This document shows, piece by piece, positions 1 through 64,000 of a stretch of DNA of 64,000 nt. How positions within the stretch are numbered: the first letter of the stretch is position 1; each line of letters opens with the position of its first letter. The translations under genes and the position numbers were made by a program. The notes beneath the pieces were generated by a model. It was given only the letters and a program-made list of their open reading frames with translations. It had not been told where the DNA came from and ran no database searches. Source of the DNA: Siphonodentalium dalli (Eukaryota; Mollusca; Scaphopoda; Gadilida; Siphonodentaliidae); the NCBI GenBank assembly GCA_032622095.1, contig CP136061.1:3038001-3102000 (forward strand), in the 5' to 3' direction.

Positions 1-329
1 CACTCGTATAGGACTAGCTATTCAATTTTGCACTAAATGTAAATTTCATTCGATTGTGTCCATTTTGGTGGCCATTTTGGGAAAAATATTCTACATATAT
101 GGTTTACGATTAAGCAATGTTTGTGTATATTTCAATTTATTACGAATTTGGCATTAATTGGATCACCTGCCGCAGAATTCAGTATTTTCCGATAACAACC
201 GACATTATGGACGCCATCTTCAATAGAGAATTTTCCCCAAAGCGGATTTTAGCGGATTTTGGATATGTTGTTCCCTACATTCTGCCCGACAATATGACAC
301 CAAAAACAGCTTGTAAACAATGTGTTCTA
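1..329. other. Unassigned sequence at window start
   Basis: AT-rich sequence with no recognisable gene. It may be the 3' untranslated part of the family A LINE that reads leftwards from position 2029, because that element's C-terminal zinc-binding piece ends nearby. No poly-A or microsatellite tail was seen, so the LINE's 3' end is not fixed. Confidence 0.3.
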
Positions 330-2029
330 GGTCCAATGCTTCAACGACCAGACTAACAGACATGTAGTTAGTGGAATTCATCTCCAATTCTCCGGAATCG
401 CAAAGCGGACATACACGACTTGTGTTGCCTGGTGTTTCCACCGTCCGGTTTCGATAGGTAGATGGTGATTACCAGTTCTAAATTTACATACGGTTATTCG
501 GTTTGCCGTGTTCAGAGTTTCCAGATATCTCTCAAAGGATAAATCATGCTTAAATATCCTTAAATATCCTATAAATTCGACCGCGACTGGAGTTGTTTAT
601 ATCAGTTTCCCATGAATCCCTGAACGGTGTAATTAGGCTACACTTTATATATGATACAAATTGATCAATGTCTGGAATTGTTCCATATGCCAAGCATGCA
701 ATTGATTACAATTTTTCTAATATGTTATAGATGGTATGCAACCAAGGAAAATTATTTGCATTAATGGCAAACATGGTATGTGATAGTTTCAGGAGTATTC
801 TAGGGTACCTGTCTTCATGGCTATTCATAACCTTACACCAAAATTTTATCATTCGTGTGTTCACATGTATGTCAATAGGCAATCTTCCGCATTCGCCATA
901 TAACATAACATTAGGGGTTGATGGTCTGAGTTTGAGAATGTGCTGAATGAATTTACGATGAACCTTTTCGAGAACATCATTGTTCCCAAATCCCCAGATT
1001 TCACATCCATACAGCAGTATTGGCATAACATGCAAGTCAAACAAATCCAGTTGGTTTTTTATCGACGTGCAGTGCTTCCTTGATTTCCCAATAATGGTGT
1101 ACATATATCTGGTTGCTTTGTCTGCAAGATCTTTTTTCGCCATTGAGAAGGAACCTGATTTACAAAATAGGATACCAAGATAGCTGAATGTGTTTACTAC
1201 ATCAATTTTTCTCCCCTTGAACATAAATATTATTTTCTTTGGGATACTAGTCTTAGAGAGATTGAGGAATTTTGTTTTGTCCACATTTACTGTCAGTAAA
1301 AACTGTTACAATATTTTTCGAAAAAATCTAGTTGGGACTGCAGATCTTGGGTGGTTTCAGCCATAAGTGTGGTATCGTCAGCATACAGGATCATAAATAT
1401 TTTGACGTAACAGCTTAGTCGGTTCTCTATTTCTGAGTCAATTGTTTTCAGGCCAGTTACGCCGTTTCCAAGTAAAAATTCTTCGAGATCGTTTAAGTAT
1501 AGCGTAAATAGTAGAGGAGACATGTTATCACATCGACGAATGCCTGCGTAACATGGGAAGTAGATGGATTTGATGCCGTCTAGTTGAACACATGATTTTA
1601 TGTGATTATACATATTGGTAATGACTCTGCAATTTTTTCCATTGATACCATTTTTTAATATTTTGTACCACAGCCCTTGTCTCCATACCATATCAATGCC
1701 TTTTGGAAGTCAATGAAAGCGCAGAATATTTTTTTGTTCAGTTTTCTACTGATTTCAAATAGTAGGTGTAAGCTGAAAATGTTGTCGACAGTTGAATAGT
1801 GCTTTCTGAACCCCGCCTGATTTTCAGATATAATGTCATACTCTTCAGCAAATTGGCCCAGGCGATTTGATAATATCTTTGTGAATAGTTTTCCAAAACA
1901 GCTTAGCAGCGTGATAGGTCTATAATTACTGGGATCATTTGAGTTTCCTTTATTTTTATACAGAGGGACAATTGTTCCTATAACCCAGTCCTGTGGTACA
2001 TGTCCTGTATCCAAAACGATGTTAAACAC
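330..2029 (-). mobile_element. LINE family A copy 1: RT and C-terminal fragment, broken
   Basis: This is a 5'-truncated non-LTR retrotransposon read right to left. Its ORF2 reverse transcriptase would copy element RNA at a nicked target. The upstream piece (1655-2029) has the RT fingers motif NYRPITLL and a motif A-like AFIDFQKA. The middle piece (1293-1691) has the catalytic YADDT box. The third piece (706-1284) has the thumb-region motifs LLYGCEIWG and STPNVMLYGE. A zinc-binding CPLC segment near 390-441 looks like the usual C-terminal end of such elements. The pieces lie in different frames, so the copy is dead, with at least three frame changes. The translated pieces do not need an ATG, and some open frames begin at GTG. 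The motifs suggest the jockey/CR1 group, but I cannot name the clade. The family matches the copies at 38440-41520 and 44466-46670. Confidence 0.85.
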
Positions 2030-2236
2030 AGTTTGCAGTATATACCCATTAAAACATCACAAGAAGCTTTAATGTATTCGCGTTATAACATTGCAATCAA
2101 TAATGCAGACCTACTATCAGGTCAGCGTGAACAGATGCTGACTATGACATTGAAATCAGAACATATGAAAGTGTTTCGCGATGATATAGTCAAAGACGAT
2201 AGGCCGACAGGGAAAAATAAACTACGAACTTATAAG
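2030..2236 (+). pseudogene. Possible LINE C-terminal fragment
   Basis: A plus-strand open stretch (2000-2260) ends with KNKLRTYK, which resembles the 'KLRTY' word near the C-terminus of several CR1/jockey-type LINE polyproteins. It is cut on the right by the inverted-repeat element that starts at 2237. The left junction with the minus-strand LINE is not resolved. The match rests on one short motif, so the call is weak. Confidence 0.3.
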
Positions 2237-4057
2237 CCGGATTCGTCATCTCAGGTTTAAACCTGGTCTATGTAAACATCTAGGTTTAAACCGCCGTGAG
2301 TCAGCAAAATCCGTGGTTTAAACCCGAGACCGCATGTCTAAGTGACGCATTCGTCATCTCTGGTTTAAACCTGGTCCAGCCAGACCAGTGGTTTAGCAGT
2401 AGTGTCTCTGTATCGTCGATATAATTAAACGTACTTTCCTAATGCGAACCGCCTCGTTGTATTGATTGCGAAAATCAATAATTACGACAGCGGTCATATT
2501 TTTATTGGAAATTTATAAGCGAGAAGCAGTCACACATATAAAGCGTATGGGGATGAGTTTTTGTCAATTTCAATATTGTTTTTGCGTTTTATAATCTTAA
2601 ACCGGCAACTAAACCATCTAATTCGGCGGTCCAGCTAAACCAGCTTTATCGAGGCTAAACTTGAGATGACGAATCCGTCTTTTCTTCATCGCGGTTTCGA
2701 ATTGTCAATCAATCAGTCAAATGGTGGAGCCGTAAATAATCTCGAGTGATGGCGTGTCTAAGTGGCGACTGCCTACTGGTGTTATCATGTCACAGTTGAT
2801 TTATTCGCACGCGAGCTTTGCTCAGATATGGACATGTTCCTAAATATATTACTTTAACAACTATTTTGTGGTTTGGCTTGCGGCAATAACAAATACTGGT
2901 GTTTTCTACGTATTCATTTGACGGATTCGACGTTTTAATTTTGACACCAAAACGATGCTACTGCATGACCAGATATGCTATAAACATAGTTTGCAATCCT
3001 AAACTTATATTGCGATATAAGTCAAATTTGATAACTTATTTTGATGTAGATCATGCCACAAATCTCTACTCTGGCTAGGCCCATAAATTCCCATAATATT
3101 CTACCAGTCCAAAACCTGGGAATCTTTTTAATTTTCTGTATGACTGGAAATTTATGACATTGAAAAACAATCAACGCATGTAGTATATTTCTTTGTTAAA
3201 AGCTGTCCCTCTGCATGGTTGCCCACTTCCGACAGTTCAGATGCCGCTTATGGTGTTTACTCATAAGCAAATTGCCTTTACTTGACTGGCCTCTTGGTCC
3301 AGGATTGACTCGATTATGGAGATTTTATTCAGAGCCAGAGGTGCTTTGCGCACATTTTGATCATTTGAACATTTTAATTAAAAAAAAAAGTTAATTAAAT
3401 TTAAAACAAATAAATTAAATTTTTTTCTTTTTAGATTCAACTCCTTACTCAATTAAACACAATTTTTTAATTTTTTAAAAACTATTTTCCTTATTTTTAA
3501 ATCAAAAGTTTTAAAATCTAACGCTGTTATACCACACGAATCGCCACACTCCTAATTTAATTGAAATCGGTCCATGGTATTGGAGAACAGTTGCGAACGG
3601 ACATACATATAGACAGCTCCTATACCCTTTAATATATACAGATATACATGTAATACACACAATTTTGTCTTTGCGGGTGAAGCATCTTGCAGAAATATAT
3701 CATAAACAAAGTGATGAGCAGATCGTGAAACTCGTGCCCTTAGTTAAACTGATTTAAACACAGAATGAGATCGGATTACAGTAAATGAGCGATACTTGTT
3801 TCTCAATACATAAATCCATTGAGCGTGTACGCGGTCACGATAATTTATGACTTGTCAATAACCATTATACCGGCTATCTTTTGGTCCGATTGGTAAGAGG
3901 GTAGTTTGATTGCATAATCATATCACCGAATCGAGTTGTCAATTAGCTGGCGACTGAAAGACAAAAACTCCCCCTTAGACCCGGTTTGGCTGGACCGCCA
4001 ATGCAGGGTTAAACCAGGTTTACACTCGGGGGTTTAAACCGGAGATGACGAATCCGG
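2237..4057. mobile_element. Non-autonomous TIR element, about 1.8 kb, no ORF
   Basis: The left end (2237-2263) and right end (4031-4057) are inverted copies of a 27-bp sequence starting CCGGATTCGTCATCTC and ending GGTTTAAACC, with one mismatch. Sub-terminal GGTCCAGC/GCTGGACC words are also inverted. No transposase-like ORF lies inside, and the interior is AT-rich (notably 3360-3520). A clear target duplication could not be read. A CGGTCC-containing stretch near 3560-3610 followed by ACATACATA resembles RTE/SINE 3' tails, but this is only a resemblance. The superfamily is not assigned. Confidence 0.6.
2347..2678. repeat. Second, nested pair of the same inverted ends
   Basis: Inside the larger element a second left end (ATTCGTCATCTC plus GGTTTAAACC at about 2349) faces a second right end (GAGATGACGAATCC at 2663-2676). 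This gives a 0.33-kb unit with the same termini. It is either a short MITE derivative inserted in its relative or an internally rearranged end. Confidence 0.5.
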
Positions 4058-4809
4058 CCATAGTATAGATGAATACAAACTTGAGCCATATGTCATTCAC
4101 GCAAGATCACAATTTGCTCGCGAAATATTTTAGTTTGAGCGTGAGCAACCACATATTGGCAACATAAAAAGGGAGGCATAGCCAACCAATAATACCATTA
4201 TAATATCGGCTGTGCTCCATGTGTGACAAACAATGTGTCGAATCTGAAATGAATTTTATCATTGGATGATTACGATGATTTAAGATCTAATTTATTCAGC
4301 GAAATTGAGAAACACTATAATGAATTCAATAATTTGAATGACGCAGATAAATTTGCATTGATTATGAGAAATTATAATATTAAACTAATTAACAAGGTTT
4401 GCAACATAGTCCGTCTATTCTTCCTTCGGTGGAAAAATACAACTTGAAGAAATTGTTGAGGGCATGCTGATAAGAACTGTTTTTGTTATAATCATTTATT
4501 TATGTATTGCTTATTTGTGTAAATGATACTTCTCACTATCTTGCAACTGCGTATTGAGGTGTTTTGCAATAAATTATTGTTTCTTGTATCTATCTATCTA
4601 CCTGTCAGGGACGTGGCTATAGGGTATCCGTTCGGGGAGTGACCACATTGGGGAAATTCCAACTGCACCCCCCCCCCTTGAATCAGAATCATACCGAACA
4701 CAAGTTTTGCATAGTTCCATTTGCACCCCCTTGTACCTCAGTGCTCTTAGGCCTAATACCCTAAATCTGCATAAACCATGGTTCGATATTCCCGGCATGA
4801 GAACATTCA
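4058..4809. other. No supported gene
   Basis: A 61-codon open frame (4262-4447) is acidic and AT-rich and matches nothing I recognise. Short TATC repeats (about 4587-4602) and a C-run near 4669 are present. Nothing else is evident. Confidence 0.3.
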
Positions 4810-5420
4810 GATATTTTAACCATAAATCGGAACATCTAGTGGTCTAACTCCATACAAATGCACACGGCTACGAGCAAGAGACCACGACACAACGGGCTGA
4901 CCATGAGTGTTCGGCCCAGTGTGAGAAAATTTTGAAATTTGAACAAGACAATCGCAAATCCTAGCATCTAGACTGGCCTCAACTGAAATTTCAAACATCA
5001 TACTCCACCTCAGGTTTGGGAAATTCAGTCCACAAGTTTGACCAAATGTAGTAAAATATTGTTAAACGTATTAGCATTTTTGTATTGGCCACGGGGAGAG
5101 ACAACGACATACCGGGCCGACCATTTTGTAATCTGAACAAGAAAATTTCAAACCTGACACCCCACTTAGGTTGGAAAATTTACAACTGATCACAATTCCA
5201 ATGACAATGTTGACCAAATGTATGACAATATTGTTTTCTTAAGTTAACTAGCAGTTTTTGACTGACCACGGGGGGGGGGGGGCAGGACAGAAGCTTTCCA
5301 AGTGTTGGACATTTCCAATCTGTCACCCCTCTGAGGTTGGAAAATTTCCAACTGATGACCATTTCAGTCCAAAACAATTACCGAAAATATGCAAATATTG
5401 GTCCAAAAACAATTAATTCC
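4810..5420. repeat. Diverged tandem repeat, period about 176 bp
   Basis: Landmark words recur in order: TTGACCAAATGTA at about 5038 and 5209, CCACGGGG at about 5090 and 5266, and a GGGC-GACCAT block near 4897 and 5116. This gives about three diverged copies of a roughly 176-bp unit. A pure G-run lies at about 5270-5282. It is non-coding. Confidence 0.6.
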
Positions 5421-6177
5421 CCCCAAGAAATTGTTTGAAAATCAAACTACAAGATGATTGAATTTATTGACGCGTCTCGCACACTCTTCAGCTTTGATTT
5501 TGAAACTCGTGTCATCGAGCAGCAGATCATGCGCAGCTCTTGAATGTTGACCATTATGAAAAAAAGGTGTCTTTCCTCCGTGCCCAGTATCTCACCAGCG
5601 CTGTCACTGATCGCCTCTCCTTTCCTCGGTTCATACAATTACAATACCGTCATTTCCTCATTGTCCAATAGTTTCACGCACTGACGTCACGTCCGGGACG
5701 AACGAGAACTCTGCAACCAGGAAGTTAAGGTAATATACTCGATTCAAGTTAACACATTCCTCTCTCTATTTTTGTTGTTGTTGATATAATTTTCTCAAAA
5801 ACAATGTCAATACACTATATACAGCAAAATCCATTTCTCCATAAATTCCATCATCACTAGAAATGTTTACACAACTAGATATCCGTTACTCAACGTAGCA
5901 GCAAGCTTCTTTGGTGAAGCTCCTCTTTTTGTCTGATAGCTGTAAAGAGCTTTCCACCCATGGATCTCGGCAATCTCAGTTCGTTTTCATTTATTTTCAA
6001 TACCTCCATTTCTGGAGAAGAATATTTACAGCAAGGTATTTACAATTGTGTACATAACAAGTGTGAACAATGTACAATCTATAAGATGAGTGGCAGGGCA
6101 TGTAACAGTTGGGTAAGTTGCGGTTGATGCCTGACATATGACGGCGTGTGGAATCATCTACGGCTGGTGGTCATAGG
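5421..6177. other. No supported gene
   Basis: Short open frames only. The right part (about 6000-6177) is probably the 3' untranslated region of the family B LINE that reads leftwards from 7320. No tail repeat was identified. Confidence 0.3.
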
Positions 6178-7320
6178 TTATCCTCTAATCAGGGAGCACA
6201 CGGCAAGAAGATACGCAGCGGAGAACAGAATTATTGTATGCTTGTTCTCGATTAGATGGTGTGGTTGTCCTGGAATGTTCCCTCCAAGAATCAGTGCTGA
6301 AAGTTCTTCGTCGCTCAAAGAATCGTGCATGAAGATAAATACAGACACTCCATAGTGGTTGAGAATAGTCTCCCAGTAGCTATTACGTAATGAAAGAATA
6401 ACTTCCGAAGAGCAATACCTCATTGCGTGGAGAAGTTCGTTGTTGTACTGCTGATCACAGGCACGGCATGTCAGATGGTTAATATACGTCGTCTTATTGA
6501 GTAGAATAGCAAGATTCCGAAGTTGAACTGAGCAATTTGGGTACTGTCTAAGAAGTGTCCATATCGACCAGGGAGTCATAGGATCTGTGTGAACTAGTTT
6601 AAATGTGGTCAGTGATGGGTTGTTGGCAACGGATGAAGTCCAGAATGAGAAATAATGGTCCCGAACAGCTTTCTTGTAAATTGTTTTCCATGCAGAGTCT
6701 GACGGAAAATGTCCGGTTTGTGTGAAGATGTCAAGGTAATCGTAGAGTTTATATTGCTGAAGAATAGGAACAATGTCTGACACAAATCCAGTTGTATGTA
6801 TATTAAACAGAGTGAATTTAAAGAATCGTAAGAGGAATATCTTTAACGGCACCTGGTGTCCTTGAGGAAGGTGAATCAGATGACCGAGGAAGTTCAACTT
6901 TTTGATGTGGATTTCGGACTCAAGAGGCAGGAGTCCCAACAAGCTGAGAGCGACGTCTGTTGATGTGCGTCCAGGAAGAGTTTCTATGTGTTTAACACAG
7001 CATCGGAAAGCTCGTTCTAGTGAGATGTGTATAGAATGTGTACTGACTTGTGTGAGCTCGCATCCATATAACGCCCTAGGAAGGACAACATATTTCAGCA
7101 TAAACCCCATCGTCAGGGGAGAGCACGATTTGAAGGGCTGCTTTCCAGCTAAGGCGAAGTAAGTTTTTCGCAGTTTCGTGGTTAACTCATTGGCTCGGTT
7201 GGAGTCATTTTGATACTTGTTGTGTGGAATTCCGAGATGAACACACGAGGAAGTTTCTGATATTATTTGATCTCCCAAGTACCATTTCCTGTCGTGATTT
7301 TCGTCGATTGTTTGCAGCCT
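6178..7320 (-). mobile_element. LINE family B copy 1: post-catalytic and C-terminal part
   Basis: A minus-strand frame of 366 codons, open to position 7278 and continuing in sense to about 7320, holds the part of a LINE polyprotein after the RT catalytic box. It begins with a DRKWYLGDQ-like stretch and CVHLGIPHNKY. It then has the RALYGCEL thumb motif, RTSTDVALSLLGLLPLES, and a C-terminal zinc-binding pattern CRAC...H...C (about residues 285-305). The same block order is seen in the copies at 20190-21722 and 48981-51574. The element is 5'-truncated at about 7320, directly against a copia-like relic. The long open frame suggests this fragment is fairly young. The clade is not assigned. Confidence 0.85.
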
Positions 7321-8205
7321 GATGATTTTAATACTTCACACACTCGGAAATACCACTGATGACAAGCATCGTTATGTCCATAAACACACTTCTTTAACTT
7401 CCATAATTTATTATTGTACAAATCATTTGGAGGTTTTAACAGGACTTCCCTTCCAATTGCGTTCCCCTGTAGAAACGCAGCTTTGACATCGATAATGTTG
7501 CATTTCCATGATAACGACGAAGCTAGTCCAATGAATACTTTAAGTGTATCCTTCCCTGCTGTGGGAGAATCAGTCCTGTGTGAATCTATTTATTCAAACC
7601 CTCTGGCGACTAATCTGGCTTTAACTTTCGGTTCTCCGTCAACACAATTTTTTGGTTGAGATGAATGACTGTCCAGAGTCATTAACTTCCTCGTAAACTT
7701 CAAATTTACTCCAATTTTCCAATTCCTGACATTTTGCAGCAGCTACAATCTCGCTATCTTTAGAAGATATTGTTATGTTCACCTCCATATCAGTTATAGT
7801 ACTTTCTTCCCTCGATTCTTCACTTTCTTCGTATAATTCCCACTTGCTCTTACAGGTTTATCGGTATCTCCATGGTCCTTAACATTTAGCCATTCTGCAT
7901 ATTTTCCGCCAACTTTGCCACCACGACTCACTATGTCAACATAACACCATTCATCATCTCCTTTGGCACAAAGCGAATAGATTGTCCCAATTTTGGAAGG
8001 TTGAACTCATTTCGGACATTTCCATTTTTTGATGGCAAGTTCTGTTCATAATTAGTTTGAAATGAAGAATCATCAGAGTCATCCGATTCCATCATGTCCG
8101 GTAACTTTTCAATTTCTTTATGAACTTTCTCAGAAGGTACACTAACATCTTTTTTTTTCTGTCGCCAACATCCGTTGAGAACTCCCTTCGCTATATTTGA
8201 CATAT
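7321..8205 (-). mobile_element. Copia-like LTR retrotransposon fossil (partial)
   Basis: This is a minus-strand remnant of a Ty1/copia-type retrotransposon. Recognisable parts, in order from 8205 downwards, are the acidic linker between integrase and reverse transcriptase and the start of the reverse transcriptase, with the words KARLVARGF and DVKAAFLQG characteristic of copia. No LTRs, gag or integrase core are present in the window. It is truncated at both ends, abuts the family B LINE at its downstream end, and is broken by more than one change. It looks moderately old. Confidence 0.8.
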
Positions 8206-8407
8206 TATAGGATATGGGATTATATGATACCCTACATTCTGATATTCAATCGAACATCACGTGCCACCCGTGGCCGCGATTAGATGTCACTAGCCATCTA
8301 ATCGTGAACCCCGATTACATATTGTTTGCTATCAAATCCTTGGCGTATTGGCTGATTAAACGAAGACTTACAATAACATTAGATCGGTTAGGTATTTCAT
8401 TATTTTC
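8206..8407. other. Short spacer
   Basis: Spacer between the copia relic and an inverted-repeat structure. Contains GCCATCTAATCG, a word that also occurs in the duplicated block near 24145 and 41716. No gene is seen. Confidence 0.3.
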
Positions 8408-9893
8408 TTGACACATCGAGATGGGATCGCAGCCCGCCTGTCATCTATTGCGAGTGTCACATAACACGTGAAAACAGTGAGTTCGCCGAGTACGCTGTTC
8501 AGATATAGCGTCACGTTGTTATCCTTGGGCATAATATATACATAGGTTATATAATGACAAATAATTGAATTTTGCTCATTTTCAAATTTCATTATTGCAA
8601 CATATTATCTGCACCAGTGTGGACTTCACAGCGTGATGAGTCTAATGTGAGTTTCACAGAACAGTGGCTTGGCCGAATTGAACGATGTGTAATTTTCGGA
8701 ACCAACGCTGTTAAAATCTCGCTCCAAGTTGTGATACCATCGCAAGTTCGCTCGTATTGTAACAGTTTCGAACCACTCATTTTTAATTTTGTTAAACGAG
8801 TACTCGGCGCGTGTGTCGATAGATCAGTATGTTTACCTTGATTCGGCGCGTGTGTCGATAGATCAGTATGTTAGCCTTGACAATCGTACGGATTCTTTAC
8901 AGCAGCTACTCGGCGCGTGTTATGTGGCGATAGATCAATATGTTAGCCTTGACGAGCGCAGGAATTCTTTGCAGCAGATGAGGTAGCTTTCTTTTGAAAG
9001 ATGGGAGTGAAAACTGTGTCATTATCCTATGACCGGTGTAAGAATTACTGTGAAGTGCATCGAAAATAATTAACTAATGCGCTATATAAATGGATCGATT
9101 ATTTTAGAGTCGCATGCTTGGATTGAACTCCATGCATGACTTGCATGGGTATTAGGTGGACAAATGCCCGATAATTAGAACTGTCTGGAGTACAATATTA
9201 TATTATAGAGACATCAAACAAAATACACAGAAATATTTATGTGCGGCGTTTGCTCCCCTTCAGTAGTTTTCTTTTGGCGTTATACAATACAATTATTTGT
9301 ATTTCTTATACCACGTGTCACTGTTATACCCCCTTGAATTGTCTATATCATAGTATGTGGGCACGACTATTGTCAGCTGCAATAAGTTTATTGGCAGTAA
9401 TTTGTTTACGATTTTCATTACTTTTTATTTACTTTAATCATAGTCTTCATTTCTTGATCATCTGGAATACCACAGAAAAGCAAACTATCATCCCGGCTAT
9501 TCAGCTCAAGCATATTATACTTTTACTCGAGTTAGTGGGAGTTTCGTTCAAATGTATCACGTTGTCCTTTTTGGTGGCCAGCATCTTTCTCATTATCTTT
9601 ATTTTCTTTTCCATTTGGTACGATCTTAATTCGATGTTATGGTATTTCCATCTGTATTCATAGTATGAGTCTATGGTGTCACGTAATTAAACTTTCATCG
9701 CTACATGTTCCCGACTCTTCCCAAGATCAATGTGGTGTCCATCTGCTCGAGTTTTAGCTAGGTATCTGCGCCCAAGGATCACAACGTGACGCCATATTTG
9801 AACAGCGTACTCGGCGAAGTTACTGTTGTCACGTGTTATGTGAAACTCACAATAGACCACAGGCGGGCTGCGATCCCACCTCGATGTGTCGAC
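8408..9893. repeat. Inverted-repeat unit with about 120-bp arms
   Basis: The segment 8408-8528 is repeated in reverse complement at about 9768-9893, at roughly 88% identity by eye. Shared words include GGGATCGCAGCCCGCCTG, CACATAACACGTG and TTCGCCGAGTACGCTGTTC. The outermost shared word is ACACATCGAG. The 1.2-kb interior has a small tandem repeat (8795-8985) and an AT-rich, hydrophobic open frame (9241-9663) that begins at GTG and is not a credible gene. It may be a foldback-type or decayed TIR element. Confidence 0.5.
8795..8985. repeat. Short tandem repeat with CGGCGCGTGTGTCGATAGAT core
   Basis: Three imperfect copies of a unit with TCGGCGCGTGT, CGATAGATCA and TATGTTAGCCTTGA are found at about 8805, 8843 and 8911. 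The third copy has extra bases. The neighbouring word TACTCGGCG is shared with the flanking inverted arms, so the array may have grown from an arm end. Confidence 0.6.
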
Positions 9894-10903
9894 AATGAAG
9901 ACAAGTCCGACATGCTAACAACTGGACCTCGGATCTTCACAAGAAACTGTGATACCCACCGCAAATCATTTAAAATTGTCCTTGCCACGGGACATTTGAA
10001 ATACACTTGACTCGAAGGTGCAACACAGAGAAGCTCCATATGAATTTAAATAATTGATAAATCCAGACAGATATAATCCCGAAAAAAGTATAGAGTTTCC
10101 TACAGTGAAATACCAGATTCACCATTCACACTGCTTAAGTGCTAAATTCAGTGATTTGATGTTCTTGAAACTTGGCACTGAAACTCACTAAAGTGACTAA
10201 ACTGAATGACAAGTTCACGTGTATCAGTATGATCGTGATATATATATGGGTGTAATTTTTTGGTTATTCTCACGTCAGTTGTTTTTAACATTAAGTCATT
10301 ACATTTCCCGAGAACTGATCGGATTATGAGTATAACTGATATGATACAAATGGCATAGTTATATTCGTCAAAATCGATAATGTCATATTCGTCATAACTC
10401 TTTGGTCTGAAAGTTCCAATTAAATTTTGTTTAGATATATTTCCAAATGTTGAACATTTGGGCGGAATTTGGGTGGATGAGACACAAAACAACACCAATG
10501 TTGCTACCTCCCTGCACATATCGCTGTTGAACAATCCCAATTAAATGATGGTTCATTGGGTAACGAGATGGATGGTTGTTAGCTAGTTGCAAGTTAATGT
10601 AAGGGGCGAGTGGGGTGTAGTTTCAACTTGGACGTAGGCTATGAGTTTAGTGCCGATGGGTAAGTTTACTGCCGACAACGTAGAGCTGATCGGATATGAG
10701 GTCAGGGGCGTGGCTAGAGGACATAGTGTGGGGTGTCATCGTTTCATTTCCAAATGCACCTCTCGACGCAGATCAAGGAGATGTATGTATCATGTGCACA
10801 CACATATTTGTATAAGCACTTCTTCAAACATTTCCGTTTAGAAGCTAATATTATCTGGCTGGAGATCATACTTTTCTGAACTGTACACCCCCGAAATCAT
10901 AGT
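9894..10903. other. No supported gene
   Basis: A 130-codon minus-strand frame (10148-10540) and smaller frames match nothing I recognise, and they lack splice or family evidence. The sequence from 10640 onwards may belong to the untranslated or N-terminal part of the downstream LINE. Confidence 0.3.
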
Positions 10904-11788
10904 GTGCCGGAATTCGAAAGTGACGTATGCAACAAGGTAAACAAATTTATTCGTACTGGTGACGACAGCAGCGGAATCTCGGTTCCAGAGTGTGAACCAG
11001 TTTATATAACAGAAATTGTGAACGCAATTGTTAGCTTGCAATGCAATAAAGCACCAGGGCATGACTCAATATCCAAAAAAACATCTTCGAAGCTACTCCG
11101 ATGGACTAATCCAGTGTCTTTGTATTATTTTCAACTCTATTCTCAAGTTTGACTGGATACCTCCGGAGATGAAACTAGGCGTGATCATTCCTCTTTATAA
11201 AGGACACCCAAAGCTACCAACATCACCAGACAGTTACAGAGCGATAACGCTTCTACCTGTCATCTACAAGCTCTTTGAGACAATTCTTCTGAAACGCATA
11301 CTTAGCAGTGATAAGGTCAAATATCTCGTACTCCCCACTGTGGCTTCCAGAAAGGTTTAGGGTGTAATAATAATGACTTCGTTTATTCTGCAAGAAGCCA
11401 TATCGTACGCAAAAGACCACGATTCTCGTATATTTGCTGCGTTCTTAGTTTCCAACAAAGCCTTCGACCGCGTGTGGCATACTGGACTCCTCTATAAGTT
11501 CATGCAACTAGGCTTCCCGCGGAAATTTGTTAGATTACTGTGAAATATTCACAAAGACAAAGGACAAAGAAAGCGTTATTCTATATAATGGTAACGTCTC
11601 CGCGAAGTTCAGCATCGGACAAGGAACATTACAAAGGAAGCGTGCTCTCACCTTTCTGTTACCTCACCTACATAAACAACCTGTTGATCGATCTGAACAA
11701 GTCACAGTTCGGACTGAGTGTTAGATCTGTTCCATGTGCAACACCAACGACCGCCGACGATATAGCAATTCTTGCTCTAACAAAGCAA
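10904..11788 (+). mobile_element. LINE family B copy 2, 5' part (RT palm), broken
   Basis: Overlapping plus-strand frames carry RT motifs in order. They are NKAPGHDSIS (about 11045-11075), GVIIPLYKG with SYRAITLLPVIYKLFE (about 11180-11280), an AFDRVWHTGLLYKF block (motif A, about 11460-11500), and TTADDIAILALTK (catalytic ADD box, about 11746-11785). At least three frame changes separate them. The reading stops exactly where the TIR element begins at 11789 and resumes at 17553. Removing the element restores T-K-Q-G-L-D-S-L, which matches the family's ECGLNSLID region, so both parts are one insertion. Confidence 0.85.
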
Positions 11789-12630
11789 TAGTGCAGCGGC
11801 CAAATCGAAAAAGAGCTCTAGTTTTCGAGATACCCCTACCCAAGGTAGAACAAGTTAAAACTAACTTTATTTAAAGGAGAAATATATACTCTTTACGAAA
11901 ATGATAGTGAAAAGTAACGCAATTGGTGGTAGCTATTCTCAAATTGACGGTGAACGATACCCACCAGTGACTTTTCCCAGAAATTAATGATTTTGGTAAA
12001 GTGAGCTTTGCGGCTATGTCCTAAGTTATTTTCCCACATTGTTGGTATTAAAATGACTACATCATACCATATTTGTACCTGATATGCAAGAAGTGTTGGT
12101 TAATTTGGATTTTTGTGCCATTTTGAGCCGAAACATTTATTTTTTATTGAAAAATCACTCTTTTTAAAAATAATTATATTTTTCGAACATTATCATTCAA
12201 ATGGATATTGCAATAATATTGAAATATTTAGGTCATATGGTGTAGTAGTTATCTAACAAGCATATAAAAGAAGAAGTTAACAAGAATTTTGAACGGTTTG
12301 CGAGATATTGGATTTTAGCTACCCCTCCCCCAAACACGTGGTTGGTCGAAAAAATACATATTTTTGATAACGACATTACAAACATTTTTGAATTGATCTG
12401 AATGGAACCCAATATGAATCTTGTACTGAAAGTGTTGTCCAGAGATGCCGTTTAATCGATTACAGATGTGTTCAGGCTTTCAGACCACCAGTTACAACAA
12501 CAACAATTATTTTATTGATAACAGTTAATTTTGCATGCATTAACATCGATGTTAAGTACTAAAACCTTTGTTATAAACAACGTGACCAACTATATAACAT
12601 ATGGCTCAGTAGTTATCTGAACAACACAAG
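11789..12630. repeat. Left long terminal inverted repeat
   Basis: Pairs with 16690-17552. Shared landmarks in order are GGTAGAACAAGTTAAAACTA, ACTTTTCCCAGAAATTAA, TTCAAATGGATATTGC, CACATCTGTAATCGATTAAA (in one arm orientation), TAACATCGATGTTAA and GGCTCAGTAGTTATCTG. Identity is roughly 85-90% by eye, so the element is not very recent. Confidence 0.75.
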
Positions 12631-12649
12631 TAAAAATAATTTGACAGAA

Positions 12650-13215
12650 ATTGAAAAATAACGGAATAGGTGGTGGCTATTGTCAAATCGACGATGAGCG
12701 AGTGACTTTTCCCAGAAATTAACGATTTTGGTAAAGCGAGCCCTGTGGCTATGTCCTAGCCTATTTGCCCATATTGTTGGGTTAAAATTACTGCATCAGT
12801 CCATACTTCTACCTGATATGAAAAAAGTGTCGGTTAATTCAGATTTTCCTGCCATATGGAGCCAAAATAAAAAAAATTTGCTAAAAAATCGCACTTTTTT
12901 ACAAAAATATTATTTTTAGAACATTATCATTCAAATGGATATTGTTATAATGCCCAAATATTTAATTCTGATGGTGATGCTGTTATCTGCCAATCATGTG
13001 CAGAAATAAGTTAACAGAAATTTAGAACAATTTGCGAAATAATGGATTTTAGCTACACCTCCACCAAACACGTTTTTGGTCGAAAAATTACATATTTTTG
13101 TTCAGAACTTTACCAAATTTCACAATTGATTATACTGGGACCCAACATAATTATTTTGCTGAAAATTGAGCCCGGGGACATTGCTTAAGTGATTAAATAC
13201 GTGTTCAGGCTTCCA
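12650..13215. repeat. Tandem extra copy of the arm sequence
   Basis: This stretch repeats, in the same orientation, the block at about 11905-12490. Shared words include ACTTTTCCCAGAAATTAA, GTGGCTATGTCCTA-type sequence and TTCAAATGGATATTG. The left arm is therefore a partial direct duplication while the right arm is single. Confidence 0.65.
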
Positions 13216-13899
13216 GACCCCAAATTACAACAACAACGCATTTTATTTGCTATTACATACAATAAGTGTCGCATATCAATCAACCAATCAATAGTTTATT
13301 CTCAAAAAAACAATAATGGTATACAGAGATTACAATAATTGGACAGCTGGAGAACCCAGCATGTCCGACGTATAGATGCACAAGTACTCCATTCCCGTTT
13401 AAGATTGAAATGCAGTAGTTTGAACTATGGCCAATTGAGTAATCACATTAAAACGTCCCCTATCTGTCATTGTGGCAAATAGAAAAAGCATATCATTACT
13501 TTTTGGAATACATTGGTTTTTATGTACACCAGCTCAGTCAGCGCGAAAATATTAAAATAGTTGACGGGGTTCAGATATTTATCTCGAAAACAAAGCGATT
13601 TCCATAATGCTGTCATTTGTTAAAACTTCGTGAAAAGCATTGAAACCCTGCTGAGCGCGAAATTTACCACCTCCAGATCGTCTGCAATCTCGCGGCGACG
13701 GGCGTATCAATGACGAAAAAACATTATCTGTGTAGCATTGCGTCCAATCAGCTCCAACGAAACTATGTGTATATCACTGTATCCAATCAGTTCCAACTGG
13801 ATTACATCCTAATTTTCCCCATACAATCTCCCTCCCAGATAAATTGTTTACCTCCGGATAGAACTGCCACATACTTATATATCGCATAGTTTCGGCCAC

Positions 13900-16350
13900 A
13901 ACATATGTTGATTTTGAATTCATAATCCCTTCAGTACATGATGTGTTCAAGACCTCAAATGGGGTAGGGGTACATACAACAGTGAACATTTGCCAGCCGC
14001 GTGTTGTTGAGAGCCACATGATGCAGACTTTCGGGAACCAACACATATGTATATTCTGATAAAAACTAACCTTTGGTCAAGCCCTCAATTAATATTGGGG
14101 TCATATCATTTCACCATGTGGTGTCTTCCAAGACTTCAAATAAAGTAGGGGTCCTCAAAATTTTGCCTTTCTTATTTTCCGGTCACTTTTCGTTAAGTGA
14201 TCATTCTTTCTGAACTCAAATCCATCTATTTACATTGTTTATGTCCTTGTACAATTAACTCGCCATTGTCCACACACGCAGTTAATGATGATATCGTTCC
14301 AATCCGTGGTGTGTTCTAGTCTTCAAATTGGGAAGCGGGTAATACAAACATTGAAAAATCGCATTATTTATTTTTCAGTCGCTTTTTGTAAAGTGTCCCT
14401 AACTGTCGGGTATTAACCCATCTATAACAATTGTGTATTTCTTTATAGAATAGCCATTTGTCCATATCGCCGTTTGGCCATGAGGGCACATCCATTCAGT
14501 TCGTGGTATGTTCAATTGTTTACATGGGGTAGGGATCCCTTAAAATTCGACTCCATCGTTTGCCATCTGCTTTGTGTAAGGTGCCACGGTGTTCTCGCGA
14601 ACGGTGGGCTCGCGAGACCATTGCCATTCGGCCGCAATCTCGGGTAACATGGATAGCTTATGCCTTGAGCTAGTGTTGTGGCTCAAGACTTCAGATAGGG
14701 ATGGAGTCCCCTGAGAGTAAAATTTAGCCCTTCCATTTGCTGACCATTTGTTGTAAAGTGTCATAGGCTATCGGGAACCATCTCATCCATAACAGATTCG
14801 TATTGCCAGATAATAATCCCATTTGTCCACAACTTCAGTTAACATTGAGAGCATAACATTTTGTTAAGACTTAAAGTTGGATAGTGGGGTCCTCAAGATA
14901 TAGAAAATTCGCCTTCTTGTTTGCCAGCCGTAAAGTGTTCCAGGATTTCGAGGGAACCAAATCACCCATATAACAATTAATAAGTCCATGACAGCAATAC
15001 ATTTCCATCACACACTGAGCTAAGTATGAGAGAATATAACTTCAGTTCATGCTCTGATCAATATATTAAATGGGTTAATGGGGTCCCCCCAAAACAGTGA
15101 GTATTCGCCTTTCTCTTTCATCAACAACTTTTGTAAAGTGACCCAGACATTCAAGACCCTGGTATACTACACTCTTTATATAGCGTCCATTTCTCTACAG
15201 TTAATAATGGGAGCACAGCATTTTGGTTCATTGTGTGTCCCAAGATTGCAAATGGGGCAGTGCGGCCTAACACATTACATTTCGTATTTGCCAGCCGCCT
15301 TTTGTAAAGTGTTCCAGGAGTTCGAGAACAAAACCACCCATACAAATTGTAAATAATAGATGAGAGCATATAGATTCAGTTCAGTGTGTGCTAAATATTT
15401 TAGAAGGGTTATGGGTACCCAAAAACAGTGAGATTTCAACTTCTCTTTGCTAGCCACTTTTGTAAAGTGCCCAGACATTGGGAAGCCAGCCAACCCACCC
15501 ATCGTGCAATGAAGAGGTATATTTCCTGAATTACATACCATTTGTCCACACCCCAGTTAATATTGAGAACATGTCCATCCATTAGTGTGTTTTTGCCAGC
15601 CGCCTTTTGTAAAGTACCCTAGGATTTTGGGAACCAAACTACCCATATAACATGAATATTCCCTGATAGCACTACCTTTCGTCCACACTGTGATTTAATA
15701 ATAAAAACATGAATAGTCGGCGCATGGTGTGTTCAAGAGTTTAAATGGGCATATCAAGGGGTCCCACAAAACAAAAAAATATTCGCCTTTGGAATTTGCC
15801 ATCCGATTTTCGTAAAGTGCTAAAGGCTTTCGGGATCCAACAAACCCATCCATCAACACCATGTATGCGCCCCGATATTACATTTTTGCCCACATCCTCA
15901 GTTAATATTTACAGCAATCATTTCAGTTCGTGAGTTGTTCAACTTTAACACTTCAATTGTGTAGGTGGACCTAAAACAGCACATTCGTCTTTCTTATTTA
16001 TCAGCCACTTTGTGTAAAGCGACACATGCACAACCCATCCATACAAATTATGTATTCTCTGATAGAACTACATTCCCGTCACACTCCCGGTTAATACAGA
16101 GAATTAGATATCATATAGCTTAATTTCGTATTGCGTTGAAACCTTTAAATTGGGTAGAGTGTTCTTGAAAAATATTGCAATTCGCCCTTCATATTTGCCA
16201 AGCAAAGTGCCACACTGTTTCGGGAACAAACCCATCCATAAACTTGTATATGTATGTATATTTCCTGATATGATTCTTAATACTGAGATAATATCTTGTT
16301 CAGTTCGTGGTGTGTTCAGGACGTCTAATAGGGCGGGGGAGCAATACTGA
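13900..16350. repeat. Satellite-like array, about 12 units of 147-204 bp
   Basis: A TTTGCCAGCCGCCTTTTGTA-like word followed by AAAGTG recurs. The AAAGTG landmark appears near 14194, 14390, 14573, 14750, 14929, 15131, 15302, 15460, 15607, 15811, 16012 and 16202. Between these landmarks the order is conserved: a CAACCCATCCAT-like word, a TCTGATAGAACTACC-like word, a GTCCACAC-CAGTTAATA word, TTCAGTTCGTGGTGTGTTCA, and AAATGGGGTAGGGGTCC. The units are diverged. No ORF runs through several units, so it is a non-coding satellite core. Confidence 0.75.
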
Positions 16351-16689
16351 TTTTGTTCTGTATAATTATGTTAGTCTATATTATGTGTCGTTTAGAACAA
16401 ATACTTCAGTTGCTCAAAGTCGTTATGTGTTAATATAAAATTACATGTCATAAATAAAATATTGTGTTGTTGTTGTTGTTGTTGTTGTTGTAACTGGAAT
16501 TGGAAACATGAGCTCATCTAAAACCAGGCTCGTTGTGTCTACGGATCAGGTTTTCATCACACGAATAATGATTAGATGCTCATTAGAATAATTAAAAAAG
16601 GTCTGTCTTGTTATCATAAATATGTAGTTTTTCTACCAAATTGCGTCCGGGGGGAGCGGTACCTAATTCCAATATCTTGAAAACCGTTG

Positions 16690-17552
16690 ACAATTTCTGT
16701 CAAATTCTTTCTATTTGTGATGTCCAGATAACTACTGAGCCATATGAATTATATAGTTGGTCACGTATTGTTTATAACAATGGTTTTAGTACTTAACATC
16801 GATGTTAATGCATGCAAAATTAACTGTTATCAATAAAATAATTGTTGTTGTTGTAACTAATGGTCTGAAAGCCTGAACACATCTGTAATCGATTAAACGG
16901 AATCTCTGGACAACACTTTCAGTACAAGATTCATATTGGGTCCCATTCAGATCGATTCGAAAATGTTTGTAATGTCATTATCAAAAATATGTACTTTTTT
17001 CGACCAAAAACGTGTTTGGGGGAGGGGTAGCTAAAATCCAATATCTCGCAAAAAGTTCAAAATAGTTGTTAACCTCTTTCTTCATATGCTTGACAGATAA
17101 CTAGTACACCATATGGACTAAATATTTCAATATTATTGCAATATCCGTTTGAATGATAATGTTCGAAAAATAAAACAAATTTGAAAATGAGCAATTTTTC
17201 AACAAAAAATAAATGTTTCGGCTCCAAATGGCACGAAAATCAAAATTAACCAACACTTCTTGCATATCAGGTACATATATGGTATGCTATAGTCATTTTA
17301 TCGCCTACAATGTGGGCTAATAACTTAGGACATAGCCGCAGGGCTCACTTTACCAAAATCGTTAATTTCTGGGAAAAGTCACTGGTGGGTATCGTTCATC
17401 GTCGATTTCAGAATAGCCACCACCAATTCCGTTATTTTTCACTATCATTTTCGTCTACAGTATATATTTCTCCTTAAAATAAAGTTAGTTTTAACTTGTT
17501 CTACCGTGGGTAGGGGTACCCGACCACTTTTTGGCGTTTGGCCGCTGTACTA
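16690..17552. repeat. Right long terminal inverted repeat
   Basis: Reverse complement of the left arm. It ends GCCGCTGTACTA at 17552 and is followed by the CAA target copy. A (GTT)n run at about 16462-16491 lies just inside the arm. Confidence 0.75.
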
Positions 17553-18760
17553 CAAGGACTGGACTCTCTTGTAAATATCTGCTTTGACTACTGCGTTCGT
17601 TGGAGGTTTGGATTTCCTGTGTGAAAAGCAGGGCACTCGTCTCCAATAAGACCAGGTCCTTATATGATCGTAAAAATCGTCGCTGGCTACTCGGACCTGA
17701 TTCGCCTGCAAGAAGACAAGGGGTGCGTTCACATTGGCTTGTGTCAGGAACAATTCGGAAGTAGCTTCTCATTCGCAGCATAACTTAGGAAAACCTTCTT
17801 CTCTATGATTGGCAAAGACTCTCTTAAATACGCTACTCATCTGACAATGAACCATATGACCGTTGTCCTGCCCATATCATTATAACGCACTGAAATCACA
17901 GCACTTCAAACCCAATCAGCTGTTAACATAATAGAACGTTCTCTGTGCACAAGTGTAAAATACTCGCAGCAATTAACAAAACGCACAAGTACGGATGTTG
18001 CGCTTGGGTTAGTAGGAAAACTTCCTGCTCAACGAGAAATATATGTTCGCAATCTGTGCTTTATTGGGTAGTTGACTCACCTTCCTCATGGACATCACAC
18101 TCCAATTAAACTATTTATTTTCAAAGGACACATGTGTCGCCTATTTCGTCGCCCAGCTTCCGGATTTGTCTCTGATGTTTTCCTTTTACTTGAGCAATAT
18201 GGACTCATGGTACACGTTGGTGATTTTCTACTCATTGCAACTTTCCTGATCACAAGTCATAGAAGACTATCGTTAAAAGTGTTGTAAAGATAACTTACAC
18301 CACACAGTGGAAAGCAACTATTTCAGGAGGTTTTGTCAACCATGTTCTCCGTAACGCCCTATATATCCAGATGGAAAATATGGAGACTTTTTCAATGTCA
18401 CCCAAACGCAGCTGAAAAATTCTATAACTTGGCCAAACTTCTCAACAAACAAAAACTACCCAAAATAACTTGACATGCTACCAGTGTTACAAAGCATACG
18501 ACAAAGAACTTGATCATTAAATGTTCTGCTGTACAGCCCGCCCAATTCTGAAATTAAGGAACCAGTTACAGGGTCAATACTTAATCATAAGGGTGTGCCA
18601 GTTTTCCTCTACTTGGACGGCTTATCTAAAATGAACTTCTAGCAACCATTCTTGGGACCGAGGATCCGTACTTAACGTATCCCATTCAGAAATGCCACAA
18701 CCTGACTATCGAGATGTCCTCATATTTTCTTCTGACAATGTCCAGACTGGTGTCAAACAC
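17553..18760 (+). mobile_element. LINE family B copy 2, 3' part, heavily broken
   Basis: This is the continuation of the LINE at 10904-11788. In sense order it contains GLDSLVNIC (just after the ADD box), TSTDVALGLVGKLPAQ (about 17990-18040), THLPHGHHTPIKLF and ASGFVSDVF-LLEQYGL (about 18072-18210), then NLAKLLNKQKLPK (about 18425-18465). The order matches copy 1 at 6178-7320 (TSTDVALSLLG, HLPQGHQVPLKIF, TGFVSDIVPILQQY, NLAILLNK). Many stops and frame changes are present. It is clearly older than copy 1. Confidence 0.8.
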
Positions 18761-18880
18761 ATATCAACTGATATGACAATGTCCGGATACATGACAAACT
18801 TTTGAATTATCATAAGAACCTAATGCATGTAATATGTTCCGTATTGATTCCCCTCATTTGATCATACGGTTGTGATATAC

Positions 18881-18885
<5 letters not shown>

Positions 18886-18918
<33 letters not shown>
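18886..18918. repeat. (TA)n microsatellite
   Basis: An uninterrupted TA run between the dead LINE and a tandem repeat. Other TA runs lie near 30125-30180, 43336-43379, 46108-46139 and 48978-49000. Confidence 0.9.
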
Positions 18919-18922
<4 letters not shown>

Positions 18923-18924
18923 GT

Positions 18925-19560
18925 ACAGCCTAACACATAGATGTAATTTGTTTTCTAAATAGTATATGCTGCCTATTATCATAACAACCTCACTCATCTG
19001 AGGTGTTCATCGGTGACGCCGTCATTCAATGACTATACGGGTGATGAATACATACGTCTGTTTTGTGCATCAAACATGTGCATCATCTGTTTTCTAAATT
19101 ATCTAAGCACACCATACATGGCGAATACTGTCATTACAACATCACGCATGTCATATATTCCTTGGTGACGCCCATCAGCGATCACACGGGTGCGATATAT
19201 GTAAATGTGTTTGTCTGCATCCAAACATGTGTATAATGTGGTATTCTAATTAGTCTATGCACGCATACCATTGGATTACCAAAATGATCTCACGCGTGTG
19301 AGATATTCCTTAGTGATGACCATCATCGATCACACGGGTGTGATATATGTAACTTCGTTTTGCATATCCTTTTTATGTATAATTTGTTTTCTAAATAGCC
19401 TATATTGCGAGTTATACCTTCACCACTCGAGAACACGAGTACTATATCCATATACAAGTATACATCATTCGCATGTGATCATTATATCGTCGCATGTCTA
19501 TCTTTATACATTGAGGGCATGTGCTTGTGATTTGATCTTTTGATTTATGTACAATGTATT
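18925..19560. repeat. Tandem repeat, about four units of 140-170 bp
   Basis: The word TTGTTTTCTAAATAG or close variants recurs near 18948, 19087, 19237, 19387 and, degenerate, 19560. CACACGGGTG-GATATATGTAA recurs near 19184 and 19332, and GGTGACGCC-type words recur near 19010 and 19164. It lies directly 3' of the family B LINE and might be its tandem 3' untranslated region, but other copies do not clearly share it. Confidence 0.6.
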
Positions 19561-20189
19561 TGTAAATAACCTTCTACAAATTATCCCTCTCCTCAAAAGG
19601 AGGCAATAAAGAATAATATATATGGTTATTTCATCACCATAACAACACCTCGTGTACGTGGTACGACCACAGCCGAGGGTACGGCCAAAGCCGAGGAAAT
19701 GGGAAAGTCATTTTCAAGTATATGATATGGGGATATGTTTGTTTCTCATCGTAAAACAGGCATCGAGCATCATATGTGTATGACCACACGAAGCAGGAGT
19801 ATTTATCCGCCAGTTGTCAATCAGTTTTCCCAGATCAGACCATTAATAGTTTTTTGGCGAATTTTTTTAATGGTGTTTTTGCTTTTGCTCACTCTAATTT
19901 TCGAGAACATCCATTCACTAGTATAGTTCCTGGACTTCCAAAACAAATGCCGGTATATAGTTGAATCTGTCAATGAAGCACAGGATTTGACATAATTTAA
20001 AAAATCCGTGTCGTTCTCAATATCCGCGCGATATGAAGGGACCACTGTCGGTCCAGAAAGATCCGAAAGGCACATATGAAGATGCGACCAAACGCCGAGT
20101 TTCTCTGCAGTAAATATGCGTATTACTTAAGGAGTTCTGATGAGGTTTCGAGTGTTTATGTGTATCTGAGACCGATCAATTGGACTGCG
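19561..20189. other. Unassigned sequence upstream of LINE copy 3
   Basis: Overlapping short frames (19735-19964) include a repeated-looking FFNGVFAFAHSNF segment that could be part of a LINE linker, but the evidence is too thin to call it. GCCGAGG-type words repeat at about 19673 and 19690. Confidence 0.25.
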
Positions 20190-21722
20190 AATGAGTCCAG
20201 TTGATCAGCCTAGCTGGAATTTCCTTCACATTTGTGCACCAATTGCTATCCGATGTTTATTGTAATGTGAGATATAATGATGCTACATCAAGATTAATCA
20301 AAATAGATCAAGGAACAAGGCAGGGGGGAATCTGCTCACCTAACTTTTACATGGTCTACATTGACGAACTGATAAAATTACTATCAGAGTCAATATATGG
20401 CTTTCACGTGGAATCAATTAATTGCACTTGTCCAACCCACGCAGATGACATGCTACTTCTATCGCTAACTGAATGTGGTTTGAATTCACTTATTGATATG
20501 TGTGTGAGGTATAGCTATACATGGCGGTATAAGTATAATTCGTCTAAATCTGTAGCAATGGTGCTTAATGAGCCAAGGAAGCAAGCCAATAAGTATAAAC
20601 GCAAGTGGATCATGGGGTCTGAACACCTTAATGAAGTGGACAGTACAGTTCATCTGGGAATCCCAATTGATAAGTATTATTGAACATGTATGTGATAAAC
20701 TGAGAAGCACTTTTCTTATGCTATCGAATTCTGGTGTGTATGCCGGAGGTCTAACTCCCCTGAGTTCCTCACTCATTTATAAATCAGTTGTCTTGCCAAG
20801 AGCACTGTTCGGTACGGAACTTTTATGGAATCTATCCCAAAATGAAATTATGAAACTAGAGAGGACTCATAGATTTTGCATCAAAAGGATACAGGGATTT
20901 GAACCCAGGACCCGAACCGACATTGCTCTTGGCTTACTTGGAATTCATTCACTAGAATTCTACATACATAAAAAGAAATTGTCACTATTATCATCATTGT
21001 GTAATGTCGAATGTAACAATCACAAAACTGTTAAACAAGTTTTCCTCCATAGAATGTATGAATACATGCTTTTGCCTACCACTAGTTCATCGCGTTTCCA
21101 TAACAATTTTTGTGACATAGTGCAAATACTTGAACGATATGATTGTTCGTACTACTTTAACCAATTTGCCACAGAGTCTTGTTTTCCGGACAAACAATCA
21201 TGGAAACAAATTTTTAACATGGGAATGGTAACATCACACGATGATGCGTGGAAGTCAAGAACACATTCTGACCCAAGTCTCTCACTCTTCAATAGAATAC
21301 ACACAGACTTATGTATATCTTATGTTTGGTGCCTATGTAAATCGCATCCAGAAGACAAGACCATTTATCTAACGATTGGCAAATTGATAAGCCAAATAGG
21401 AATTAACAGAGAAATATCCTGTACGAATTGTGGTTCTACCACGACCGATATTTTATCTCACATATTCATTGAGTGCACACCCATGTATTCATTTAGAAAT
21501 GAGATGGAATATTTTATTATGGATGCACTTGGGATTAACGCCTACATCAAATACGATACGTTATCAAGAGAAGCCAAATTAAGTGTGCTCCTTGGGAACT
21601 TATCAGAAATTGAGGGCGATCAATTGATTACAGATGATGACATTCCAATTCAAATTTTCAAACATGTTGTCAAAATGTGGCAGGCTTATTATCTGTATGC
21701 TGGTATGACCGGTATTACTTAA
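20190..21722 (+). mobile_element. LINE family B copy 3, RT to C-terminus
   Basis: This 5'-truncated family B element carries two long frames. The first (20201-20683, beginning at a TTG, so not a true start) has QGTRQGGICSPNFYMVYIDEL, split here as motif B and following, THADDMLLLSL (catalytic ADD box), and STVHLGIPIDKYY. The second (20568-21722, used from about 20690) has RALFGTELLW, EPRTRTDIALGLLGIH, and the zinc-binding end CTNCGSTTTDILSHIFIEC. Apparently a single frame change near 20680 separates them, making this the best-preserved family B coding piece in the window. The C-terminus at 21722 is followed by AT-rich sequence with no clear tail. Confidence 0.88.
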
Positions 21723-22357
21723 TATAGTGCACATCGACATTCTTGTTATTCATACACAATGTATCGACTAGTACACATACCATTCATGTTTACTTTATAG
21801 ATATACACTAAACTACTGTAATCGAAGTAACATTTCGATGTATAGTTATATACTTCACTTTTTATATGCGTAACCTTGTCGTGACGTCCATCTATATATA
21901 TATATATGTAACCAATTCTGACAACACGTGATTTATATTATATATTAATCACACACGCCATATAAAGGCATTCAATATCCAATCATATATGACGTGAGTT
22001 GGGTATACGTGCGTCTGTGCATGTGGATGCGCGCGTCCCATTCTGTCGGATTCAGTGGCCAGTGGAATGACGATGCAAGTCGTTTGTCATTCTTCTGGTC
22101 ATTGGGAGATGACAGGATGTCGTGACCGACTGTAATGCGCGTCCAGATGCACGTGCGTACGTGAATACGCAAACGAAGACGGTTGTGTTTGTGCCCTACA
22201 TGTATGACCGTTTGTATTATGTTCTTTATATACTATATTATAAATGTGTTCATATATACAATCTTCAGTAATGGAGGATAATTAAAGATATATATTAATG
22301 CTGTGCCTATACATCCATAGCCTTCGTAGCTCAGCCATCTATTAACGCCCTTGCATC
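21723..22357. other. No supported gene
   Basis: Short TA run near 21893-21907. A GTGCGTCTGTGCATGTGG-like stretch near 22008 is loosely inverted near 22145. No gene is seen. Confidence 0.3.
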
Positions 22358-22441
22358 ATGTTTCACTATTATTTCCGACTGGCGTATCGCAATATAACGG
22401 TGATTCACGGCGAAGGAAATTGCACTGCATTTTTCATGCAG
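22358..22441 (+). CDS. Possible first coding exon of the SRCR gene (weak)
   Basis: An ATG at 22358 opens 28 codons and runs to a good donor, ATGCAG|GTAAAT, in phase 0. The next candidate exon (22522-22561) would bring the frame to phase 1, which is exactly what the SRCR exons need. The predicted peptide (MFHYYFRLAYRN...) is not a convincing signal peptide, which is a mark against it. Only splice words and phase support this call, and random AT-rich DNA can give such matches. Confidence 0.2.
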
Positions 22442-22521
22442 GTAAATAATTAAATTATGAAGCATAACTACATTTTTAATCCGATTAATTTACATGCATT
22501 ATTTATTTTCGTCATTCGCAG

Positions 22522-22561
22522 GTAAAGCTCTCAACCTTCGGTGGATCTGCAAATACCACAG
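22522..22561 (+). CDS. Possible 40-bp microexon (weak)
   Basis: A pyrimidine-rich tract ending CATTCGCAG precedes 40 bases that end ACCACAG|GTAAGT, a near-consensus donor. Entering in phase 0 and leaving in phase 1, it would join in frame with the phase-1 SRCR exon at 28093. It could encode a short linker (VKLSTFGGSANTT). There is no homology to support it. Confidence 0.25.
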
Positions 22562-23953
22562 GTAAGTTACTGTTAGATGCTACATCCTCCCAATAATAAT
22601 GCATACAAACCACACACATGGACGTACATACTATCGTGTCCACGTGACATATCTGGCCAAGTCTAACATAACGTCAATAGCGGTATTTTACGAGCTCAAA
22701 GTCTTGTTGAGTTACCACTGATACTGGAGCCTTCAAATCAACAGGTTACCAGAATATCGGGTTATCATTTGAGAGTCACTGTTTGGTAAAACTGAAACGC
22801 TTAGTTAGTTTGTAATTAGTATTTAGAAAGGAAAGAGTTCTACTCCTGAAATACTTCTTCGCTTCCGAACGCTGATCTGTTCAAAGCTATGCAAATCATA
22901 ACTTTTCGTCCGATTTAACGCGGACCAGACAGTACAAATGCTGCGTAATTTTGCATGACTAGTCCGAAGCATGTCGCGACGGATTCCCGATCACCTGTGA
23001 TGTGATTAATGTTTCGTTTAATAATTTCAAAATAGTTTTTGAATGAAGACATGATCCTCATTTCATAACACAAACACACGCGATCTTAATATAACCACAC
23101 GATCTGGCTCGCAGGTATTCGCTGACACAGTGTGAAGATGTATCTGTTTACATATCAACATAAAGTGCTAATATGTAAATGTGATGTACGCAGCTCACGA
23201 TATAATATGTCAATGCACTTGTATTGCAAATACACATGTAATATATAGAGGATCTGCAACGAGTCCCCAGTTAATAGCGGAATTTAAAAACATATTTGTA
23301 AATTTCGCTTTGTAAAATGCGGACAAGTTGTAAATTATATTTATTACATGATCGAAAAATATATATACTTAAATCAATAAATGGGACGTGCAACTAACAT
23401 CCGCTTCTATCAAACATGCGATGACATTTCACTTAACTGTGTGTTGTTAGCCCGCGCAAAGAAATAGTCCCAGATAACTAATGACTCTTTGACGTATTTT
23501 TTGGCGTAAATGTAGTGAAATAACTTTTTAAATTCTTCATTCATTATAGTTTGTTGGAAAAATATAGGAATCCATAGAATTTTGAGATATATAGCTTACA
23601 TAATGTAAACATACGACAAACCGGAAGTCGTAGATCACGAATGTGCAACATTAATACATTTTGGCACGCCTGACACGATTTCCTGTTATCCTGTTATGCA
23701 ACGAACTTTTCATATCACAATTTATATAATGTGTTTATTGAATATTGAATGGAATAAAGGTAGGAATATGTAATAAATGATATCATGAATTAGCCCTCCA
23801 ACACATCTTATATTTAAGGCTAACAATACATTCAACTTAAAGCTGCGTACGGAATTTTGGCATTTTTATAAAAATCATTGACTGGTCTACATTATTTATC
23901 GGCTTGCGATATATCGGCTTTTGAAACAAAAAACATGTTTTACAAAATTGGTT
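22562..23953. other. Intron-like sequence, no gene seen
   Basis: AT-rich sequence with no long frames on either strand and no recognisable repeat boundaries. If the flanking exon calls are right, this is intron. Confidence 0.4.
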
Positions 23954-25265
23954 CGAGCAAACGGAATGATTCCCAGTGGTCCAGTGTATTTCTAAGTCTC
24001 GTCATATATATTTTTAAATAACGTTAATCTCCCCATTTTGAATTTTGAACGACTTACAACGAAAAATATGACTGGCGGCAACCATCTTGGATTCTACCCT
24101 CTGAATTACTAAAATCGTGTGCACACCATTAGGCTATATATGCCATCTAATCGTAATCTAACTTAATATTTCCGCATGAAGAATTCTTGGATTTCACATT
24201 TAAATCTATTCACTAAAACTGTTTGAATTCCCTTTTTCTTAAGAATTAGGGAATTTTCAAAAAAACTATAAATCTGTATGCTATAGTACTAATATTATAA
24301 TAATATGCATCGGATATATTAAATAGTTAGAAAACGGACAATGCGAAGGATCGTGCAAATAGTCTTGAAACTATATGCATATATATTAGGCATATACGCA
24401 TATCAACGAGGCGAATGCTTGATTAATAGTGTAAACGTTTTGGATGCCAATGGACTTCGATAATTATATATGCCTTAATATAGCCTATTGTTTAGATACC
24501 GGCCTTTAATGATAAAGGCCTTTATATAATAATGTATAGTGAATGGTGTAGGCTACAAAAGCGAAAAATCATGCTTCTAACGAGTTGAAATAACATGCAC
24601 ACATCTCAAAACACACTATGTTATTGTTATATTTATCTTTGCTGACCCACATTTTATTTTTGGCCCAATTTATGTCAGTTTTGAGACAAAAACAACCTGC
24701 AATTTTGTAATTTCAAAGAGTAATTCACGTTAAACATGAATACGCAGTTTCAGTATAGACGTGACGAGGTCGCATATTTATGGAACATTGGGCTGATTTG
24801 TTGGCACTAAACAAAATATAAGTAACGATTCAATATTCATCATGTTCAGATATCGGACCTGTCGAAATCAAATGTCAATGGTCGCAAACAAAAAGTTAAA
24901 TCTTTTAAACTATTATAGTTCAGAATTCACAAGATTGACAATAACATGCATATTCTGAGAAAAGTGTACAATACATCGTATATTCGTAAATTTTGCAATT
25001 TTTCTGCGATGAAAGCATCTAAAATGACCAGAAAATATAGATGAAAGCTCACATTGAGTTATATTAGTGACATTTAATCATGCTGCTTTGCATATGTAGC
25101 TACAGTACTATTTTATGACACTTATACGAACAAATGTATTCGTTTAAGCCTTCCGATATGCTAGAGTAAATTAAAATTATGACCCAATATCGAGGCGATA
25201 GATCGGTTGTTACGCCAAATTGCGCATAGTCTTTTTTAAAATATAATACACATAATTATGTAAGA
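23954..25265 (+). repeat. Duplicated block, copy 1
   Basis: Direct repeat of 41525-43333. It starts GAGCAAACGGAAT and ends at AATTATGTAAG. The copies match closely (about 95% by eye), but copy 2 has an extra segment of about 515 bp at 42112-42629 and lacks a small ATCGGATATATTAAAT-like stretch. No ORF of note lies in it. It is probably a dispersed repeat or segmental duplication of unknown nature. Confidence 0.8.
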
Positions 25266-27319
25266 GATATTTTTATCACATGATTAGCACTATTTTCCTA
25301 TGTAATATTCGAGCGTAATAGACACGTGTAATATCGTCGCGTGCAATGACGTCACGCTGCTCTTTGGGACAAAGTTCTCTGTCTGTTAATTATTGTTGTT
25401 TTCGATAAAAATTTAAGCGATTATATGACCATGTGATAAAAAGTATCTCAAACTCGTTCTATTTTATACGGAATTTATCAACCGAGTTCACTAAATTCGA
25501 TTTGAGCCGAGGTTTACCGAGATCCTCTATATATATGTATTCCAATTGTCAACATGAATAACCTGGACTTGAGCGTCGCATGACGTCATATTTACATTAT
25601 TGTAAATTTTCAATGTGACGTCAATTGATCATCGTGACGTCAACTTCAACTTTTCTGAGCATATCGAGATATGAAATATATATAGGCCTAGCCTATATAT
25701 AGTGGTATTTCGGTCCGATGAGTATAAAAATTCCGCCCTGTGTTTGAGTTGACATTAATTAATTATGTCATAAATGAGATAATAACGTCACTTATTCAAG
25801 GGCGACCAAATTGGATGAAAATTAGACCTATTATCTTCATACAAGATACACCTCGGGACGCCCGTCGGTGACCGACCAGTCACTGTGTATAGGTTATTCA
25901 ATGTTAGGCCTAATGTGTTGTATATCGGTGGATATATTGCACGAGACCACAAATTTGAAGCCGCAGTATCGCACGAAACGAACGCGAAGCTAAGATTTTT
26001 GTTTGACGGGTGACAGTAGTAGCAGTATTTTGTAGACCCGATATATGTTATGCATAAATCCAGTTTTAGGCGGACAATTCTTTATTGAATTTAAAGTCGA
26101 AACATCCACAGCGGTCTTGCAAAAATCAACTTTTCTGGTTTTGCATTTGGTATGTATAGGATGCAGAAAAAAAGGAGATAACTGGCCAAATGTCATTAAA
26201 ACATCGAGAAATCTGGTGCATACATCGAAATTGAGTACAAATTTCCGGATTGAAAAAAGACCGCACACTGATGAAACTATATATCAATCGAATATACATG
26301 TCTCAAAATTATCGGGGCTGAAATTCCCTTAACAACAATTTTTTCAATCCCATCATTTTATAGACAAAAGACAACCGAAATCGGTTGAACAAGGAGAGGT
26401 GTTAACAATTAAAGCGCCAGATAACTAGTTGTGACTGGCATGCACAAATTAGGCAGACCGTTTCAGTCCCTAGTGTATGTGTGTAGATTAGAGACCATTA
26501 CGAAAAAATATACTTTTAAACAGAACACATTTAATTTGTTCTTTGTATTTTATTGAACACGGGTGTTTTAAATAATCATTTTGATATAGCTAAATCGTTC
26601 TATATGGACATAATTGATACGAAGTAGGAAGAAGTAAACCAAAACATGGTAGTGTCTGCTGACTTCAGAAAAAATCAACATTTCGCTGTCTGTATATTTA
26701 AAATGTGGTGTTATAATTAACTCAGATGTGTTTAAGCATGGCGTCACTCGTGGTTCTGTTCATTTCTTGTTGAAATAAGACTAGAATCCCAATTTTGATT
26801 TTTGTGTGAAATGTTATACCGCGTTCTGTAAAATCGAATTTTTGAGGGATCGGAAGGGGCTAGGACCCCAATAATTGCATATTTAATTGTTCCAATGATC
26901 AGTTAACATACAAAACACAAAAATAAAGTTATATTACTCAATCAGCATGAACTGATCTAGGGCATATTTGTGGAAAAAACGTCATATTTTCAACTTCCGG
27001 CGGTCATCTTGGATGGTTAGTTGCAATTTTGGCCCAAAAATGTGCTATTATGTCTTTGCTTCACGAAAATATATACATGTTTATACATTTTACAAGATCT
27101 TCCCGCTATAAATTGCACAAAACTGACTTAAGGTCTGTTCTGAAAAAACGGCGGCCATGATGGGCGCCATCTTGTCTGGAGTCTACACGGCCATTCTTTT
27201 TCTTATGAACATTGCTTAAAAGTTGAAGGACATAATAAGGAATAAAATGAGTTGGGTGACGTCCCAGGGGGGTGCAATGGTACCCATATTAGCTCCCGGA
27301 CTAATAGCACTGTAAAAAA
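25266..27319. other. Intron-like sequence with small shared blocks
   Basis: The block 25948-26085 reappears rearranged at the 41-44 kb locus. Its right half (26020-26085) is found in direct orientation at about 43626-43690, and its left half (25948-26018) is inverted at about 44400-44466. A word GGCGGCCATGATGGGCGCC near 27150 and related CATCTTGGAT words (24088, 27010) recur. No gene is supported. Confidence 0.5.
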
Positions 27320-27779
27320 AAAGGTGAGTTTTGAGATGGAACAGATTTAAACAACCTTTCATTCAAATTATCAATGGTATACGATATTTGATTATTTTCG
27401 GACAAGAAATCCCGCACGGAAACGAAATATATCAATATATCATTTTCCCGCCAAATCTGAGATAGAACAGTTTAGTTCTGACACGACGCTGTGTTAAGAA
27501 GACTATCCCAGTCCGTTACAAACACGAATGTGGCTTTAGAGCTGACAACCCAACAGTGCAGCTCTGTCCACATAAACCCTAAATAATCAACGAATTGCAT
27601 TTTGGTAACCTTCAATGACTTGTCCGAATAATTGTATATGATTACTCATGAAGTTATATTACGGAAACTCCATCATTACAGAATCAGTTTTTAAGCCAAT
27701 GCATGGTTCCAATATTACTCACCAATAGATTGCAAGCTGTATACGTTCATTTCAATGGTTTTATATATATCAGCGATAT

Positions 27780-28020
27780 ACACTGGGCATTAACATAACA
27801 TTGAATGTATTGTATTATGCAGACAGTAAAGCTGCACAACGATATATACCGGGAACCAACATTGATGCTATATAATTTGCTGAGAGTAAGGTTACACATC
27901 GATAACACCGGGTATCAACATGAAATGTATTATATCATGCAGACAGTAATGCAAGGATGTACATCAATAGACGCCAGGTATCAGCATTGCATTTATTATA
28001 TTATGCAGGCAGTAATGGTG
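27780..28020 (+). repeat. Short tandem repeat upstream of SRCR exon
   Basis: About three to four copies of a roughly 65-75-bp unit with TTATATTATGCAGACAGTAA, TGCACAACGATA and ACCGGG-ATCAACATT. It also occurs at 54290-54510 in the second duplication copy. Each unit has a TGCAG, so it supplies false acceptor sites before the real one at 28092. Confidence 0.65.
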
Positions 28021-28092
28021 TAAATCGCTTATGAGGTCGAACTGCGACACATCGAGTGACATCGACCAATTGATGTATTTTATCAGTTGCAG

Positions 28093-28389
28093 AACAAATT
28101 CGCCTAGTTGGTGGATTAATAACATACGGTCGAGTTGAGGTGTATATGAACGGCCAATGGGGAACAGTGTGTCATTACGGGTGGGATGACTCGGATGCAG
28201 CTGTCGTGTGCAAGATGCTTGGATTTCGAGGAGGCATCGCCAGACTGTCGGCAACCTACGGACAAGGTACGGGGCCTATGTGGATGAGAGACGTCGCATG
28301 TACCGGGGAAGAGGCTGCAATCTGGAATTGCTCTTATTCGACTGTTACAGCCTGTTCACATTCACACGACGCTGGAGTTGACTGTCAGG
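28093..28389 (+). CDS. SRCR domain exon 1 of a multidomain SRCR protein
   Basis: A complete scavenger receptor cysteine-rich domain lies in one 297-bp exon, with acceptor TTGCAG| at 28092 and donor CAGG|GTGAGT, phase 1 on both sides. The domain starts EQIRLVGG and has GRVEVYMNGQWGTVC, GWDDSDAAVVCKMLGF, YGQGTGPMWMRDVAC and WNCS, ending DAGVDC. Six cysteines are present, the group A number, although single-exon coding is typical of group B. SRCR domains are extracellular ligand-binding modules used in innate immunity and adhesion in animals. The domain probably lies in a secreted or membrane protein with several tandem SRCRs, of which this window shows three. The gene starts upstream and ends beyond what I can see. 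The exon is a near-duplicate of 54588-54887. Confidence 0.93.
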
Positions 28390-28559
28390 GTGAGTAAAAT
28401 GTGTCACAGTTGAACAGAAGATAGTTTGGGTTATTGGATGTTGTCGGAGAGCCCCGTAACTCGTGTTGATAAGACTAGAATGTAATAAAAGTAATCTGGT
28501 GTCATTGACTGTGTTGATTGAATATGATGCTGTTTGTCCAATTGTTGCCAAGAAAATAA

Positions 28560-29240
28560 CTTCGGGAGACTATATAATTGAGCGGTGTCCGTCCGTCTGC
28601 GTGTGTGTTCATTCGGGTTTCGGTTGGGTTTCGTCCGACCATTTCTGACAGAGTTATGCCCCTTTTTCATATAGGAATTTGGCGACTTTTTGTTTTCCCG
28701 ATATAAACTTGAATATTATTCGATATAATGTCATGAAACTTTGTACGTTTCCCGATCGAGTTCACATTTTGATCCGGTCCGATCATTTTTGGCGTAGTTA
28801 TGCCCCTTAATTCACCTTTTGCTGAATAATTTGTAGACTAGATGATAACTCGACTTAATATGATTATCAGATAACTTTAACACATTTATCATGTGGATTA
28901 ATCACATGAACAGGTCAGTTTTCGTATTTGGGTTCGCTCTGACCAGTTCTGAATGAGTTATGCCGCTTGTTCGGCTTATAATTTGCCGATCATGTTGTTA
29001 TCCGGATGTTAATATGAATTATAGTACGGGATGAATTTGGATTCGATCCGACCATTTCGTGCAGAGTTTTGCAATTTATCAACTTATTATTCGCTTATAA
29101 TTTTATCCGGCTGATAACATATGTTATAATTACAGGATAGCTATCAAATTAATATGAGTATGTGGGCTAATAACATGAAAATACAGGTCAAAATCGAATC
29201 TTGGTTCAGTCCAACATTTTATGATGGAGCTATGTCACAT
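28560..29240 (+). repeat. Diverged intronic tandem repeat with GTTATGCCCC word
   Basis: About four to five units of 110-160 bp carry GAGTTATGCCCCTT or variants near 28646, 28797, 28958, 29067 and 29216. They are preceded by TCCGACCATTT and followed by TGATAACT-type words. A shorter version lies at 55120-55490 in the second duplication copy. This repeat type is common in mollusc introns, which is knowledge-based and not testable here. Confidence 0.65.
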
Positions 29241-29254
29241 TCGCGAACTTACGG

Positions 29255-29467
29255 TTAATCTAACAGTGATTTCAATGGCTGATAAACTCGTCGAAAATGT
29301 GTTGCAAACCACCGGCCATCAGCGATAAAATATCAACTCTACACCGTATAACTATTTAGAGTTACAAAGTCGATGAAGAAAACATGTGGATATGAACCCT
29401 TATCGCCATCACTGAAAGCGAAACGCTTGGAGTTGTACCTCTAACCGATTGAACAACTGATGGCCCT
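29255..29467 (-). mobile_element. SINE remnant (paralogue of 55657-55967)
   Basis: Matches the head and middle of the intact SINE in the second duplication copy, including the tRNA-like start (TTGTTCAATCGGTTAGAGGT when read on the minus strand) and the CACCGGCCATCAGCGA word. The 3' third, including the CAAT tail, is missing. The TTAAGCATCAGT target word is present, doubled, at 29468-29491. Confidence 0.7.
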
Positions 29468-30043
29468 TAAGCATCAGTACCTTAAGCATCAGTATGGGAC
29501 AAATACATTTAACTGACATATCAATAACATAATGAGTGAGCACGTTTTATTAGAAAATTGGAATATAAACCTATGATTTCATATTGGTTATTTTATATTT
29601 AAACATATACATGGTGTACGGTGAGCGGTAGTTACCGATAATATGCATCACACTCATTAATAGTAAAACAATACACATCCATGTATTTATAAGTCTGTTT
29701 AGGGCGGACTGGAGTTTTATATACTATTATTAGCAACCATGGGTAACACCTACTTTGGATGTAACCCACCGACTGAACGTTTTTTCGGGTGAACGTGCTT
29801 GGAAATGGAGCTAATTATCAGACAGCAAGCAGTGAGAATATTGCGTTATTGAATTCCGCACACAATGTGTCTGCTAATCGGAGGTACATTTGTTTATTTG
29901 GCGATGGTAGCCCATACAATATACATATTACAAAAACGTGACACTTTGATAATAAAGAACCATTTGCATACAATATCATATGGGGAAAGTCCAAAACAAT
30001 AATATAAGTGTATAGGAGAGACTTAAACCATGGATCATCAACT

Positions 30044-30049
30044 ACTAAA
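30044..30049. other. Empty target site of the Polinton-like element
   Basis: The word ACTAAA occurs once here, in context CATCAACT-ACTAAA-CATTTAG. In the paralogous copy the same context is split and ACTAAA is present on both sides of the 56551-62434 element. This is the unoccupied allele-like state. Confidence 0.9.
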
Positions 30050-30124
30050 CATTTAGTTTTGTATAGAGTTATACGTATACACACACAATGTAACGCTCTT
30101 GTATATGTGGGTTTCCTTTATATT

Positions 30125-30180
30125 ATATATATATATATATACATGTATATATATCCATATATACATGTATATATTTATAT
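30125..30180. repeat. (TA)n-rich microsatellite
   Basis: TA run with interspersed ACATGTA words. The second duplication copy is much shorter here (about 62510-62530). Confidence 0.8.
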
Positions 30181-30249
30181 CCTGTATTCTCTGTTTGTAA
30201 TAGGTTATACATCTTTTACATAAACGAACTTCACACACAGAGCGTTTCT

Positions 30250-31243
30250 TTATAGATTTGCGTTCACGGTTAACGAAACATTGCAGTCAATTTCTAGTAG
30301 GTAAAACTTCGAAATAGGTCTGTTTGTAAATCCATGTTTCGTCTTTAGATTCACGGCTCTCACATGACCGGCCTTTCCTGTACTAGTATGTAGTTCAGTA
30401 ACTAAGCCCATTTGCCATTTAACATTCCGTGAACAGTGAGTTTGCATAAACAACGTTGTTCGTATGGTAACTGTCGATACAAACCCAAGCGGATCAACTA
30501 CAGAACAAGCGTCGCTTAGAATTTATCGTCTAGTAATCAAACCAGACGTGCTCGTTAACTTAGGATGGATACACACATGCATGCAATCTCTGTAAATATC
30601 GTGTATTTAGCGTTTTACATGGATCATACAAACCTGTAATATTTGTCCGTTGACAACCCGATTATTGCGGCTACATTTGACCACAGTGAGTCAAGCTGTG
30701 AGGGTGCAGAGAGCCGTTGACTCTGACGTTTTGCTGACCAGGTTTGGCGGGGGTATATTAGAATATGTTCCTCCCATCGATCCGGCCTTCTTTAACAACT
30801 TTGGCGCTCTCTATATGAGTGGGGGGGGGGGGGTACTCTGTGGTGCATTCACGTTTTCTGAGGTTATGGCCCTTTGAGTGAAAATTACACCTTCCGCGGA
30901 TGAGTGCTATGTTCAGGAATTGGAATATGACCCGGGATCTACACCATAACCGCGACATACACTCTGTACATCGGTGCGTAGAATAAAGACAGTTAAAGCA
31001 GAGCTTGTGTTGCCGTACACAAGCAACTCGCGGTCCAACATCAGACACCACATTACAATTGGCAGGCAAGCAAGATCCATTACAAAACACACAAACTATC
31101 TCATGCGAATCCTGAGAAAACCTGTGCGAATTCCCACCTCTATCCAAATGACTCCTGTTAGAATTAGTCATCAATGTAGAAACTGAATATTCGAACGACG
31201 TGTTTTTATCAGCAGTCTCCAAAATATCTACTTCAAGCCTCAA
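30250..31243 (-). mobile_element. BEL/Pao-like LTR retrotransposon fossil
   Basis: This minus-strand relic begins with a gag-type zinc-knuckle region near its right end (CVFCNGSCLPANC, CFNCLYSTHRCTEC) and ends with a DUF5641-type C-terminal domain (WQMGLVTELH, VRAVNLKT, RPISKFYLLE), which is typical of BEL/Pao polyproteins. A DPLG-VTIR word typical of the RT-RNase H region lies just before the latter. Little else of pol is recognisable and no LTRs were identified. It is broken in several ways and old. The C-terminal part is shared with 62980-63220, so the insertion predates the segmental duplication. Confidence 0.75.
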
Positions 31244-31463
31244 TTTTTATAAACTATATTATCCATGTCTTTATTATAGTCGGATTTAGTAAATAAATAT
31301 ATTTGATGGCAAAACAGTTCGTTGGTCGTTGGCAAAATTTGTCGGACTTGCCGGTTTATTTCAAAATTGTTTGTAACCGTCTTACTGTCGCAATATTTGT
31401 AAATAGGCGTAATGTTACCTGGGGATCAAATTCGATAACATCATATGACCTCAGATGTCTTAA

Positions 31464-32106
31464 AGGGGTACTGTACACAGAGATAGGCGATTTTTTTATT
31501 TACTCCCATTGAAATAACTTTCAAGTTAGATTGTGTTCGTGTTATATAAGTTTCGTATAAACCTAATTTAGCGAAGAAAATATTGATCTTGGAAACAAAA
31601 ATATTACGATTTCAAACTACGCGCCATGTTTTTGACCTTCACCGGAGAATACGCAGGTCGCAGGAAGAACCGGAAGTTCATTGTTCACAGCTTTGATTGA
31701 TGCCTTCAATCTCTTCGATCGAACAATCTCACTCCCTATAAAAATACTTGACGCTTTATGACTAGTTTCTTTCTCCTTTTTTTCCGAATCGGTTATAACG
31801 GGCCTTCCTTTTGCAGGTACACGTTTTGTTTGCAACTCAATAATGTTCGCGAACGGCCGTCGATAAAAGACACGCAACAGATGCGATTTCAAGAACCGTA
31901 ACTCGTAATGGCATAATTCTCCATTTTATGACTCCAGCCATAAATGAATTTATATTAAATAATTCAATTTTCCTTTTATGATAGCCTGTTAACCGGAACG
32001 TTTTCAGTAGACATCGTCGACTCATATTAGTTATTTTATAATATAATATTGATATTAGATCGCTATTGTCACCGGGAATTTATTGAAATTGGGGTACAGT
32101 ACCCCT
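31464..32106. mobile_element. Kolobok-like MITE with TTAA target duplication
   Basis: The 643-bp element has 13-bp perfect terminal inverted repeats, AGGGGTACTGTAC at the left and GTACAGTACCCCT at the right. TTAA lies directly outside on both sides (31460-31463 and 32107-32110). TTAA targets with AGGG-starting ends are typical of the Kolobok superfamily. The interior has no transposase; a 91-codon minus frame (31617-31892) is not recognisable. It is inserted upstream of SRCR exon 2. Confidence 0.75.
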
Positions 32107-32458
32107 TTAATAGGGCACTAATAATTAATGAACATGTGCATCCATATTCAATTGACCCGAAGAGTGTCAGTGTATAGGTGCCGCTGGTATCGGCTGTATT
32201 AATTACTTATAGACCCCACAATTGTCGGAATCTGGTCGTTGAACATTGATTCACAAAGACAAATTGACCCGGTGGGTGTCATTGACAGCTGGGGATAAAC
32301 TTAAAACTGATATTATCATATGTGAGCAATACAGAAATGTTCTTATCATCTTAGACGATATGTGGGAACATTGTACACATTGCTCACATGACCAGGGATA
32401 TATTACGGGATAGGCGCCTTTGCTCTCAGATGACTTAAACGTGTGTGTTCCATTTTAG

Positions 32459-32764
32459 GCGACATTCGGTTAGTTGGTGGAAATAGTACAGCGTCTGGAC
32501 GAGTTGAAGTTTATAGGGACGACCAATGGGGAACGGTGTGCAGCAACGGGTGGGATAACACTGATGCAACTGTCGTTTGCAGGACGCTTGGTTTCCGAGG
32601 GGGATTCGCCAGAAGTTCAGCAAGCTATGGGCAAGGGACGGGACCTATCTGGCTGGACGAAGTCACATGCGTTGGAAATGAGAATTCATTATGGAATTGC
32701 TCGCACAGAGGATGGGGAACACATAGCTGTCAACACACCCAGGACGCTGGGGTGGAATGTCCGG
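32459..32764 (+). CDS. SRCR domain exon 2
   Basis: A 306-bp exon with acceptor CCATTTTAG| and donor CCGG|GTAAGT, phase 1 at both ends, encodes one complete SRCR domain. It starts GDIRLVGGNSTASGRVEVYR and continues with QWGTVCSNGWDNTDATVVC, TLGFRGGFARSSASYGQG, WLDEVTC, LWNCSHRGW and HTQDAGVEC. Six cysteines are present, with two potential N-glycosylation sites (NSTA and NCSH). It is clearly diverged from the exons at 28093 and 54588, so it is a distinct repeat of the same gene and not part of the recent duplication. The spacing of 4 kb from exon 1 and matching phases make tandem SRCR repeats in one protein likely. Confidence 0.93.
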
Positions 32765-33892
32765 GTAAGTGAATGACTGTATAGATCATACTTATGTAAT
32801 ATGATCGCACGTGGCACGTAGTGGAGCAACCACACAAACACATCAAACTATCACAACAATGTCCATATATATACGTAGTTTCCAACTGTTGCTGTGTCAG
32901 TCATGGGATTTCAAAATGTTGAATACTTTCACCAAAGTTGGAGGGGCGGATTCCGCGGAACACTACAGTACAACCACCCTGCCACCACGTATCTCGTTAA
33001 AACAACTCATACACATCCATGCCAAACTAAAGCTAGCAACTTCCCACGTTTATATATGACAAATATAAATGTTTACATGGGCGCTATATCCCAAAATATC
33101 ACTGGGGAAATCTTTCGCGCGAACAGTTTCATGCGCTAGCTAGCTAGCTCTTGTCAATAGAAAACATCTCTCGTTTGAATCCAGTCTGTATTGTTCTCGA
33201 AAATGGTCTTTAGAGAAGTCTCTTAATTACATTTAAGTGTATATATTGTGGAAGGCAGCTGAATTAGCTCATTGCATGGTCAAAAATTCAAACTGATACC
33301 GGTAGTCAAAATGACATTTGAAAACATGATGAAGAATATAATCTTATATGCACTCACTAGTTTTAAAAGAAGTACAAACAAAAAAGGAACAATGAAAACC
33401 AAGCAAACAAATAACACGTTTGTAGGGAGGGATCCCATATTTATTGTGTGCATATTGTATATAAAATGTCCTTTGGCCGTTTTGTATATATAATTGCGTT
33501 TAGTCTAGCGATGTGAAATCGGTGTTTCCGGTAAAGACCAAATGTGTCTGGATTATGGCCCACAAAACCAACTGACGCAAATGACGTCATGGACCATGTC
33601 ATGACGTCTTCGCTGGTTTTCGGTCAGCTAACCAACGAAAATGGTCAAAATGAAACTAACTCATAAGCCTACAAAACATAGGAATTGTTCAGAAAAACTG
33701 AAGTTGCTAATTTTATAACCATCCCACTTGGTCCACTTCCGATTCCGTGATTTCACAATTTGATATTATTGTTCCCAGGATGCTATGCAAAAGCGGGGCG
33801 GAAGTCACGTGATTTTTAACCCATTTTTCTTGTCCGGATTTTCATCGCGTCGAAATTCTGTTTCATGGTATTGTAAAAATTAATGACGTCAT
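32765..33892. other. Intron-like sequence, no gene seen
   Basis: Short frames only. GCTAGCTAGCTAGC is present near 33135. GACGTCA-type words recur (33582, 33600). No repeat boundary was found. Confidence 0.4.
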
Positions 33893-35632
33893 TAGATACC
33901 TTTCGCATCCTCACGTTTACGATTACGAATACGGATAGCTATTCGTAGTCGTAAATCTATCCGTATGGCCAAAAAGTCCTTTCGCAAAAAGATTACGCGT
34001 AAGAGTTTTGACGAACACGTACGATCATTATTTCGTACCACTTTTACAACTCAACGCGTGTGTTTGGTATACAGTCCCTTAATACTTCACTTATCGTCTC
34101 ATTTGCAACAATGCGATAATCATCAAATTCGACCAGTCACAACGTACGACCCGGGATTCTCGTGATATATTGTGGCAATACAGATATAAATGCCAGGTCA
34201 TATGTGGTGGAAATTCAGTTCGTTGTTAGCATTGATGACCAGATAGACGTTATGCTGATGGGGAAGAGGGGTTCCGGAATTTGGACCTCACATCAACCAC
34301 GACGCAATCGTTCAAGCCCCTTCAAGTCCGCGAGTTGATTTCAATGCGATTTCGGCTTCACCTCTTTGGGTTTAGGAAATCCGACATAAGGTTGGTGAGC
34401 TCGCTGATGTGCATCACTTCTGATTTGTTACTACCAAATCGAAACAAAGTCGACACGGTAGAAGCGATGTGCATCAAGTTGCTTTTTTTCCAGATATTTG
34501 ACAAACCGGCAAACTTTCGTTGAACAAAATGTTGATAAATAACAGGTTTTGGGCAATTTTATAATATAGTTGACTGTGGTTAGCATTAATTTTGAGCAAT
34601 CACTCGATTCTGATAACAGAAGCGGCATTTAAAAAAAAATTGTTGTTGGAATCTGATGATATGGGGACATCTAATCGGATTGAGTACCTTCAAACGCCGC
34701 ATTTGTGCATGTTTTTTTAAATTAAAAATAAATGCAAAGAACAAACCTGATAGAGACTGCTGAGCTCTGGTGATGTGGGTGGGTATGCCAAATATTCTTT
34801 TAGTTACGGTTCAGGATCAGAAATCACTACTTACCAGTTTAATCGGGATCCAGGGTAGGTCCAGATTACTCAGACAGAGTACTTTATGTAATTTAAAAAT
34901 CGGTTATGAATTCCATGTAATTTTAAAATGCCCTGCATTACAGACTCTACGAGAGAGATATATAAAACGCAACTTCTACTGAAAACCAAATATTATTAAA
35001 TTGAATGAACTATTCAATTCGGGAAAGTGGAAGAGAACACAAAATCTTTCACTATTCATTAATAGGGTTATGCCATTATTTAGGCTCTCCTGATGCATTC
35101 TATAACTGCACACGTTAGGACACCACCATGAGTTGTTGGATTAAATAATTGTTGAATTTCACTATATATTGTGTATTATCTTGCACATATAATCACTCAA
35201 AATCCTTATGCATCGCACACAATATACTGTATTTTTGGCGACTGGTTTCATAGTGCACTCCTCTTACTGTAAAGTATTCTGTCGCAGCCAGCGATGGCTA
35301 TCCGTTGTGAATAGCGATCTAATTTCGCGTGAAGCTCGTGATTCACGACGACGAGTACAGTGATTAACAAACTAAGCAGCATATCGAGGTCGTAGCTCAA
35401 TATAACTGGATGGTTTACATGATATACATATACAGTCTCGAACGGAGTAAAGTGATACATTGCAGAATATAAATTTCAGGTGTTATTTGAGCTTATTAGA
35501 AACCGTTGAAATCGTAATCGTCATTACGGATAGTAAAATACGAGAACGATTAGAAAGTACACAAAGGTTGGTGACGTAGTACCCTATCCGTATCCGTAAT
35601 CGTAAACGTGAGTTTTGCGAAAGGTCTCTATT
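33893..35632. mobile_element. Possible TIR element, about 1.7 kb
   Basis: The left end (ACCTTTCGCATCCTCACG then TTTACGATTACGAATACGG, about 33897-33938) is inverted at the right end (about 35588-35630, CCGTATCCGTAATCG then TAAACGTGAG). Roughly 40 bp match at about 85%. The left end is followed by its own small palindrome (ACGGATAGCTATTCGTAG). No target duplication was resolved. The interior contains a LINE C-terminal fragment at 34830-35095. Confidence 0.5.
34830..35095 (+). pseudogene. LINE C-terminal fragment
   Basis: The plus-strand frame holds a zinc-binding C-terminus: TLCNLKIGYEFHVILKCPAL, RYIKRNFY, and after a stop KPNIIKLNELFNSGKWK with INRVMPLFRL. The IG-EFH-L-CP and NII-F/LNELFNS words are typical of the last part of jockey/CR1-type ORF2, as in family A. 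It is 5'-truncated near 34830. Confidence 0.65.
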
Positions 35633-37105
35633 CACGCATAAACTTCGAAAGCAACACAGCGACGGAGGCGCTGTGGTGGTTGCTATAAAGGAGCACACAT
35701 CGAGACAATCTCGAGGGTGCAAATCAATGATGGGCAAGAAGAGCAACAACATGCACATTAAATTTATTTGTTAGTCAATGTTTTCTACCAAACGTACGTG
35801 TATTAATATAAATGACATTCGGAATATACTGATGTGTATACGTTTAGATTACATCATTGAGAGAATGGTATACGAGAAATATTAACGATCGAGTCCTTGA
35901 CGAGATGTTATTTCAAGTAAACGAGTATCACCATGATATAACATACTTATGTAGCGGATGCAGATTTGTCCCTACTGTAATGTTCATACAAGTGGATGTC
36001 TTTATTAACTGCTCTATTCCAATGAACATTACAAGAGGGACAACTCTATCTGCTATGCTCCTCATTATAAAATCACCTAATTCTAAAACACCTCAGTTGG
36101 TGCATATCTGGTCCAGTATAGAGGTAGTAATGGTTTTGCTGTTCTTTGGTTGTAATATTGTCCAGGTTAAAGCCGCACCGCTTACATGAGCCAAATACTA
36201 AAGTAAATCGCATATACTGGTATTTGATTCCAAACAAATACTAAAGTAAATCATATTTACTGGTATTTGGTTGCCTATGCTTTTTCTTAAAGTGGCATTC
36301 TGTATCCTACCAAACATACCAGCTAACTCCATAATGGACTTGTGATGCATGTCTTTGCTATTTGAATAAAGTATGCATTTTTGACTGCTAGTTGTCATTT
36401 GAACTCTGCCGGGAATCGTACGATCTGACAGGAATCCGCTTCATGTTACACTTATAACACTCACTAGGACAATGATAATTGACCGAATAACTAACTGCCA
36501 ATTTCGTCTTGATTAACGGGTAAACAGTACTCCTATAAACATGCATGCGTGATACCTAATTAACACTACCCGGTCAACGAGATAGAATGTGTCTTCGGTC
36601 ACTACAGTATATATATATGCTGTATTATGTGATTAAATGTACATAAATGGATATTGATAATCCATACATATAGTACACACACAAGGCCGTTGTGAATCAT
36701 CTCTACTGCAATCACCAATTACTCATTTAAGAAAAGAGCTTAGTTATGTCAAGATTCTTTATTGTTGTTCTAATTACATATGTAAAACACGAACAAATCA
36801 ATATATAATAAATAGCACTATGGTGTAAACAAATAAAATGGTAAATATAACATTGAAATTTAATAAAGTCATCGTAAATATTTGCCGTCGTCACATGCAT
36901 GTCGAGAGATGGTAAGGTAAGGTGGTGCTGCGGTGATCCGAATACTATAGTAACTGTGTTGCACTTGTTGCAAAGTCCATCCCTGTGAGGTATACCCTCG
37001 ACAAGGAGTGAACTATGCAACATGTCAGGCGTATCTTAAAAACCCACACAACTTGTTCATGTGCACAGTATCGGTTGGACGTTGCGAGTGCACGATATCA
37101 GGAGT
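35633..37105. other. No supported gene
   Basis: An open frame at 35857-36189 (110 codons, ATG start unclear) is not recognisable. A small inverted/tandem word CCAAATACTAAAGTAAATC is repeated at about 36190 and 36236. A minus frame at 36727-37023 has a single CNKC motif only. Nothing is annotated with confidence. Confidence 0.3.
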
Positions 37106-37355
37106 GTCCCCGCGTGTACCGAGTGCGAATTTGAATGTTTCACGCCCCACGGTTTAGATTTTGCGGCGCTTTAGTGGTTTTTAAGAGTGTAGAGGTTATA
37201 ACATAACCTGAAATCCACTTTTCGCTTAGATTTCCTCGAAATTCACGGAATAAACAAAATTTGACGAGTGGATGTGGTCAGAAGTGTCCCCGCGTGTACC
37301 GAGTGCGAATTTCTAGGTTTCACGCCCCACGGTTTAGATTCTGCGGCGCTTTAGT

Positions 37356-37395
37356 GGGTGAAAGCCAGGAATCCTAACCACTAGACCACGTGGGA
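37356..37395 (-). pseudogene. tRNA-Glu 5' half (broken)
   Basis: The minus strand reads TCCCACGTGGTCTAGTGGTT and AGGATTCCTGGCTTTCACC, i.e. acceptor strand, D arm and anticodon loop with TTC, then stops at the junction with the repeated unit. No T arm follows. Confidence 0.8.
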
Positions 37396-37593
37396 TGGCC
37401 ATAATTGTGTGCACGTTTAGTCCTCAAAATGTTTTGCGCCTGGAGTCTGTGACCGAAACTGATACGAAGTGTATTATAGGGCCCAATTTGGTGAAATTTC
37501 GGTATATCCTCATGTCTCGAACTGCAGTATTGGCTATAATTTTTTGATCAAACATTTTGACAACATTACTATACTTGCAACAGAAAATGGCCA

Positions 37594-37665
37594 TCCCATG
37601 TGGTCTAGTGGTTAGGATTCCTGGCTCTCACCTAGGCGGCCCGGGTTCGATTCCCGGCATGGGAA
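37594..37665 (+). tRNA. tRNA-Glu (anticodon CTC), possibly a pseudogene
   Basis: This 72-nt cloverleaf has acceptor TCCCATG/CATGGGA with discriminator A, and a D arm GTCTAGTGGTTAGGA that matches box A. The anticodon stem CCTGG/CTAGG (one G-U pair) has loop CTCTCAC giving anticodon CTC. The T arm CCGGGTTCGATTCCCGG contains the box B consensus. It would carry glutamate for GAG codons. A T-run terminator is not seen close behind (the nearest TTTT is about 80 bp downstream), and the surrounding broken tRNA-Glu halves suggest a mobile or unstable locus, so it may not be active. Confidence 0.85.
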
Positions 37666-37865
37666 AGGTAATCAAGGCAGTCCCATGTACGGCACACGCG
37701 AGACGCAAGTATATATTTCTCAAGATGTTTGAATTCTACATGACAATTTTCGGGCAGTCCGCTGTGGCGTGGTGTCGGAAATTTGGATGCAATTCGACCT
37801 GCTCTGATTGTTGTGGAGAAATATTCTCGCAAAACTGAATTAAGTTCTGATAAAACATTCACCTT

Positions 37866-37891
37866 TCGCATGCCGGGAATCAAACGCGGCC
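37866..37891 (-). pseudogene. tRNA-Glu 3' half (broken)
   Basis: The minus strand reads GGCCGCGTTTGATTCCCGGC then ATGCGA, which is the T arm and acceptor 3' strand of a tRNA-Glu with changes. It directly follows the right foldback arm. Its missing 5' half may be the one at 37356-37395, although the order along the strand is the reverse of normal. Confidence 0.7.
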
Positions 37892-38096
37892 ACTTCTGAC
37901 CACATCCACTCGTAAAAAAAAATTAGTCTGTGAATTTCGAGGAAATCTGAGCGAAAAGTGGATTTCAGGTTATGTTATAACCTTTACGCTCCCAAAAACC
38001 ACTAAAGCGCCGCAAAATCTAAACCGTGGGGCGTGAAACATTCAAATTCGCACTCGGTACACGCGGGGACACTCATGACAACGTCCACTCGTCAAA

Positions 38097-38439
38097 TTTT
38101 GTTTCCACCGTGTGCATTTCTGTAGAAACCTGGTGATGTGCCATGGGGAGGGTTTACCCAAATCCAATAAACGGCTGTATCATCTGAAGCGTGCGGTGTG
38201 GGACTTTGAAATTCGCACATTAGTCACGCGTGGACAATAGGGACTCGCTCCACTGGCCTTTTATTCTCGAATCGAAAAAAAAGAAACATGTTTTATTTTG
38301 GGCTTATTGAAATCAGCCATTTCCTTCATTTCCTTGACATTGAGGTGTTGTGCTGCTCGGTGGCATTTCGGGCTTTTCAAAGGACTCCCAACGGTTTCCC
38401 CGGGGATCCGAGTGTCCATGCAGAGAGGAGGGGACAGCG
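38097..38439. other. No supported gene
   Basis: GTGCGG and AAATTCGCAC words near 38190-38215 faintly echo the foldback unit. Nothing else is seen. Confidence 0.3.
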
Positions 38440-39968
38440 CCGGGGTTGTCGACACAAAAAAGGGACACTGTTTAAGCAGAAGTTATAAACGTTTATTTGC
38501 TCAGTAAAGTGGCGGAGTAGAAATCCGTTTCTCAAATAGCTAACTCTGGTGCATTCCATGATCAAATGGTATTCGTCCCCTATTGAACAGCTAGTGCAGT
38601 ATGTACATATTCGGTCTTCAATATGTTTCTTAGACTTTACTTTAAACATATTTTATTTGTATATCGAATAATACAAAAGGGATTGGGGACAAGTTACAAA
38701 ACTTACTTTGCCCCTCTCACTGTTGACAATAATATTTTATTTTTATTTATACAAAATGGCGAAGGAAAGATTCAAAATCATATATAGGTTAAACATATTT
38801 ACATTTACAAATGAGTGGGTACATGTACATGTCATTGGTGTTTAGTTGCGCTTGACCTTTGTGACCCATGTTCAGTATATTCCAAAATTCTCGTGGATTA
38901 TTTTTATTCGCCATCCGGATTATACTTGACATTTGTTTCCTATGGACTGATGCACTTTTTTTTTAGTGTTTTCTTGTATAATTTACTATCGTCATTTAAG
39001 ATAATTTTATTATCTGGTGTAGGTAGTTCTGTGTACCGTTTTCGTGCATTGTTATAACGTTTACGTGCTTGTCGACACTCGGTATTAAACCATGGTTTAT
39101 TTCAATCTGCATCGATATGTTTCACTTTTTGTTCGCCAAAAGTATTCCTAGCAGCAGACTCGAATAGTGAGCAAATCTTATTACCCATCATACTCGATGT
39201 ATGCTGCGTGAATAAGCCTATGTTGTTTGAATACAATCTAAATGTTTCATCAATGAAATATAAATCCATTCTATTAATATTTTCACAGAACTGATCTGCT
39301 TTACCGGATTTCCACAGAATAGGTTGAGTGATTTAAAACATTGAGTCTATGTGTTCTAATGGGTCGTTGCTTTTAGCTTCGTTTAGCTCTACTGCTAAGT
39401 GGCAATGGGTTAAAGTCAAACACTCATAATTGGTTACACAATTTCATTAAATGTTCAGTTGCTACATAATAATAAATTACGCTAACACTTTAACTGGTTG
39501 CTCATCAAGTATATATATCGGTTCCTATTCTCCCATTCAAAATACGCATTTCGATGTTAACACATAAGCTCAATTAGCCTGCGGCCATAGCCATTGACAG
39601 TCCCGTCCTCCGATTTTCTCGCGATACATGGAAATCGTGATATAGGGGGAGTAACTCCAAAATCAGAATAAGATAATAATTGAGATGTACTTAAAATTTT
39701 CTCTGATTCAATATTTTCGTCTAGATGTCCCGTTCGCGCATTGGAGTCCCCCCATTAAGCATATATGGTCATTTAGTTTGGAAAAATGTTTCTTTTCTCG
39801 CTCTATCTCAGAAAACATTTCAATAGTAGAATAATCACTATTCTCTGGTGGGATATATACCATCCCAAAAATTATATCTTCTCGACATTATAAATGTATT
39901 TTCGCGTTTTTTCAATTTAAACCATGAAATGTATTTCGATTCTTTATTAAGAATTTCTATTGAAGCAT

Positions 39969-40433
39969 TCAAACTGTTTTATAAAACAAACAGATGCCGC
40001 CCGATTTATTTCGTGTCAAAGTTTTACGGTTACAAAATACAGCCGTGTATCCCGGCATAACAATTTGATCTGCATTATCAGTTTTGGTTTCGCATAACCC
40101 AACTATGTCATAACTTTGCACCAGTTCAAGAAATTCAGGACAATACATTTTGGAAACGAGCCCATACACATTCAACAATTTTTTTTTTACATTTATGGTA
40201 TTGCTGTTGTTGTGGTCATTCTTATGTGACCGTTCAGGGGGGGTGGTCACCGCCGCACCCCTATTCTTTGGCGTTGATGTCATTCGCGCTCGCTTACTGT
40301 TCTGTTTGGGTGTCGTCCCGGTACTGAGGTTTAGCGGTTCATCCTGCTCGCGCGATTCCCCACTTGTTGACTGTGTACGATGGGATTTCCTGTGTTGAGG
40401 TTCATTATGGTGATTCTCAGGTTGGTCGAACAA
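39969..40433 (-). pseudogene. LINE family A ORF2 N-terminus: AP-like endonuclease start
   Basis: The frame has a low-complexity basic leader followed by LNVYGLVSKMYCPEFLEL, YDIVGLCETKTD, VMPGYTAVFCNR and NKSGGICLFYK. These are the first motifs of an AP-like LINE endonuclease, including the catalytic-site glutamate word ETKTD. The frame stops soon after, so only the first third of the domain is open. The same block is found at 53170-53353. Confidence 0.75.
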
Positions 40434-40589
40434 TGATTTTGGTCGAGTACGTTCCCATGTAGCGTCACTAGATATGTTACGACCATATTCGAACTGGTCG
40501 GACAGTATACTTTTGGCTGCTTCTGTTCCCGCGAAATGCCGTCAGATTCACATTCCTCCATCTGAAATAATTTTCCATTTATTTAAAGT

Positions 40590-41471
40590 CTATCCTTTGC
40601 CATTTTTCACACGTTGGTTATTTGTACGTGCCTTGTTTGCGTGCTGGTATAGTCCCTTACGACGCAGTTCGATTTCTTCTTGGAATTGTTCAAGTATGAA
40701 AATTCTACTCCCCTTTAGCCTTTTGCCGCAGCTGAGAATGAAGTCTCGATCTTTGTAACGATTAAACAGTGCCACGATTGGTCGGTACCTTATAGGCTTA
40801 TATTCCCCAATTCGACGAACTCTCTCGAGAAGTATATATGGAAATTTATCAAGACATTTTCTGTTGTTTTTTCCGTACATTTCTTGAATCCCTACAAATA
40901 TCAAATTGTTCCGCGTACTCCTCCACTGGAGATCTAAAATTACTTCATGTATTTCATCTTTCTGTTGTTTTAAGGTTTTTATTTCAGTTTGCATATCATC
41001 ATTGTCTACATTTCAATTTCTGTGGTCCCTGTCTTTAATTTCTGCTACTTCCGTTTTTATTCCTGAGTCCTTTTTTAGAACTTCATCATATCTTGCTGTT
41101 ACAAATTCCACACTGAACTTCATTTCATTAATTTCGATTTTCATTGTAGCTTCCTCTTGCTCTTAATAACGAATCTTCTGCTCTGTTGCGGTCATGCGAG
41201 GTACTATTCGGGTTTCTTCTAAGTGTCCCATTTTGGTTTCCACTCCAATCAACCTTTGTTCAATGACATCACCTTTGGTTAAATTATCAAGCTTATCTTC
41301 CCACATTTCAAGCTTCAACATTCTATGCTGAATGTCTTTCAATATATCTAACATCTGTGGGATCTCACTAGAGATGGTTTGTTGGCTATGCGTTGATGCA
41401 TTGTGACTCAGATTCGATTGGTCGTATATCACGCTGGTCATCCGTGTAACAAGGATCCGGATAAGTAACAA
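40590..41471 (-). pseudogene. LINE family A ORF1 (L1 ORF1p-like), broken
   Basis: Two minus-strand frames form the ORF1 region. The upstream part (41163-41471) is a helical, coiled-coil-like stretch (ILKDIQHRMLKLEMWEDKL). The downstream part (40590-40994) has a coiled-coil end (TEIKTLKQQKDEI) and the RNA-binding words LQWRSTRNNLIFVGI, YRPIVALFNRYKDRDFIL, KRLKGSRIFILEQF and RRKGL. These are typical of the L1 ORF1p/transposase_22 type, an RNA chaperone that coats the LINE RNA. A frame change and stops separate the parts, so it is not functional. Confidence 0.75.
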
Positions 41472-41524
41472 CGGACGCGACTTCCGTGTGAAGAAATTGT
41501 CTCGGGCTGGTCAAGAAAAAACGT

Positions 41525-43330
41525 AGAGCAAACGGAATTATTCCCAGTGGTCCAGTGTATTTCTAAGTCTTGTCATATATATATATTTAAATAACGTTAA
41601 TCTCCACATTTTGAATTTGAACGACTTCCAATGAAAAATATGACTGGAGGCAACCATCTTGGATTCTACACTCTGAATTACTAAAACCGTGTGCACACCA
41701 TATAGGCTATATCTGCCATCTAATCGTAATCTAACTTAATATTTCCGCCTGAAGAATTCTTGGATTTCACATTTAAATCTCTTCACTAAAACTGTTTGAA
41801 TTCCCTTTTTCTTTAGAATTAGTGAATTTAAAAAAAAACTATAAATTGGTATGCTATAGTACTAATATTATAATAATATGCAAGTTAGAAAACGGACAAT
41901 GCGAAGGATCGTGCAAATAGTCATGAAACTATATGCATATATATTAGGCATATACGCATATCAACGAGGCAAATGCTTGATTAATAGTGTAAACGTTTTG
42001 GATGCCAATGGACTTCGATAATTATATATGCCTTAATATAGCCTATGGATTAGATACCGGCCTTTAATAATAAAGGCCTTTATATAATAATGTATATAGT
42101 GAATGGTGCAGGCCTTCAAATTACGTTGCTGCGATTAAAGCGATAATTACGGATGGCACCTTCAGACCCAAGTTCTGCCCGATACAGGCACATACTGCAT
42201 GTATATAAGTAGAAACATAGTTACAAATGAGGGTTCATACGGACACAGATATGACAGTATGTGAATATCCCATGTTATACACGGGAACGTGACGACTCGG
42301 ACCGGAGACAACTCGGACCGAGACATCGCGGGCCGAGACGACCCGGGTCGAAGACAACTCGTCCCGGCCATATATAGTCCGGGGGGAATTGTCTCAGGTG
42401 TGAAACTTCATATTAGTTTTATTCGGTTAGAGTGATTGGCGTTATAACAATTGCAATTAAGTCGCTAATTTAGTTTATGGGATAATTGTAGTGCATGATT
42501 AAAGCCACTTAATACGATTATGACAGGATAATCATCATTGCAGCATCACGGAACCGTTGTATACAATAATAGCTGAGTGCGCTTTGAGATCTCAATGAAT
42601 CAGAAGTTTGATTTTGTGAGGCTCTGCGAAGCGAAAAATCATGCTTCTAACGAGTTGAAATAACATGCACACATCTCAAAACACACTATGTTATTGTTAT
42701 ATTTATCTTTGCTGACCACATTTAATTTTTGGCAAAATTGATGTCAGTTTTGAGACAAAATCAACCTGCAATTTGGTAATTTCGAAGAGTAATTTCCGTT
42801 AAACATGAATACGCTGTTACAGTATAGACGTGACGAGGTTGCATATTTATGGAACATTGGGCTGATTTGTTGGCATTAAACAAAATATAAGTAACGAATC
42901 AATATTCATCATGTTCAGATATCTGACCTGTGGAAATCAAATGTCAATGGTCGCAAACAAAAAGCAAAACATTTTAATCTATTATAGTTCAGAATTCACA
43001 AGATTGAAAATAAGATGCACATTCTGAGAAAAGTGTACAATACATCGTATATTCGTAAATTTTGCAATTTTTCTGCGATGAAAGCGTGTAAAATGACCAG
43101 AAAATATAGATGAAAGCTCACATTGAGTTATATTAGTGACAGTTAATCATGCTGCATTGTATATGTAGCTACAGTACTATTTTATGATACTTATATGGAC
43201 AAATGTATTCGTTTAAGCCTTCAGATATGCTAGAGTAAATTAAAATTATGACCCAATTTCGAGGCGATAGATCTGTTGATACGCCACGTTGCGCATAGTC
43301 TTTTTTTTAAATATAATAGAATAATTATGT

Positions 43331-43333
<3 letters not shown>
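41525..43333 (+). repeat. Duplicated block, copy 2
   Basis: Direct repeat of 23954-25265, interrupted by an extra 515-bp stretch (42112-42629). Landmarks are TTCCCAGTGGTCCAGTGTAT, GTTTTGGATGCCAATGGACT, TAGACGTGACGAGGT, and TGAAAGCTCACATTGAGTTA. No gene is seen. It starts where a family A LINE ends. Confidence 0.8.
42112..42629. other. Extra segment absent from the other copy
   Basis: About 515 bp present only in copy 2 of the duplicated block. It contains a GC-rich minisatellite (42287-42370) of about 15-bp units such as GAGACAACTCGGACC, roughly five copies. The flanks show only a short possible target word (AGGC/AGGCT), so insertion versus deletion is undecided, although insertion is more likely because copy 1 has a clean junction. 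Confidence 0.6.

Positions 43334-43335
<2 letters not shown>

Positions 43336-43379
<44 letters not shown>
43336..43379. repeat. (TA)n microsatellite
   Basis: Long pure TA run at the end of the duplicated block. It may be where the homology between the two copies was lost. Confidence 0.9.
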
Positions 43380-43382
<3 letters not shown>

Positions 43383-44465
43383 GCTGCTTTCAGTCTTAGG
43401 CAGACATGACCCTAGTACCATCAATAGGCAGACATATACAAAACACTTTAAAACCGCTCAATTTTAAACACTCTTTCTCTAGTTTTGTTCTAAATGTGAC
43501 CACCAAGCTATGAGCAATGGGAATTTGTGATTCCTCAAGTAATATGAAATATACTAATTCTCAGGTCTGCCTAATTTTTTCGCTATATGTTGTGAACATT
43601 CGGAAGACATCATATGTATTTGTATATAGTAGCAGTATTTGGTAGACCCGATATATTTTATGCATAAATCCAGTTTTAGTCGGACATATAAACATTTACA
43701 CCGTACGACCTCGCCATGGTCCCTACGACCAACATACGTAGGGACGTTGATACAGGGGGTGTGGCGGGTACACAAACCCCGCAATTTTTGCCAAAATTTT
43801 CAACTTTTGGAAATTTGGAGGTAAAAATTTGGACTCCTAGTTGAAAAGTTTAGGAATTTCGGGAATATACAGTTAGAAAATTAGGCCCAAGGGGGGGGGG
43901 GGGGTGCAAATGGAACTACACAATTTCCGAAATTTGGAAATTTAGATTAGGAAATTCACTCTCCACACGACAAATATATTGCATGATTTATTCTCACAAA
44001 AATCTAAAAGAGTAAGGAGTCACAATATACCGAATAATACAATTAGAAATAGACATATCCTTGACCTGACAATTTCCCACTTTCGACATCGTCCTGCCCG
44101 GTGATGATTCCGTTATCAACTAACTGCATAATATGTAGTGGTGCATGCATTGTATATCGGGGTTGAAGTAAGTGAGGGGTACGTGGGGGGAATTAATTTT
44201 ATTAAAAGTTGGCATAGAACTAAAATTATTGAATAATGGTGAAACGCAAATATATGGTAATACGCAGATAAAGTTTTTGTACGGTCGAATAGCCAGAAAT
44301 TCAGAATGCATTGTTTTGCCTATTCGTATACGGTCGTTTAAGTGGACAGCTTAAACTTAATTGGCGCGGCTAGAGGTCCGTATATTGGCACGTTTGTCCT
44401 ATAACTGTCACCCGACAAACAAAAATCTTAGCTTCGCGTTCGTTTCGTGCGATACTTCAGCTTCA
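43380..44465. other. Rearranged remnants, no gene
   Basis: 43626-43690 matches 26020-26085 directly, and 44400-44466 matches 25948-26018 inverted. A G-run lies at about 43893-43906. TACGTAGGGACGTTG and CCCTACGACC words near 43720-43745 form a small inverted pair. Nothing coding is supported. Confidence 0.45.
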
Positions 44466-46103
44466 AATATGTTTCTTAGACTTACACCAAGACCCAGTTT
44501 CTATTGGAAGATAAATATTAGTGCACCTAAATTTTGACAGTAATCTAAGATTTCTATAATTTAGCACTGAAAGATATTTTTCAATTCCGAAATCGTGCTT
44601 AATGATTCCATATGTTCTACACTTTTCCATGGTTGATATTTCATTTCGCCATTCGCTTAAAAATTTACTCTCAATGTTCTTTCGAATAGTGACCTTAGCA
44701 CACTGCATTCTAGATGCATCTATCAGCTGGTTATACCATATGTGTGATACATCGGCTTCGCGACACAAGTCCCTAATATATTTGATCCAAGGATGGATGT
44801 CTAATCCGTGTGAGTACTCCAATAACATATACTCATATAAAATTTTATTTATTTTGTGTATGTCCGATGTAATTAGGTTGGTCCAGTAATTTAGCATTCT
44901 GCTATTTATGTCGACACTCAGTGGATATACGCCTGTTTCCCCATACACCATGACAGTTGGAGTACTCGGCTTTAGCCAAAGGACATACTTGAGGAATTTC
45001 AATTGTACTTTCTCTATTGTTTTAATATATTGTGTTTGATATCCCCAAACTTCGCAACCATATAGTAAAATGGGCTTTACAGTTCTAGAAAATAATTCGA
45101 TCTGTATATCGACTGATATGTCAAATTGTCTTGATTTGTGTAAGAGACCGAACATTGATCGATTATTATTCGATATCAAACCACTTTTCGCTTTGCGGTA
45201 GGAACCATTTCTTGTAAATTCTATACCTAGATATTTAAATTGTGATACGACTTGTAAAGGTTCGTTGTTAATTAATATTCGTAGTCTTGGTGATTTGTCA
45301 CATCCAAATATCATCATTTTGGTTTTTGTCACGTTTACATTTAGTTTCCAAAATGAGCAATATTCTGAAAATTGTTTCATTGCAATCCGCATATCTTTCG
45401 TCGATTCTGCGAAAACTACTGTATCATCAGCATATAGTAAAACCATTATTTTTAAATATATTCCAATCTGATCGAAAATATCATTTTCTATCAGTTTGAG
45501 AGTTTGGACTGCATTCGCGGTGAGGAAATTATCGAGGTCATTCAGGTATAGGGAAAACAGAAAATATGATATATTCTCACCTTGTAAAACACCAGAGAAA
45601 TTCATATATGCTCCAGATACGTTGTTTCCATACTCTGGATTTCACTTGGTTATACATATTCCTTAAAAATCTAAACCATTGTCCATTTATACCAGCCGTA
45701 ATTAGTTTTTGTCAAAGTCCGTCATGCCAAACTGTATCAAAAGCTTGTTTTAAATCGATGAATGCGCAAAATAATTTCCGATTTGCCCTGCGATAGATGT
45801 TTTTTAGAAAATCCAAGCATAAGATATGATCAATGGTAGAGAAATTCTTCCTGAATCCAGATTGGTTTACAGTAATAAAATTCGTCAATTCTGCGAAATC
45901 AGTCAGTCGTGCATTTATAATGCGCGTGAACAACTTGCCAAGACAGCTAAGTATATAGTTATAGGTCTATTGTTTTCAGACAATGTGTGGTCACCTTTAT
46001 TCTTATACACTGGAACTACTAATCCGGTTAACCAACATTCCAGAAAGCATGCTGAATTAAAAATCAAGTTAAACCAATGAGTATATATTGGTAACATATA
46101 ATC

Positions 46104-46143
<40 letters not shown>

Positions 46144-46670
46144 CACTTAATGTGTTCGTTCCGTATGTTATCAATTCCGTGACTACGCCCATTATTCAGA
46201 TAAGGTACTGCATTGAAAATTTCAATTTGTGTAATAGGCATATCATACAAGGAATAGTTTTTAAACAAATCATTTTCGTCATTTTCTTGCTTGTTTTCAA
46301 ATATTTATACATGTCATTGGTGTTTAGTTGTGCTTGACTTTTATGACCCGTGTTCAGTATATTCCAAAATTCTCGTGGATTATTTTTATGCGCCATCCGG
46401 ATTCTACTTGACATTTGTTTCATATGGACTGATACACCTTTTTTTTTAGTGTTTTCTTGTAAAGTTATTATCTGGTGTAGGTAGTTTTGTGTACCGTTTT
46501 CGTTCATTATCATAACGTTTACGTGCTTGTCGACAATCGGTATTAAACCATGGTTTATTTCCATCTGCATCGATATGTTTCACTTTTTGTTCGCCAAAAC
46601 TATTCCTAGCAACAGACTCGTATAGTGAGCAAATCGTATTACCAATCATACTTGATGTATGCTGTGTTAA
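44466..46670 (-). mobile_element. LINE family A copy 3, RT part
   Basis: This minus-strand LINE continues from 52475-53353 across the TTAA transposon. Parts in order are: the linker (46196-46778 frames, FWNILNTGHKSQ), an RT start with PYLNNGRSHGIDNIRNEH (about 46220), VVPVYKNKGD (about 46010), QSGFRKNFSTIDHIL and AFIDLKQAFDTVWHDGL (45712-45933, motif A), and then a 380-codon open frame (44463-45605) with LLYADDTVVFAE (catalytic YADD), LRILINNEPLQVVSQFKYLG, LLYGCEVWGY and STPTVMVYGETGVYPLS. The 3' end is lost at 44466, where an unrelated block is joined. A (TA)n run at 46108-46139 interrupts it. The long open frame suggests moderate age. Confidence 0.88.
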
Positions 46671-47929
46671 CACACTGGAGATCCGTGAACTCGAACAACG
46701 GTTGAGAACTCGAACAACGGTTAACATTGACGGACGGAAAGTGTAATTTTTATGATATATACCCATGCAATGTGCCATAATTCAAATATTTTCCGAGTTC
46801 ATTGTGGGTGTAGGCCTATATAATGGTTCTATTGCATGATCGTCAAAACTCCAGTGTTCAATCAAATTTGTTTGTATTTATGGGCTGATAAATGAAAACT
46901 ATTCCTCCGACACGAGCATATTTTCTTGTTTAATGGAACTCTACACAGTCGCCTGTTGACCCGGATAAAAACTTCCACCCATATTGTACAGCAAAAATAT
47001 CCTCCTCGATATTCACATGCCCAGCGTTACGCATGAAAGTGGGTCACCGCCGAAAACCCGACATAATCAACTCGAGGGTTGAAGCTCGGAATGAACTCGT
47101 ACAACGGTTACTCAAAAATGGTTTAAACCACGCACAACGGTTTTCGATACCACGCGCATAGGTTAAGCTTCCAATGGAATGTTCTGCAAAGTAAATCCTG
47201 CTGACGAAATTTGATGGCTAAATGGTCCATGTTAGTTGAAACCCCATCTATAACTTATTGCATGCATTATAGTATGCCATCAACCGACTATTGTTGTTAT
47301 ATAGCACATAGTTTTATTTCCTCAAATTAACAACCAAATACAACTTGTGATATTTTGAAGCAGTATTCTGCATCCTTCCTTTAGCATAAACATGTGTAGA
47401 ATGAAACCATGAACTATAATCGTATAAATTGTTAAAAACTCAATGTGATTATATATACTACCACACTCAGACTTTAATCTGAAATAATATCATCTCTGTG
47501 AATTAAATACTATTATATATGGACAAAAACAAGTATATGCACACTTTATATCGCTTAGCACTCGTATATCATAGCGCGGAACGGAGGCGCATGTTTTATT
47601 TCTTAAGCTGCGTTGACGTACATGCGTTCAACACATGTGTTTAACTTACGCACGGTGCGTACACCTTTCACATAAGTGCGGTGAACTATCCGTTAGCTTT
47701 CCGCATAACGCAAGCGTTTCACACCCATGCAATGCATTTATCTCCATTCGCTTGTTTAAAATGTATTCATCAGAAGATGTAACCTTGTATATGTAGAGTC
47801 AATATCCCGAGCAGTTGTGGGCCGAGAATACTTGGTCTAGTTATATTGTAGAATAATCTAGTCTAATATAACAAAAGACACTTTACAACGGCATCAACTG
47901 TAGCATTGTAGTTTACCCTATAGTATGTA

Positions 47930-48330
47930 CTTTCCATGGTAGAACAATGGTAGTTATCACTTTACCGTGGTAATACCATGCGGGTAGTATACCATACTAC
48001 AATGCATGGTAGTACCACCTGTAAACAAAAGCATGGTAGAGTACTTTAGTACAGTGCCATGGTATATTACATGGTATAGATCAATTTAACGTGGTTGTAC
48101 CATGGTAGTATGCCGTTGTAGTACTATAATGACATGGTAGTACCAAACTGCCATTATATATAGTATCATGGTAAAGTAGGCCCCTTCCCTAGTAGAGTTC
48201 CAATGTATCATGGTAGTAACATGGTAAATGTCACGTATCGTACCATGTTAGTACGACACTACCATGGTAGTACCACGGTAGTACCATGATAGTACCACGG
48301 TAGTACCATTGTAGTAACAAGTCATGTTAT
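47930..48330. repeat. Cluster of TACCATGGTA palindromic words
   Basis: More than fifteen CATGGTA or TACCATG words, many as full or near palindromes (TACCATGGTA, CTACCATGGTAGTACCA), are packed into 400 bp inside the TTAA transposon, with spacing of 10-30 bp. Part of the cluster is repeated at 51575-51690 by the long duplication. It is non-coding. Confidence 0.8.
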
Positions 48331-48980
48331 TACAATTGTGCTCTTTTATATGGGAGTCTTGATCTCGTCATATAAATTTGTGCATTTCTGGGCATCGCGC
48401 AATGCATTCACACACCAATTTACTGACTGTTTAGTAAAGTTGTCCACTAAAATTAACGGACGTCTTTTTATGCAGGTATGTGAAATGCCCAGTGCTGACT
48501 CTATTGCTTAAACCAATGCGCCTTGTGCGCGCATAACACTGAAACCCCTTAGGTATATACTCTATGTCGACCATTTTATGGAGGTTTAATATTGTTTTCT
48601 AATATTGAAAACCGGTGTGCGTGTTATTAAACATGTTTGCTTAACCTAAGTGCGTGGTGTTCGAAACCGATGTACGAGTTCTTGCAGAAATAATACTGGA
48701 TTTCAAAATGCATACCGTATACATGCCTTTCACATTGTTATAACAACTGGGTTCAACATATAAGTATGCTGAGATGCTAGCCTATTTGGAGACACATAAC
48801 ATACATTCAGAGAATAGACAACAGGGTCTCACCTAACGATTGAAATCGTAAACTTGGAAATTATTCAAGAAATAAGGTATATAAATCTCTTTTGTGAGAC
48901 GATTAAGACATTGTTTCGGCAATGGATTACTTCTTCCGACAGATGGTTCATTCTCACACGTTTTTTAATTAATCTGATAT
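48206..48980 (+). repeat. Long direct duplication, left copy
   Basis: 775 bp, matched by 51575-52347 (773 bp) with only about six differences. It directly flanks the family B LINE on its 3' side and behaves as an extreme target-site duplication. Confidence 0.9.
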
Positions 48981-51574
48981 ATATATATATATATATTCTT
49001 TATTTCCTCCATTCATGGAGATATTTAGAGAATGCATACAATTAATATTGATTATAAGAACATAAACAGGTAACACAAGTCAACATATTTACAGTCATCA
49101 TCTAAGTGGTGAACATGAGAATTACATACATGATTTCCATTTACAACAGCCATACACATAGAAGCATTCATACTAACAGATACACATCTATAACATTGGA
49201 GAATTACATGCATGACTTCCATTTATAACAAACAAACTCCCAGAAGCATTCATACTAACAGACACACACAACACATTGGCGAATTACATACATGAAGTAT
49301 TCATACTAACAGACACACATTCGTTATATTTATAGACAGAGACAGACGACCAGAATGGCAATGTAGCGTTATCGTGTAATGGAATGAACATATGGTCAAA
49401 TATCTAACTGGCTCTCCACGACAGGCTAAATGTGATGTGTTATTATACGGTTATATATATCTTTATATATAAAGAACTGGAACCAGAGAAATAGCATACT
49501 CCGAGACGACCAAGCCGGAGTTGGACCCAAATCGGGGATATCTCTCTCTCTGGAAGGCCCACAAACGCCAATGCCTTTGTGCAGTCTTACCGACTCGGAG
49601 CCGACCATTTCCCCAGCACCACTCAAGTATATATATTTACTCATTTGTCGTGTCTTCGGATTCTATGAGTTATGTATAGTATTATGTCATTACTAGCGTA
49701 TACTATAAATTGTTTAACTACAATTCAAACAGAGAGGCAATGATATTCTTCCCATAGTTTACAAGTGCAATTAATTATGAAATTTGCAAAGTCGTTGATA
49801 TCTTCGACATAAGAGGCAATTTCTTCAAATTTTGCCGTCAAGAAGAATAATAATTTATCTTCATCTGAAAGAGAATCAAAGCGTATGTAAATTTGAACTC
49901 CAAATTTACACAAAACAGAAAATTCTATTTCGTCACGGGTACACGTTAATGAGGAACACTGGACTATTGCATGCCGCATGTAGTCGGAGTACGCGCGAGA
50001 GCAATTTGAACAAATACCTGTATCACACGGAACGCAGGAGAATTGTATAATTGGTGCCATTTTGTAATAAGACAATTTATTTTCTGGAAACAGGCGGCAC
50101 AATTTCCACAGATGCGAGACTTCCAACGTGGTCTGAATCTTCGAGAATCGAATTAAGGAGTTATCAGCATGAATTCTCTCGGACCAGGCCGCGCTCTCAG
50201 TCTCATTAATGAGAGCTTTAGTTAATTGTTTCCATTTCTCTTTAGAAGGAAATACTGATTCCTTCAAATACAGACGCAAGTAGTCTACCAGTTTGTATTT
50301 ATTCATTGTTACCATGATATCGGAGGAGCAATTTTACAAGAAGTAGTTGGAGCAAGTGCGTGTTGATAAAGACGGAAAATGAAAATTTCCTTGGCCGTTT
50401 TAATTTGTTCCAGATTACACATTGAACTAAGGAACGATAGTTTTCGTTTATCTTTATAGCTCATAATAGGGTGAACTCCTATGAGCCCATGGACGATAAC
50501 TGTTCTAGCACGCGTAGGTAAACCCTGAACCTGTTTCAGACAAAATCTATGGCATTTTTCAAGAGCTTCCTCATGTTTATGTGCCAGGTTCCATAGTAAT
50601 TATGCGCCAAATAGCGACTTTGAGAGGACAATAGATTCGTATATTGTCTTACAGTTCAGTGGCGTTATCCCACCGGCGTAAAGGCCAGCATTAGATAACA
50701 TGAGATAGGTGCCCCTGATTTTGCGACAAATTGTATCTACAAATGCACCATTTAAATCATACTTATTTAAAGGAATACCAAGATGGGTAACGTCTTCCAC
50801 TTCCGGTATTACAGATGGTCCAATGTGCCATCTACGGTCAGTTTTGTTTGCACGCGCCTTAGATTCATTGAATACAATAACGGAACATTTTGATGGGTTG
50901 TACATATAGCGCCACACCGTGCTGTAACGGTAGCAGATGTCGCAAATATTACGCAACCCGGTCATAGTAAGTGAAAGTAATAACATATCGTCAGCTAGCG
51001 TTGGGCTGGAACAATCTATACCATATAAGTTTAGACCATTTCTTGAGTTCCTCAGCTGTAGTATGAGGTCGTTCACATAGACCATATAGTATGAAGGGGT
51101 TAATATTCCCCCTGCATTGCTCCTTGACACACTGTGAACCAACGGGATGATGTACCGTTATACCTAACTGAACATTGGACATCAGTTATCAGGCTATGTA
51201 TAAGAGAAAACGAGAGGCCTTGAATGCCGCGATCATATCGTTTGTACAACAACCCGTTGATCCACACCGTGTCGAAGGCCTTCATTGCGTCCAGGAAACA
51301 TGCGTACATTTTGTGACCAACATCTTTAGCATAATCAATACATTCTAGTGTCATGTACGACACCATATTTGAGCTCAAACATTTTTGGAACCCGTGCTGC
51401 AATGGGTCAACTTCTAGAGTACGGGGAGAGAATTTCTCGATTCGGTTCTGAAACACACGTTCGGTAATTTTGTATAGGGCAGGCATCAATGTAATTGCTC
51501 TATAGTTATTAAAGTCATCTTTGCTTTTGGAACCGCCTTTGTGTAGAGTTATAATTATTCCTTTCTTTCCAATT
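48981..51574 (-). mobile_element. LINE family B copy 4, youngest insertion
   Basis: The minus-strand LINE is 5'-truncated at 51574, beginning with a GKKGIIITLHKGGSKSKDDF-like stretch. Then come YRAITLMPALYKITERVF, LDAMKAFDTVWINGLLYKRY (motif A), NAGGILTPSYYMVYVNDL, and LADDMLLLSL (catalytic ADD). PEVEDVTHLGIPLNKYD, GLYAGGITPL, the C-terminal frame at 49725-50315 with CSNCSRAYSDYMRHAIVQC, and a 3' untranslated region follow. The 3' end is a (TA)n tail at 48978-49000. Two or three frame changes are present. The flanking duplication is over 99% identical, so the insertion is recent. Confidence 0.88.
49114..49325 (-). repeat. Tandem repeat in LINE 3' region, about 85 bp x 2.5
   Basis: GAATTACATACATGA, TTCCATTTA-AACA and GAAGCATTCATACTAACAGA recur near 49118, 49200 and 49282 in the 3' untranslated part of the family B LINE. 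The third unit is shortened. Confidence 0.75.
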
Positions 51575-52347
51575 TATCATGGTAGTAACATGGTAAATGT
51601 CACTTATCGTACCATGTTAGTACGACACTACCATGGTAGTACCACGGTAGTACCATGATAGTACCACGGTAGTACCATTGTAGTAACAAGTCATGTTATT
51701 ACAATTGTGCTCTTTTATATGGGAGTCTTGATCTCGTCATATAAATTTGTGCATTTCTGGGCATCGCGAAATGCATTCACACACCAATTTACTGACTGTT
51801 TAGTAAAGTTGTCCACTAAAATTAACGGACGTCTTTTTATGCAGGTATGTGAAATGCCCAGTGCTGACTCTATTGCTTAAACCAATGCGCCTTGTGTGCG
51901 CATAACACTGAAACCCCTTAGGTATATACTCTATGTCGACCATTTTATGGAGGTTTAATATTGTTTTCTAATATTGAAAACCGGTGTGCGTGTTATTAAA
52001 CATGTTTGCTTAACCTAAGTGCGTGGTGTTCGAAACCGTTGTACGAGTTCTTGCAGAAATAATACTGGATTTCAAAATGCATACCGTATACATGCCTTTC
52101 ACATTGTTATAACAACTGGGTTCAACATATAAGTATGCTGAGATGCTAGCCTATTTGGAGACACATAACATACATTCAGAGAATAGACGACAGGGTCACC
52201 TAACGATTGAAATCGTAAACTTGGAAATTATTCAAGAAATAAGGTATATAAATCTCTTTTGTGAGACGATTAAGACATTGTTTCGGCAATGGATTACTTC
52301 TTCCGACAGATGGTTCATTCTCACACGTTTTTTAATTAATCTGATAT
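51575..52347 (+). repeat. Long direct duplication, right copy
   Basis: Partner of 48206-48980. Junction words are TATCATGGTAGTAAC at the start and AATTAATCTGATAT at the end. The bases just before the two copies (TTCCAATG and TTCCAATT) also agree, a short microhomology at the LINE 5' junction. Confidence 0.9.
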
Positions 52348-52474
52348 GGATAATATCGTTGTTTTGTTTAATACTTATCGATTTTGTGCAGTAGCTTCGA
52401 CGTGAAAATTAAAAAAATGACCGTTGTACTTAGTTCGCGTAACCGGTAATCGAGTTCACGGATCTCCAGTGTGG

Positions 52475-53353
52475 TTAATAAGCCTATGTTGTTTGAATAA
52501 AATTTAACTGTTTCTTCAATGGAATATAAATCCATTCTATTAATATTTTCACAGAACTGATCTGCTTTACCGGATTTCCGCATAATAGGTTGAGTGATTT
52601 AAAAAATTGAGTCTATGTTTTCTAGTGAGTCGTTGCTTCGTTTTGTGGTCCTATTACTAGCTCTACTGCTGAGTGGCAATGGGTTAAAGTCAAACACTCG
52701 TAATTGGTTACACAATTTCATTAAATGTTCAGTTGCTACATAATAATAAATTACGCTAACACCGTGACTGGTTGCTCGTTAAGTATCTCTATCTGATCCT
52801 ATTCTCCCATTCAAAATACACATTTCGATGTTAATACATAGCTCAATTAAACTGCGGCTATAGCCATTGACAGTCCCGTCCTCAGATTTTCTCGGGATAC
52901 ATGGAAATTGTGATATAGGGGGAGTAACTCCAAAAACAAAATCATTAAGCATATACATGTATGGTCACTTAGTTTGGAAAAATGTATCTTTTCTCGCTCT
53001 ATCTCAGAAAACATTTCAATAGTAGAATAATCACTATTCTCTGGTGGGATATATACAATCCCAAAAATAATATCTTCTCGACATTGTACATGTATTTCAC
53101 GTTTTTTTCAATTTAGACCATAAAATGTATTTAGATTCGTTATTAAGAATTTTTATCGAAACATTCAAACTGTTTTTATAAAACAAACATATGCCGCCCG
53201 ATTTATTTCGTGTCAAATTTTTACGGTTAAAAAATACAGCCGTGTATCCCGGCATAACAATTTGATCTGCATTATCAGTTTTGGTTTCGCATAACCCAAT
53301 TATATCATAACTTTGCACCAGTTCATGAAATTCAGGACAATACATTTTGGAAA
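52475..53353 (-). mobile_element. LINE family A copy 3, endonuclease part
   Basis: This is the upstream part of the LINE at 44466-46670. The frame near 53170-53353 has SKMYCPEFHELVQSYDII, GLCETKTDNADQIVMPGY and NKSGGICLFYKNS, the AP-like endonuclease start shared with copy 2. The 5' end lies at about 53353, where similarity to copy 2 stops, so the element is 5'-truncated. The right edge of the TTAA transposon cuts it at 52475-52478. Confidence 0.85.
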
Positions 53354-53784
53354 CGACGAAAACAGGAATGCAAAGTTTATGACCGATTTTGAGCGAAACG
53401 ACACCAAAAATGACCACTTCAACCTCATATTTTCACACAGTAAGGAAATAGTATTCGCCTCACAACAACCACAAGAGAGAACTAATTTCCATTGCAACAC
53501 GATGGAATAAAAAATACAGTTTCAGTTACCCTCATTACAGAGATGATCCACAATATTGCCTCTCCATAATCTCATATAATCAACAGATCGTTCGCTAGCG
53601 AGAAAGCAGTATTTCAAACTGGTCACTTCGCTGGTACTCTGCAATGTTCGGGTTCCATTGTTTTCTATTGAAGGTCAGAGATACAGCATTTTATATATAT
53701 AGCACTGAAATTTATATATTCAAGTGGTACAAAATTAGTAGATTAATTGGTCCACAGTGGAGATAAAACAATATAGCACTGTCA
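53354..53784. other. No supported gene
   Basis: Spacer between the LINE 5' end and the segmental duplication. Short TA and ATAT words near 53690. Nothing coding. Confidence 0.35.
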
Positions 53785-54587
53785 AAACAAGTGAGTTTTT
53801 TTTAGATGGAACAAATTTAAACAACCTCTGATTCAAATTATCAATGGCATGCGATATCTGATTATTTTCGGACTGGAAATCACGCATCGAAACGAAATAT
53901 AACAATATATCATGTCCCCGCCAAAAAGAGAGATAAAACAGTTTAGTTCTGACGCGACGCTATGATAAACAGACTATCAAATGTCCGTTACAATCACGAA
54001 TATGGCTTTATAACTGGCAATTCAACAGTGCACCTCTGTCATCATATACTTTATAACATAGCTACAGAAAAAAACACTAAAGAATCAACGAATTGCACTT
54101 TGGTAACCTTCAATAAATTGTCCAAATAATTGTATATGATTACTCATGGAGTTATATTACGAAACTCCATCATTACGGAATCAGTCGCCAAGTTTGGTCA
54201 ATGCATGGTTCCAATATTACCCATCAATTGATTGCAATACATATACGTCCATTTCAAAGGTTTGATTTACATCAACGATATATACTGGGCATTAACATAC
54301 CATTGAATGTATTATATTACGAATACAGTAAGGCTGCACAACGATATATACCGGACACCAACATTGATGTTATATCATTTGCTGTCAGTAAGGTTGCACA
54401 TCGATAAACACCGGGTATCAACAAGGAATTTATTATATTATGCAGACAGTACTGAAAGGATGTACATCGATATATCAGCATTGCATTTATTATATTATGC
54501 AGGCAGTAATGGTGAACATAGCTTATGATATCGTTACTGCGACACATCGAGTGACATCGACCAATTGATGTATTTTATCAGTTGCAG

Positions 54588-54887
54588 AAAACATTCGCCT
54601 AGTTGGTGGATTACTAATAACATCCGGTCGAGTTGAGGTGTATATGAACGGTCAATGGGGAAGCGTGTGCAGTTACAAAGGGTGGGATGACTCGGGTGCA
54701 GCTGTCGTGTGCAAGATGCTGGGATTTCGAGGAGGCATCGCCAGACTGGCAGCAACCTACGGATTAGGTACGGGGCCTATCTGGATGAGTCGCGTCGCAT
54801 GTACCGGGGAAGAGGCTGTAATATGGAATTGCTCTTATTCGACACAAACCTGTTCACATGTTTACGACGCTGGAGTTGACTGTCTGG
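54588..54887 (+). CDS. SRCR domain exon 3 (duplicate of exon 1)
   Basis: A 300-bp exon with acceptor GTTGCAG| and donor CTGG|GTGAGT, phase 1 at both ends, encodes a complete SRCR domain. It starts ENIRLVGG and has GRVEVYMNGQWGSVC, GWDDSGAAVVCKMLGF, YGLGTGPIWMSRVAC, WNCSYSTQTC and DAGVDC. Six cysteines are kept. It differs from exon 1 by about 16 residues and one extra codon (YKGWDD versus YGWDD), with the open frame and splice sites intact, which suggests selection on protein. It arose with its introns in the segmental duplication, so the gene gained an SRCR repeat by this event. Confidence 0.93.
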
Positions 54888-55119
54888 GTGAGTAAAATGT
54901 GTCACAGTTGGACAGAATCTAGTATGGGTTATTGGATGTTGTCGGAGAGCCCTGTAACCCGTGTTGGTAGGGGTAAGACAATAATGTAATACAAGTAATC
55001 TGGTGTCATTGACTGTGTTGATTGAATATGAAGCTGGTTGTCCAATTGTTGCCAGGAAAATAACTTCTGGAGACCATAAACTTGAGCGGTGTCCGTCCGT
55101 CTGCGTGTATGTTCGTTCG

Positions 55120-55490
55120 GGTTATGCCCCTTTTTCGTACAGGAATTGGCGATTATTTTGTTTTCCCATTATAAACTTGAATATGATTCGACATAATGTG
55201 ATGAAACTTTGTACGTGTCCCGATCGAGTTCAAATTTTGATCCGGTCCGATCATTTTTGGCGGAGTTATGCCCCTTGTTCACCCTTTGCTGAATAATTTG
55301 TAGACTAGATGATAACTCGACTAAATATGATTATCAGATAAATTTTATCCGGCTGATGACATATGTTATGATTACAGTATAGCTATCAAATTAATATGAG
55401 TATAATGAGTATGTGGGCTAATAACATGACAATACAGGTCAAATTATAATTTTGGTTCAGTCCGACCTTTTATGATGGAGCTATGTCCAT
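55120..55490 (+). repeat. Intronic tandem repeat with GTTATGCCCC, shorter copy
   Basis: Counterpart of 28560-29240 with fewer units. The words appear near 55130, 55266 and, degenerate, 55484. At least one unit has been lost compared with copy 1. Confidence 0.6.
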
Positions 55491-55656
55491 TTTTCGAATT
55501 TGAATATCTAACTAAATATTGTTGACGAATTAAAGTAGATGTGCTGTCACATCAAACACCTGTAATTTACATGACTATTTCTAAAAAAATAAGAACAAAC
55601 AAAAAAGTTAATATATTTTTCTTGCGCTACCGGCATTTATACTATTAAGCATCAGT

Positions 55657-55967
55657 TGATCGATTGATTGATTTTGGTTTAATGTTGCTTTCAGCAACTA
55701 AAGCCATATCACGAAATTGCCAGATTTAGTGATGGAGGAAATTCGCGCACTTATGGCTAATCTAACAGTGATTTCAATGGCTGATAAACTCGTCGAAATG
55801 TGCGGCAAACCACCGGCCATCAGCGAGTAAATAGCATCTCTACACCGTATAAATATTTATAGTTACAAAGTCGATGAAGAAAACATGTGGATTTGAACCC
55901 TTATCGCCATCACTGAAGGCGAAACGCTTGGAGTTGTACCTCTAACCAACTGAGCAACCGATGGCCC
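55657..55967 (-). mobile_element. Full-length tRNA-headed SINE with 12-bp target duplication
   Basis: Read on the minus strand, the 311-bp element starts GGGCCATCGGTTGCTCAGTT with box A-like TTGCTCAGTTGGTTAGAGG, has box B-like GGTTCAAATCC, a middle with CACCGGCCATCAGCGA, and a 3' end TTAAACCAAAATC followed by CAAT repeats. It is flanked by TTAAGCATCAGT on both sides (55645-55656 and 55968-55979). It would be transcribed by RNA polymerase III and moved by a LINE. The tail is like that of mollusc SINEs. Confidence 0.85.
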
Positions 55968-56544
55968 TTAAGCATCAGTATGGGACAAATACATTAAACT
56001 GACAGATCAATAACATAATGTGTACGTTTTATTAGCAACTTGAAATATAAACCTATGATTTCATATTGATTATTTTAGATTTAATCATATACATGTTGTA
56101 TGGAGAGTGGGAGTTACCGATGATATGCATCACACCTATTGATATTAAAACAATACACATCCATGTATGTATATGCCTGTTTAGGCCGGACTGGAGTTTT
56201 ATATACTATTATTAGCAACCATGGGTAACACCTACTTCTGATGTAACCCACCGACTGAATGTTTTTCGGGTGAATGTGTTTGGTTATGGAGCTAATTATC
56301 AGACAGGAAACCGCGGGAATATTGCGTTGTTGACTTCCGCACACACTCGTGGCAAGGTTATTTTCTTTGTCTGCTCATCGGAAGTACCGTTGTTAAAATA
56401 GGGATAGTAGCCCATATAATATACCTATTATTAAAACGTGACACTTTAAGAATAAAGAACCATTTGCATACAATATCATATGGGGAAAGACCAAAGAAAA
56501 TAATATAAGTGTATAGCAGGGACTTAAACCATGGAGCATCAACT

Positions 56545-56550
56545 ACTAAA
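56545..56550. other. Target duplication, left copy (ACTAAA)
   Basis: Six bases directly outside the left end of the Polinton-like element, identical to 62435-62440 and to the single empty site 30044-30049. Six-bp duplications are a Polinton hallmark. Confidence 0.92.
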
Positions 56551-59171
56551 AGTAGTATATACTGAGCTGTCTCAGCCCCAATCGAGGTGCAACCGCGCAA
56601 CCAATGTTTACATAACACGTTGCTATGTTGTGTTGTTAAGGGGATATTTAAATTTAAAGGTAGACAATGGGTTTAAAGGGACAACAATTGAATTTAAATG
56701 GATGCTATTGATGAAGGTTTTAAAGGGAAAGATAGAAGAATGAATCGGGTCATTGAATTTAATGAGTGTGTTGAATGGGTTGTAATTGATAGAGTATACA
56801 AGAATGAACCGGGTCATTGAAACTGTTTCGAATGAGATCGAGTCAGTGGTTTATCTAGCGGTAGGTTTAGATATATAAGAATTTGCTTTGTGCGGCTGAA
56901 TTAGATTGGATCTTGCATGGGATAAGAAATTGATGTAATTGATAGAGTATACAATACGGGCATAATTGGAATGATATGTGGAAGCAACCGATCAGTAAGT
57001 ATTAGTCAAATGAACGAGTTTTATATATGTGACTATTTGGCAAGATCAGTCTTCATCAGATGACAGTGGGTACAAAGCGGACGATGGCGAATGAATACAG
57101 CGAAAAGAAAAAACTCGGGATTCTTTTGAACCCCCAACTATCAATTAATATGAGGTATATTCCATAATCCCTCTGTTGATTTAGTTGGTTAGGACTCCAA
57201 GCAGATATTTCGTCCCAGATCGAGCAAGTCGTGGGTTCAAACAGAGTGATAGTAGTCGACAAGTTTGAACATAACCTCTGGGCGCCGCATATATCACGTG
57301 GTTTCCGCCACCAAGGTAGAGTTTATCCATATAGCAGAAGGTGATCGTATATGATCGAAAACGGGTATAAATATTATATAGTATAGGTTACATATTCGGG
57401 TAGATGGTTTGACTGCCTAAGCCCTAGACTCCTCAACCTCAGCCACCAGGGGTGAGAGGTCACGTCGCGGTGTGTTATCACTAATGGAATAGGATATCGG
57501 GGTGATAAACGATCGCGTTAACCCTATTGCGTATCGCCTACAATATGAAAGAAAATAGGGGGCGTGTACTTGGGTGGAGGTTATGCGGATATCGCAGATA
57601 AGAAGATACCGTTGATATATATTGGTACTATAAAAGGAATATATAACGCTGTTATATTACGAACACCAATATTGTATGGAACAATGAAGACAAATAAACA
57701 GTATAGTGTATCAACATTTGCTTTATTCGACACCAAGAATAATAGGTTTATTGCAGTTAATCATCGATTGTCATCGTCGTCATCTTGCTCAGAGTCTTGA
57801 GAGGAGTCCATCTGATTATCGTTTTTGTCCTCACTTTTATTTCTCATGTACTCCATCAGGAGGGGTTTATATGTCCTCAAAGAAATCCGAACGGCAGGGA
57901 GTATATCATAGCTATCATCTAGCATCTTATACACACGATCCATGATCTTGTTATGAGTTTTCCCACCACTAACTTCAAGTAAATTTCGTATAAATGCAGC
58001 GTATATGTTTAAGAAACGCCTTTCATACTCGGGACGTATCTTCACTTTCGATTTTTCTTCAGCCTCGTCTTCCGTCAATCCTTTCTTCATATAACGTTCA
58101 ACTAATTCATCTAATTCTGCTTTATTGTCATCTTGGGCCTGTAACCACACCTCTTCGAAATAATCGTTTTCTTTTTCAGTCGGAAGTTTTAATATTAGTC
58201 TGTCCTGGTCCGGAATTAATTCTATTTTATTCGTGTCAGTTTTCTGTTTTTTATTATTCACCTGTACATTTTCAATTGATTCTCTTTTCTTCCTATCAGA
58301 ACACCAATTTTTAATGTGCCTTTGTACATCATGCTGGGTCTCAAATACGACACCACAATCGTCACAGCTTGGCATGATGTCGCCTTCGCTTTCAGAGTCG
58401 TATTCCTGCTGTGACAATAGCCCAGGGTATGTAGTTTCACTGATATTATCTTTCTTTTGATGCGTTATCACATCGACGGGCTCATCAACACTACTGTTAT
58501 TTGACAATATGCTTTCTTGTTTTATACTCGTCTTTGTCAGCACATTACTACGAAGTCGCAAATTTTCTGGAGTATTCGTTTTTAAGTCAACTACGAGATA
58601 ACCAAATGGTTGATTGGTAGCTTCATTGAAATGGGACATAAAGTGTTGTGTTTTCTCTGGATACATTTGACGAGCTAGAGTCATTACCTGCATTTTATCT
58701 ATAGGGTTGTTGAATAGAATCAAGTAGTGGCAATTTCTCCGTTGGGTAGGGTCCTTGTTATAGTAGAGAGATTGATTAATCGCAACCACTGATATACCCA
58801 AATGGTGACTGCCTTCCGTGAATAATTCAGTAACCTGCGAATCCTTGGATGCCGTAGACATAAGGTCATCAAGTACAATCAGACATTTTTTTCCAGAATG
58901 AATGAGGGTGTCCAAGTTAGTCGGAAGACCTTGTATAAACTGGACAGATGGCGCGACTGTGTCCTTGATTTCATCGTATAATGGCTGCCAGTACTTATAG
59001 AACCAAATTATTTTCTCGGGTGAAGGCTGTATACTCGCTGAACAATTTTGAAGTATACTTTTAAGCAAGTGTGTTTTGCCGCAAGAAGTGGGTCCCGAAA
59101 TCCACGCGGTAAATGGATGCCTGAATTTGAAGTCATCCTGTCGCGCGCCACCACTGCTTTCTCTATAAGGT

Positions 59172-59205
<34 letters not shown>

Positions 59206-59394
59206 GTTGTAGTTGTTGTTGGTGTTGTTGTCGAGAGTGTTTGAACTTTATATGCCGTTTTAAACTGTCTGGCCATACATATTCAATTGAACATGTTTCA
59301 CACTGATGCTTCATCCTTGACCGATCTGAGGGCACTGAGTCTTTTCCAGATAAAAGAGAGCCTTTTATGACAGGAAGAACAATATCTATTAATC
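56551..59394. repeat. Left arm of the palindrome
   Basis: 2844 bp, reverse complement of 59583-62434. From the outside inwards it contains the AG terminus, a low-complexity stretch with GAATGAACCGGGTCATTG-type words repeated (56743, 56804), a tRNA-like segment (57169-57250), a GGTGTGTTATCACTAATGG-type unique region, and the ATPase gene. Confidence 0.9.
57169..57250 (+). other. tRNA-like segment with A and B box words (left arm)
   Basis: TGATTTAGTTGG fits the box A consensus at 11 of 12 positions. GGTTCAAACAG, about 45 bases later, fits box B at 9 of 11, and CTCTGT/ACAGAG pair at the ends. The T stem does not pair, so it is not a proper tRNA. The mirror copy is at about 61735-61816 on the minus strand. 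It could be a pol III promoter-like relic or chance. Confidence 0.35.
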
Positions 59395-59410
59395 GAGTTT
59401 TCAGTTCCAA
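57761..59410 (-). CDS. A32/FtsK-type packaging ATPase of the Polinton-like element (left copy)
   Basis: A 549-residue open frame on the minus strand, looking whole. Parts in order: a C2H2-like finger (C37, C40, H53, H58), a glutamine-rich stretch (about 60-80), FRHPFTAWISGPTSCGKT with Walker A at 106-113, and CLIVLDDLM with Walker B at about 176-182. LFTEGSHHLGISVVAINQSL follows (motif with the polar sensor), then HYLILFNNPID-MQVMTLARQMYP. The TEGSHH, LILFNNP and LARQMYP words are typical of Polinton/adintovirus ATPases, which pump DNA into capsids. A second finger (C349, C352, H365, C370) and an acidic C-terminus end the protein. The first few residues extend past the arm into the spacer, so the true start may be a downstream ATG. 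Confidence 0.85.
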
Positions 59411-59582
59411 ATTTTGAATCTAGTGTCTTAATTTGATCTTGGACGATGCCGCCGTGTCTGAGTTATACACCACATAATTATTTGCCATACGAAATGTCTT
59501 ATGTTTTCCCGCTTAAGTAACATTGTATATACAGAATAGACATCTCAATGTCACACATAGTATTATTATTCCTCAATTAATA
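59395..59582. other. Central spacer of the palindrome
   Basis: 188 bp of non-inverted sequence between the arms, containing GCCGCCGTGTCTGAGTTATA. As the two genes diverge from it, it would hold their 5' regions. No other feature was recognised. Confidence 0.8.
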
Positions 59583-59766
59583 GATTAATAGATATTGTTC
59601 TTCCTGTCATAAAAGGCTCTCTTTTATCTGGAAAAGACTCAGTGCCCTCAGATCGGTCAAGGATGAAGCATCAGTGTGAAACATGTTCAATTGAATATGT
59701 ATGGCCAGACAGTTTAAAACGGCATATAAAGTTCAAACACTCTCGACAACAACACCAACAACAACT

Positions 59767-59814
<48 letters not shown>

Positions 59815-61224
59815 ACCTTATAGAGAAAGCAGTGGTGGCGCGCGACAGGATGACTTCAAATTCAGGCATCCATTTACCGCGTGGATTTCGGGACCCACTT
59901 CTTGCGGCAAAACACACTTGCTTAAAAGTATACTTCAAAATTGTTCAGCGAGTATACAGCCTTCACCCGAGAAAATAATTTGGTTCTATAAGTACTGGCA
60001 GCCATTATACGATGAAATCAAGGACACAGTCGCGCCATCTGTCCAGTTTATACAAGGTCTTCCGACTAACTTGGACACCCTCATTCATTCTGGAAAACAA
60101 TGTCTGATTGTACTTGATGACCTTATGTCTACGGCATCCAGGATTCGCGGGTTACTGAATTATTCACGGAAGGCAGTCACCATTTGGGTATATCAGTGGT
60201 TGCGATTAATCAATCTCTCTACTATAACAAGGACCCTACCCAACGGAGAAATTGCCACTACTTGATTCTATTCAACAACCCTATAGATAAAATGCAGGTA
60301 ATGACTCTAGCTCGTCAAATGTATCCAGAGAAAACACAACACTTTATGTCCCATTTCAATGAAGCTACCAATCAACCATTTGGTTATCTCGTAGTTGACT
60401 TAAAAACGAATACTCCAGAAAATTTGCGACTTCGTAGTAATGTGCTGACAAAGACGAGTATAAAACAAGAAAGCATATTGTCAAATAACAGTAGTGTTGA
60501 TGAGCCCGTCGATGTGATAACGCATCAAAAGAAAGATAATATCAGTGAAACTACATACCCTGGGCTATTGTCACAGCAGGAATACGACTCTGAAAGCGAA
60601 GGCGACATCATGCCAAGCTGTGACGATTGTGGTGTCGTATTTGAGACCCAGCATGATGTACAAAGGCACATTAAAAATTGGTGTTCTGATAGGAAGAAAA
60701 GAGAATCAATTGAAAATGTACAGGTGAATAATAAAAAACAGAAAACTGACACGAATAAAATAGAATTAATTCCGGACCAGGACAGACTAATATTAAAACT
60801 TCCGACTGAAAAAGAAAACGATTATTTCGAAGAGGTGTGGTTACAGGCCCAAGATGACAATAAAGCAGAATTAGATGAATTAGTTGAACGTTATATGAAG
60901 AAAGGATTGACGGAAGACGAGGCTGAAGAAAAATCGAAAGTGAAGATATGTCCCGAGTATGAAAGGCGTTTCTTAAACATATACGCTGCATTTATACGAA
61001 ATTTACTTGAAGTTAGTGGTGGGAAAACTCATAACAAGATCATGGATCGTGTGTATAAGATGCTAGATGATAGCTATGATATACTCCCTGCCGTTCGGAT
61101 TTCTTTGAGGACATATAAACCCCTCCTGATGGAGTACATGAGAAATAAAAGTGAGGACAAAAACGATAATCAGATGGACTCCTCTCAAGACTCTGAGCAA
61201 GATGACGACGATGACAATCGATGA
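59583..61224 (+). pseudogene. A32/FtsK-type packaging ATPase (right copy), broken
   Basis: Mirror copy of the gene in the left arm, read on the plus strand. The same parts occur in the same order: finger, glutamine-rich stretch (three glutamines longer), Walker A GPTSCGKT, Walker B CLIVLDDLM, TEGSHH-type region, second finger and acidic tail. It is broken, with about one break. The near-identity to the left copy shows that the arms were copied from one another or formed together recently. Confidence 0.85.
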
Positions 61225-62434
61225 TTAACTGCAATAAACCTATTATTCTTGGTGTCGAATAAAGCAAATGTTGATACACTATACTGTTTATTTGTCTTCA
61301 TTGTTCCATATAATATTGGTGTTCGTAATATAACAGCGTTATATATTCCTTTTATAGTACCAATATATATCAACGGTATCTTCTTATCTGCGATATCCGC
61401 ATAACCTCCACCCAAGTACACGCCCCCTATTTTCTTTCATATTGTAGGCGATACGCAATAGGGTTAACGCGATCGTTTATCACCCCGATATCCTATTCCA
61501 TTAGTGATAACACACCGCGACGTGACCTCTCACCCCTGGTGGCTGAGGTTGAGGAGTCTAGGGCTTAGGCAGTCAAACCATCTACCCGAATATGTAACCT
61601 ATACTATATCATATTTATACCCGTTTTCGATCATATACGATCACCTTCTGCTATATGGATAAACTCTACCTTGGTGGCGGAAACCACGTGATATATGCGG
61701 CGCCCAGAGGTTATGTTCAAACTTGTCGACTACTATCACTCTGTTTGAACCCACGACTTGCTCGATCTGGGACGAAATATCTGCTTGGAGTCCTAACCAA
61801 CTAAATCAACAGAGGGATTATGGAATACACCTCATATTAATTGATAGTTGGGGGTTCAAAAGAATCCCGAGTTTTTTCTTTTCGCTGTATTCATTCGCCA
61901 TCGTCCGCTTCGTACCCACTGTCATCTGATGAAGACTGATCTTGCCAAATAGTCACATATATAAAACTCGTTCATTTGACTAATACTTACTGATCGGTTG
62001 CTTCCACATATCATTCCAATTATGCCCGTATTGTATACTCTATCAATTACATCAATTTCTTATCCCATGCAAGATCCAATCTAATTCAGCCGCACAAAGC
62101 AAATTCTTATATATCTAAACCTACCGCTAGATAAACCACTGACTCGATCTCATTCGAAACAGTTTCAATGACCCGGTTCATTCTTGTATACTCTATCAAT
62201 TACAACCCATTCAACACACTCATTAAATTCAATGACCCGATTCATTCTTCTATGTTTCCCTTTAAAACCTTCATTAATAGCATCCATTTAAATTCAATTG
62301 TTGTCCCTTTAAACCCATTGTCTACCTTTAAATTTAAATATCCCCTTAACAACACAACATAGCAACGTGTTATGTAAACATTGGTTGCGCGGTTGCACCT
62401 CGCTTGGGGCTGAGACAGCTCAGTATATACTACT
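59583..62434. repeat. Right arm of the palindrome
   Basis: 2852 bp, the reverse complement of the left arm. It ends CAGTATATACTACT at 62434, followed by ACTAAA. The 8-bp length difference from the left arm is mostly explained by the longer CAA run in the glutamine stretch. Confidence 0.9.
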
Positions 62435-62440
62435 ACTAAA
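62435..62440. other. Target duplication, right copy (ACTAAA)
   Basis: Identical to 56545-56550, followed by CATTTAG, which continues the paralogous context of 30050. Confidence 0.92.
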
Positions 62441-62604
62441 CATTTAGTTTTGTATAGAGTTATACGTATACACACACAATGTAACGCTCTGATGTATGTG
62501 GGTTTCCTTTATATTTTATATACATATCCTGTATGCTCTATTTGTAATAGGTAATAAATCTTATACATAAATTAACTTCACATACAGAACGTTTCTTTAT
62601 AGAT

Positions 62605-62978
62605 TCAGCTCTGTATGCTCCCGACCTAATATGATCAGCAGAGATAGAACCGTGCAGTTTTATTTAACAAACTACACCCCTGTGCTGAAAATGCACACGT
62701 AGATTTTCAAACGATTGATCGCGCGCGATGGTGCCCCAAACCTCCCCCCAACAGTATCAACCTCTATGTCGCGTATAAGTAATATATTGTATTTTGTAAT
62801 TTGTGTTTTGTGTTCCCTTGTGGTATATGTTGGATTTATCGCTCATACGAATAGCAATTAGGATGAAAAGTTCGTCATCTGAATAATATTCTGCTATTGC
62901 CTCTATAGCCGTATCCACCACAGGCCGATTACTCTTGATTCGAATGTTGATTTGTTCAAGATTCTGTCCCATTCTACT
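62605..62978. other. Extra 375-bp stretch in duplication copy 2
   Basis: Lies between TTTATAGATT and TTCACGGTTAACG, which are only a few bases apart in copy 1 (about 30255-30265). Contains GATCGCGCGCGATGG. No terminal repeats or target duplication were found, so it is either an insertion here or a loss in copy 1. Confidence 0.5.
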
Positions 62979-62979
62979 T

Positions 62980-63220
62980 TCACGGTTAACGAAACATTGC
63001 AGTTAATTTCCAGAAGGTACAACTTCGAAATAGGTCTGTTTGTAACTCCATGTTTTGTCTTTAGATTCACGGCTCTCACATGACCGTCCTTTCCTGTACT
63101 AGTATGTAATTCAGTAACTATGCCCAATTTCCATTTAACATTCCGTGAACAGTGATTTTGCATAACCAACGTTGTTAGTGTGGTAACTTGCGATACACAC
63201 CCAAACGGATCAACTATAGA
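62980..63220 (-). mobile_element. BEL/Pao fossil, second copy of the C-terminal part
   Basis: Paralogue of the left part of 30250-31243. The DUF5641-type words WKLGIVTELH, VRAVNLKT and RPISKLYLLE are recognisable on the minus strand. It is broken and old, and it was carried here by the segmental duplication. No gag part is seen in this copy. Confidence 0.7.
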
Positions 63221-63240
63221 TCAAGCGTTGCTAAGTATTT

Positions 63241-64000
63241 CTCGTTTAGTAATACAAGACAGTCAATGACTGTGGAGACGCTCACCATACTGTAAAGACT
63301 GAGAAGACTGGGACTCAGAAGACCATAAGAGTTAGTACTTGTAAAATTCACTTGAAAACAAGTAGTTCGTAGCCTAGAGGGTCTCCGTTGAGCAGTGGGG
63401 TGCCCACCTTGAAGTATGGTCCAGATCCCCATACCCCACATAGGCCATGGTCTGCTCCCTCACAACTAAAGCAAGCACACTACCAAATTCGTAAAATCCC
63501 TTTGCACATGTTGAAATTTTACAACTGATACCTCAAGCTTTCCTAACTGTGGCAAAGTTACAACCTGACATGCTCCCTTTTCTAATGGTGGACCCCATTC
63601 AAACACATTTTGATCCCAACTCTCCATAGGCCATATACACCACATGCCATTTCTTGATTGGTCGAACCCATTTTAACAAATTTCTAACCCAGTACCAAGT
63701 AACACAAGGACCCCCCATACTAGTTGCTACATATAAGCTAAATAAATCTCTTGGGGAGAATCCATTTTAAGAATTACTACGGGGGAAGAGTTATGTCTCT
63801 GGTCACACCCCTATGTGACCTGATGAACCCATTTCAACAAATCTGAATCACAGTCACCCAAAGACTCTCTATACCAACATGTATGCTACATATGTCAAAT
63901 GGTTCTTGAGAATAACTAATGACGGAAAGAATTATGTCCGTGGCTCTGACCCTATTTGATCCAGTGATCCAATTCGGAATCAAATCTGAATTCTTGTCAC
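63241..64000. repeat. Unassigned sequence with a diverged tandem repeat
   Basis: From about 63580 a unit of about 150 bp with GAACCCATTT-AACAAAT, CCAGTNNCCAA-type, CATACTAGTTGCTACATAT and GAATTATGTC words repeats about three times (near 63666, 63824 and 63968). The last unit runs off the window. No gene is seen. Confidence 0.5.

Follow-up and report, generated by a model that had tools for sequence, protein, structure and literature searches.

The palindromic element at positions 56551–62434 of the window, by which we mean the whole 64,000-nucleotide stretch of Siphonodentalium dalli contig CP136061.1 that was analysed, belongs to a family in the same genome whose palindromes carry Polinton-type ends and target-site duplications, group by insertion site in an arm tree, and have their ends in common with full-length Polintons. 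We consider it probable that these elements are multi-copy, non-autonomous and self-complementary satellites, copied and integrated by the polymerase and integrase of Polintons by way of a hairpin in which the arms are rewritten. Helper use, the hairpin and packaging are what we infer here, and for dependence on a helper it is only the shared ends that speak.

The window element is a head-to-head palindrome, in which a left arm of 2,844 bp (56551–59394, + strand) and a right arm of 2,852 bp (59583–62434, − strand) enclose a 188-bp centre (59395–59582). Alignment of the arms gave 2,833 identical columns out of 2,853 (99.3%), in line with an earlier note on this DNA that had described arms more than 99% identical around such a centre; they differ by 10 substitutions and by two gaps, of 1 nt and 9 nt, the longer one falling in the polyQ tract of the gene. 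Comparison with other copies revealed that the centre is a continuation of the left unit, present on one side only, and that its sequence also occurs in copies such as L016, L019 and L035. Both termini read 5′-AGTAGTATATAC, the element ends being AG…CT, and the copies of the duplication ACTAAA at 56545–56550 and 62435–62440 were read directly; the ends with their terminal inverted repeat (TIR) and the duplication, which the note had taken for Polinton marks, are supported as such, as is its reading of the element as integrated self-complementary DNA. A scan of the 2.23-Gb genome for the terminus pattern gave 40 occurrences, 22 of them forward and 18 reverse, and 0 for the reversed control. The terminal stretch at 56551–56869 (+) and its mirror at 62116–62434 (−) are common with the TIR of the 14-kb Polintons L020–L025 (93–94%). 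Further inside, positions 57379–57476 (+) retain what is left of an element terminus of the lineage-B type, 79.6% identical to positions 1986–2082 of L048 (score 94, against a best of 30 among 100 shuffles), whose mirror image is placed by the arm alignment at 61509–61606 (−); this buried terminus is absent from L018. Besides the gene copies, the open-reading-frame list of the element contains frames of at most 106 aa and no protein-primed polymerase B or rve integrase gene; the element was filed as a non-autonomous relative rather than a complete Polinton. Inspection of its open reading frames gave no candidate for a capsid protein.

The gene copy of the left arm is open (57761–59410, − strand; 549 aa when read from TTG and 517 aa when counted from the first ATG), so that one copy is whole, as the note had supposed, and encodes in order a C2H2-type finger, polyQ, an A32/IVa2-type packaging ATPase, a second C2H2-type finger and a helical C-terminal domain. 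In the right arm, a 1-nt deletion at 60140 has divided the gene copy into a 5′ part that ends after the frameshift (59642–60265, +) and a 3′ part in another frame (60184–61224, +). Pfam Adeno_IVa2 and Pox_A32 both scored above cut-off. Since a direct PDB sequence search gave no ATPase relative, a structure model was used, which among PDB entries matched the packaging ATPase B204 of STIV best (E 1.7e-7); the lower-ranking matches include Rho, RAD51-like and HerA folds, so the fold alone is insufficient proof of packaging. A PHROGs search returned nothing useful. From the B204/A32-like model, the gene is predicted to be a packaging ATPase with a zinc finger on either side, which is the type of gene that the note had named. 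Gene predictions from Mya and Mytilus contain the same protein fused to a Polinton-type integrase or protease, and it therefore seems to reside inside Polintons there. Between two palindromic lineages with different ends, A and B, dN/dS was 0.29–0.40 in all 27 pairs and 0.13–0.16 for the ATPase core in 3 of 3 pairs, indicating purifying selection on the gene between the lineages. Because values within lineage A were noisy (0.28–2.8, one pair undefined) and those within lineage B were 0.52–0.65, this statement concerns the between-lineage comparison and is not extended to the present day.

The note had proposed looking for palindromic copies with other duplications and for a longer relative with the same ends, and both were found. 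Perfect 6-bp target-site duplications flank 16 of the 17 tabulated related elements, representing 14 independent sites, and a palindrome of a second family brings the separate insertion sites to 15. Ends starting with AG were found in 33 of 34 tabulated cases, the exception being the right end of L045 (AT). The sole tabulated element without its own duplication, L009, sits at the centre of a larger palindrome flanked by GTGAAT; we considered it as an assembly fold-back on account of its mirrored flanks and rejected this, since what surrounds it proved to be another palindromic element, bounded by a duplication of its own. In shape, the family extends from near-perfect palindromes to strongly lopsided elements, and matching 6-bp duplications also flank the lopsided L049 (2,943 bp) and L050 (2,874 bp). 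Pairing is lacking over most of L009 and L050, part of the interior of L049 is deleted, and L028 and L035 consist of one unit with no second arm within the stretch examined. It should be kept in mind that the short copies were initially chosen as closely spaced pairs of ends, a selection that favours palindromes. L047 ran beyond the examined stretch and received no duplication call, and L028, L031, L034, L035 and L036 contain family pieces and were left out of the table. L032 and L033 contain Polinton ends. Translated searches of viral contigs and genome contigs gave no confirmed relative.

Most copies can be read as an end-unit U running forward to a point p1 and then backward from a point p2, where U comprises the terminus, a stretch of about 1.2 kb in which no gene is clear, the outward-pointing packaging-ATPase gene and a short 5′ region. 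The unpaired part between p2 and p1 can be as short as about 10 nt and can exceed 2 kb. The window element and related copies have the same end twice around a single fold, a feature of snapback genomes. Unpaired centres are 25–32 nt long in L010–L015, about 10 nt in L018 (by eye), 188 nt in the window element, 375 nt in L019 and about 1,040 nt in L016/L017. Instead of the one reduced Polinton genome of the earlier note, we are dealing with a multi-copy family with several junction types.

In a tree built from the first 2 kb of the arms, both arms pair together at all 8 palindromic sites other than L016/L017, with L010/L011 counted as one site and with L049, L050 and lineage B outside the tree; L009 was excluded from this count, its arms being only 1,167 bp and its distance of 24% meaningless. 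Over this length, the distance is 0–0.4% within a copy versus 0.55–7.5% to the nearest other site, and in L010, L014 and L018 the arms differ by 0.00% while other sites are at least 0.55% away. At L016/L017, the left arms cluster with each other and the right arms likewise, 1.3% apart. Drifted arms are seen in L016/L017 (98.2–98.3% identical) and in L045, L046 and L048 of lineage B (96.1–97.4%). The arms of L018 are 99.95% identical, and both bear the same gene-breaking frameshift. Judging from the clustering of both arms of each palindromic site, the arms look equal at the time of insertion, and gene conversion after insertion could be another source of this equality.

Full-length Polintons of 14 and 18.7 kb, rich in genes, reside in the same genome and share with the palindromes the terminal ~320–490 bp plus scattered short pieces; L013 and L018 additionally match them over a stretch of ~400 bp at about 71%. 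Polinton L020 has a TIR of 406 bp, to which the left end of L014 aligns without a mismatch and with a single gap of 3 nt, and both L014 ends are identical to that TIR over the 340 bp compared. The 14-kb Polintons, which have these ends in common with the palindromes, encode a polymerase, an integrase and their own ATPase, the latter only ~32% identical to the palindrome gene. Part of the subterminal sequence of the palindromes resembles the NADAR side of the Polinton. Five palindromes were compared with four Polintons, taken half by half, and for most of the arm this led us to reject the palindrome as a duplicated end of a 14-kb Polinton. On these alignments, the gene does not appear to derive from a resident Polinton, nor does the greater part of the arm, and a simple snap-back is not supported. 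Of the note's reading as a snap-back defective genome, the self-complementarity stands, and the ends are shared with resident Polintons; a simple origin from the Polintons examined is opposed by the divergent gene and by arms that match them only in pieces. The purifying selection between the two palindromic lineages favours a satellite that propagates over a defective genome that is dead. With the fused Mya protein P0070 as query, the integrase part of which starts at residue 537, at least 59 matches were obtained, scored from 14,045 candidates. Among the matches listed, 58 of 59 stop at or before residue 543, and one (G000:C3:263162826-263164241) reaches residue 590, the best integrase match in the 1,001 bases at and beyond its end having E 1.6. 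When the integrase part alone was used and the best 150 of 1,730 candidates were scored, the closest ATPase–integrase pair among the matches listed (85 ATPase versus 150 integrase places) lay 62 kb apart. A Polinton bearing the ATPase of the palindromes was not found among the matches listed.

In the mechanism that we propose, a Polinton recognising the same ends would provide the protein-primed DNA polymerase and the integrase. Strand-displacement replication of the satellite would yield single strands able to fold into a hairpin, and copying or mismatch repair of this hairpin would equalise the arms ahead of integration, for which the adenovirus-type panhandles that equalise short terminal repeats offer an analogy. 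Strand switching at varying places may give rise to the different centres, and satellite ends may be swapped with those of co-replicating Polintons. As the least certain step, the zinc-finger ATPase might help to load the satellite's own DNA into helper capsids. The further proposal of a genuine satellite virus of animal Polintons, self-complementary, having no gene but its own zinc-finger packaging ATPase, with two head-to-head copies of it directing helper capsids to satellite DNA, arms rewritten through the hairpin in every cycle and helpers changed by the trading of ends, is advanced tentatively, as somewhat more apt to be wrong than right.

The arm equality could also be explained by an old palindrome that moves as ordinary DNA and whose arms are kept alike by chromosomal gene conversion, as are those of Y-chromosome palindromes. 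Long inverted repeats can convert in place and the arms are alike in the copies compared; however, the drifted arms of L016/L017 and of L045, L046 and L048 mean that conversion at times lags behind, L010, L014 and L018 combine a complete absence of arm difference over 2 kb with distances of at least 0.55% to other sites, and L014 bears the same Polinton-identical end on both arms, so that we regard this explanation as unlikely. A one-off integrated snap-back deletion product of a resident 14-kb Polinton would account for the self-complementary form, the shared ends and the subterminal likeness to the NADAR side, and the available text of PMC8235507 describes AAV snapback genomes, both symmetric and asymmetric. 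Yet a gene about 32% identical to the Polinton ATPase, arms that beyond the ends match in pieces only, 15 separate insertion sites, several junctions and the diverged lineage B contradict it for the Polintons examined, and we give it little credence.

That there is no long gene besides that of the ATPase, that it has been conserved from one lineage to the other and that the zinc fingers could bind the ends would suit a self-sufficient minimal element in which this protein itself drives replication or integration. We think this very improbable: the family matches and best structure matches are packaging ATPases, the Mya/Mytilus protein occurs in fusion with an integrase or protease of Polinton type, and L018, with its gene broken in both arms, was nevertheless inserted recently. 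As for an assembly or read artefact, fold-back reads are known in long-read data according to the available text of PMC12870357, but a simple fold-back would mirror the flanks, and the 200-bp flanks of the window element gave no mirror match (best local score 11, without a shuffle baseline), which counts against it. The edges at AG/CT with a 6-bp direct duplication, the differences between the arms and the direct duplications of 16 of the 17 tabulated elements, mirrored flanks occurring only at L009 inside the GTGAAT-bounded palindrome, likewise make such an artefact scarcely credible.

Replication by protein priming is generally attributed to Polintons, which may also form virions, direct evidence being scarce. 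If the arms of the satellites are reset to identity at each insertion, the family would be a genomic record of hairpin replication with a built-in insertion clock, like that of LTRs; a packaging gene under purifying selection without any other long gene would be indirect evidence of real Polinton packaging. The family looks like a parasite of larger Polintons and, if the satellite reading is true, would provide an animal case of a DNA virus-like element with a satellite that is itself DNA.

Like Polintons/Mavericks, the palindrome has AG…CT ends, a 6-bp duplication, a packaging ATPase of the A32/IVa2 kind and ends in common with the 14-kb and 18.7-kb residents. Unlike them, it is mostly inverted repeat, we found in it no gene for a polymerase, integrase, protease or capsid protein, and its C2H2-finger-bearing ATPase differs from that of the resident Polintons. 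In the available text of the literature searched, Repbase apart, we found neither a palindromic nor a non-autonomous Polinton described. In foldback transposons such as Tetris, which belong to a different superfamily, a small centre is flanked by very long inverted repeats; from the features generally attributed to FB/Tetris, the palindrome is set apart by its 6-bp duplication, Polinton-type ends and gene. The defective or symmetric genomes of adenovirus and the palindromic or hairpin derivatives of yeast pGKL are deletion products of protein-primed linear replicons, and we know of none that form heritable transposon families. AAV snapback genomes are self-complementary, symmetric or asymmetric, made from one parent end and in one form furnished with head-to-head promoters, as far as described in the available text of PMC8235507; in contrast to these products of a parvovirus, which has another replication mode and in which they were described from virus preparations, the palindromes form families of many integrated copies, flanked by target duplications and endowed with a gene that is subject to selection. 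As satellites of giant viruses, virophages and Polinton-like viruses, as portrayed in the available parts of the sources, resemble the family in being small DNA elements thought to exploit the machinery of a larger virus, whereas here a Polinton is itself the proposed helper and the satellite is cut down to one gene per arm.

The window element is a 5,884-bp palindrome (56551-62434), in which a left arm (56551-59394) and a right arm (59583-62434), identical at 2,833 of 2,853 aligned columns, surround a 188-bp centre. ACTAAA flanks it on either side, and no mirror match was found in the 200 bp of flank beyond each end. Each arm carries one long gene that starts near the centre and is directed outward; in the left copy the frame is open over 549 codons counted from TTG, or 517 if counted from its first ATG, and a 1-nt deletion breaks the right copy in two. 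The gene matched Adeno_IVa2 and Pox_A32 over the Pfam cut-off, with C2H2-type fingers, under their cut-offs, flanking the ATPase on both sides. The predicted structure of its product (mean pLDDT 71.8, pTM 0.43; ATPase core mostly 80-93) best matched the genome-packaging ATPase B204 (E 1.7e-7); it also matched A32-like packaging ATPases of giant viruses and, at lower rank, Rho, RAD51-like and HerA folds. The earlier note, which had described a near-perfect palindrome with a 6-bp duplication and a gene of packaging-ATPase type with one copy that looks whole, was right in this observation. The window also contains an inverted repeat pair (11831-12580 and 16768-17518, ~750 bp, 90-96%, ~4.2 kb apart) and retroelement reverse-transcriptase fragments (RVT_1; 20201-20683 and 44463-45605).

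When the first 300 bp of the element were searched in its own genome (2.23 Gb), at least 48 matches were obtained (40 best scored of 143 candidates), many of which form facing pairs with a spacing of 4-6 kb, and others with one of ~14 or 18.7 kb; a terminus pattern gave 40 matches versus 0 for the control. Sequence was retrieved for 11 short pairs, for the halves of one 18.7-kb and three 14-kb elements, and for one other place. Of the 11 short pairs, 10 were palindromes for most or the whole of their length and had direct 6-bp duplications; since they were chosen by spacing, the sample favours palindromes. L010 and L011 were counted as one site, and L016 and L017 likewise, because their duplications and neighbouring bases are in common. 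A gene search returned at least 82 rows (79 best scored of 5,127 candidates), including 13 head-to-head pairs by our own count. It led to four more places, L045-L048 (lineage B, 85-90% protein identity), one of which had a partner among the matches listed. Long inverted arms were present in all four, and the ends, readable in three, differ from the window element's (AGTAGTATAGTC...).

Matching 6-bp duplications were found in 16 of 17 tabulated elements, representing 14 independent sites. A 15th is a 10,688-bp outer palindrome (L029:1957 to L030:3032, on G000:C4) with AGAAGAATAGG ends, a GTGAAT duplication, arms 99.5% identical and an ATPase gene ~36% identical to that of the window element. 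The short copy L009, which has no duplication of its own, forms its centre, as if the inverted repeats of L009 had served as the fold. The palindromic copies with different duplications that the earlier note had proposed to look for thus exist. Among non-palindromic members, L028 and L035 hold a single unit (terminus, ~1.2 kb with no clear gene, outward ATPase gene and short 5′ region) within the stretch fetched. L028 (G000:C9:60794226-60797296), with one unit between two family termini in like orientation ~3 kb apart, is a broken or compound copy, and L031 (G000:C5:107716873-107722827), with three family termini inside 6 kb and units meeting at a further fold, is a rearranged or compound copy.

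A longer relative with common ends, which the earlier note had also proposed to look for, proved to be a 14-kb Polinton, examined in detail through L020 and L021, which were kept apart. It encodes a polymerase (itself without a Pfam match, its relatives bearing PF03175), an integrase with a chromodomain, an adenovirus-type protease match under cut-off, its own 219-aa ATPase, a PC4-like protein and, adjoining one end, a NADAR-domain protein (L021:6278-6856, E 5.8e-38). PF08719 also occurs on several of the polymerase relatives. No capsid protein was found in L020/L021, and a sister-element candidate (L023:2-991) had no convincing Pfam match; the polymerase region of L024 consists of several broken frames. 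In the four Polintons the terminal inverted repeats (TIRs) measure 406-410 bp; these elements match the window palindrome over the terminal ~320 bp at 93-94%, plus short internal pieces. Aligned over 403 bp, the left end of the palindrome L014 and the L020 TIR show one 3-nt gap and 0 mismatches. Across the 340 bp compared, both L014 ends equal this TIR; the nine other tabulated palindrome-family ends differ from it by 5.9-10.4%. Furthermore, a lineage-B terminus lies buried in the window arm at 57379-57476 (79.6% to L048, score 94, with 100 shuffles reaching no more than 30; the match to L046 is weaker, 58 versus 33); none was found in L018. In the simplest history, a B-type element would have acquired its outer ~0.83 kb from an A-type Polinton; ends therefore look exchangeable.

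No Polinton carrying the window-type ATPase was found in this genome among the matches listed: none of 85 gene places lay less than 62 kb from any of 150 integrase places, and the one gene row reaching the integrase part of its query had no adjoining integrase match. The Polinton-type integrase, its open frame often 384 codons, has very many near-identical copies, many of them of equal score (best 150 of 1,730 candidates scored), which suggests a recent burst. Protein relatives of the window gene numbered 271 among 716 candidates, and the animals named among the 120 listed are bivalves (Pecten, Mizuhopecten, Pinctada, Mytilus, Solemya, Mercenaria, Mya and Ruditapes), which points to a mollusc host. 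In predicted proteins of Mya and Mytilus, the ATPase is fused either with a Polinton-type integrase (P0039, P0070, P0071, P0080) or, in P0082, with a protease; we therefore infer that the gene there is part of Polintons. Members of these Polinton gene families are also filed under bacterial MAGs of Sedimenticola and Candidatus Thiodiazotropha (P0087, P0130, P0135, P0186), which therefore probably contain host contigs.

Between lineages A and B, which differ in ends, dN/dS for the gene was 0.29-0.40 (27/27 pairs), and its ATPase core gave 0.13-0.16 (3/3 pairs), thus arguing that the gene has been kept for its protein during the time separating them; part of this selection could have acted in a Polinton carrying the gene. 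Values were 0.52-0.65 within lineage B and 0.28-2.8 within lineage A, where counts are small and one pair is undefined.

When a tree was built from the first 2 kb of each arm, the two arms clustered by site at each of the 8 palindromic sites outside L016/L017, with L010/L011 taken as one; there were within-copy distances of 0-0.4% and the nearest other site at 0.55-7.5%. L016 and L017 formed one clade with left and right arms 1.3% apart, as expected of an older insertion duplicated later, and lineage-B arm identity falls to 96.1-97.4% in L045, L046 and L048; so copies seem to begin with equal arms and then drift. An identical frameshift occurs on both arms of L018. Panhandle intermediates are established in protein-primed replication, and the arms may have been made equal before insertion by rewriting via a hairpin.

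Lineage-A copies have a common unit and a variable fold point. The unpaired centre is 25-32 nt in L010-L015, ~10 nt in L018 (by eye), 188 in the window element, 375 in L019 and ~1,040 in L016/L017, where a small perfect palindrome sits at the fold point. More lopsided copies have arms of 1,167 bp (L009), 1,047 bp (L049, also with an internal deletion) and 251 bp (L050), and the unit in L019, L031 and L035 extends beyond the window element's turn-back point. Such varied centres may reflect repeated fold-backs, or many later changes to the centre of one ancient palindrome.

Taken together, the window element is best read as one member of a non-autonomous, self-complementary satellite family of Polintons, whose packaging ATPase is conserved and which would use a helper, replicate through hairpins and be packaged. 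No earlier description of such satellites was found in the literature searched. The idea of a snap-back defective genome came close, although a whole family is present where it described one element. Symmetric and asymmetric snapback genomes are described for AAV (PMC8235507), and the variable-centre lineage-A copies resemble them.
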